In this document: positions 1 through 38,960 of the stretch, piece after piece
Position numbering within the stretch: the stretch's first letter is position 1
Layout of the letters: every line of letters starts with the position of its first letter
DNA from: Deltaproteobacteria bacterium
Lineage (GTDB): Bacteria > Bdellovibrionota > FAC87 > UBA2466
NCBI GenBank assembly: GCA_900299195.1
Contig: OMIX01000067.1
Location: 1 to 38,960 of the forward strand
Reading direction: 5' to 3'
DNA: 38,960 bases
Position numbers and translations under genes: made by a program
The notes under the pieces: generated by a model
Told to the model about the DNA's origin: nothing
The model's database searches: none
The model's input: the letters and a program-made list of their open reading frames with translations, nothing else

Positions 1-41
1 CTAAGCCTTCGTCGGCAGCGTCAGATGTGTATAAGAGACAG
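1..41. other. Illumina Nextera adapter and i5 index (artefact)
   Basis: Bases 1-8 read CTAAGCCT, which is the Nextera i5 index S508/N508. Bases 9-22 read TCGTCGGCAGCGTC and bases 23-41 read AGATGTGTATAAGAGACAG, which together are the Nextera read-1 transposase adapter with its 19-base mosaic end. This is library-preparation sequence left on the contig end, not genome. Read on the minus strand it adds the false C-terminus LSLIHI to the neighbouring reading frame. Confidence 0.97.
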
Positions 42-525
42 GTGGGCTTTTTCTCCTATTTTACCAAGAGCCTGAGCTGCACTTATTCGAACAGCCCGAT
101 CTGTGTCTTTTAAGGCCGTGATTAAATCAGGTACCGCTTTTTCTCCTATTTGAACAAGAGCCTGAGCTGCACTGCTTCGAACCCAATCCTTTGTGTCTTT
201 TAAGGCCGTGATTAAATCAGGAACCGCTGCGTGGGCTTTTTCTCCTATTTGACCAATAGCTTGAGCTGCACTTTCTCGAACAAACTGATCTGTGTCTTTT
301 AAGGCCTTGATTAAATCAGGAACCGCTTTTTCTCCTATTTGACCAAGAGCCTGAGCTGCACTTCTTCGAACCCAATCCTTTGTGTCTTTTAAGGCCGTGA
401 TTAAGTCAGGAACCGCTGCGTGGGCTTTTTCTCCTATTTTACCAAGAGCCTGAGCTGCACTTCTTCGAACTAAACTCTCTTGGTCTTTTAAGGCCTTGAT
501 TAAGTCAGGAACCGCTGCGTGAGCC
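42..525. repeat. Tandem 189-bp higher-order HEAT repeat
   Basis: The motif GTGGGCTTTTTCTCCTAT begins at 42, 231 and 420, giving an exact 189-base period (63 codons). Each 189-base unit holds two HEAT units of 99 and 90 bases. The high DNA identity between units points to recent duplication and probably explains why the assembly breaks here. Confidence 0.85.
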
Positions 526-2312
526 TGCTCTTTTTCGGTCGCCAGGTGATTGATAGCTTTTACGCGCATTTCGGGGGTGTTGTTGTTTTTAGCATTTCGA
601 ATAACCCTTAACATAAAAGGAAGTTTGTTTTTGTCGTTGAGAAATTTGAGTGCAGAGTCAAACTCTTCGATCGTGCTGGGGTCGGGATGATTCATTAGGC
701 ACTCACCCGGCAGTTGCAGGTGTTGTGGTAGTTTATTGTAGGGGATTTGAGTTATTAACTGTCGGTAAAGTTGCTCATGCTTAGGGATTTGTGAGAACGC
801 TAACTCAAAAAGAGGTTTACTGTCTAATTGTCTGCTATCTCCTTCATAAACAGTCTTCAGTGCTTCTTTGATATCACTAGGTGCAAACTCTAAAGCTAGA
901 GTTTTGATGACAGAACTTTGTTCTAAAGACTGAGACTGCAAATCATCTAAGATAAGAATTAAATCGAGCTGTGTTAATTTATTCTCTTGAAACTGCGTTA
1001 TGGCATTTCGTGCTCTTTTTTTAAGCGATTCTTCATGTGATGCGCCAAAGTCTTTATTCCATTGCTCAAAAAGACTCTTATTTGTAGAAAGCTCCTTCTT
1101 AACTACGTTTCTTGGGGTTTGAGGCTCAGGATGGCATGTCCACTGCTTTGAGCCTATTACAGCTAAAATGGCTGCTGCATCTTTAGGGGGATGAAATAAG
1201 GCACGGTTATCACTTTGAGACTCGGGAAAATCGATATTCTCTTCAATGAGCTTAGTATCTTGATTCGGTAGTTGAGAAAGAAGCTCTTGAATCCTAGTGT
1301 ATTTCTTCTTTGAGAGATCTTGAAATAAATTTGCTAACCGTATTGAATCGGGGCTGTTATTCAGGCGCAATACAAGTGCATTTTCTTGTTCTAGGCCTAA
1401 ATCGCCTAATGCCCTAATTTCACGAGGGGAAACTATCCCCAGAGGAGCAAGGTGAGTGATGAGCGATTTTACTTTGGGCTGCTTAGTTTGAGAAAACCTT
1501 AAAAGCTCGCAATCGGTAAACTCAACCTGATACTGCGCTTTTATTTGCTCTCTTATCTTCTTTTTAATGTCATCTGGCATTAACAGCACAAGCCGTAAGT
1601 ACCTTTGTTTCTGTTCCTTATCTGTGGAAAAAGCCAATGCTAAAAGAGCTTGAATCGAAGGCGTCTGCTTGCTCTCCTTGAGTTTCTGGCTAATATCATT
1701 TTTTGCTTTTTCATCTTTGCAGTTTTCAAGAAACTCTTTCACTCTTTCTGGGGCCGTTTCTAAAAATGCTTTTGCAATACGACACGATTGTGATGGGCTT
1801 GGCTTTTTATTGCCTAAGTGGTGCAGTAAATGTTCAGCATAATAATAACAAACAGGGCTAGGGTTTTGTACGCACTTATTTAGCTGTAGTGATAAAAGAA
1901 ACTCCTTTTTCTCTTTATGATTCATTCCATGAGCGTGAATGAGCCTTTTATCTAATAACTTAAAAACATCTTCCTCAGTCAATGAGTCCTCAGAAATAAG
2001 GTCTGCCAACTTTTCTTTCCACGTCTGAAGCTCTTTAGCTTTTTGCTCTTCGCTTGGGTTCTCACTCTCAAGCTTCTGATCAGTTTCCCGAATCACTTTA
2101 TCGTCTTTGCAGGACCACCTAAAATCTTGAGAGCCGCCAACTAAAGACTGATTCTCGTTGGTTGCAGTAGGGTTAATCTCATGCACTTCCCCATTTGAAG
2201 ACTTAGGCCTTTTCCCACCTGTGGACTCATCACTATGCTCACCCATGCTTAATGAAGAAGCAATTAATAGAAGGCAACATAAAGCTTTGATTTTTCTTTG
2301 CTTCTTCATCAT
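42..2312 (-). CDS. Exported HEAT-repeat protein, 3' end missing
   Basis: The protein starts [19 protein letters not shown], a basic then hydrophobic stretch that looks like a Sec signal peptide ending near residue 24, so it is probably exported. Residues of about 30-590 are hydrophilic, helix-prone and rich in Lys, Glu, Gln and Leu; I recognise no domain there. From about residue 595 come five HEAT / PBS-lyase-like repeats, each carrying AVPDLI-ALKD and [13 protein letters not shown]-like cores, alternating 33 and 30 residues. Such repeats form a superhelical scaffold for protein binding. The frame runs without a stop into the adapter at bases 1-41, so the true C-terminus is unknown and the last six residues of the open frame (LSLIHI) are artificial. 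It stands alone and no partner is evident. Function unknown. Confidence 0.8.
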
Positions 2313-2646
2313 GGCCCTTGGGTTTTTCCATTCTGTTTTACTCTAGACTTAAGAGCACATTCTGTGCCCTAACCTGCCAGCCCGATCGACGAGCCTAAAG
2401 TGTCAACAAATCGACAACAACAAACCAAACTCCAGTTTATGCCAACACATTCTTCATCTTAGTCTGGTTGCTATTTTGTTTTCTGCATGGCTATTTTTTC
2501 TCACCCTGTTGTGCTGTTAAAAGAAGCTTATGTGTTTTTTCTAACCGGATTCTCAGTCCTAGGAGTTTCTATGAGGTCTCAATTTGAATCCACATTATAG
2601 AAAGAGCGTTAATTTTTAAGGCTTTAAAAAAAGACAGAGGAAGATC
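2313..2646. other. Intergenic region, nothing clear
   Basis: This stretch separates two leftward-reading genes. It must hold the promoter of the HEAT-repeat gene and the end of the pxp transcript. I see no convincing -35/-10 pair, no hairpin with a T-run, no tRNA and no credible reading frame. An A-rich run at 2627-2633 is not preceded by a usable stem on the minus strand. Confidence 0.5.
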
Positions 2647-3378
2647 CTAGCCAGCTTGCTGGGAGACTGACACGGCTTCCAAAATGTCATCGACGGAAGG
2701 GTTGTCTCCATGGATACAAACCGTCTGGCAAGTTACTGAAATCCACTCTCCAGTCAGACACTTTACTTTTCCGGTCAGAAGTAAATTCTTCATTTGCTGA
2801 ACTGCCTGACTTGGATCCGTAATTACCGCTCCCGGCTCACTTCGTGGAACTAAAGTTCCATCTCTTTGATATCCACGATCCGCAAATCCTTCTGCAAGCA
2901 CACCAAAACCCAATTGCCGCCATCTCAAAAGAGCGGGTGCTTCGGCAAGCCCCACCAAAATGAGATTTCCGTCAACCTCTCGGACTCCCTCGCCAACCGC
3001 ATCTGCCAAAACAAGATCACTCATGGCCATTTGATAAAGCGCTCCGTGGGGTTTCACATGAGTGAGAGAAACTCCGATTTTGCTAGCCAGCTCATAAAGA
3101 TGCCCAACCTGGTCTCTGACTAATTCTTGTACTTCACAGGGGGAAAGTGCCATTTTTTTTCGTCCGAAATTTGCTCGATCAGCAAAACTCGGATGGGCCC
3201 CAGCACAAAGTTTGAATTGCTTAGCCAGTTCTAAACATTTCACCATCGAAGTCTCATCCCCTGCATGCCCGCCACACGCGATGTTTATCCTATTCACTTT
3301 TTTATATCGAGCAGCCTCCGAACCCTCCGCAAGATCTTTAAGAGATTCTCCAGCATCGAGGTTAATGTCCCACTTCAT
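2647..3378 (-). CDS. pxpA: 5-oxoprolinase subunit A (LamB/YcsF family)
   Basis: This is the PxpA subunit of the ATP-dependent PxpABC 5-oxoprolinase, which opens 5-oxoproline (pyroglutamate) to glutamate in the cytoplasm. The 243-residue length is normal for the family. Visible family motifs are DINLDAGES near the start, NIACGGHAGDE at about 31-41, and GAHPSFADRANFGR at about 58-71. The start codon overlaps the pxpC stop in an ATGA, so translation is probably coupled. It is the last gene of a transporter-pxpB-pxpC-pxpA operon. No clear terminator follows it. The whole three-subunit set is present, which makes the assignment firmer than for a lone YcsF homologue. Confidence 0.93.
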   Translation of the reverse strand: MKWDINLDAGESLKDLAEGSEAARYKKVNRINIACGGHAGDETSMVKCLELAKQFKLCAGAHPSFADRANFGRKKMALSPCEVQELVRDQVGHLYELASKIGVSLTHVKPHGALYQMAMSDLVLADAVGEGVREVDGNLILVGLAEAPALLRWRQLGFGVLAEGFADRGYQRDGTLVPRSEPGAVITDPSQAVQQMKNLLLTGKVKCLTGEWISVTCQTVCIHGDNPSVDDILEAVSVSQQAG

Positions 3379-4274
3379 AGGCGCTCCAATGAGGCTTTAA
3401 GCCTCTCCTCTAAAGCCACGGCTTCAGCCCAGGCCTCTTCTAAACTGATTTTTTCAAAACGAAGCCCACATCCAGGACGACATTGACCCAGCCCACTAAA
3501 ATCTGCCTTGATGACCTGTGCAATTTGAGCATATCCGCCCGTGGTCTGTAGATCGTTCATTAAAATGATGGGCTTCCCTGAAGGTGGAACCTGTAAAGTG
3601 CCCCAACAAACGCCCTCAGTTAAGCGCTCCTCAAGGTCTAGACTTCCCTCAAGAGATGTCTGCAAGCGAATTCCCTGACGATTGGATTGAGGGGAAACAA
3701 TGAAAGTTTCACTAGTCAATCGCTGATGCGCATCAGCTGAAAACAACTCCCAATCAGCTCCTTCAGTAAATCGCAATATTTGAGAGGGAGCCAAACACAG
3801 TTCAAATGAAGTTCTCCAAAATGATTTTGTTTTACTTTCACCCACAGGAATAAGATCCCCAGCTTGCAACTTTTCCAATCCTAAAGAACTCCGGCTTCCT
3901 AAAATCATTGGGGTAATGATTCCGCCCGCTACAGCAAGGTAGGCCCTAATTCCTTTACGCGCTTGTGATAATTCCAAAACACTTCCACTTTCTGCAAGGA
4001 AGGATTGGCCAATAGCTATTCTTTGTCCATTGAGAGTAGGAGCAAAATCACCTCCCATAAGAGCAAAGGTAACAGCTTTTTGAAATCGAAACTTTCCGCC
4101 TATCGCTGTCATCTCAATGGCCGCTGCATGAGGAGGGTTTTCCACCAGAAGATTTGCTAGTCGTAAAGAAATGGGATCGGCCGCTCCCCCAGCCGAAATG
4201 CCTAAGTGACTCAGACGGTATCGCCCTTGATCTTGAATGGTGGTCCACGCCCCAGGAGATAACACTTCGATCAT
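3375..4274 (-). CDS. pxpC: 5-oxoprolinase subunit C (biotin-dependent carboxyltransferase-like)
   Basis: PxpC, the KipA/YbgK-type subunit, 299 residues. It resembles the C-terminal half of urea amidolyase-type carboxyltransferases and pairs with PxpB. Recognisable family blocks are GISAGGAADPISLRLANLL at about 25-43 and GGYAQIAQVIKADFSGLGQ near residue 260, followed by the RPG-C-LRF ending. It acts in the cytoplasm with PxpA and PxpB to cleave 5-oxoproline using ATP. It overlaps pxpB upstream and pxpA downstream by four bases each (ATGA), so all three should be made in fixed ratio. Older annotation of such genes as an allophanate hydrolase subunit 2 is less likely here, because pxpA is adjacent. 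Confidence 0.92.
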   Translation of the reverse strand: MIEVLSPGAWTTIQDQGRYRLSHLGISAGGAADPISLRLANLLVENPPHAAAIEMTAIGGKFRFQKAVTFALMGGDFAPTLNGQRIAIGQSFLAESGSVLELSQARKGIRAYLAVAGGIITPMILGSRSSLGLEKLQAGDLIPVGESKTKSFWRTSFELCLAPSQILRFTEGADWELFSADAHQRLTSETFIVSPQSNRQGIRLQTSLEGSLDLEERLTEGVCWGTLQVPPSGKPIILMNDLQTTGGYAQIAQVIKADFSGLGQCRPGCGLRFEKISLEEAWAEAVALEERLKASLERL

Positions 4275-4945
4275 TTTCCCCCCTGAAAAGAATTAAACTC
4301 AACTTCATCGATCGGGAAAAACTTAACTCGATCTCCCATTTGGAATGTTGTCGGAGGATTTTCATTAGGTGTAAACAGGGCGATGGGGGTCTTTCCTAAA
4401 ATACGCCAACCGCCTGCGGAATCCCTGGGATAGATTCCAGTCTGCATTCCAGCAATGGCTACACTACCTGCAGAAACTTGTGTGCGAGGGGTGCTTAACC
4501 GAGGCACTCTTAGGGCTAGGGGAAGTTCACCGAGATACGGAAATCCTGGTTGAAATCCGAGAAAAAAAACTGTGTAGCTTGTTGAGCAATGAAGTTGAAT
4601 AATCTGCGTGGGGCTCAAGGAAAGCTCGATACTCAAGGCCTCTAGATCCTCTCCATGGTAAAAAACCGGAACATTTAACTCTCTAAACGAACTGCGGGGT
4701 TCCATCTGTGTCACATTGAGTACGTCTTGAATTTTTTCTACAAAGTTTTTCATGCTCATTTGGGAAGGATCAAATTCCACAAGCAAACTAGCATAGGCAG
4801 GGTGTAAATTTCGGATCAGATTAGAATCCCATCGGAGTAGAATCCGCATGAGAGATTCGACTCTTTGCTGATTGCTTAAGCTCATCCCCCCGGAAAAACG
4901 GATTAGCAAAGTTCGCTCACTTGTTAAATGAAGTGTCGGCGTCAA
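4271..4945 (-). CDS. pxpB: 5-oxoprolinase subunit B (KipI-like)
   Basis: PxpB / KipI family, about 224 residues. Family blocks are GFQPGFPYLGELP at about residue 130 and PRTQVSAGSVAIAGMQTGIY followed by SAGGWRILGKT. The frame is open further upstream, but I place the start at the TTG at 4945. It overlaps the TGA of the transporter gene (TTGA), has an AAGG-type ribosome site about nine bases upstream, and gives MTPTLHLTSERTLLIRF, which fits the usual PxpB N-terminus. A longer frame beginning at 5062 would lie inside the transporter and add a Trp/Cys-rich stretch atypical of the family. The product forms the PxpBC subcomplex of 5-oxoprolinase. An ATGA overlap couples it to pxpC. Confidence 0.9.
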   Translation of the reverse strand: MTPTLHLTSERTLLIRFSGGMSLSNQQRVESLMRILLRWDSNLIRNLHPAYASLLVEFDPSQMSMKNFVEKIQDVLNVTQMEPRSSFRELNVPVFYHGEDLEALSIELSLSPTQIIQLHCSTSYTVFFLGFQPGFPYLGELPLALRVPRLSTPRTQVSAGSVAIAGMQTGIYPRDSAGGWRILGKTPIALFTPNENPPTTFQMGDRVKFFPIDEVEFNSFQGGK

Positions 4946-6177
4946 ACTGTTAATTCCTTCCCTCGGGTTTCTGGCAATGCATAAATAATCAATGCGCTTA
5001 CCAAAAAGAAACCGGCACTGATACCTAGAGCTCCCCCAAAACCATGTCGATCGGCAACCCAACCGATAGTTAATGGGGCGAGCGAACTCAGTGCTCTTCC
5101 TCCGTTATAACAAAAGGCTTGCGCCGTGGCTCGGAAAGAACTGGGAAAAAGTTCAGCCAAGAGAGCGCCAAACACGCTAAAAAATCCATGACCAAAAAAA
5201 CCTACCCAAGGCCCCAGCACTAAAAGCGCCATGGGTGAATGAGAAAGGTTTCCATAGAGTGTGACCACGACCGCAGCCACTGCCACAAACACAGAAAATA
5301 CAGGCCGTCTACCATATCGATCACTTAAAATACCAAACAAGAAGTACCCACAAAAAGAACCCAACTGCATCGGAATGACGTAGGCTGATGATTTTAAAAT
5401 ACTCAGCCCTGCTCCGCCTTTCTCTAGGGGCATCGAAAGATAAGCTGGAATCCAAGTGAACAATCCCCAGTAGGCAAAAAGAACGAAAGTGGCAAGGCAT
5501 GTCGCCAAAAATGTAGTTCCACGCCACTCTGGAGAAAATAATGAAGTCACTCCAAAGAAACCCTCTTTAGAAGATTTGGGCGCTCTTGGCGGCTCTAAGT
5601 GACTGAGAGCGCGACGAATCCAAAAAGTCAAAGCCGCTGGTAAAATCCCAATCATGAAAAGGGGCCGCCATCCCCAACGAGGAAGAATTACCGCAGAAAG
5701 CCCAGCAGCCAAGAGGTAACCCAGCGCCCATCCCGACTGCATGAATCCAATCGCTTTACCTCGATGGCGGGCGGGCCAAGTCTCCGCCACCAAAGTAGCT
5801 CCGGCGGCCCACTCTCCCCCAAGACCAAAGCCAACTAAGCCACGCCACAAAAAAAGTTGAAATAAACTTTGAGCCCTCGCAAGTCCCGCCGTAAAGATCG
5901 AGTAAGTAAGAATACTATACGAAAGAGCTTTAACTCGGCCTATGCGATCAGCTAAGACTCCAAACACCACTCCCCCTAGGGAAGTAAGAAGAGTGATCGA
6001 GGCCAATGCCCCTGCTTGGGTGTTGCTAAGGTGAAATTCTTCTCTGATACTCACCAATGCAAAAGAGAACAACATGGCATCCATACCGTCCAGCATCCAC
6101 CCAAGAATTCCAGCGAGAAGCACTTGACGTTGAGAGAATGTGATTTCTTCCTGATGACCTAACCACGAAAATTTCAT
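4942..6177 (-). CDS. MFS transporter, organic-acid/sugar:proton symporter type
   Basis: A 411-residue major facilitator with about 12 hydrophobic spans. It carries the loop 2-3 signature GVLADRIGRVKAL at about residues 73-85 and its second-half counterpart GILSDRYGRRPVF. The early LDGMDAMLFSFAL and GLGGEWAAGATLVAE blocks resemble the acid/proton symporter branch (4-hydroxybenzoate, sialic acid and lactate carriers) rather than drug exporters. It is the first gene of the pxpBCA operon and its stop overlaps the pxpB start. Uptake of 5-oxoproline or a related compound is therefore a reasonable inference, not shown by the sequence. No strong ribosome site is visible before its ATG at 6177. Confidence 0.88.
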   Translation of the reverse strand: MKFSWLGHQEEITFSQRQVLLAGILGWMLDGMDAMLFSFALVSIREEFHLSNTQAGALASITLLTSLGGVVFGVLADRIGRVKALSYSILTYSIFTAGLARAQSLFQLFLWRGLVGFGLGGEWAAGATLVAETWPARHRGKAIGFMQSGWALGYLLAAGLSAVILPRWGWRPLFMIGILPAALTFWIRRALSHLEPPRAPKSSKEGFFGVTSLFSPEWRGTTFLATCLATFVLFAYWGLFTWIPAYLSMPLEKGGAGLSILKSSAYVIPMQLGSFCGYFLFGILSDRYGRRPVFSVFVAVAAVVVTLYGNLSHSPMALLVLGPWVGFFGHGFFSVFGALLAELFPSSFRATAQAFCYNGGRALSSLAPLTIGWVADRHGFGGALGISAGFFLVSALIIYALPETRGKELTV

Positions 6178-6304
6178 TGGGTGATATTACAGGAAACAGG
6201 TGGGGATGGAACAAAAAACAGGAGAGAAACTCAGTGCGGTTTTTTGGCTTACACAAAACATTTCATTTCGGCTAAACTGCAAAAACATTTTTATAACTCG
6301 CTAC

Positions 6305-6333
6305 GCCACAATAATTGGCGCCTTGATTATAAT
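6305..6333 (+). promoter_or_regulatory. Candidate sigma-70 promoter for the acyltransferase gene
   Basis: A perfect TATAAT lies at 6328-6333, 84 bases before the acyltransferase ATG at 6417. Seventeen bases upstream is GCCACA, which matches TTGACA at only three of six positions. The -10 is strong and the -35 weak. Confidence 0.3.
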
Positions 6334-6416
6334 AAAATAGCTGAGGCCCTTTTAAGAGACATGCCTGGCTTAATTTCCCTAGTTGAATAACGAGAACATG
6401 GTAAACTAAATTATCA

Positions 6417-7484
6417 ATGCAAAAATCTCAACGTTCAGCTCAGAAAAGAATTATTTTTCTCGACTACCTTCGAATCTTTGCTTTTCTAAGCGTTCTAATA
6501 GGACACAAGTTTTTTTCTGAGTTAGTTTCTCTTTCCGAAAAGCCTTGGCTTCATGAAACGCCTCGGCAACTATTAAAATTATTAACCCCATTATTCTATG
6601 GGGGAGGTTCTGGAGTAGTTGTCTTTTTTTTGGTTTCTGGATACATCATCAGTTGGTCTATCCAGACCGAAACCACTACTGCTTTCTTTGTAAAAAGGCT
6701 CTTCAGAATCTATCCTCTTTTTATAGCCGCTGTAAGCATCGAGACACTGCTCAATCATGGAACATTTTCTATATCGCGATTTTCACTTTTGGGAGATTTT
6801 TGGGGAATCCCTTACTCATTGGGTAACGTTGAGTGGACTCTTAGAGTCGAACTTTTATTTTATCTGTTCATGGGAATTCTTGGGGCATTCGGTTTTTTTC
6901 AGCAGAACATAAAGCATCTCTTTCCGGCTTTATTTTTTTCTTTGATTTTACTGCAGGTCCTAAGCCCATTTCCAAAAAACTCCAACCTTTTCCAATCTTA
7001 CGCTACAACCTATGGTTCTTTTTTGTTAATTGGAGTTATGTTTTTTCTTCTTGAACTAAAAATAGTTCAACTAAAATCTGTTTTGGCTATTACAGTGGTG
7101 TCTCTTTTGCAGTATTTTTATAACATTGCAAAGTATCATCCCGCCTATCTTTCGAGTCACTTTGCTCTTTACGGTTTGGTTCTTTTTGTTATTGCTTGGA
7201 CATTTAGAAGTAGCTTTGCCTTCAGTCCTTTAGTCACTTTTGTTTCTGAACTCACCTATTCTGTTTATCTGTTCCATAATTGGCTTTTCGATTTTTTCTA
7301 CACTTTCTTAGCAGAAAAGGGGATGAAATTTGTCTACGCCAAATTACTAGCGGTAGTTCCTCTTTTTGTTTTTTGCTTTATCATTTCACGAGCCATAGAA
7401 AAACCCGCGTTGAATTTTGGTAAATACTTATTGCACTATTTTTATGGGGGAGGTCACAAAAAACAAATTTCAGATCTAAACTGA
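6417..7484 (+). CDS. Membrane acyltransferase, acyltransferase-3 family
   Basis: A 355-residue integral membrane protein with about ten hydrophobic spans. It fits the acyltransferase-3 (OafA/NodX-like) family: FLDYLRIFAFLSVLIGHKFF at residues 14-33 holds the family's early Arg and the putative catalytic His. EWTLRVELLFYLFMGIL near residue 140 matches the usual W-L-x-E-x-x-F-Y-L block. These enzymes move acyl groups onto cell-surface sugars such as lipopolysaccharide O-antigen, capsule or peptidoglycan from the cytoplasmic membrane. The substrate cannot be read from sequence. The gene stands alone on the plus strand between two leftward units, and its coding DNA is visibly richer in A/T than its neighbours, which may signal recent acquisition. 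The C-terminus lacks an SGNH domain. Confidence 0.88.
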   Translation: MQKSQRSAQKRIIFLDYLRIFAFLSVLIGHKFFSELVSLSEKPWLHETPRQLLKLLTPLFYGGGSGVVVFFLVSGYIISWSIQTETTTAFFVKRLFRIYPLFIAAVSIETLLNHGTFSISRFSLLGDFWGIPYSLGNVEWTLRVELLFYLFMGILGAFGFFQQNIKHLFPALFFSLILLQVLSPFPKNSNLFQSYATTYGSFLLIGVMFFLLELKIVQLKSVLAITVVSLLQYFYNIAKYHPAYLSSHFALYGLVLFVIAWTFRSSFAFSPLVTFVSELTYSVYLFHNWLFDFFYTFLAEKGMKFVYAKLLAVVPLFVFCFIISRAIEKPALNFGKYLLHYFYGGGHKKQISDLN

Positions 7485-7546
7485 CCGCTATCCGCGCCAC
7501 TCATTCTCGAGCATTTTTATTTTAGCTTACAAAAATCCCAATTTAC

Positions 7547-7581
7547 AAAAAAAAAGGCCGTCTCCTTTTCAGAAGACGGCT
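7547..7581 (-). terminator. Intrinsic terminator of the SYLF gene
   Basis: A perfect seven-base stem, GCCGTCT at 7557-7563 with AGACGGC at 7574-7580, encloses a ten-base loop. On the minus strand it is followed at once by nine T residues (A-run at 7547-7555 on plus). It lies 17 bases beyond the stop of the SYLF gene. On the plus strand there is no T-run, so the site is directional. Confidence 0.88.
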
Positions 7582-7597
7582 CTTATTCGTTATAAAC

Positions 7598-8275
7598 TTA
7601 CTGATAAACCGGTGTAGGAGCGTAAAAATTAAGTACGTCGACAAACGGCTTCATTACGGGCGGGACTAGAACTCCTGGGGTCGAAAGAATTTCGCCCGGA
7701 GTTAAATATCTTCCATAAACCAAACCATTTCGCTCTTCACCGTGAGTCATCACAGTACCGTTCAAAGAAAATCCGGCATAAAGACCCGTGCCTGCCGAAT
7801 AGACCCAAATATTAGACATAGGAGCCACGTTAGTTCCCACACCTTCTCCAAAGGGTCCCACTGCAATGCTCAAATCTCCTCCAAGAGTTAAACTCCCTCG
7901 GTTCAACATTTGACGAGAAAATGGTGTCATGAATAATAGAACATTGTCTACGACCTGACCGCCAATTAAGAGTCCAAAACTCACACCGCCAGAATTGATA
8001 AAAGAAGGAGCGCTCCATCCGCCATTCAATCGACAACTCACTAATCCAGTGCTGCCTTCTCCTCCAAAAATAAACCCTGCTTTAACGTTTCTCATAACAC
8101 CGATACATTGAGCTTGATCCAACAAATACCGGGGAATGGGATTTCGTGACATCATACGCTCAACCAACACTTGTCGGCTGATTCCCACTCTTCGCTCAAT
8201 ATTGAAAGCTTGGGCGCTACTAACGATAAGACTTGATAGGATGACTAAGTGACTGAATAATTTAGAGAAGTTCAT
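7598..8275 (-). CDS. SYLF/YSC84-domain lipid-binding protein, exported
   Basis: About 225 residues. The chosen ATG at 8275 gives MNFSKLFSHLVILSSLIVSSAQA, a typical signal peptide cut after AQA. A longer frame from 8362 would cross the promoter described at 8310-8338 and bury the signal peptide. The rest is an SYLF (Ysc84) domain: QCIGVMRNVKAGFIFGGEGS, then SAPSFINSGGVSFGLLIGGQ and the Gly-rich GDLSIAVGPFGEG. SYLF domains bind phosphoinositides in eukaryotes. In bacteria they are found in exported or lipoprotein forms of mostly unknown role, often linked to envelope lipids or stress. The gene is monocistronic, with its own promoter, leader inverted repeat and terminator. Confidence 0.85.
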   Translation of the reverse strand: MNFSKLFSHLVILSSLIVSSAQAFNIERRVGISRQVLVERMMSRNPIPRYLLDQAQCIGVMRNVKAGFIFGGEGSTGLVSCRLNGGWSAPSFINSGGVSFGLLIGGQVVDNVLLFMTPFSRQMLNRGSLTLGGDLSIAVGPFGEGVGTNVAPMSNIWVYSAGTGLYAGFSLNGTVMTHGEERNGLVYGRYLTPGEILSTPGVLVPPVMKPFVDVLNFYAPTPVYQ

Positions 8276-8284
8276 AACACCTTT

Positions 8285-8306
8285 CGGAAATGCAGTTAAA
8301 TTTCCG
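8285..8306. promoter_or_regulatory. Inverted repeat at SYLF transcription start
   Basis: CGGAAAT at 8285-8291 and ATTTCCG at 8300-8306 form a perfect 7-8-7 inverted repeat. It lies just downstream of the -10 at 8310-8315, over the expected start site and directly before the ribosome site. The position suits a repressor operator or a short 5' hairpin. Confidence 0.5.
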
Positions 8307-8309
8307 ATA

Positions 8310-8338
8310 GTTATATCTTTATTGTCACTGTGCGGCAA
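8310..8338 (-). promoter_or_regulatory. Sigma-70-type promoter of the SYLF gene
   Basis: On the minus strand TTGCCG (8338-8333) is separated by 17 bases from TATAAC (8315-8310). The -35 matches the consensus at four positions and the -10 at five, with ideal spacing. It predicts a start near 8303 and a leader of about 28 bases. Confidence 0.55.
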
Positions 8339-8405
8339 GTTTATTTTTAAGGCGAATGGCAAGCTTCAAAGGCCCCGATTTTAGGCCATTTCCAAAGAAG
8401 GGTGA

Positions 8406-9773
8406 TTATCGAATCCCAAGCTCTTTCATCTTTAGCTGTAACCCCTTGCGGCTGATGTTCAGCTTTCTTGCTGCTTGGGTCACATTGTTTTGAGTTTCTA
8501 TCAGAGCCTCTTCAATCGCTTTTTTCTCAATTCTTCGAGTGGCATCTTTGACCAATTCTTTCAAAGAGCCTCCAGAGGCCGCTTGCCGCTCGACAAACTT
8601 TTGTTCTTCGAACTCTAAAATTTCCTCTGGCAAGTGTTCCGGAATGACAGGTCCCCCCTCGTTTAAAACCATCACCCTCTCAATGACGTTCTCAAGTTGT
8701 CTGATATTGCCGGGCCAGGGGTACTGTATCAAAAGCTCTAATGTTTCAGGTTGCATGACTGGAGGTGTTTTTTTCATCCGGTCACTCATCTTCTGAAGAA
8801 AAAAAGCGACAAGCTTAGGAATGTCCTCAGGACGCTCACGAAGGGGCGGAAGTTCTAACGGAACTACATTCAGTCGATAAAATAGATCGTTTCGAAATCG
8901 TCCCTCTCGAACCTCTTTTTCCAAATCCCGGTTAGTAGCAGCAATCAGTCTCACATCCACCTGGAGAGTTCTTAACCCTCCCACCCTCTCAAAAGATTTT
9001 TCCTGTAATACTCTGAGTAGCTTCACCTGCATCTCAACGCTCATCTCCCCAATTTCATCCAGAAACAAAGTTCCTTTGTCTGCTAATTCGAACCTTCCCG
9101 GTTTTGCACTCATAGCTCCGGTAAACGCCCCTCTCTCGTGTCCAAACAGTTCACTCTCCATCAGATTTTCTGGAATCGCGGCGCAGTTAATTTTTATAAA
9201 CGGCCCCTTAGCCCGTGAACTTCGTTCATGAATGGCAGCTGCGATCAATTCTTTTCCCGTGCCACTCTCTCCTAATATAAGCACAGTCGAGTCACTCGCA
9301 GCCACTTTATCAAGCATCCCGTAAAGCTTTAACATCTTTGGAGTCTCACCAATCATAGGGTGTTCGCTCTCTGAAGCTTTCCAGTTTTTTAATTCCTCAT
9401 TTTGAAACCGGTGAGACAAAACCGCTTTTTTTATCACCCTCACAAGTTCATTACGGTCAAACGGTTTACTGAGATAATCAAAGGCTCCCTGTTTCATGGC
9501 ATCGACGGCAGAATCGATCGTTCCATGGGCGGTCAAAATAATAACTGGGATTGAAGGGTATTCTTCTTTCACCCATTTCAATAATTGAACCCCATCTTCC
9601 CGTACCAACCGGAGATCGGAAAGAACAGCCTGTATCTTTTGATGACGAATTTTATCTTTGGCTTCAGCTATAGAAGCCACCGCATGAACCAAATACCCTT
9701 CAGCTTTTAACATCGCAGCTAAAATCTTACGAATATTGAGTTCATCATCTAAAACTAATACTTCGCTACTCAT
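8406..9773 (-). CDS. Sigma-54-dependent NtrC-family response regulator
   Basis: 455 residues in the classic three-part layout. A receiver domain (about 1-120) has the acidic pair in VLVLDDE, the phospho-acceptor Asp in VLSDLRL at about 53, Thr in ILTAHGT and Lys in SKPFD. A sigma-54 AAA+ domain (about 138-370) has Walker A GESGTGKE, the intact sigma-54 contact loop GAFTGA, Walker B LFLDEIGE and the arginine-finger region. A Fis-type helix-turn-helix closes the protein (TQAARKLNISRKGLQLKMKELG). Phosphorylated protein should drive transcription by RNA polymerase with sigma-54. Its start overlaps the stop of the upstream sensor kinase by ATGA, so the two form a two-component pair. Target genes are not evident in the window. 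Confidence 0.95.
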   Translation of the reverse strand: MSSEVLVLDDELNIRKILAAMLKAEGYLVHAVASIAEAKDKIRHQKIQAVLSDLRLVREDGVQLLKWVKEEYPSIPVIILTAHGTIDSAVDAMKQGAFDYLSKPFDRNELVRVIKKAVLSHRFQNEELKNWKASESEHPMIGETPKMLKLYGMLDKVAASDSTVLILGESGTGKELIAAAIHERSSRAKGPFIKINCAAIPENLMESELFGHERGAFTGAMSAKPGRFELADKGTLFLDEIGEMSVEMQVKLLRVLQEKSFERVGGLRTLQVDVRLIAATNRDLEKEVREGRFRNDLFYRLNVVPLELPPLRERPEDIPKLVAFFLQKMSDRMKKTPPVMQPETLELLIQYPWPGNIRQLENVIERVMVLNEGGPVIPEHLPEEILEFEEQKFVERQAASGGSLKELVKDATRRIEKKAIEEALIETQNNVTQAARKLNISRKGLQLKMKELGIR

Positions 9774-11920
9774 AAAGACCTCTCCGGTAACCCATCCTCT
9801 TCCACAGGTTTTGTGGTTTGGGGCCGTTTAATGGGAAGATGCAAAACAAAAGTAGTTCCCACCCCTACTTTAGAGCGAACATTGATAGTCCCACCCATAG
9901 ATTCCACTAATCGTCGACAAATCGCAAGCCCAAGTCCGGTTCCTTTGTTTTTAGTCGTAAAAAACGGAACAAATAATCGCTTTTGGGTTTCAGAATCAAT
10001 GCCAGGCCCATTGTCTTTAACCTCAATCTCAATATGCTCCAAGGGAGAACTTATATTTTCGGTCTTCCAGCCCTCTAAGACTTTAAACAACGGCATCGAA
10101 TCCAACAGAAAAGCTCTTTTATTTTTCATGCGCTTTAATCGCACTTTCAGCATCGGTCTTTCGGTCGTTTCCATGGCTTGCACCGAGTTAAGAAAAAGAT
10201 TGAGCAAAATCTGTTTCAACACTTCAGGATCAGCTTCGATGTGAGGGTTTTTCTCCTCCGTTTCGATTTCAAACGCCACTTTTGAACCCTTTAAAGCCAT
10301 TTGAGCTGTGTGGTCGATCACCTGAATAGGATCGCAACTTCCATACGAATGAAACTTTCTGGGTTTGGCATAATCTAAAAACTCAGTCACCACATTCGAA
10401 AGCCGTTGAGTCTCATCCACAATGATTTGCAAAAACTCATTGGAAGAATGCGGCTCTTGTTCCTTCAACAATTCCGCGGCCCCCTTAATGGCTCCCAAGG
10501 GATTTTTAATCTCATGGGCAAGCCCCGCTGCCATCTCACCAAGTGCGGCCAATTTGTCGCGATCTTTTAAATGATCAAAAGTCTGCGCATTTTGAAGCAT
10601 GAACCCTAATTGCCTTGCCACTGGAATAAAAACGCGCATCTCTTCATTCGAAAGAATAATTCGCTCCCCGGCCCTCACAGCACAAAACGCAATGGGCTTG
10701 GAATCATAAACAATAGGGATGATAAAATCTGCCCCCAATGTTCGCATGGTTTCAAGACAGGTCTCACAAAATTTCTGGGCCGCTGCCGCCCTAAAAAAAT
10801 CGCGATCGGTCTCAATGTTCTCTAGGATGAAGGGGCGGCCTCTTCTAAGCGCCATATACTCAATCAAAGCATTGGAGGAGGATAATTCCTGAAAGTCTCC
10901 TTGATTGACTCCTACAATTTTTCGATAACTTAGGCCATCTTTTTCGAGCAAAAACAAACTGGCCGACTCCACCCCTAAACATCTTTTTAAAATACTTTGA
11001 ATCTGTTCTGCTATTTGAATAGGTTCGAATGTGCCCACCAAATTTTCAAGAAGTTCATTGAGCTCTTCTTCGAGCAACAAATGACGTCGAAGAAAAAGTT
11101 TTCTCGTCCCTCGAGTAATGACTCTTTTAAGAGGTTCAAAGAGAATCATAATCACAAACGAAGCAATAAAAGTATTAAAGTAGAAAAGTCCCGATTGGTT
11201 TCCTACCCAACTGACCAACGTGGAATAGATCAGAGTTAATACCAAGGCGATTCCACCTAGAAGAGTCAATTTGGTCAAAACCTCTTCCGAAGTCATCACC
11301 TCTTTTTGAATGAAGGTGTGAAAAATGAAAATGCTATACAATACTCTGGCTAAGGTTCCTAAGGGAGGGACCATTTCAAAGCCTGAGTAGTGAATGGCGT
11401 TTGTCACAAATAACGATAAAGCGGTCACTCCTCCCAAGGCCGCAAAATGCATTCTCAGTTTTTCTCGAGGAAGAGTCACTTCTCGACTGGCTTTGTCTAG
11501 CCCAAGAAGAAAAACCACAAAGGGAATTAAGAGGGCAAAGTGAGCCAAAAAATTAAAAGAGGTTTCATATTCTCGATAAGTGGGAAATGACATGAACAAT
11601 AAAACCACCGCTAAAAAGGGGAAGTAAAAGGCGATCCACTTGCCTAAAGCAAGGGTCTTAACCCCTAGAAGCTCTCTTGCGAACCAAAGAAGAGGTAATC
11701 CCACCAGAAGAGTCGCAAAACTATGCCAAGCCGGACTAAATAGAGCTTCATAAGCCGAAAATCCCTGCAAACTTCCTATGGAGTCATGCAGGGCCAGCGC
11801 AGCCATCAGGCCCGTAAAAGCCAAATTCAAACGACTTCTAAAATTGCGCAAGAGAGCGGCACTCCCCAGAGAGACAGAGACAAAGGCCGCTATAATTAAA
11901 CTCACTGTTTCAATTCGCAT
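9770..11920 (-). CDS. Membrane sensor histidine kinase with GAF domain
   Basis: About 716 residues from the ATG at 11920, which places the first membrane span right at the N-terminus. The frame also stays open to a GTG at 12031, which would add 37 mostly polar residues and has no ribosome site. Eight or nine hydrophobic spans are followed by a GAF-like region (about 310-460), a HisKA dimerisation helix with LAHEIKNPLG (His codon near base 10516), and a HATPase domain with LLNLFLNSVQAME, DNGPGI, the F-box FVPFFTTK and GTGLGLAICRRLVE. It should autophosphorylate at that His and pass phosphate to the NtrC-type regulator encoded immediately downstream with a four-base overlap. The multi-span sensor suggests a membrane or lipophilic signal, but the ligand is unknown. 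Confidence 0.92.
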   Translation of the reverse strand: MRIETVSLIIAAFVSVSLGSAALLRNFRSRLNLAFTGLMAALALHDSIGSLQGFSAYEALFSPAWHSFATLLVGLPLLWFARELLGVKTLALGKWIAFYFPFLAVVLLFMSFPTYREYETSFNFLAHFALLIPFVVFLLGLDKASREVTLPREKLRMHFAALGGVTALSLFVTNAIHYSGFEMVPPLGTLARVLYSIFIFHTFIQKEVMTSEEVLTKLTLLGGIALVLTLIYSTLVSWVGNQSGLFYFNTFIASFVIMILFEPLKRVITRGTRKLFLRRHLLLEEELNELLENLVGTFEPIQIAEQIQSILKRCLGVESASLFLLEKDGLSYRKIVGVNQGDFQELSSSNALIEYMALRRGRPFILENIETDRDFFRAAAAQKFCETCLETMRTLGADFIIPIVYDSKPIAFCAVRAGERIILSNEEMRVFIPVARQLGFMLQNAQTFDHLKDRDKLAALGEMAAGLAHEIKNPLGAIKGAAELLKEQEPHSSNEFLQIIVDETQRLSNVVTEFLDYAKPRKFHSYGSCDPIQVIDHTAQMALKGSKVAFEIETEEKNPHIEADPEVLKQILLNLFLNSVQAMETTERPMLKVRLKRMKNKRAFLLDSMPLFKVLEGWKTENISSPLEHIEIEVKDNGPGIDSETQKRLFVPFFTTKNKGTGLGLAICRRLVESMGGTINVRSKVGVGTTFVLHLPIKRPQTTKPVEEDGLPERSL

Positions 11921-12038
11921 CGTAACCCAGTGTACTAAACGGTTTAAAAGCAATCCATCTCTAACATGGTGAGCCTGAGTTAGCAAAAATTGCTGAGTTA
12001 GCTGTAACACAGACAGTCTAATTCCTGTCACGGAGCGT

Positions 12039-12067
12039 TTGAGTTATTCTTCTCTTTCCCTCATAAT
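12039..12067 (+). promoter_or_regulatory. Candidate sigma-70 promoter of the MinD-like operon
   Basis: TTGAGT at 12039-12044 and CATAAT at 12062-12067 are separated by exactly 17 bases. The predicted start near 12074 lies about 60 bases before the MinD-like gene, in the divergent gap shared with the sensor-kinase gene. Confidence 0.5.
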
Positions 12068-12136
12068 TAAGACATCACAATTCTGTTTTTCTTTCCTTTC
12101 ATTCACTCGTTGCATCATTGCTAAATTGGGGTTCCC

Positions 12137-13141
12137 TTGGGACTTTTTAAAAGAAATCTGTTTGGGTCACCTGTTACCAATAACAGCTCTTCTTCAGTGA
12201 ATATCGCCAATCGTAATCTTTCGGTAGTTCAACAGCCCACTAAGACCATTTGGGCCATCGGCGGAGGAAAGGGCGGCATTGGAAAAACCTTGCTCACTTC
12301 AAACATCGCGGTTTTTTTAAGCTGGCTCAACAAAAAAGTGGTTGTAATCGACATGGATTTGGGTGGCGCTAATCTTCACACCAGTTTAGGAGTGAATAAT
12401 CCCGCTCATACGCTTAGCGACCTTCTCTACAATCGAATCGAAAATCCCAACGAACTTTTGCAAGCCACCCACTTCAGAAATCTTTCTCTCATTTCTGGAG
12501 CCCATGATCCTACGGGGATTGCTAACATGCCCCACGTTCAAAAAGCCCGCTTGGCTCGAAAATTCAAAGAAATTGAAGCAGACTATATTCTCCTCGATCT
12601 CGGCGCAGGGACTACCCACAACACCTTGGATTTTTTCCTTCTAGCAGATAAGAAAATTATTGTCGTAACTCCAGAGCCCACCAGCATAGAAAATGCCTAC
12701 CGTTTTATTAAAGCTGCCTTTTACCGAATGCTTCGAGCCTCCACCCCCACTCCTTACGTCAGGCAACTGATCGAACAAGCGATGGACGAAAAAAATCACA
12801 AAGGGATCTCTTCTCCTAAAGATCTTTTGAATGAAGTAGCTCGGCTTTCTCCGGCTGAAGGGGAAGACCTAAAAAACAAAATGCAATCCTTTATGTTCAG
12901 TTTGATCGTCAATCAAGTTCGGGCTAAAACCGAAGGGGATATTGGAAAGTCGGTTCAAATCGTCTGTGAAAGATATTTTGGAATCCACGTTGATTATACC
13001 GGTTTTATTCCCTATGATAATTCGGTCTGGCAATCGATAAGAAAGCGAGTTCCTTTTCTCATCGATTCCCCCAACAGCACAGCGGTTACTCATTTAGAGG
13101 ACGTTTTAAGGAACTTACTAAAAACATCACCGAGTAAATAA
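12137..13141 (+). CDS. MinD/FlhG-like ParA-family ATPase
   Basis: 334 residues. A polar N-terminus of about 35 residues precedes a deviant Walker A motif, GGGKGGIGKTLLTSN, followed by VVVIDMDLGGANLHTSLG (the Walker A' region) and YILLDLGAGTTHNTLDF. VVTPEPTSIENAYRFIKAAF is typical of the FlhG/YlxH-type MinD subgroup. Such ATPases dimerise on ATP and position membrane or polar structures, for example flagella, division sites or protein complexes. The start is TTG at 12137 with GGGG a few bases upstream; no ATG is available before the Walker A motif, although a GTG at 12197 is possible. It is followed five bases later by the J-like/HTH gene, a pairing I associate with delta-type bacteria. No flagellar genes are nearby, so calling it FlhG would be premature. 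Confidence 0.85.
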   Translation: MGLFKRNLFGSPVTNNSSSSVNIANRNLSVVQQPTKTIWAIGGGKGGIGKTLLTSNIAVFLSWLNKKVVVIDMDLGGANLHTSLGVNNPAHTLSDLLYNRIENPNELLQATHFRNLSLISGAHDPTGIANMPHVQKARLARKFKEIEADYILLDLGAGTTHNTLDFFLLADKKIIVVTPEPTSIENAYRFIKAAFYRMLRASTPTPYVRQLIEQAMDEKNHKGISSPKDLLNEVARLSPAEGEDLKNKMQSFMFSLIVNQVRAKTEGDIGKSVQIVCERYFGIHVDYTGFIPYDNSVWQSIRKRVPFLIDSPNSTAVTHLEDVLRNLLKTSPSK

Positions 13142-13146
13142 TCGTT

Positions 13147-13827
13147 ATGTCGAAAACCAACTCTGAAGAATCTTATTATCAACTGCTACGAGTTTCCCCC
13201 AAAGCCAGCGTATCGGAAATTACTTCGGCTTACCTTTCCGCAAAAAATGCTTTTTCTAAAGACTCTATTGCTACCTATTCTTTGATGGCTGCCGAAGATA
13301 CTACGGATATTTTGTCTCAATTGGAAACCGCCTACATGACCTTGACCAATCCAGACAAACGTCGTGATTACGACAAGAGATTAAACTCCGCGGAAATTGT
13401 AAATCTGGAAGTCGCAAGACCGAACCCAGAAAGCCAAATTTCTCAAGAAACTAATAAAAAAGCTCAGCAGACACCCGTATTTGAATCGGCTCCCGTCGTC
13501 GCCAATTCAAATTTATCCGAGAGTCATTCTTTTGATAAAGACACAGGATCGGATGCCCCCTTGAATCATTTAAACACAGGTGAATTTAACTTAAGTCAGA
13601 TCAGGGAATCTAAAGGACTCACTTTGACAGACGTGTCTCGAATTACCAAGATACCTGTCAAATACCTTAAAGCACTTGAAGAACGAGACAAAGCTAATCT
13701 ACCCGCCAAAGTCTATATCCAAGGCTTTTTAAAAAACCTAGCTCAACTTTATCGACTTGATCCTAAAACTGCTGTATCTCAATACCTCATGCAATTAGAA
13801 CAAACCTCAGGACCCACTTCCCCTTGA
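13147..13827 (+). CDS. J-like domain protein with RodZ-like HTH
   Basis: 226 residues. Residues 6-78 resemble a J domain: ESYYQLLRVSPKASVSEITSAY at the start and AYMTLTNPDKRRDYDKRL at the end are the usual flanking helices. The HPD tripeptide needed to stimulate DnaK ATPase is absent; the loop reads AFSKDS. A polar linker (about 80-140) leads to a RodZ-type HTH_25 domain, LSQIRESKGLTLTDVSRITK with PVKYLKALEERD and GFLKNLAQLYRLDP. There is no membrane span after the HTH, unlike true RodZ. It lies directly after the MinD-like ATPase gene and its stop overlaps the rluD start (TTGA). A scaffold or adaptor role with the MinD-like ATPase is an inference; DnaK co-chaperone activity is unlikely. Confidence 0.78.
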   Translation: MSKTNSEESYYQLLRVSPKASVSEITSAYLSAKNAFSKDSIATYSLMAAEDTTDILSQLETAYMTLTNPDKRRDYDKRLNSAEIVNLEVARPNPESQISQETNKKAQQTPVFESAPVVANSNLSESHSFDKDTGSDAPLNHLNTGEFNLSQIRESKGLTLTDVSRITKIPVKYLKALEERDKANLPAKVYIQGFLKNLAQLYRLDPKTAVSQYLMQLEQTSGPTSP

Positions 13828-14783
13828 ATGTGAATGAGTTTCTTGTCATTTTAGAGATCCGAATAGACTCTTTTCTTTCGGAAAAAACTGGCAAAAGTCG
13901 CTCTTTTGTCCAAGAGCAAATCAAAAGCTCAAGGGTGAAAATCAATGGAGAGATTTGTCTTAAGCCGAGCCATCGTTTAAAAGCCAATGATGTCGTCAGT
14001 TTTGAATGGAAGGAGGAGACCTCTCTCGCTCATCTTACTCCTACCCCGGGCACATTAAATATTGTGTTCGAAGATGAATATCTACTAGCTCTTAATAAAT
14101 CGGCTGGGGTCATTGTTCATCCAGGCGCAGGGAGAAAAGACGACACCCTAGTCCACCATTTGCTTCACTACCTAAACCACACCCCATTTAATACCCTTTC
14201 CTCGGAACGACCAGGTATCGTTCATCGATTAGATGAAGGGACTACAGGAGTTCTCTTAGTTGCGAAAACGGAAGAAACTCAAGTGTTACTTTCAAATATG
14301 TTCAAAAATCGGTCGATCAAGAAAACTTATCGGGCCATCACTTATGGGAAAATGCATTTATCCGGAACATTCAATTCTCCTATTGGTCGAGACCGTCGAG
14401 ACCGAAAAAAGATGAGTTCTCGAAGTCAAAACGCTCGACCCGCCTCAACCCCATGGAAAGCATTGGAAAGGTTTCAGCATTTTACTTATGTGGAACTCTA
14501 TCCCACTACAGGAAGAACCCACCAACTCAGGGTCCATTTGTCAGAGGCCCAGTTTCCGATTGTAGGGGATCCCACTTATGGTAAACCCAAAATGAAAGCT
14601 AGCTTGATTTCCAGTAAAGTGGGTGAACAGATTTCCCAAATGGACCATACGTTACTCCATGCTTATTCGGTCGAGTTTGAACACCCTCACACTCACAAGG
14701 TTCTTAGTTTAACCGCCCCATTGCCGGAGGATTTTGCAGCTTTTCTTCACCTGCTCAAACAAGAGGATCCATGCCAGCCCTAA
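13824..14783 (+). CDS. rluD: 23S rRNA pseudouridine synthase, RluD type
   Basis: 319 residues. An N-terminal S4 RNA-binding domain (about 15-65, with SRSFVQEQIKSSRVKINGE) precedes a RluA-family catalytic domain. The catalytic Asp lies in RPGIVHRLDEGTTGVLLVAK at about residue 136. GRTHQLRVHLSEAQFPIVGDPTYG is the conserved C-terminal block. It isomerises specific uridines, for RluD those in helix 69 of 23S rRNA, during large-subunit maturation. The start is TTG at 13824, whose last two bases are the first two of the TGA of the upstream gene; a GTG two codons later is the alternative. Neither has a strong ribosome site, so re-initiation is likely. RluC/RluA specificity cannot be fully excluded, but the S4 domain and length fit RluD. 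Confidence 0.88.
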   Translation: MNVNEFLVILEIRIDSFLSEKTGKSRSFVQEQIKSSRVKINGEICLKPSHRLKANDVVSFEWKEETSLAHLTPTPGTLNIVFEDEYLLALNKSAGVIVHPGAGRKDDTLVHHLLHYLNHTPFNTLSSERPGIVHRLDEGTTGVLLVAKTEETQVLLSNMFKNRSIKKTYRAITYGKMHLSGTFNSPIGRDRRDRKKMSSRSQNARPASTPWKALERFQHFTYVELYPTTGRTHQLRVHLSEAQFPIVGDPTYGKPKMKASLISSKVGEQISQMDHTLLHAYSVEFEHPHTHKVLSLTAPLPEDFAAFLHLLKQEDPCQP

Positions 14784-15397
14784 ATCACATCAGCTATGAT
14801 TTTGAGGTCGAACCTAAGGGACTCACTCGCCCTTTATATAAACAGGTCCACGGGAATGCTCTTATTCAAGTGACCGAATCTCTACTTCCGGCACTCTATC
14901 AAAACCCGCCTCAAGCTGATGGAGCCATTACCTCAGTATCTCAGTTGAAACTTTCTGTTTTTACTGCAGACTGTTTACCACTTCTATTTTTTACTGAAGA
15001 CCCTAAGGGCCCTATCGCTGCCATCCACTGTGGCTGGAGAGGAGCTCTACAATCCATTACAAGCCCCATCGAAGATCTCTGGTCTGATTATCACAATCAG
15101 ATTCATGTGATCTTAGGCCCCTGTCTCCAACCTTGCTGTTTTGAGGTTAAAACCGATCTTATTGAAACTTTTACTCAGGCAGGTCACGCCATCGACCCTT
15201 ATCTCGAAAGCCGAGGCGATCGACTCTTTTTTAATATGAGTGGTTTTGTCATAGAGCAACAGCTCCCATTTATTAAGCCAGCCCACATTCACACTGAACA
15301 CTTACGCTGTACTTTTTGTTCCCAACCGGAATTGCCCTCTTATCGAAGAAACAAAGGCACCGACCCCAGAATTAGAGGCTGGATTATCAAAAGTTGA
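14771..15397 (+). CDS. pgeF: PgeF/YfiH multicopper-oxidase-like protein
   Basis: 208 residues of the YfiH/LACC1 family. Metal-ligand and active-site motifs are visible: KQVHG near residue 26, TADCLPLLFF at about 64-73, HCGWRGAL at about 86-93, and ILGPCLQPCCFEV at about 113-125. Family members are reported to act as peptidoglycan editing factor, removing wrongly placed L-Ser from wall precursors, and as purine nucleoside phosphorylases or adenosine deaminases. Its ATG lies inside the end of rluD, 13 bases of overlap, with a GAGG ribosome site in rluD. The rluD-pgeF pair is conserved across many bacteria. The stop TGA directly abuts the stop of the convergent rimI gene. Confidence 0.9.
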   Translation: MPALNHISYDFEVEPKGLTRPLYKQVHGNALIQVTESLLPALYQNPPQADGAITSVSQLKLSVFTADCLPLLFFTEDPKGPIAAIHCGWRGALQSITSPIEDLWSDYHNQIHVILGPCLQPCCFEVKTDLIETFTQAGHAIDPYLESRGDRLFFNMSGFVIEQQLPFIKPAHIHTEHLRCTFCSQPELPSYRRNKGTDPRIRGWIIKS

Positions 15398-15880
15398 TTA
15401 TTTGGTCCGTTTCATGACAAGGGCATCCCGCTTTCCCTCGTAGTATTTCTTCCTAACCCCGTAGGCCTTAAACCCAAAAGACTCATAAAATTGAATGGCG
15501 GGACTGTTTTCAGTGTCCACTTCAAGAAAAGCCTGTTTCACTTGGGGCAGCTCCCAAGCAGTCTCTAGGAGTGTTTTTGCTATATTTTTTCTTCGATATT
15601 CAGGGCTGACCGCAATGGAAATAACATCCATTTCTCCTTGAACAAGAAGAGTGAGAAGAAAACCTACCATTTGTTTTTGAGAAACGACGCCCAGACAAAG
15701 CCCCGAGAGATGCTTTATAAAATATTCGTATTCGCTGTCTTTCCAGACCTTAGGAAAAGACTTCTCAGCGATTTGCCTTATTTTTTCAATGTCGGGCGAA
15801 TCAAGCTGCCGAATTTCAATCTCTACCCGTTGTCCAGCAACATCGAGACTTCGTATTTGTCTTTTAAAGATTTGATCCAT
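15398..15880 (-). CDS. rimI: GNAT acetyltransferase, RimI-like
   Basis: 160 residues of the GNAT fold. The acetyl-CoA binding region reads ISIAVSPEYRRKNIAKTLL (about 88-107). The usual Gly of the R-x-x-G-x-A signature is Asn here. FLEVDTENSPAIQFYESFGF (about 119-138) is the RimI-like C-terminal block. RimI acetylates the N-terminus of ribosomal protein S18, though many RimI-like proteins have other targets, so the specific name is moderate. The start ATG at 15880 lies 58 bases inside the upstream SurA-like gene; no other start codon fits before the GNAT core. It is the last gene of the glpX-led unit and abuts pgeF tail to tail with no spacer. Confidence 0.8.
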   Translation of the reverse strand: MDQIFKRQIRSLDVAGQRVEIEIRQLDSPDIEKIRQIAEKSFPKVWKDSEYEYFIKHLSGLCLGVVSQKQMVGFLLTLLVQGEMDVISIAVSPEYRRKNIAKTLLETAWELPQVKQAFLEVDTENSPAIQFYESFGFKAYGVRKKYYEGKRDALVMKRTK

Positions 15881-16461
15881 TCTTCAAGATTTTTCTGAAC
15901 CGCCTGTTTTTTTAACAAGACGATAATATTAGGCTTAATGCTTTCAAAGCTTTTTCCCCGAAATTGAGCTTCATTTCTCTTAAAATACTTTTGAGACTCT
16001 TCCTCGGTGATCACCGGGGTCACTGTCTCTATTTTTAATTGCACAAACCTGTCGGCAGCCAACGTATTAGCCATTTTCCTTGAAATATCCTGTTCGGTCA
16101 GGCCATATTTCTTTTTAACTGCTTCGAGAGCCCCCCCTCTCTGACCGCTAATCCACTTAGCAACTTCGGATTGAACATTGAACTCTTTTCCCAAGTTCTT
16201 CATTTCGGCTATCACCATCTCTTCAAAAACGATTTTCTGTACCGTTTTCCTTAGGTCGTCGCCCTCTTCTTCGAGAAGCACGGGCTGCATCCCTGTTTTA
16301 GCCCGCTGCAATGCTCGATAAACAAAAGCGTCCTGAATGCTGATCACTTTTTTATTGATGATGGCCGCAGTTCCATTCACCCACTTAGAGGAGTTTTCCC
16401 CAAAGGAACCTGGTGGAAGAAAAATAAGAAACAGCCCAAAGAGTATTAACTTTTTGATCAT
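15823..16461 (-). CDS. SurA-like periplasmic chaperone without PPIase domain
   Basis: About 212 residues. MIKKLILFGLFLIFLPPGSFG is a signal peptide. The mature part begins VNGTAAIINKKVISIQDAF, the standard opening of SurA/PpiD-type N-domains, and continues as a helical chaperone fold. A short C-terminal helix (IVLLKKQAVQKNLEEWIKSLKDKYEV) also matches the SurA ending. No parvulin PPIase domain is present, and the length is about half that of SurA. A role in guarding outer-membrane or periplasmic proteins is a reasonable inference. The ATG at 16461 shares its A with the last base of the ridA stop (TGATG); a TTG one codon earlier is possible. The end overlaps rimI by 58 bases. Confidence 0.75.
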   Translation of the reverse strand: MIKKLILFGLFLIFLPPGSFGENSSKWVNGTAAIINKKVISIQDAFVYRALQRAKTGMQPVLLEEEGDDLRKTVQKIVFEEMVIAEMKNLGKEFNVQSEVAKWISGQRGGALEAVKKKYGLTEQDISRKMANTLAADRFVQLKIETVTPVITEEESQKYFKRNEAQFRGKSFESIKPNIIVLLKKQAVQKNLEEWIKSLKDKYEVSMLLDNG

Positions 16462-16844
16462 CAAGCCAAAACCGCGATGGCCTCGATTTCAACCCGAACG
16501 TCTTTCGGAAGTTTTCCGACTTCCACAGTAGCTCTTGCCGGATAGGGGCTTTTCATGAACTTTGCATACACTTCGTTAAAACGAGGAAACTCTGCCATTT
16601 CAGTAATAAACACAGTCGTCTTGACTACATGCTCAAATCCAAGGTTTTGAGAAGCTAAAATGGCCTGAAGATTTTTCATCACCTGTTCCGTTTGCTCCTC
16701 AATAGTTTTTCCCACCACAACACCTGTCTTAGGATCTAAAGGGATTTGCCCTGAAACAAATAGAAATCCGTTAGCTTTTACCCCTTGAGAATAAGGGCCA
16801 ATCGCCTGAGGGGCATCGAGAGTTGAAATCACTTCCTTTTTCAT
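16461..16844 (-). CDS. ridA: RidA-family enamine/imine deaminase
   Basis: 127 residues, normal for RidA (YjgF/YER057c/UK114). The opening APQAIGPYSQGVKANGFLFVSGQIPLDP and the end PARATVEVGKLPKDVRVEIEAIA are diagnostic, and the active-site Arg lies in PARATVEV. It hydrolyses reactive 2-aminoacrylate and related imines formed by PLP enzymes such as threonine and serine dehydratases, sparing other PLP enzymes. The protein is cytosolic and trimeric in the family. It overlaps the upstream unknown gene by ATGA and the SurA-like gene by one base, so it sits inside a long coupled unit with unrelated neighbours. Confidence 0.95.
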   Translation of the reverse strand: MKKEVISTLDAPQAIGPYSQGVKANGFLFVSGQIPLDPKTGVVVGKTIEEQTEQVMKNLQAILASQNLGFEHVVKTTVFITEMAEFPRFNEVYAKFMKSPYPARATVEVGKLPKDVRVEIEAIAVLA

Positions 16845-17194
16845 TCGGCATCCTTTCGTTCAAAGGAAATTTGAACATTGATTTTGTGTTTTTCCATAAA
16901 TTTTGTAATTTCTTGAGAAATATCAATTTTGGCTAAAACTCTGCCAAACTCTTTGGCCAATAACCCGTAAAAATCGTCCTTCTTTTTTCCTATACTTTCA
17001 AGTACCAGCCCAACCAACTCTTTAGGTAATTTTTTATCTTTTAAATAAGAACGAACAGAATCCTCTGTCATAAAGATGGTAGCAAGCCCAGTGAGCGTCA
17101 TTTCTTTCATGACTTCACTCCACCAGGGTTTTTCACCACTTTTTTCGTTACCTTTTAACTCTGAGCTATCTTCATTTTCATTTTCGGGTGCCAT
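16841..17194 (-). CDS. Conserved-looking small cytosolic protein, unknown
   Basis: 117 residues, no signal peptide or membrane span. An acidic, low-complexity head (MAPENENEDSSELKGNEK) is followed by a helix-prone body: MKEMTLTGLATIFMTEDSVRS, LPKELVGLVLESIGKKKDDF, and EFGRVLAKIDISQEITKFME. The pattern of amphipathic helices resembles phasin-like or scaffold proteins, but I do not recognise a family and give no function. A good ribosome site (AAAGG) lies before the ATG. It is placed between an SRPBCC-domain gene (16-base gap) and ridA (ATGA overlap). Confidence 0.75.
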   Translation of the reverse strand: MAPENENEDSSELKGNEKSGEKPWWSEVMKEMTLTGLATIFMTEDSVRSYLKDKKLPKELVGLVLESIGKKKDDFYGLLAKEFGRVLAKIDISQEITKFMEKHKINVQISFERKDAE

Positions 17195-17210
17195 TTCTTA
17201 GCCTTTCTTT

Positions 17211-17645
17211 TTACTTAGCCAACTCCTTAGCTCGCACTTCAAAACTCTCAAACATTTTAGGCAGATTCACTTCGGTTAGTTTTTTTGCTATCCACGAGGG
17301 GACCATAAAAACGACGGCTACATCGAGCTCGTAATGAACCTCAGTCTCATTATTCCCTTTTTCTTTTAAGACCCACCTGCCCTCATTCTTTTTAAAAAAA
17401 TCGCTGTCGACAAGTTTCCATTTCACTTCTTCAGAACCCTTCAATTGAAATTCCAAAGTATAAACGAACTTTTTGACGACCTCGATTTCAAATTGCACAT
17501 GGACTTTGTCTGGGCTAGGGCGTTTGATAATTTTAGCCCCGGTCACTTCGTTTAAAAACTCAGGGTATTTTTCGAATTCAGTAATAGCAGAAAAGAGCGC
17601 TCGCTGAGAAACGCTCATCCTCTTATCTCTAACAACTTCAGCCAT
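17211..17645 (-). CDS. SRPBCC / Coq10-like lipid-binding protein
   Basis: About 144 residues. The pattern VSQRALFSAITEFEKYPEFLNEV near the start, then WKLVDSDFFKKNEGRWVLKE and ETEVHYELDVAVVFMVPSWI, is typical of the START/Bet v 1-like polyketide-cyclase family that includes Coq10 and RatA. These bind hydrophobic ligands in a deep pocket. I chose the ATG at 17645, four bases after the glpX stop and behind a GGTGG ribosome site; the open frame reaches 17678, but that part lies within glpX. The ligand is unknown. A ubiquinone or menaquinone role would be a guess. Confidence 0.82.
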   Translation of the reverse strand: MAEVVRDKRMSVSQRALFSAITEFEKYPEFLNEVTGAKIIKRPSPDKVHVQFEIEVVKKFVYTLEFQLKGSEEVKWKLVDSDFFKKNEGRWVLKEKGNNETEVHYELDVAVVFMVPSWIAKKLTEVNLPKMFESFEVRAKELAK

Positions 17646-17649
17646 AATT

Positions 17650-18609
17650 TCACCACCCGTAACGAGGTTTATGATCAAATAAATGCTTGGTTTTAATTTC
17701 CCGAATGGTCATGGTCTCAGACCTCATCACGATGGAATGCGTGTGAGCTCCTCCTCCAAAATAACGGACGCCATTTAGATAACTTCCGTTGGTAATACCG
17801 GTCGCGATAAACATCACATTGCCTTTAGCTAATTCTTCGATGCCGTACACTTTATTCTCATCGGTAATGCCCATCGCTTTGGCTCGAGATCGCTCAGAGT
17901 CATTTCTAAATTTTAAAACACCCTGCATATCTCCGCCTAGGCACTTAAGCGCCGCAGCGGCTATCACACCTTCCGGAGCGCCTCCAATTCCCATGAGAGC
18001 ATCAATCCCTGTTTCTTCCTGAGCCGCTGCTATCGCTGCAGACACATCTCCATCGCCTATCAAACGGATACGGCACCCGGCCTCCCTCACCTCTGCGATG
18101 AGATCAGCGTGTCGGGGCCTGTCTAAAATAATAATCATTAAATCTTGAACACTCTTGCCTGTAGCCTTTGAAATTTCTTTTACGTTCCATGTTGGGCTTT
18201 TTCTAATATCAACAGCCCCTTTGGCAGCTCGCCCTACCGCTATTTTGTCCATGTAGGTATCAGGAGCGTGTAAAAAATTACCCTCTTCAGCCGCTGCAAT
18301 CACAGATAAAGCCTCACTGCGCCCCAAAGCCGTAATCGTGGTTCCTTCAAGGGGGTCGCAAGCGATATCGATGTTAGGCCCTTCTCCGCCCCCTACATTT
18401 TCTCCGATATACAACATAGGAGCCTCATCCCGCTCCCCTTCACCAATCTTTATCGTTCCGCAAAACCTAATAGAATCAAAAGCTTTTCTCATGGATTCTA
18501 CCGCTGCGTGATCAGCCGCTTTTTCATCCCCACGTCCAATCCAACGGCCTACACTTAAGGCCGCCGCCTCAGTCACTCTGACAAATTCTAAAGCTAGGTT
18601 TCTATCCAT
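17650..18609 (-). CDS. glpX: Class II fructose-1,6-bisphosphatase
   Basis: 319 residues, typical of GlpX. Visible metal and substrate motifs are GTIKIGEGERDEAPMLYIGE (about 51-70), DIACDPLEGTTITA (about 80-93), and GIGGAPEGVIAAAALKCLGG near 208-227. It hydrolyses fructose 1,6-bisphosphate to fructose 6-phosphate, the key gluconeogenic step, using Mn or Mg in the cytoplasm. The start ATG at 18609 has a strong GGAGG site six bases upstream. It leads a unit running on through the SRPBCC gene to rimI. A 26-base hairpin in its leader (18664-18689) may regulate it. Confidence 0.95.
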   Translation of the reverse strand: MDRNLALEFVRVTEAAALSVGRWIGRGDEKAADHAAVESMRKAFDSIRFCGTIKIGEGERDEAPMLYIGENVGGGEGPNIDIACDPLEGTTITALGRSEALSVIAAAEEGNFLHAPDTYMDKIAVGRAAKGAVDIRKSPTWNVKEISKATGKSVQDLMIIILDRPRHADLIAEVREAGCRIRLIGDGDVSAAIAAAQEETGIDALMGIGGAPEGVIAAAALKCLGGDMQGVLKFRNDSERSRAKAMGITDENKVYGIEELAKGNVMFIATGITNGSYLNGVRYFGGGAHTHSIVMRSETMTIREIKTKHLFDHKPRYGW

Positions 18610-18663
18610 GGAACCTCCAAATGTTTAAGGCAGAAAGGTACCATAGAAATGTTTAAAGGGAAA

Positions 18664-18689
18664 TGGCGCCCGACCTAAGTCGAGCGCCA
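18664..18689 (-). promoter_or_regulatory. Hairpin in glpX leader
   Basis: Bases 18664-18674 and 18679-18689 can pair as 11 base pairs around a four-base loop. In minus-strand RNA, the glpX leader, every position pairs and the only irregular pair is a G-U wobble. In plus-strand RNA the same position is a C-A mismatch. No T-run follows on either strand, so it does not look like a simple terminator. It ends 55 bases before the glpX start. Confidence 0.5.
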
Positions 18690-18793
18690 CTTATTTGGGA
18701 GGGAAAAGGAAGATTGTTTCCTTTACCTAAAACCAATAACGTTTTCTCGCAGAGTGTTGTGACATATCAAAATAGCTCATTTAGAGTCCCTCT

Positions 18794-19177
18794 ATGGATT
18801 CTGAAGTTGATAAGGACCTGAAAGAGCTTTTTAGAGATCGTTTGAAAGACAAACGCCAAAGTAAGAGCAAAAGAAGATTAAAGGGAGAAGCCGCCCCCCA
18901 ATCTATCTCCGGCATACTGCCCACTTACTTTAAACAAAGTCCAGACACTCTTAAGAAGATTGATGAAACCCGAGCGCTCATCGCTTGGGAAAAATATGTA
19001 GGAGAGGCAGTCGCAACTCAATCCCAGGCCGTCAAAATTCGCTCCGGAACTTTGACCGTTAAAGTCACTAGCCCGCTTTGGATGCAGCAATTACTTCTGC
19101 TCAAAGAAAGAATTTTAAAACATTATCGAAAAGATTTTCCGCAACTTAGAATCAATAACATTTTTTTTACGCGTTAG
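18794..19177 (+). CDS. DUF721 / DciA-like protein
   Basis: 127 residues. The N-terminal third is highly basic (DRLKDKRQSKSKRRLKG). The rest matches the DUF721 pattern: IAWEKYVGEAVATQSQAVKI, then GTLTVKVTSPLWMQQLLLLK and a short LRINNIFFTR ending. DciA proteins of this family load or assist the replicative helicase DnaB in bacteria lacking DnaC/DnaI, and their domain is KH-like. The gene stands alone on the plus strand and its end overlaps dut by 11 bases tail to tail. I see no clear ribosome site or promoter. The DciA role is inferred from family membership, not from context. Confidence 0.8.
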   Translation: MDSEVDKDLKELFRDRLKDKRQSKSKRRLKGEAAPQSISGILPTYFKQSPDTLKKIDETRALIAWEKYVGEAVATQSQAVKIRSGTLTVKVTSPLWMQQLLLLKERILKHYRKDFPQLRINNIFFTR

Positions 19178-19619
19178 TGTTAGCAACTCCAGTGCTGCCA
19201 AAACCGCCTGCTCCTCTTGCAGTTTCAGCCAATCCGTCCACTTCCACCCATTCCATCTGGTCCACTTTCTGAATAACCCATTGTGCGATTCTGTCCTGCG
19301 GAGCAATTTCAACTGCCTCTTTTCCAAGATTTATGACGAGAATCTTCACTTCGCCACGGTAGTCGCTATCGATGGTGCCAGGGGCATTAACGACTGTGAG
19401 TCCTTTTTTAAAGGCTAACCCACTTCGAGGTCTCACCTGAACTTCATAGCCCTCGGGAATCTCTACACTTAAACCGGTGGGGACAGCGAATCTCTCACCG
19501 GGCTCAAGAATTAAAGAACTTTCTAAACAGGCATTCACATCGCAACCCGCAGCACCCGTGGTCATGTAAGAAGGAATCACAGCTTTTGGATTTAGTTTTT
19601 TAATTTTGACTGGAATCAT
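19167..19619 (-). CDS. dut: dUTP diphosphatase
   Basis: 150 residues, the normal trimeric dUTPase length. All five motifs are visible: AAGCDVNAC, RPRSGLAFKKG, NAPGTIDSDYRGEV (with the catalytic Asp), RIAQWVI, and RGAGGFGSTG at the C-terminus. It hydrolyses dUTP to dUMP, keeping uracil out of DNA and supplying dTMP synthesis. Its start overlaps the stop of the M16 peptidase gene by four bases, and the pair follows pnp. Its stop lies inside the end of the convergent DciA-like gene. Confidence 0.96.
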   Translation of the reverse strand: MIPVKIKKLNPKAVIPSYMTTGAAGCDVNACLESSLILEPGERFAVPTGLSVEIPEGYEVQVRPRSGLAFKKGLTVVNAPGTIDSDYRGEVKILVINLGKEAVEIAPQDRIAQWVIQKVDQMEWVEVDGLAETARGAGGFGSTGVANTNA

Positions 19620-20881
19620 AAAAATAACGATACCTTTCTTTGTTTCGGTTTGACTCGAGAGAGAGTGATAACCGATTCTTTTTCTTCTTTAAAGAATTGT
19701 TTAGCCATGTTTTGCACTCGATCTATGCTTACTTTTTCGATTTCAGCAACTATTTCTTCCGTTGAGATGTGACGCCCAAAATAAATTTCATTGCGCCCTA
19801 AGCTTTCCTGCCGAGCTTCGACCGATTCGGAAGCCAGAATAATGGAGCCTTTGATCTGACTTTTGATTCGTTCTAGCGCAGAAACCGAAATAGGTTCCGA
19901 GGCAACGCGCTGAACTTCACGAGACAAAATCGAAAGACACTTGCCCAAGGTCTTGGGCGCCAAAGCTAAATAGAAAGAAAATAAGCCGGCCTCTGAGAAA
20001 GGAATGAAATCACACTCCACCGTGTAAGCTAAACCGGCTTTTTCACGAATCTCTTGAAACAATCGGCTGCTCATTCCTCCACCTAAATAGAAATTCAATA
20101 CCAAAGCATCAAATCTAGCAGAATCATGAAGCGTTACCCCATCAAATCCCACCATCAAATGAAGCTGGTCAGTCGGAACCACCGCTTTCTTATGAACTCC
20201 ATGATAGGTCACCGATCTTTTGAGCTCCTTTTTATGAAAAGCTCTATCAGAGGCTCTAAATAACGTTTCACATTGCTCGATCATTTCCGGGATATTGATA
20301 TTACCCGCAACACTAATCACCATATTTTTAGGATGATAATATTGATCAAAGAACTTAAGCGCTGTACTTCGATTGAACGAATCGATCGTGGCTTTCGACC
20401 CAATCACAGGCTGGCCCAGAGGCTGATCTTTCCAAACACTCCTAAAAAACAGATCGTAGATTTTGTCGTCGGGCGATTCCTCAATCATCGACAATTCCTG
20501 AAGAAGCACTTTCTTCTCAAGATCAATTTCGTTTTTTGGAAATTGCGGGCTTAGTGTCAAATCACTCAGGACTTCGATAGCAATCGGAGCATGTTCGCTT
20601 AGAACCGTGGCATGGTAACAAGTGACTTCACGATCAGTGAAGGCATTAAGCTCTCCACCCAGGCATTCTAAAACGGTAGCTATCTCTAAGCCGGTTCGTT
20701 TCGAAGTGCCCTTGAACACCATATGCTCAAGAAAATGGCTCACCCCATTGAGATTTTTGGGTTCCGATCCACTGCCGATCTTTACCCATACTCCCATAGA
20801 AACCGACCTCATGTGGTCGTTCTTCTCTAAAACTAGAGTGGCGCCGTTTTCAAGCAGAACCTTTTCATACTGAGACGGCAT
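19616..20881 (-). CDS. M16-family zinc peptidase
   Basis: 421 residues, matching single-unit processing-protease-type M16B peptidases. The inverted zinc motif HFLEH (HxxEH) lies at about residues 49-53 within NGVSHFLEHMVFKGT, and the third-ligand region follows near QELSMIEESPDD. A second domain carries the GGGMSSRLFQEIREKAGLAY block typical of the family. It lacks a signal peptide and is probably cytosolic. Its substrate is unknown; family members clear peptides or process exported proteins. It sits 49 bases after pnp and overlaps dut by four bases. Confidence 0.92.
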   Translation of the reverse strand: MPSQYEKVLLENGATLVLEKNDHMRSVSMGVWVKIGSGSEPKNLNGVSHFLEHMVFKGTSKRTGLEIATVLECLGGELNAFTDREVTCYHATVLSEHAPIAIEVLSDLTLSPQFPKNEIDLEKKVLLQELSMIEESPDDKIYDLFFRSVWKDQPLGQPVIGSKATIDSFNRSTALKFFDQYYHPKNMVISVAGNINIPEMIEQCETLFRASDRAFHKKELKRSVTYHGVHKKAVVPTDQLHLMVGFDGVTLHDSARFDALVLNFYLGGGMSSRLFQEIREKAGLAYTVECDFIPFSEAGLFSFYLALAPKTLGKCLSILSREVQRVASEPISVSALERIKSQIKGSIILASESVEARQESLGRNEIYFGRHISTEEIVAEIEKVSIDRVQNMAKQFFKEEKESVITLSRVKPKQRKVSLFL

Positions 20882-20930
20882 GAGTTAGCCCCTAGCGTGT
20901 TTTTTTACTTTATTTATTGATTAGGACTGA

Positions 20931-23504
20931 CTAATCGTCGTCATCCCTATCGTATCTAGGATCGAAATCATCCGAGAAATCATGACTAAAGCCCCTATCA
21001 TCAGGCTCCCGTCGCTGATTTCTTGATTCTCTATCTCTACCAGGTCTGTCCTCGCGACCCGCAAAACCTCGGTCATCTCGTTCGGGCCGTCGGCCTTCGA
21101 ATCGCCCTCCCCGATCGCGATCTCTGTCGGGTCGTGGTCTATCCCTATCTGGACCTCTGTCCGGGCCTCTATCTCGGAAATCTCGTCCTCCTCGATCTCG
21201 ATCCCCTCTGTCTCTACGGGGACCTCGGTCACGATCGCCTCTATCGCCCCCACGGTAGTGCTCTCTATCACCCCTGGGCTCTCGATCACGCCCTCTATCA
21301 CTGCGTTCGGAACGCGATTCTATACGATTGCCTCTGTTTTCATCATTACCTGCATCCTCGCGCCCTTCTCTAGGCTCCGGTTTGGGGCCAGGAGGCTGAC
21401 TTGCATCCTTGCTGAGAAGTACTTTTCGAGAAAGTCTGATTTTCCCCGAAGGGTCCACTTCGAGGCATTTCACCTGAATGGTGTCTCCCAACTTAACCAC
21501 GTCTTCTACCTGACGAACACGGTAGTGCTCTAATTCAGAGATATGGCACAGTCCTTCAGTTCCTGGAATAATTTCGACAAAAGCACCGAAGTCGGCAATG
21601 CGGGTAATCTTACCTTCGTAGATTTTTCCTGCTTCTGGTTCTTCAACAATCTGATTGATGATATCGATAGCTTTCTGGGCACTGCCTTCATCTGCAGATG
21701 CAATATGAATGGTTCCATCGTCTTCGATATCGATCTTAACACCTGTTTTCTCAATAATTCCCCGGATGACCTTACCGCCAGAACCGATAACCTCTCGAAC
21801 CTTATCCTGCTTCACTTTCATGGTGAAGATTCTAGGGGCATATTTTGAGAAGTTGCCACGAGCTTCGCTTAAAGCTTCTGCCATTTTACCTAAAATGTGA
21901 AGTCGCCCATCGCGAGCCTGTTCTAAAGCAGCTTCCATGATCTCCCGACTGACACCGCCAATTTTGAGATCCATTTGGAAAGCAGTAACTCCGTCCGCAG
22001 TACCGCAGACTTTGAAATCCATATCTCCTAGGTGGTCTTCATCGCCTAGAATGTCAGACAAAACTGCAATTTTTTCCCCTTCTTTAATCAATCCCATAGC
22101 CACACCCGCAACTGGCTTTGGAACCGGAACCCCTGCATCCATTAATGCTAGTGAACCCGAGCAAACCGTTGCCATTGAGGAACTACCATTGGATTCCAAA
22201 GTTTCGGATACGATCCGGATGGTATAAGGGAACTTCTCTTTAGGAGGGATCACGAAAGAAAGGGCTCGTTCTGCTAAAAATCCATGTCCAATTTCTCTTC
22301 TTCCAGGCGGACGAAGGGGTCGAGCTTCCCCAACAGAAAATGGGGGGAAATTGTAGTGAAGCAGAAAACTCTTGTTATAAACCCCATTAATAGAATCTAT
22401 TTTTTGCTCGTCATCGGCAGTACCTAAAGTCACAGTTGCCAAAACTTGGGTTTCCCCTCGTGTAAACAAAGAAGATCCATGCACTCTGGGTAATAGGCCC
22501 ACTTCACAAGCGATGGGTCGGATTTCATTAAACGGACGACCATCGATACGTGTTTTAGAGTTAACTGTTTTTTCACGGGCGTAAGCCGCTTTCACTTCCT
22601 CAAGATACAAACCTACCAACTTATTACGTTTTTTATCTGCGTCGGTTTTGGGCTCGGCAACTGAGAATTTACCCACTACTTTTTCTGCGACTCCAGAAAG
22701 AGCATCATAGCGATTGAGCTTTTCTTTGATTGAAAATGCTTTTTCGAAATCGCCCCAGCTAAACTTTCGGATTTCTGCTTTTAAAGCTTCGTCCCTTAAG
22801 GGCTTTTCGTACTGTCTTTTTTCTTTACCGGCTTTTGCTCTTAACTCATCTTGCAAATCAAAAACAACTTTCATTTCACGGTGTGCAAAATCAATGGCGT
22901 CCATCATCTCTTTTTCAGAGACCTCTTTGGCGCTACCTTCCACCATGACTACGCCTGTTTTTACTCCTGAAACCAATAAGTCGATCTTACTGTTAGCCAT
23001 TTCACCTGGAGGCGGATTGGCCACGAGTTGGTCATTCAAGTATCCAACTCTTAGGGTTCCTACCGGACCATTCCATGGAATATCGGAAATGTGGATAGCT
23101 GCGCTTGCAGCAATAGAGGCCACATAGTCAGGTTCATTGACCCCATCCACCGATAACACCGTAGCGACTATATTCGTTTCGTAAAGATAGTCTTCTGGAA
23201 ATAGAGGTCTGCACGGTCTGTCAATCAAGCGAGCCGACAAAGTAGCTCTATCAGAGGGTTTTGATTCCCGTTTAAAGAAGCCGCCTGGTAATCTTCCAGC
23301 GGAATAATACTTCTCTTGAAAATCTACTGTGAGAGGAAAGAAATCTTGTTCAGCTCCAAGTTTATGACTTGAAACCACCGTCACTAACACCATCGTTTCG
23401 CCATAAGTCGCAAGAACCGATGCGTCTGCTTGTTTAGCTAATTTCCCGGTCTGAAGGGTTAATACACGCCCCCCGTAGTTGGCACTGACTTCAACGACAT
23501 CCAT
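20931..23504 (-). CDS. pnp: Polyribonucleotide nucleotidyltransferase with long RD/RG-rich tail
   Basis: 857 residues, against roughly 700 for most PNPases. It has two RNase PH domains separated by a helical domain; the second carries RPPGRREIGHGFLAERAL and the acidic cluster SDILGDEDHLGDMDFKV. A KH domain (about 555-615, VREVIGSGGKVIRGIIEKTG) and an S1 domain (about 625-690, GKITRIADFGAFVEI) follow. It degrades RNA 3' to 5' using phosphate and can add tails. Residues from about 701 to the end are a disordered Arg/Asp/Gly-rich extension. The ATG at 23504 has GGGAG upstream. It follows rpsO, the widespread rpsO-pnp order. Confidence 0.97.
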   Translation of the reverse strand: MDVVEVSANYGGRVLTLQTGKLAKQADASVLATYGETMVLVTVVSSHKLGAEQDFFPLTVDFQEKYYSAGRLPGGFFKRESKPSDRATLSARLIDRPCRPLFPEDYLYETNIVATVLSVDGVNEPDYVASIAASAAIHISDIPWNGPVGTLRVGYLNDQLVANPPPGEMANSKIDLLVSGVKTGVVMVEGSAKEVSEKEMMDAIDFAHREMKVVFDLQDELRAKAGKEKRQYEKPLRDEALKAEIRKFSWGDFEKAFSIKEKLNRYDALSGVAEKVVGKFSVAEPKTDADKKRNKLVGLYLEEVKAAYAREKTVNSKTRIDGRPFNEIRPIACEVGLLPRVHGSSLFTRGETQVLATVTLGTADDEQKIDSINGVYNKSFLLHYNFPPFSVGEARPLRPPGRREIGHGFLAERALSFVIPPKEKFPYTIRIVSETLESNGSSSMATVCSGSLALMDAGVPVPKPVAGVAMGLIKEGEKIAVLSDILGDEDHLGDMDFKVCGTADGVTAFQMDLKIGGVSREIMEAALEQARDGRLHILGKMAEALSEARGNFSKYAPRIFTMKVKQDKVREVIGSGGKVIRGIIEKTGVKIDIEDDGTIHIASADEGSAQKAIDIINQIVEEPEAGKIYEGKITRIADFGAFVEIIPGTEGLCHISELEHYRVRQVEDVVKLGDTIQVKCLEVDPSGKIRLSRKVLLSKDASQPPGPKPEPREGREDAGNDENRGNRIESRSERSDRGRDREPRGDREHYRGGDRGDRDRGPRRDRGDRDRGGRDFRDRGPDRGPDRDRPRPDRDRDRGGRFEGRRPERDDRGFAGREDRPGRDRESRNQRREPDDRGFSHDFSDDFDPRYDRDDDD
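20934..21404 (-). repeat. Low-complexity Arg/Asp/Gly repeat tail of PNPase
   Basis: These bases encode the last 157 residues of PNPase. They are built from short degenerate units such as DRGDRDRG, GPDRGPDR and RPDRDRDRGG and end in a purely acidic YDRDDDD. The DNA is correspondingly repetitive and more G/C-rich than its surroundings, which also creates long false open frames on both strands. Confidence 0.9.
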
Positions 23505-23546
23505 AGTTGTCTCCCTTTATTTTTAAAATAGACCTGTATGAGGGAA

Positions 23547-23816
23547 CTATTTTCTGAGATTTAATCTATCAATGATTTTTTGATAGCGAGCTGAATCTAC
23601 TTTTTTCAAGTAGTCCAATAGGCGCCGTCTTGAACTCACTAAATGCAACAAACCACGTCGAGAATGGTGGTCTTTTTTGTGAGATTTGAAGTGAGGCGTT
23701 AAGCTATTGATTCGCTCTGTTAATAATGCAACTTGTACTTCAGGAGATCCTGTATCTCTATCATGAAGTTTGTGGTTTTTAATTAATTCTGTCTTTTTTT
23801 CCTTAATGAGACTCAA
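23547..23816 (-). CDS. rpsO: Ribosomal protein S15
   Basis: 89 residues, exactly the usual length. [22 protein letters not shown] and [26 protein letters not shown] are diagnostic. S15 is a primary binder of 16S rRNA helices 20-22 in 30S assembly. The start is TTG at 23816 with a good GAGGT site seven to eight bases upstream; no ATG is available. A TTG start is unusual for a highly expressed ribosomal gene and may limit or regulate synthesis. It lies between truB and pnp. Confidence 0.96.
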
Positions 23817-23838
23817 CTTTTATACCTCTGTTATCCTT

Positions 23839-24618
23839 TTAGTTTAGGAAGCTCATATCACTGTTAGGTTCAGTTGGCAAATGGCTAATTTTACTAGCAT
23901 TGTGGTGACGAACCACCCCTTCTGCACTCAATAGTTTCACATAGTTACGATAAGCCTCGGATTGCCAAGAGCTTCCGCCCTGTTTTAACTGGTCCAAAGT
24001 TAGACTTTGATCGATGGAAAAACTACCACAACTGAGCCTTCTTAGCTCGGTCAAGTGCCCTACGGTTCCTAGTCTTCTAGCTATTTCGTCCCCTAAGCTT
24101 CGAATGTAAGTTCCTTTGGAACAATGGACTTCAAACTTGACGAGTCCATTTAAAAAACTAAGCAGTTTCACTTCATACAACATGACTGCAATAGGTTTTC
24201 TCTCGATTGAGATATTTTTTCTGGCTAACTCGTAAAGCCTCACCCCTTTGACCTTTTTAGCGCTATGCATAGGGGGAACCTGATGCCATTCTCCCTGGAA
24301 AGAAGCTAAAGTTTCAGCCACTCGGTCTGCAGTCAACTGAGGCACCTCTTGGGTCTCAACTTTACTACCCGTGCAATCCATCGAGTCGGTAGCTTCACCT
24401 AACTTGAGAGTTGCTTGATACCGTTTATCTGCATTGATCAACGCGTTCGAAAGTTTGGTGGCTTTCCCCGTCAGAACAACTAAAACTCCAGTAGCAAAGG
24501 GGTCTAAACTTCCCGCATGTCCCACTTTTTTAATTCGAGTCCAATGACGAACTTCTCTTACCACATCAAAACTTGAAGGCCCCACGGCTTTATCAATCAC
24601 AAGAACAGATTCATCCAT
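23839..24618 (-). CDS. truB: tRNA pseudouridine-55 synthase
   Basis: 259 residues. The catalytic Asp lies in KVGHAGSLDPFATGVLVV at about residue 39. PPMHSAKKVKGVRLYELAR and CSKGTYIRSLGDEIARRLGTVGHLTELRR are further TruB signatures. It converts U55 of tRNA T-loops to pseudouridine and also acts as a tRNA folding chaperone. A C-terminal PUA domain seems absent or very short, because the protein ends soon after the catalytic domain. It starts three bases after the rbfA stop, inside the rimP-to-rpsO run. Confidence 0.95.
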   Translation of the reverse strand: MDESVLVIDKAVGPSSFDVVREVRHWTRIKKVGHAGSLDPFATGVLVVLTGKATKLSNALINADKRYQATLKLGEATDSMDCTGSKVETQEVPQLTADRVAETLASFQGEWHQVPPMHSAKKVKGVRLYELARKNISIERKPIAVMLYEVKLLSFLNGLVKFEVHCSKGTYIRSLGDEIARRLGTVGHLTELRRLSCGSFSIDQSLTLDQLKQGGSSWQSEAYRNYVKLLSAEGVVRHHNASKISHLPTEPNSDMSFLN

Positions 24619-24621
24619 ATT

Positions 24622-24996
24622 TCACTCTTCGCTATTTCTAACCACTCCACTTCCAGCTTCGGTTTCAATCAAATGCAATAGCCGATTTAGCCCCTCACTG
24701 TGAGTGTCTCGTTCAAATTGTAACTCAGGAACACTTCTTAGCTCTAACTTCTGACCCAACATCCTTTTCAAATAAGGAGCCGCTTTTTTAAAACCCTGCA
24801 GGACTTCTTTTTCACTCCAGTCCTTTTCCACATCAGTTTTTGTAAAATACACACGGGCCTGTTTGAGATCTCCAGACATTTCAACTTCTGTGACCACGAC
24901 ATCTTGTAGACGAGGATCCGATACCGATTTCAATAATAACTGGGCCAACGTCTCGTGGACGAGAGACCCCATTTGCTTAGTTCTACGAGTACTCAT
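24622..24996 (-). CDS. rbfA: Ribosome-binding factor A
   Basis: About 124 residues. RRTKQMGSLVHETLAQLL, then SDPRLQDVVVTEVEMSGDLKQARVYFTK and LKRMLGQKLELRSVPELQFERD, are clear RbfA blocks with the KH-like fold's AxG-type kink in place. It binds the 30S subunit during 16S rRNA 5'-end maturation and cold adaptation. I chose the ATG at 24996; the open frame reaches a TTG at 25011, but that has its AAAGG directly against it with no spacing. It follows infB by a short gap. Confidence 0.94.
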   Translation of the reverse strand: MSTRRTKQMGSLVHETLAQLLLKSVSDPRLQDVVVTEVEMSGDLKQARVYFTKTDVEKDWSEKEVLQGFKKAAPYLKRMLGQKLELRSVPELQFERDTHSEGLNRLLHLIETEAGSGVVRNSEE

Positions 24997-25023
24997 TCTG
25001 CAAACACCCAACCTTTTTACGAA

Positions 25024-27666
25024 TTACAGAGTACCTTTAACCTCTTCTTTGAGGAAAGCTTCGAATTGATCGCCTAATTTTAGGTCGTTAAAATTCTCAA
25101 GTCCGATACCACATTCATAGCCGGTCGCAACTTCCTTAACATCCTCTTTGAAGCGCTTGAGACTGGACAACTTCCCTTCGTAAACCACTCGATTATCTCT
25201 CAGAAGTCTTAAATAACAGCCACGAGTGACTTTTCCATCAATAACTGCACTTCCAGCAATCGCTCCAATTTTCGGAATATTAAATACGCTACGAACTTCT
25301 GCTCTTCCAATGACTCTCTCTTTAACTTCTGCAGAGAGAAGACCTTCAGCCAATCGCTTAATATCTTCTAAAAGATCGTAAATAATACTGTAAGTTTTTA
25401 TCTGAATTTGCTCGTTCTCTGCTGTTTTTTGCGCTTTGACGTCTGGGCGAATATTGAAACCTAGAATCACAGCTTGGCTGGCAGCTGCAAGCATGACGTC
25501 AGACTCTGTGATACCTCCAGTTCCAGTATGCAGAACTTTAAGTTTCACTTTGTCAGACGAGAATTTATTTAACGCTTCTTTTAAAGCTTCCGTTGAACCA
25601 GCTACATCAGCCTTCAAAATCACTCTAAGTTCTTTGTCCGGACCTGTGCCAGCCGCCATCATTTCTTCAAGTGTTAATTTAGGTTTATTATCAAGGGCTT
25701 GTTGTTTAGTTTTTAACACTCGCGCATCCACAAGCTCTTTTGCAGATTTTTCATCAGCCATGACGAAGAACTCATCCCCCACAGCGGGAACAGAGGGCAG
25801 TCCAAGAATTTCAACAGGCTCACTAGGTAAAGCTTCGGTCATTCGAGCACCATCTGAACTCGTCATAGCTCGGACTTTCCCGATAGAAGTACCGGAAACC
25901 ATAACACTGCCTACCCCTAACCTTCCGTGTTGAACTAAAACTGAAGCGATAGCGCCCCGATTTTTATCAAGGCGAGACTCGATCACTACTCCTCGGGCCA
26001 ATGTATCGTAGTTGGCTTTCAGCTCCATCATCTCGGCTTGTAAAAGAATACTATCCAAAAGAATGTCTAGCCCTTTGCCCGTCTTTGCAGAGACTGGGAC
26101 ATAGATAGTATCTCCACCCCACTCTTCGGGCGCTAACTCATGCCCGGCTAAAGTTTGTTTGATTCTATCTGGATTCGCATCTGGGAGATCCACTTTGTTA
26201 ACAGCCACAATAATAGGGACTCCGGCAGCTTTTGCATGGTTGATAGACTCTAACGTCTGGGGCATCACTCCATCCACTGCGGAAACAACCAGAATCACGA
26301 TATCAGTAACCTTAGCCCCACGAGCTCTCATAGCAGTAAAAGCTTCGTGGCCAGGCGTATCGATGAAGGTAATTTTTCCCTTCGGGAGCTGAACAGTATA
26401 AGCACCCACATGCTGAGTGATTCCACCTGCTTCTCCAGCAGCTACTTTAGATTTCCTAATGGCATCGAGAAGAGAGGTCTTACCATGGTCAACATGACCC
26501 ATAATAGTCACCACGGGGCCTCGAGATTTCATCGAACCTTCTTCAACCGCTACTTTGGGGATGTATTCTTCTTCTTTGAAAACTTTTTGCTTAACCTCAT
26601 AGCCTAATTCCTGAGCTAGCAGAGTGGCAGTATCATGATCGATCGTTTCATTAATGCTAGCTGTAACTCCCATGTTCATGAGTTTAGCAATAATGCCCCC
26701 TGCTTTCTGGCTCACCTGTTTTGCAAATTCACCCACAGAGATCTTTTCACCCATTTCTACGACCCGTTTATGGTCGCTAGGTGTGGTAATCAATGTTTTT
26801 AAAGCGGGTCGGCTTGCAGCCACTTTCTTTTTCTTGGTCGAGTGGACCATCTCCCGCTTAAGGAAATCAGCACTCTTAAATACGGTATCTTGTCGTTCTA
26901 ACAGTCGTCGTTTTCCTTGTTCCTTTGCAGCTTCTGCGGAACCAGCAAATTCGACTTCTTTAACTCGCTTCGAACCCACCACAGTCGTTGGGCTCACCGG
27001 CTTAGCAGGTGTCGTGGTCTTAGCAGCAGTTGCTGGTTTGGGTTCCCGTTTTACTTTTTCTACTTTGGGCCCAACTTTCTCACCTAAATACTCTTCCGTG
27101 GCCACTTTTTTAATGATGGAAGGGAAAAACCTTCTGGTTTTTGGGGCTACGATCTCTTCAACCGGCTTTGCAACCTGAGGTACCACTTTTTCTACTATTG
27201 GAGTAGCTTCTTCGACGGCACTACTAGCAGCAGTCTCAGTTTCAGAAACAGAAGGCTCATTCTGTAGGGCTACTTCCGGAGCCTCTTCGGAAACTTGTTG
27301 AGCTCCCTCGTTCGAAGGAGAAACCATTTCTTCGACCACAGATGTTTCTTCAGATGTGATTGCGACTGTTTCGACCGCTTCTGCTGCAGGCTCTTCGGAA
27401 GCTTTTGCTGAACGTCTACGAATCACAGTTTTTCCAACTCGTTTTTCGCTCACGGGAGTTTTGCCACTTGAGGCAACTGCGGCCCCCGCTTTACTGGGAG
27501 CTTTATTCTTCCGATGGTGGTCCTTGATGATACGAATTTCTTCCGTCCCAAGAACACTCATCGTATTTTTGACTTCGATTCCAAGTCTCTGCGCCAAATC
27601 GACAAGATGCAGAGCATCCATACTAAGTTCTTTGGCAAGCTCGTATACTTTTAATTTAGTAATCAT
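25024..27666 (-). CDS. infB: Translation initiation factor IF-2
   Basis: 880 residues. An N-terminal IF2_N domain (about 1-50) precedes a long Ala/Glu/Val/Pro-rich linker (about 60-240) and a second IF2_N-like region (about 295-350). The GTPase domain has G1 [12 protein letters not shown] at about 391, [11 protein letters not shown]3 [16 protein letters not shown]4 [11 protein letters not shown] and G5 SAKTG. The C-terminal half holds the IF-2 beta-barrel and fMet-tRNA binding domains. It guides initiator tRNA to the 30S subunit. An AAGGA site precedes the ATG at 27666, 14 bases after nusA. Confidence 0.98.
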
Positions 27667-27680
27667 TAGTCCTTCGTGGT

Positions 27681-29096
27681 TTATGATTCGCTAGAATCCT
27701 CTTTAGAAGCCTCGGCACTCGCTTCAGCTTCAGTTTTTTCTTTTTCTTGAAGTGCCTTCATTTCCGCTTTCAACTGTTCGTCAACTGCACTCTTACTTCT
27801 TCGTCCAGGCCCTGCCTGCATCCTCAGAAGTTCTTGCTGTTTCGATTTCACTTCAGCATATTTTCCAGAGGCAATCAGTTCCTTAGCCTTGTCTTGAACC
27901 TCTTTAGCTTTTTCCTCATTAAAACCAGGTACAGTCGCAATCACAGCAACGTCATTGTTAGCCAACTGCTCCATCGTAAAGCCATACTGATAAAGACTTT
28001 GAGCTAAAGTATCATTCACCCCTTCAATAATTTTCAGAAGTTCTTTGGCATCATCTTGCCTTTGAGACATCTTACTTTCGGAAACAATATCCAACTTCCA
28101 TCCGGTCAGCATTGAAGCCAATTTAACATTTTGACCTCTTTTCCCAATAGCAAGAGAGAGCTGATTATCCGCCACCACAATATCCATCGAGTGATTATCT
28201 TCGTCCACCCTTACTTTGATCACTTCTGCTGGTGCAAGTGCATTACAAACAAATCTAGTTTCGTCTTCTTCCCAGGGAACAATATCAATTTTTTCTCCCC
28301 TAAGCTCTTGAACGACATTCTGCACTCTTGAACCTTTCACACCGACACAAGCACCTACTGGGTCGACATCAGGGTCTGTCGAAACCACAGCAATTTTTGC
28401 CCTCATTCCGGGCTCTCGGGCAGCGCTCTTTATTTGAACAATGCCTTCATTGACCTCGGGCACTTCTTGTTTGAAGAGCTGAATCAACAATTCAGGGCAG
28501 GTTCTTGAGAGAACAATCTTAGGACCGCGTGGAGTTTGCTGAACATCGATTAAGTACCCCACTACTCGATCATGAGGTCTGAAAGATTCGCCAGGAATCT
28601 GCTCCCGAGTGGGAAGAATAGCATCAGTTCTTCCCAAATTAACAACGACACACCCTTTTTCTACTCTCCGACATTCTCCGTGAACCACTTCTCCCTTACG
28701 AATGTTAAACTCGTTGTAGATAATATCTCTTTCAGCATCTCTAACCTTTTGGATGATCACTTGCTTCGCGGTTTGAGCAGCAATGCGTCCAAACTGATTA
28801 GTGTCTAGTTTCACACCGATACTGTCCCCGGCTGAAACATCAGGATCTAATTCTTTAGCTTCCTCATAGGAAATTTCGGTGCCATCATCGTCCACTTGTT
28901 CCACCACGGTTTTAAACTGAAACAATTCAATTTCACCTAGTTCTTCATTGAAATGCGCTTCAATCTCTTTATCAATTCCGTATTTTTTCTTTGCTGCCAT
29001 GACTAATGCAGACTCTAAAGCTTCGATGAGAATCGCCTTATCAATACTTTTATCTTTTTCAACTTGTTCAATGACTCTACCAAGTTCTGACGCCAT
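27681..29096 (-). CDS. nusA: Transcription termination/antitermination factor NusA
   Basis: 471 residues. The N-terminal RNA-polymerase-binding domain (about 1-125) opens ELGRVIEQVEKDKSIDKAIL. An S1 domain (about 135-200) and two KH domains follow (VGACVGVKGSRVQNVVQELRGEKIDIV and LAIGKRGQNVKLASMLTGW). One helix-hairpin-helix-like unit (about 365-415, ending VPGFNEEKAKEVQDKAKELI) and a short acidic tail complete it. NusA slows polymerase, promotes hairpin-dependent termination and joins rRNA antitermination complexes with NusB, whose gene is also in this window. An ATG at 29096 with GAGGAAG upstream is clear. Confidence 0.97.
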   Translation of the reverse strand: MASELGRVIEQVEKDKSIDKAILIEALESALVMAAKKKYGIDKEIEAHFNEELGEIELFQFKTVVEQVDDDGTEISYEEAKELDPDVSAGDSIGVKLDTNQFGRIAAQTAKQVIIQKVRDAERDIIYNEFNIRKGEVVHGECRRVEKGCVVVNLGRTDAILPTREQIPGESFRPHDRVVGYLIDVQQTPRGPKIVLSRTCPELLIQLFKQEVPEVNEGIVQIKSAAREPGMRAKIAVVSTDPDVDPVGACVGVKGSRVQNVVQELRGEKIDIVPWEEDETRFVCNALAPAEVIKVRVDEDNHSMDIVVADNQLSLAIGKRGQNVKLASMLTGWKLDIVSESKMSQRQDDAKELLKIIEGVNDTLAQSLYQYGFTMEQLANNDVAVIATVPGFNEEKAKEVQDKAKELIASGKYAEVKSKQQELLRMQAGPGRRSKSAVDEQLKAEMKALQEKEKTEAEASAEASKEDSSES

Positions 29097-29108
29097 AACT
29101 TCTTCCTC

Positions 29109-29615
29109 TTATTTTGTTCCCTTTTCAAAGTTCCAAATACGATTGGCTCTTTTGATGTTTTCAAAAGGGACTTCAAACTCTTTTCTATTTTTAACCCCCT
29201 GAGCAATACCCAGACGGCCGTTCTCTACTTTAATTAAATGGCCTCTAACATTAGCCCCAATTCCAGGCATACTTTCATGGAGATTCAAGGAAACTTCGTT
29301 TCCGATCTCCCTTTGAAAATCGGACGAGATTCTTAATCTTCTATCCAATCCTGGAGATGAGACCTCTAAGTTATAAGCCCCATGAGTTAAGTTCGCAGTT
29401 TCAATCAAAGGATCTAACTTCCGACTCAACTCAGCCACCTCTTCTAGGGATGGCCCTTTTTCTGTGTTGATTTTGTCGATGAAAATTCGAATCAAGGAAC
29501 TGGCGGAAATTTTTGCATCCACATCAAGAACTCGAAAATCGGTCTCCTTCAATGCCTCTTCGCATATCCGGAGAATACTAAGCTCAACCTCCGATTTCCT
29601 TATTGATTCCGTCAC
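29109..29615 (-). CDS. rimP: Ribosome maturation factor RimP
   Basis: 168 residues. SSLIRIFIDKINTEKGPSLEEV and LEVSSPGLDRRLR are hallmark RimP sequences, followed by a C-terminal Sm-like domain. It assists 30S maturation. The start is GTG at 29615 with AGGT about four bases upstream. It is the first gene of the rimP-nusA-infB-rbfA-truB-rpsO-pnp run. An intrinsic-terminator hairpin lies only about 30 bases upstream. Confidence 0.95.
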   Translation of the reverse strand: MTESIRKSEVELSILRICEEALKETDFRVLDVDAKISASSLIRIFIDKINTEKGPSLEEVAELSRKLDPLIETANLTHGAYNLEVSSPGLDRRLRISSDFQREIGNEVSLNLHESMPGIGANVRGHLIKVENGRLGIAQGVKNRKEFEVPFENIKRANRIWNFEKGTK

Positions 29616-29644
29616 TTCTACCTATTTCCCTGTCTCTTCATAAA

Positions 29645-29668
29645 CAAAAAGCGGGCCGAGCCCGCTTT
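29645..29668 (-). terminator. Intrinsic terminator / possible attenuator before rimP
   Basis: On the minus strand AAAGCGGGC and GCCCGCTTT form a nine-pair stem with a three-base loop, continuing into TTTTTG. It lies 124 bases beyond the PBP stop and 30 bases before the rimP GTG. It may end the PBP transcript, act as an attenuator in a rimP leader, or both. Confidence 0.8.
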
Positions 29669-29694
29669 CGCTAAATACACACAGAAGATGGCAT

Positions 29695-29723
29695 GTTGTA
29701 GCAGTTATTCTTTACTGAGGCAA
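29695..29723 (-). promoter_or_regulatory. Candidate promoter upstream of rimP hairpin
   Basis: TTGCCT (29723-29718) and TACAAC (29700-29695) lie 17 bases apart on the minus strand, each matching four of six consensus positions. Transcription would start near 29688, before the hairpin at 29645-29668, so the rimP-nusA-infB message would have to read through it. Confidence 0.3.
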
Positions 29724-29791
29724 GGGCTGAGGACTCTTTTTTCTAACTAGCCAACATTACCGCGTTTTTTAGATTTCTAGCCCCTGTGTTT

Positions 29792-32512
29792 TTATTGAAA
29801 TTCCTGCCTCATAAAATCGGAAGTTTCAGAGTCATCCGACGGCATTTTGGGTTCAGTGGGAACTAAAACTTCAGAACTTGCCGGGTCAGGCTTGGCTGCT
29901 CCAGTGGCCGTTCCCCTTACGCCAGGTTCCGAAACTCTTGGGATATTGTCACCATTGATATTAGGAACAGTCCCGACTTTAAAAGCAACTCTAACTCGAT
30001 TCGAAGTGTAGGGGCCTGCTAGTTTGCCTGTATTCCTATCGATATACGCAAAAACAACATCTTCTGGAATAACGAAGTCGACGTTGGGAACCTGACTCGT
30101 GGCTAACTTCATGTACTCTGCCCAAATCGGAGCCGCTGCTTTCCCCCCCGTTTCCCCTATATCCAAGGGTTTGTCTTTGAGATAACCCACCCATACTCCA
30201 CTCATCAATGTAGGAGTATACCCCACAAACCAAGCATCTCTGTGGTCGTTAGAGGTTCCAGTCTTACCTGCAATCTGGCGGGGGACCCCACCAGCGGCGT
30301 GACCGGTTCCCTGAGGATCCCGAATGACCCCTTTTAAAACGTCGGTCATGACATACGCCGTTTGAGGCGAAATCACATGCCCCGGAGGCAACATCGTTCC
30401 TTTGCTGGCGTCTTCGATAATCTGATTAGGTGTTGTGTTCTTGGGTAATAACTCAGCGATGGCAGTAGTATCCTTGATGGGATCTTTCGAGGGGACCTCA
30501 ACCAAATCGGAGAAGGCTTCGATCACTTTTCCTTCAGGATCTTCAACTCTCTTGATGTATTTAAGGGCCACGGGTTTACCCAATCGAGGGAAAATAGAGT
30601 AGGCTCGCATCAGTTCCTCTAAACTGCTCGACCAAGATCCCAGCCCGATGGTGAGATCTCTCGGCAACTGAGAAGTGATCCCCAACGTTCTTGCATACTG
30701 AATGGCATACTCCACTCCGATCTCACTCAGTAGTTTCACAGTCGGGATGTTCATCGAACGAATAATCGCCGTTCTTAAGGTGATGTCCCCTTCAAATTTG
30801 TTACCATAATTGTGAGGTTTCCATTCTTCCTCAGTTGCCCCTAATGTCTGGGTCTCAGATTTTCCTTCAGTTTTAAAAACGATCGGAGAATCGGTCACCA
30901 TGGAGGCTGGAGAAAAACCTTTATCGAAAGCAGCAGCGTACAATAGAGGTTTGAAGGTAGAACCTACTTGTCGCTTGGCTTGTAATGCACAATTGAATTT
31001 ACTTTTATTAAAATCGGTTCCTCCTACCATGGCCCTGACAAATCCATTCTGAATTTCGTAAGATAATAGGGCTCCTTGAACCTCGGGTTCTTGTTCGAGC
31101 GTGACTGAAGCATACTCAGCTTTCTTGTCAATTTTTTCCACACGAACCCAAACCACATCGCCTTGACGAATGACTTGGGAAAGTTTCTTGATGGGTTGGT
31201 TTTCCAATTTCACCCATTGGGCTCCAGTGATGGGTAACACCAAAGCTGTTTGTCCGACTCTGACAAAGGCAATACTTTTGTCATCCCGAACTTCTGCAAT
31301 CATCCCTTTATAGAGTTGCCCTTCTAGCACGGGTGTAGCCCCGAAATATCGACTTGATTTCTCGTAATAGGGGGTCAAATCATACTCGAGCCCCCGAGTT
31401 CCTTGAGCAGCATCAGGATATAAAAGCCGTGGCGGATTTAACTCTTCCACAACTGTTTTGTGAGCATTTCGAATAAAGGACTCTTGCGCTGAAGGTTCCT
31501 CAAGATGTTCAGTGATTCCCCTCCAACCCAATCGTTTATCTACTTCACGAACCCCTCGGTCTACCGATCGTTCAGCCGCTTTCTGAAAATCATATTTCAC
31601 TGTGGTATAAACTTTAAATCCCTGACTGAGAACCTGTTCCGAGCCATATTTCGACATTAAATATTGGCGAACATACTCAGTAAAATAAGGAGCGGCGCTG
31701 TTATTAAGCTCTTCTAAATTTCTCAGCTTCAATACCTCGGCATAGGCAGTCTGGCTTTGGTCTTGTGAAATGAACTTTTCTTCGACCATTCTCTTAAGCA
31801 CGTAACTCTGTCGTCGCTTTGCCAAATGAGGATTTTTAATGGGATTCCACTCGTTAGGTCTTTGGGGCAATCCAGCCAATAACGAGGCCTCGCCAAGTGT
31901 GAGTTGCTCAACTCTTTTTCCAAAATAATTTCGCGCAGCTGAAGCCACCCCATAGGATCCGTGGCCCAAAAAGATTTCATTCAAATAAAGATTCAAAATA
32001 TCTTTTTTCGTAAGCGCCTTTTCCATTCTCCAGGCAAGAACAATTTCCCTGATCTTTCGGGTAATCTCTTTTTTCTTCGTACTTAATAAAAGAGCTCGAG
32101 CTACTTGCTGGGTAATGGTGCTGCCCCCTTGGGCAAATCGTCCTCTGGCAACGTTTGAAAATACCGCTCTTAAAATACCATTAAAGTCGACGCCACCATG
32201 TTCGAAGAACTTCGCATCTTCCGCTGCTAGAAAGGCTTGAATGACATATTTCGGGAGTAAATCATAGTTGAAGGGATATCGTCTCTCCGTTGTAAACTCG
32301 CCAATTTTTTTTCCTTCATCTGAAAAAACTTCACTGGCCTTCACATGCTGAAACCCTCTAAGCTTGTTCACATCCGGAAGAGTGCTTGTGAGGTAATACA
32401 AAATACCGGCACCTAATAATGCGACCAAAAGAAAAACGGAGAACAAAGAGATCGAAGCAGTCCTGAAAAAACTCTGAAACTTTTGTTTGAATTGCAATAG
32501 TTCAACTTTCAT
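29792..32512 (-). CDS. mrcA: Class A penicillin-binding protein, PBP1A type
   Basis: 906 residues. One N-terminal membrane span (about 20-41) anchors it. A GT51 glycosyltransferase domain has AAEDAKFFEHGGVDF at about 95 and GGSTITQQVAR at about 127. An OB-like insert (about 395-480) precedes the transpeptidase with the SxxK serine in GSTFKPL at about 521, SMN at about 585 and KTGTSNDHRDAWF at about 751. It polymerises glycan strands from lipid II and cross-links the peptides in the periplasm. The tail is Pro/Ser-rich. The length and OB insert fit MrcA/PonA rather than PBP1B. It is transcribed alone, with a possible terminator at 29645-29668. Confidence 0.95.
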   Translation of the reverse strand: MKVELLQFKQKFQSFFRTASISLFSVFLLVALLGAGILYYLTSTLPDVNKLRGFQHVKASEVFSDEGKKIGEFTTERRYPFNYDLLPKYVIQAFLAAEDAKFFEHGGVDFNGILRAVFSNVARGRFAQGGSTITQQVARALLLSTKKKEITRKIREIVLAWRMEKALTKKDILNLYLNEIFLGHGSYGVASAARNYFGKRVEQLTLGEASLLAGLPQRPNEWNPIKNPHLAKRRQSYVLKRMVEEKFISQDQSQTAYAEVLKLRNLEELNNSAAPYFTEYVRQYLMSKYGSEQVLSQGFKVYTTVKYDFQKAAERSVDRGVREVDKRLGWRGITEHLEEPSAQESFIRNAHKTVVEELNPPRLLYPDAAQGTRGLEYDLTPYYEKSSRYFGATPVLEGQLYKGMIAEVRDDKSIAFVRVGQTALVLPITGAQWVKLENQPIKKLSQVIRQGDVVWVRVEKIDKKAEYASVTLEQEPEVQGALLSYEIQNGFVRAMVGGTDFNKSKFNCALQAKRQVGSTFKPLLYAAAFDKGFSPASMVTDSPIVFKTEGKSETQTLGATEEEWKPHNYGNKFEGDITLRTAIIRSMNIPTVKLLSEIGVEYAIQYARTLGITSQLPRDLTIGLGSWSSSLEELMRAYSIFPRLGKPVALKYIKRVEDPEGKVIEAFSDLVEVPSKDPIKDTTAIAELLPKNTTPNQIIEDASKGTMLPPGHVISPQTAYVMTDVLKGVIRDPQGTGHAAGGVPRQIAGKTGTSNDHRDAWFVGYTPTLMSGVWVGYLKDKPLDIGETGGKAAAPIWAEYMKLATSQVPNVDFVIPEDVVFAYIDRNTGKLAGPYTSNRVRVAFKVGTVPNINGDNIPRVSEPGVRGTATGAAKPDPASSEVLVPTEPKMPSDDSETSDFMRQEFQ

Positions 32513-32622
32513 AGATGGCTTCTTATCATACCAGAAAAAGCTGAAAAATCTCGGCCAGATGTTAACAGGAGTTGCATTCGCCGCTTGACCCCAAAAGAAT
32601 AGAAGTTATCATTGGAGGTACT

Positions 32623-32811
32623 ATGACAAAACAAACGAACCCTTCAGAAAAAGCAACTCAACTCGTTGTGACAACCAAAGAGCACATTGTGAAAGATCTC
32701 AAAGAAATGGAAAAAAACACTAAGATTCCGGTCGATGAACTGGTCACAAAAGCGCTCTTGTTTTTCATCGCTACTCACAACGATTACCTGGGTAGAAACC
32801 GCCTGATGTAG
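32623..32811 (+). CDS. Small ribbon-helix-helix-like protein
   Basis: 62 residues. The ATG at 32623 has a perfect GGAGG four bases upstream; the frame is open to 32572, but that start lacks a ribosome site. A short strand (QLVVTTKEH) leads to two helices (IVKDLKEMEKNTK and PVDELVTKALLFFIATH), the layout of a ribbon-helix-helix DNA-binding dimer of the CopG/Arc type. The match is structural intuition, not a named family. It may be a small transcription factor, possibly autoregulatory. It is not next to a toxin-like gene: the following gene is convergent and encodes a secreted protein. No known partner. Confidence 0.65.
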   Translation: MTKQTNPSEKATQLVVTTKEHIVKDLKEMEKNTKIPVDELVTKALLFFIATHNDYLGRNRLM

Positions 32812-32821
32812 CTGTAGTTTC

Positions 32822-33265
32822 TTATTCAAAATAAAGTTGAAAAAGCTCTGCGATCCCTAATGCTATGTTGCGGCAAGGTTTTCCAATCAAGGGTGTTACG
32901 CCCATCCTCGTGTAATAGAGAATCAAGTTATTGTCATAATATTCTGTCCATTCTCTTTGGTATTCGGACGCTTCTAATAATGCTCGTTCGGCCTTACTTG
33001 CGCAAAACTTGCCTAAAAATGAGACCCGCAGATCAGACCGGAATGCATCAGCTCTTGCTTTAAGAAACTGCTTTAAATCCTCATTACCTTTCAAATAACC
33101 TAAAGCACGGGTATCCTTTAAGTCATCACTCTCAACCACTAAATATTCGTGATAAACAGCCCCCAAAGCTACAGGCCTCTTTACAAAGTAGACTCGAAAG
33201 CAACTTTCCGTAGCGAACGAAGAAAGCGAAAACAAGGAGACAAGAAAATAAATCATCAATCTCAT
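32822..33265 (-). CDS. Secreted small protein, unknown
   Basis: 147 residues. MRLMIYFLVSLFSLSSFATE is a signal peptide with cleavage near residue 18-19. The mature protein has three Cys residues (FCASK, SCFR and KPCRN regions), several Tyr and charged residues, and no further membrane span, so it is probably periplasmic or secreted. I recognise no domain. It is convergent with the small RHH-like gene, ten bases apart, and 503 gene-free bases lie upstream of it. No function is proposed. Confidence 0.7.
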   Translation of the reverse strand: MRLMIYFLVSLFSLSSFATESCFRVYFVKRPVALGAVYHEYLVVESDDLKDTRALGYLKGNEDLKQFLKARADAFRSDLRVSFLGKFCASKAERALLEASEYQREWTEYYDNNLILYYTRMGVTPLIGKPCRNIALGIAELFQLYFE

Positions 33266-33768
33266 ACCGCGCTGTATATCAGTTTTTTTTATAAATCCTA
33301 AAAAATAATCTCGATCGATGGAAATTTTTTAGACAGCGAGCACAATCGAAATGTCAGTCCTAACATTTTGAATTTATTATTGTTATTTTGCACAAAACCT
33401 CAGGTGTTTAATCCCAGTACAGGCACATTAGGTATGCATATGAAACTTCAGACTTATTTGAAATGGCACTTCAGTTGCTTTAGTAGACATTGCGACGAGA
33501 TTAATCGAACCTCTCAGCTAACGAAGCCACGGTAGTGGAAGTTGTGTTTTTAGGTGATGGTTGAAGTTATGTTCGGTTTTGTGCAGAAGTTTTCTTCGAT
33601 TTGCCTCGTCCCTACCCCCCAATGCTCTTGAGAAAGAGCTTAGAAAGTAGCCCAGTGGAGTGGGTCCTAGAGACAAACTCCACTGGGCTATGATCTAACT
33701 TACCACCTGGCTTTAAAAGCAAGTCTTTGCCTGAAAATCTTCAAGCCCTTTTCGTATCAGCGTCCTCT
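33266..33768. other. 503-base gene-free region with several hairpins
   Basis: No credible reading frame is present. The region must hold the promoter of the secreted-protein gene and the end of the ppsR transcript. In its right part lie CCAC-GGTA-GTGG (near 33522), GAAG-TTTT-CTTC (near 33590), GCTCTT-GAGA-AAGAGC (33624-33639) and a 14-base-pair stem (33648-33690). A distant GACGAG / CTCGTC pair brackets the first two. I find no tRNA, RNase P, tmRNA or SRP RNA signature on either strand. Confidence 0.5.
33648..33690. terminator. Long perfect inverted repeat, possible ppsR terminator
   Basis: TAGCCCAGTGGAGT (33648-33661) pairs perfectly with ACTCCACTGGGCTA (33677-33690) around a 15-base loop. 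It lies 78 bases past the ppsR stop, where a terminator is expected, but neither strand shows a T-run after the stem. A second short hairpin at 33624-33639 follows on the minus strand. Confidence 0.5.
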
Positions 33769-34608
33769 TTAGTTAATGTGTCCCCACTTTTCGGGCATCG
33801 CAGATTTGATCACCTTCTCCACTTCACTCGCAGTTTCCTCAAGCGCTTTACCGGTAATGTCGAAAACCGGCCACCTTCGGTTCTTCCGGAAGATATCCTT
33901 GCAATATTCGATTTCGGCTATCACATGATTTAAATTAGCGTAATCTCCGCTTGGATGTTCACCTAGTCGCACCAGCCTCTCCCTACGAATTTTGACCAAA
34001 GTTTCAGGGTCGATAAGTAAGCCTACAATTTTTCTTTGGTCGGTAATAAACAGTTCCGACGGAGGTGGAATATCTTTTACTAGAGGAACATTTGCCACTT
34101 TCCACCCCTTGTAGGAAAGATAAACGCTTAAGGGCGTTTTTGAAGTTCGAGAAAGCCCCACCAAAACAATATCGGCCTTATCCAAACTGTCGGCATATTT
34201 TCCATCGTCATGCTTAACGGTGAACTCAATAGCTTCGATTCGTTTAAAATAGTTTTCATTCACTTCGTGAAAAAGACCAGGTTGGGTTTCTGGATTTCTT
34301 GTGAGATAGCGGGACAACTTTTCTAAGAGTGGCCCCAATAAATCCACAGTGGGAACTCCCGTTTGTTGGCTAGTAGAGTCGATAAACTTGCGTAAATTAT
34401 CTGACACGACCGTATACACTACCATCGCTTTGATCGAATGAGCTTCTTCAAAAATAGAACGCACCTGCATTTCAGTCCTGATGTTTTTGAACCGGACAAT
34501 CTTAAGCCCTTGTCGAACGTATTGGAGAAGAGCGGCTTTAATCATCTGATCCGCAGTTTCCCCGGTGCCATCCGATATCACATAGATGTTCAATGCATTT
34601 TCATTCAT
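33769..34608 (-). CDS. ppsR: Pyruvate,phosphate dikinase / PEP synthase regulatory protein
   Basis: 279 residues of the DUF299/PPSR family. YVISDGTGETADQMIKAAL at the start and DIVLVGLSRTSKTPLSVYLSYKGWKVANVPLV near residue 150 (a P-loop-like stretch) are diagnostic. The enzyme is bifunctional: it uses ADP to phosphorylate, and phosphate to dephosphorylate, a Thr next to the catalytic His of PPDK or PEP synthase, turning it off or on. So a ppdK or ppsA gene should exist elsewhere in the genome. It ends the operon and overlaps the upstream dehydrogenase by ATGA. With glpX in the same window it points to controlled gluconeogenesis. Confidence 0.93.
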   Translation of the reverse strand: MNENALNIYVISDGTGETADQMIKAALLQYVRQGLKIVRFKNIRTEMQVRSIFEEAHSIKAMVVYTVVSDNLRKFIDSTSQQTGVPTVDLLGPLLEKLSRYLTRNPETQPGLFHEVNENYFKRIEAIEFTVKHDDGKYADSLDKADIVLVGLSRTSKTPLSVYLSYKGWKVANVPLVKDIPPPSELFITDQRKIVGLLIDPETLVKIRRERLVRLGEHPSGDYANLNHVIAEIEYCKDIFRKNRRWPVFDITGKALEETASEVEKVIKSAMPEKWGHIN

Positions 34609-35549
34609 AGTGAGTACTCATACTGAAGCTTCTCTCCCCTTGCAAACCGCATCGCATCTTCAATACAAATTCTTGCCATTTGCTCACGGGCCCAACGACT
34701 CGCAGAGCCGATGTGAGGAACACACAAGGCATTGGGCAACTCCAACAAACCGGGAGCTACTTTAGGTTCATTTTCAAATACATCCAGTCCTACAAAGCAA
34801 TTTGGATTTCTCTTCAAATGCTCAACTAAACCCTCCTCATTCACGATCGGTCCTCGAGCCGTATTAATAAGTACCGCATCGGACTTCATTAGCGATAAAG
34901 CCTTGGAGTTGAATAAATGCTTAGTGTGCGGAGTTAAAGGGCAGTGAATACTGATCACATCCGACTTTTCCAGAAGTTCCTCAAAACTAACGGAAACACC
35001 TTCCACGCCCTCTACAGAACTTCTTGTGAAGTAGATCACTTTCATACCAAAAGCTCTGGCTCTATGAGCCACCGCTTGGCCAATCTTGCCCATTCCTACA
35101 ATTCCTAAAGTAGATTGTTCTAATGCCAACCCTAAAAACAGGCTGGGTAAAAACCCGTTAAACTTTCCATCCTGCAAATATCGTTGCGCAGGCATCAATT
35201 TTCTAGAGCAACTTAAGATGAGTGCCCATGCCAAATTCGCAGTCGCTTCGGTTAAAACCCCGGGAGTGTGAGAGACTTTAATTCCACGCTGCTTTAACGC
35301 TTTTAAATCTAAGTGGTCAACCCCGGTTGAAAAAGTCGCTAAAAAGCGAAGCCTATTCGCGTGCTCAAGAATATTTTGAGTAATGGGTTCAGTTAGCTGA
35401 CAAATGAATACTTCTTTATCGGATATCGCGTGGGATAGTTCTTCTTGAGTTAAGGGTCTACCTTTTTCGTAAAGTTCTACCGAATCAAAATAGGGGGCTA
35501 AAAGGCTTTTTGCATCTAATGGTAACTGGCGAGTAACCCCGCATCTCAT
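34605..35549 (-). CDS. D-2-hydroxyacid dehydrogenase, glyoxylate/hydroxypyruvate reductase-like
   Basis: 314 residues. The NAD(P)-binding signature is LGIVGMGKIGQAVAHRA near residue 148. LTEATANLAWALIL precedes it. Catalytic Arg lies in NTARGPIVNEEGL, Glu in FENEP and His in CVPHIGSAS. It should reduce 2-oxoacids such as glyoxylate or hydroxypyruvate to D-hydroxyacids. The substrate is not certain: phosphoglycerate or erythronate dehydrogenase is possible, but no ACT domain is present, so SerA of the long type is excluded. It overlaps hflX and ppsR by four bases each. Confidence 0.88.
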   Translation of the reverse strand: MRCGVTRQLPLDAKSLLAPYFDSVELYEKGRPLTQEELSHAISDKEVFICQLTEPITQNILEHANRLRFLATFSTGVDHLDLKALKQRGIKVSHTPGVLTEATANLAWALILSCSRKLMPAQRYLQDGKFNGFLPSLFLGLALEQSTLGIVGMGKIGQAVAHRARAFGMKVIYFTRSSVEGVEGVSVSFEELLEKSDVISIHCPLTPHTKHLFNSKALSLMKSDAVLINTARGPIVNEEGLVEHLKRNPNCFVGLDVFENEPKVAPGLLELPNALCVPHIGSASRWAREQMARICIEDAMRFARGEKLQYEYSL

Positions 35550-36841
35550 GTTTTTTTACTTTCCTCGGTCAATTTGAGCCAATTAGCGGTGGATCTCATG
35601 ATTCGAATTTTAAACTTTGCACCTTCCTCTAAGTACTCTTTCTCAAGGACCTTCGAATACTCGTGGATCTGAGATTGTAGCCAAGTATTGTGATAGGACA
35701 CCACAACCTCTAATTCGATCATGTCACGTTCAAAATAACTGAACACTGCGCTTCTAAGCCGCTTCATGTCCTCCGGATTGAGAGAGGAAACGACTAAGCT
35801 GTCGATGTATTTTCGTTCAAGAATTTTTGGCAAGAAAAACTCTTTCACCAAATCTGCCTTATTAAAAACCAACATACTAGGTTTAGATCCAGCCCCGATG
35901 TCATCTAGTACTTGACGGGTGACCTCCAAGTGATGCGGATAATTTTCCGAGGAAAGATCGACCACATGCAAAAGAAGATCAGCCTCTAACACCTCTGCCA
36001 ATGTCGATCGAAAGGAGGCTACTAGGCTGTGTGGAAGCTTATCGATAAAACCTACCGTGTCACTCAATAAAATAGGAGGTCTCGTTTTGGGGTCAATGAC
36101 CTTGACCGTAGAATCTAAAGTGGCAAACAACCGATCATCGACATACACCTGACTCGTCGTTAAATGATTCATCAGCGTCGACTTACCCGCATTGGTATAA
36201 CCCACAATAGCCACTCTTAGAAACTTATCTCCTCGATGGGCTCGCTGAATTTGCCGTTCCGTTGCCGTGTGGGCCATTTCTTCTTTGAGACGAGAAATTC
36301 TATTTCTTATCAATCGGCGATCTAATTCAATTTGACGTTCTCCCACCCCTTTGAGCCCGATCCCCCCTTTTTGTCTTTCTAAATGGGTCCAACGTCTGGT
36401 TAAGTGAGTGGCCAAATACTCAAGGCTTGCAAGCTCAACCTGATTCTTAGCCTCTTTGGTTCGGGCGTGTTTTGAAAAGATCTCTAAAATGATGCCGGTG
36501 CGATCTACGACTCGGCATTGAAAAACTTTTTCTAAATTCTTCTGTTGGGTTCCAGTCAACTCATTATCAAAAGCGACAATCGAACAATCGTGTTCTTTCA
36601 CCAAATGACCAATTTCCTCAGCTTTACCCGTTCCGACATACATGGCGGGATGGGGTTTATCCTTCTTTTGAATTAAAGAAAAAACGACCTCGGCTCCTAA
36701 AGTATCGATGAGCCGATTCAGCTCAGCTAAACTATTTTCCACTTCAGGTGTCGTTTCACCGGGAAGTTGCATTCCCACAACCAGTACCCTCTCTTTTTGC
36801 TCTAAAGAGATGGGGGCTTTATTTTTGGAACTAGAACTCAA
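35546..36841 (-). CDS. hflX: Ribosome-splitting GTPase HflX
   Basis: 431 residues. The N-terminal HflX domain holds AMYVGTGKAEEI and the linker helices with GGIGLKGVGERQIELDRRLI. The GTPase domain has G1 GYTNAGKSTLMN at about 213-224, the switch Thr in LDSTVK, G3 SDTVGFIDKLP and G4 NKAD. The C-terminal domain follows. HflX splits stalled 70S ribosomes after heat or antibiotic stress. The first 15 residues are Ser/Lys-rich. Overlaps the upstream unknown gene (ATGA) and the dehydrogenase gene (ATGA). Confidence 0.96.
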   Translation of the reverse strand: MSSSSKNKAPISLEQKERVLVVGMQLPGETTPEVENSLAELNRLIDTLGAEVVFSLIQKKDKPHPAMYVGTGKAEEIGHLVKEHDCSIVAFDNELTGTQQKNLEKVFQCRVVDRTGIILEIFSKHARTKEAKNQVELASLEYLATHLTRRWTHLERQKGGIGLKGVGERQIELDRRLIRNRISRLKEEMAHTATERQIQRAHRGDKFLRVAIVGYTNAGKSTLMNHLTTSQVYVDDRLFATLDSTVKVIDPKTRPPILLSDTVGFIDKLPHSLVASFRSTLAEVLEADLLLHVVDLSSENYPHHLEVTRQVLDDIGAGSKPSMLVFNKADLVKEFFLPKILERKYIDSLVVSSLNPEDMKRLRSAVFSYFERDMIELEVVVSYHNTWLQSQIHEYSKVLEKEYLEEGAKFKIRIMRSTANWLKLTEESKKT

Positions 36842-37248
36842 CTCTCAACACCTCTATGCATCTCGTCTTCGTCAAACAAATAGATTTTATCGAGACCGGA
36901 CTGACTCCAATCCAACCCATTTGCCGACATCTTTTCATGCTCACTCAGAATCGAGATTGATTTTAACCCCATGTTTTTAATATTTTTGATAACCTCATCT
37001 TTACCTGAACTCTGAGATAATATCACATAAGAAGGCTTAATCTTGGTCATCGTAGGAATAAAAACAATAGTTTCAGTTTGGGCTTCACAAGCTTTTCTAA
37101 TCTGATGATTTAAGCTCCAGTCCAGGCACCTCACACTTTCGTGACCTATTTTGCGTTTAGGACTGCGAAGAATGAGCAAAGCATCCGCCTTTAACTGGCT
37201 CGGTAAAGTGGGGTCCGCTTGTAAAGAAACGTTAACAACCTCAGTCAT
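36838..37248 (-). CDS. Unknown cytosolic protein preceding hflX
   Basis: 136 residues, no signal peptide or membrane span. Short beta/alpha alternation is visible: KADALLILRS, WSLNHQIRKACEAQTETIVFIP, and PSYVILSQSSGKDEVIKNIKNMG. The pattern is faintly like the N-terminal domain of leucyl aminopeptidases (macro-like fold), but without a catalytic domain this is only a guess. The C-terminus is acidic. It starts 53 bases after nusB and overlaps hflX by ATGA, so it should be co-translated with hflX. Confidence 0.65.
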   Translation of the reverse strand: MTEVVNVSLQADPTLPSQLKADALLILRSPKRKIGHESVRCLDWSLNHQIRKACEAQTETIVFIPTMTKIKPSYVILSQSSGKDEVIKNIKNMGLKSISILSEHEKMSANGLDWSQSGLDKIYLFDEDEMHRGVES

Positions 37249-37301
37249 AGAGCTCTATTATCCTTTTGCACGAATTTATCCCATTTTAAGCAAAGTTGCG
37301 A

Positions 37302-37733
37302 CTATTTGGCTTTATTCGGGTTGGGATGGTTTTGACGGATTTTATCTAAAATACCGTTGATAAAACTTGGGCTGCTCTCGGACCCAAATTGTTTAGCGAC
37401 CTCAATCATTTCATTGATAGAAACGGTGGCAGGAATGTCCTCGCAAAACAGAATCTCATAAACTCCGAGCCGAAGCGCATTTCTGTCCACAGCTGCCATT
37501 CGATCGGGGCGCCAATTCTCTGAAGATTGTTTTAAAACAGCATCTATTTCCTTCAACTTCTCAGTGACTCCCATGACGAGTCGATGAGTAAAATCATCAA
37601 TCTGTTTTTTCTCTAAAGAATAAAACTCTGAAAAATGATTAAGTGCCTTTTGTGTGGATAAATCTTGGTTCAAATCTAACTGAAACAAAATTTGCAAAGC
37701 TTCTATTCTGTTTTTTCGACGGGCTGATTTCAT
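37302..37733 (-). CDS. nusB: Transcription antitermination factor NusB
   Basis: About 143 residues. [20 protein letters not shown] is a typical NusB opening, and [23 protein letters not shown] and [26 protein letters not shown] are diagnostic. It binds boxA RNA with S10 in rRNA antitermination and works with NusA, also encoded here. I chose the ATG at 37733, which overlaps the glyA stop (ATGA). The longer frame from 37763 lies within glyA. Confidence 0.95.
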
Positions 37734-38960
37734 AATCCACTGTAAATCGGATAGCGACGACACACTTCCATCACTTCCCCTTTGACCTGCTTCACGGTGG
37801 ACTCGCTGTAATCAGAAACCACTTTGGAAATGGCTTTAGCAAGCCATGCCATTTCAGTTTCCTTTAGGCCTCTTGTTGTGATCGCAGGGGTCCCCATTCG
37901 AATTCCGCTAGTCACAAACGCACTAGCCGTTTCAAACGGGACTGTGTTTTTGTTCGCTGTTAAACCCACACGGTCTAAACGCTCCTCGGCCTCTTTACCT
38001 GTGATCCCCTTATTTCGCAAGTCAATCAAGACTAAATGATTATCGGTTCCTCCACTCACTAGGGTGAACCCCTCTTCAAGAAGGCCAGCGGCTAAAGCTT
38101 TACAGTTCTTTATGACTTGAGCCTGGTAGTCTCTAAACTCAGGCATCATGGCTTCTTTAAACGCTACTGCCTTGGCAGCAATCACATGCATCAAGGGGCC
38201 GCCTTGAATACCAGGAAAAATTCGAGAATTGATTTTGGCTCTCTGGGCTTCCTTAAACAGTATGATTCCCCCTCGCGGCCCGCGAAGTGTTTTGTGGGTA
38301 GTGCTCGTTACAATATCGGCGTGCCCGACCGGAGTGGGATGTAATTTTGCTGCCACTAGTCCGGCAATATGGGCCATATCCACTAAGAAAAAGGCTCCTA
38401 CTTCTCTGGCAATACTTCCAAATTTCTCGAAATCAATGATTCTGGGATAGGCACTCGCTCCAGCGATGATGAGTTTCGGCTTGTGCTTAATCGCCAAGTC
38501 TCTGACTTCGTCGTAATCAATCAAATGGGTGTCCTGACGAACCCCGTAAGAAACCACTTTAAAAAGAAGCCCGGAAAAATTGACCGGATGGCCATGGGTC
38601 AAATGGCCCCCATGGGACAAATTCATCCCCAAAATAGTGTCGCCCGGGGTTAAAACCGACAAATAGGAAGCCATGTTGGCTTGGCTACCTGAGTGAGGTT
38701 GAACATTGGCAAAGTCGGCACCAAACAACTGACAGACTCGCTCAATAGCCACTGCTTCAACTTTATCTACAAACTCACATCCACCGTAATACCTCTTACC
38801 GGGATACCCCTCCGCATACTTGTTGGTTAAAACCGTGCCTTGAGCTTCCATAACTGCTCTAGAGGCTAAATTTTCACTAGGGATCAATTCTAGGGAGTTT
38901 TGTTGTCGAAAAAGCTCTTCCTGAATAAATCCCGCAACCGCGGAATCCACTTCTCTAAGA
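37730..38960 (-). CDS. glyA: Serine hydroxymethyltransferase, 5' end outside window
   Basis: Over 406 residues are visible. [51 protein letters not shown] and the PLP-lysine region [13 protein letters not shown] are diagnostic. It interconverts serine and glycine with tetrahydrofolate, the main source of one-carbon units. The frame has a GTG at 38950, but the codons before it ([13 protein letters not shown]) match the usual GlyA N-terminus and stay open to the window edge, so the true start lies beyond 38960. It leads the glyA-nusB-unknown-hflX-dehydrogenase-ppsR unit. Confidence 0.96.

Follow-up and report, generated by a model that had tools for sequence, protein, structure and literature searches.

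The window analysed here, a stretch of 38,960 nucleotides, is the whole of contig C67, one of the 128 contigs of a 2.83-Mb draft genome, and its left end raises the question of whether the first 41 bases are bacterial DNA at all. These bases read CTAAGCCT TCGTCGGCAGCGTC AGATGTGTATAAGAGACAG and were found to be identical at every base to the inner part of the S508 oligo followed by the Tn5 mosaic end. In a published oligo list, S508 is given as AATGATACGGCGACCACCGAGATCTACAC-CTAAGCCT-TCGTCGGCAGCGTC, that is, P5-CTAAGCCT-TCGTCGGCAGCGTC (PMC7757419). Because all 41 bases match published oligo sequence exactly, they are almost certainly an untrimmed Illumina library adapter of the Nextera XT type, an ordinary assembly artefact and not bacterial DNA.

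The 41 bases at the left end of the contig

Three non-genomic parts follow one another on the forward strand. The i5 index S508 (CTAAGCCT) occupies bases 1-8. The 14-base outer part of the Nextera read-1 transposase adapter (TCGTCGGCAGCGTC) occupies bases 9-22, as a single exact copy in the window, and the Tn5 mosaic end, the synthetic 19-mer AGATGTGTATAAGAGACAG, occupies bases 23-41. The mosaic end also occurred once in the window, and 100 shuffles gave 0 matches to it, even at 3 mismatches. The first-pass annotation had placed the S508 index at bases 1-8 and the read-1 adapter, down to the mosaic end, at bases 9-41; both the index and the coordinates were correct (PMC7757419). It had also claimed that sequence outside the insert was assembled, and the presence of the S508 index and adapter at the contig end bears this out. 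The boundary between adapter and genomic sequence is sharp at 41/42, and from base 42 onward the sequence is in register with a 189-bp repeat unit at 231-419, to which it is 93% identical.

The mosaic end is a synthetic hybrid related to the ends of IS50, and this relationship speaks for a natural Tn5 or IS50 element end in the chromosome. However, the exact 19-mer is neither the inside nor the outside end of natural IS50, index and P5 or P7 sequence adjoin the mosaic end, and all copies in the genome lie at contig ends. Beside the mosaic end we found no transposase gene or insertion sequence body; the contig ends 22 bases beyond it, and those 22 bases are index and adapter. The chance that a natural element end is present is negligible, and the index and flow-cell oligo adjoining the mosaic end led us to reject this candidate. 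No Rfam family was detected in the window.

Adapters across the draft genome

The exact 19-base mosaic end occurred in 16 copies on 16 contigs, and a reversed control pattern gave 0 copies. For all 16 of the 16 copies the distance to a contig end was at most about 75 bases and the adapter pointed outward, with genomic sequence only on the mosaic-end side of the adapter and the contig end on the other. End zones of 75 bp make up about 0.68% of the genome, and the probability of finding 16 of 16 copies there by chance is about 2e-35. The i5-side adapter was found on seven contigs (C7, C67, C72, C76, C83, C109 and C120) and the i7-side adapter on nine (C5, C10, C31, C50, C84, C85, C92, C104 and C107, with C10 judged by two bases only). 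A laboratory transposon insertion of the EZ-Tn5 type in the sequenced strain would bear the same mosaic end, but the 16 copies found here carry sequencing adapters without any transposon body, some of the i5 side and some of the i7 side, and we regard such an insertion as having next to no probability.

Counting contig ends with at least 11 mosaic-end bases added three ends, on C65, C90 and C113, which carry a partial mosaic end of 14-16 bases. At least 16 contig ends, and probably 19, are affected. Thus, beyond C67, the same untrimmed Nextera adapters were seen on 15 other contig ends and three truncated ones.

The index sequences point to a single source. The i5 index was CTAAGCCT (S508) at six of the six i5 ends that reach the index, and the i7 index was TCCTCTAC (N712) at six of the six i7 ends that do so, with no other index on either side. 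N712 stands in the same oligo list as P7-TCCTCTAC-GTCTCGTGGGCTCGG (PMC7757419). C72, C83 and C109 contain the whole P5 oligo together with one to three extra T bases (TTTAATGATACGG...), and a complete P7 oligo is present on C50. The extra T bases would fit reads that ran off the end of the template. Since S508 is widely used and was found in many other genomes, the tail might be thought to come from reads of another pooled sample, through index hopping or carry-over; yet one i5 and one i7 index are common to all index-bearing ends of the genome, and the sequence from base 42 onward keeps the register of the HEAT repeats of C67 itself, which makes this origin very improbable. The adapters stem from one dual-indexed library in which short-insert reads were left untrimmed, and the artefact is genome-wide, on both the i5 (S508) and i7 (N712) sides, which goes beyond what a single window could show.

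How could the adapter have entered the assembly? Turner (2014) described NexteraXT inserts shorter than the read, in which reads continue past the insert and from which de novo assembly can suffer (PMC3906532). Likewise, some inserts of the present library would have been shorter than the read, so that reads passed beyond the insert and on into the opposite adapter, the index and the flow-cell oligo, and the assembler may have kept the adapter tail at places of thin coverage or of an ambiguous true path. In the draft the marks of read-through were found together, namely exact mosaic ends with read-1 or read-2 adapter, a position at contig ends and a single index pair throughout the assembly. 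As in the published read-through (PMC3906532), the library's own adapter and index follow the insert, whereas in the present draft the assembly retained such tails at many contig ends. Short-insert read-through, whose read-level step we infer, accounts for all observations at C67 and at the other ends. The 41 bases offer nothing new; the artefact is an ordinary one and holds no new biology.

The false tail of the HEAT-repeat gene and similar tails in public records

On the reverse strand, an open frame at 21-2312 would be called as a protein of 763 residues that ends in LSLIHI followed by a stop. The LSLIHI residues correspond to bases 24-41 and the TGA stop to bases 21-23, and the last real residue is His757. 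Both stretches are adapter, and therefore the entire false tail at 21-41, six residues and a stop, is adapter-derived. The remainder of the frame (42-2312, reverse strand) is a real but 3'-truncated HEAT-repeat protein gene of 757 genuine residues, with Pfam matches to HEAT_2 (E 5.7e-41), HEAT and HEAT_PBS, and the HEAT_2 repeats extend to near the real end. The earlier claim of a false LSLIHI C-terminus on a HEAT-repeat protein was thus confirmed. False tails were also seen on other contigs, such as that of a 439-residue frame on C7, which ends in adapter-coded residues. At the opposite end of the HEAT-repeat frame (2241-2312) the protein starts with a lysine-rich segment followed by a hydrophobic stretch, which resembles a signal peptide, and from this N-terminus we suppose that the protein may be exported.

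The contig breaks within a tandem HEAT repeat array at 42-531, with units spaced at about 90/99 bp and up to 97% identical, and a similar array opens contig C59. Tandem repeat arrays are typical break points of short-read assemblies. The adapter tail at C67 would have been kept inside this array, so that the gene seems to end in LSLIHI, and the start of C59 most likely holds its true 3' part.

Similar tails were found well beyond this genome. The mosaic end was present in six of the 291 genomes sampled in the phylum, the source genome included. Two of these, G042 (14 copies) and G057 (11 copies), carry adapters at contig ends, each with its own consistent index pair, AGCGTAGC/GTAAGGAG and CATGCCTA/GTAAGGAG, respectively; both pairs differ from S508/N712. 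In a further genome (G040, contig C40), a Nextera i7-side adapter lies inside the contig and adjoins N bases, apparently a scaffold join across the adapter. Many GTDB genomes carry the exact S508 41-mer at a contig end (at least 120 matches), and each of the matches listed lay 36 bases or less from the edge of the retrieved stretch. None of 5,426 complete E. coli genomes contained the 33-base adapter; it was found in 26 records of phages and 8 of plasmids. Contaminated public genomes such as phage WFK, G042 and G057 resemble the present one: the adapter is found where contigs end or were joined, and some of them have annotated false peptides. In phage WFK (MK373775.1), the adapter gives QBQ77263.1, annotated as a tail fibre, a C-terminal LSLIHI, and an adapter-coded peptide is also present inside QBQ77264.1. 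Another public phage record, LR595870.1, has a P2-like terminase with adapter-coded residues in its C-terminus.

The first-pass annotation had called LSLIHI a known spurious peptide of protein databases, and this was borne out in part. At least one such tail has been deposited as real protein sequence, as QBQ77263.1 ends in adapter-coded LSLIHI, but we found no paper that describes the peptide as a database contaminant. The sole paper found with the string reports a designed Tn5-based insertion in CLN3 that starts with LSLIHI, an engineered transposon-end linker, which agrees with this reading of the mosaic end (PMC4106830). A literature search on the other two adapter frame peptides and on adapter contamination of databases returned nothing specific. 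The importance of the finding is confined to data hygiene: bases 1-41 should be trimmed from C67, and the adapter from the 18 further ends affected. Proteins that run off adapter-bearing ends have false tails (LSLIHI and the other adapter frame peptides), and a search for conserved C-termini can be misled by them.

The probable continuation on contig C59

If the C-terminus of the HEAT-repeat protein is false, where is the true one? The start of C59 (C59 1-608) encodes an in-frame HEAT segment of 201 residues, with diverged end units and a natural stop, which is 75% identical to the C67 array over the best stretch. In the congener G004, orthologues of the C67 genes at 7598-20881 (46-92% identical) reach about C20:43718, and the orthologue of the C59 aldehyde dehydrogenase (81%) starts at C20:43752, directly beside them. 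Because the order and orientation of genes in G004 are as expected if C59 follows the left end of C67, we consider C59 most likely to be the true neighbour of this end and to supply the 3' part that the HEAT-repeat gene lacks on C67, judging from sequence and gene order. The C59 segment would then be a plausible true C-terminus of the protein.

Several other comparisons were made. The two contigs have no exact suffix-prefix overlap of at least 12 bases. Among the congeners no orthologue of the HEAT protein was close enough to serve as a check on its true C-terminus. Placement of the left end of C67 through the LamB/YcsF gene failed, with only one, distant, congener homologue, and the parts of G003 and G002 that were read gave no placement through the C59 aldehyde dehydrogenase.

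In G004, the parts that flank the segments C67:1-7484 and C59:1-1994 adjoin each other. We lean towards the view that the two segments together form a lineage-specific insertion beside a conserved block, with a true HEAT array longer than the contig shows; alternatively, they may have been lost in G004. The genes in these two segments are the HEAT-repeat gene, LamB/YcsF and its neighbours, and genes resembling those for an MFS transporter and an acyltransferase.
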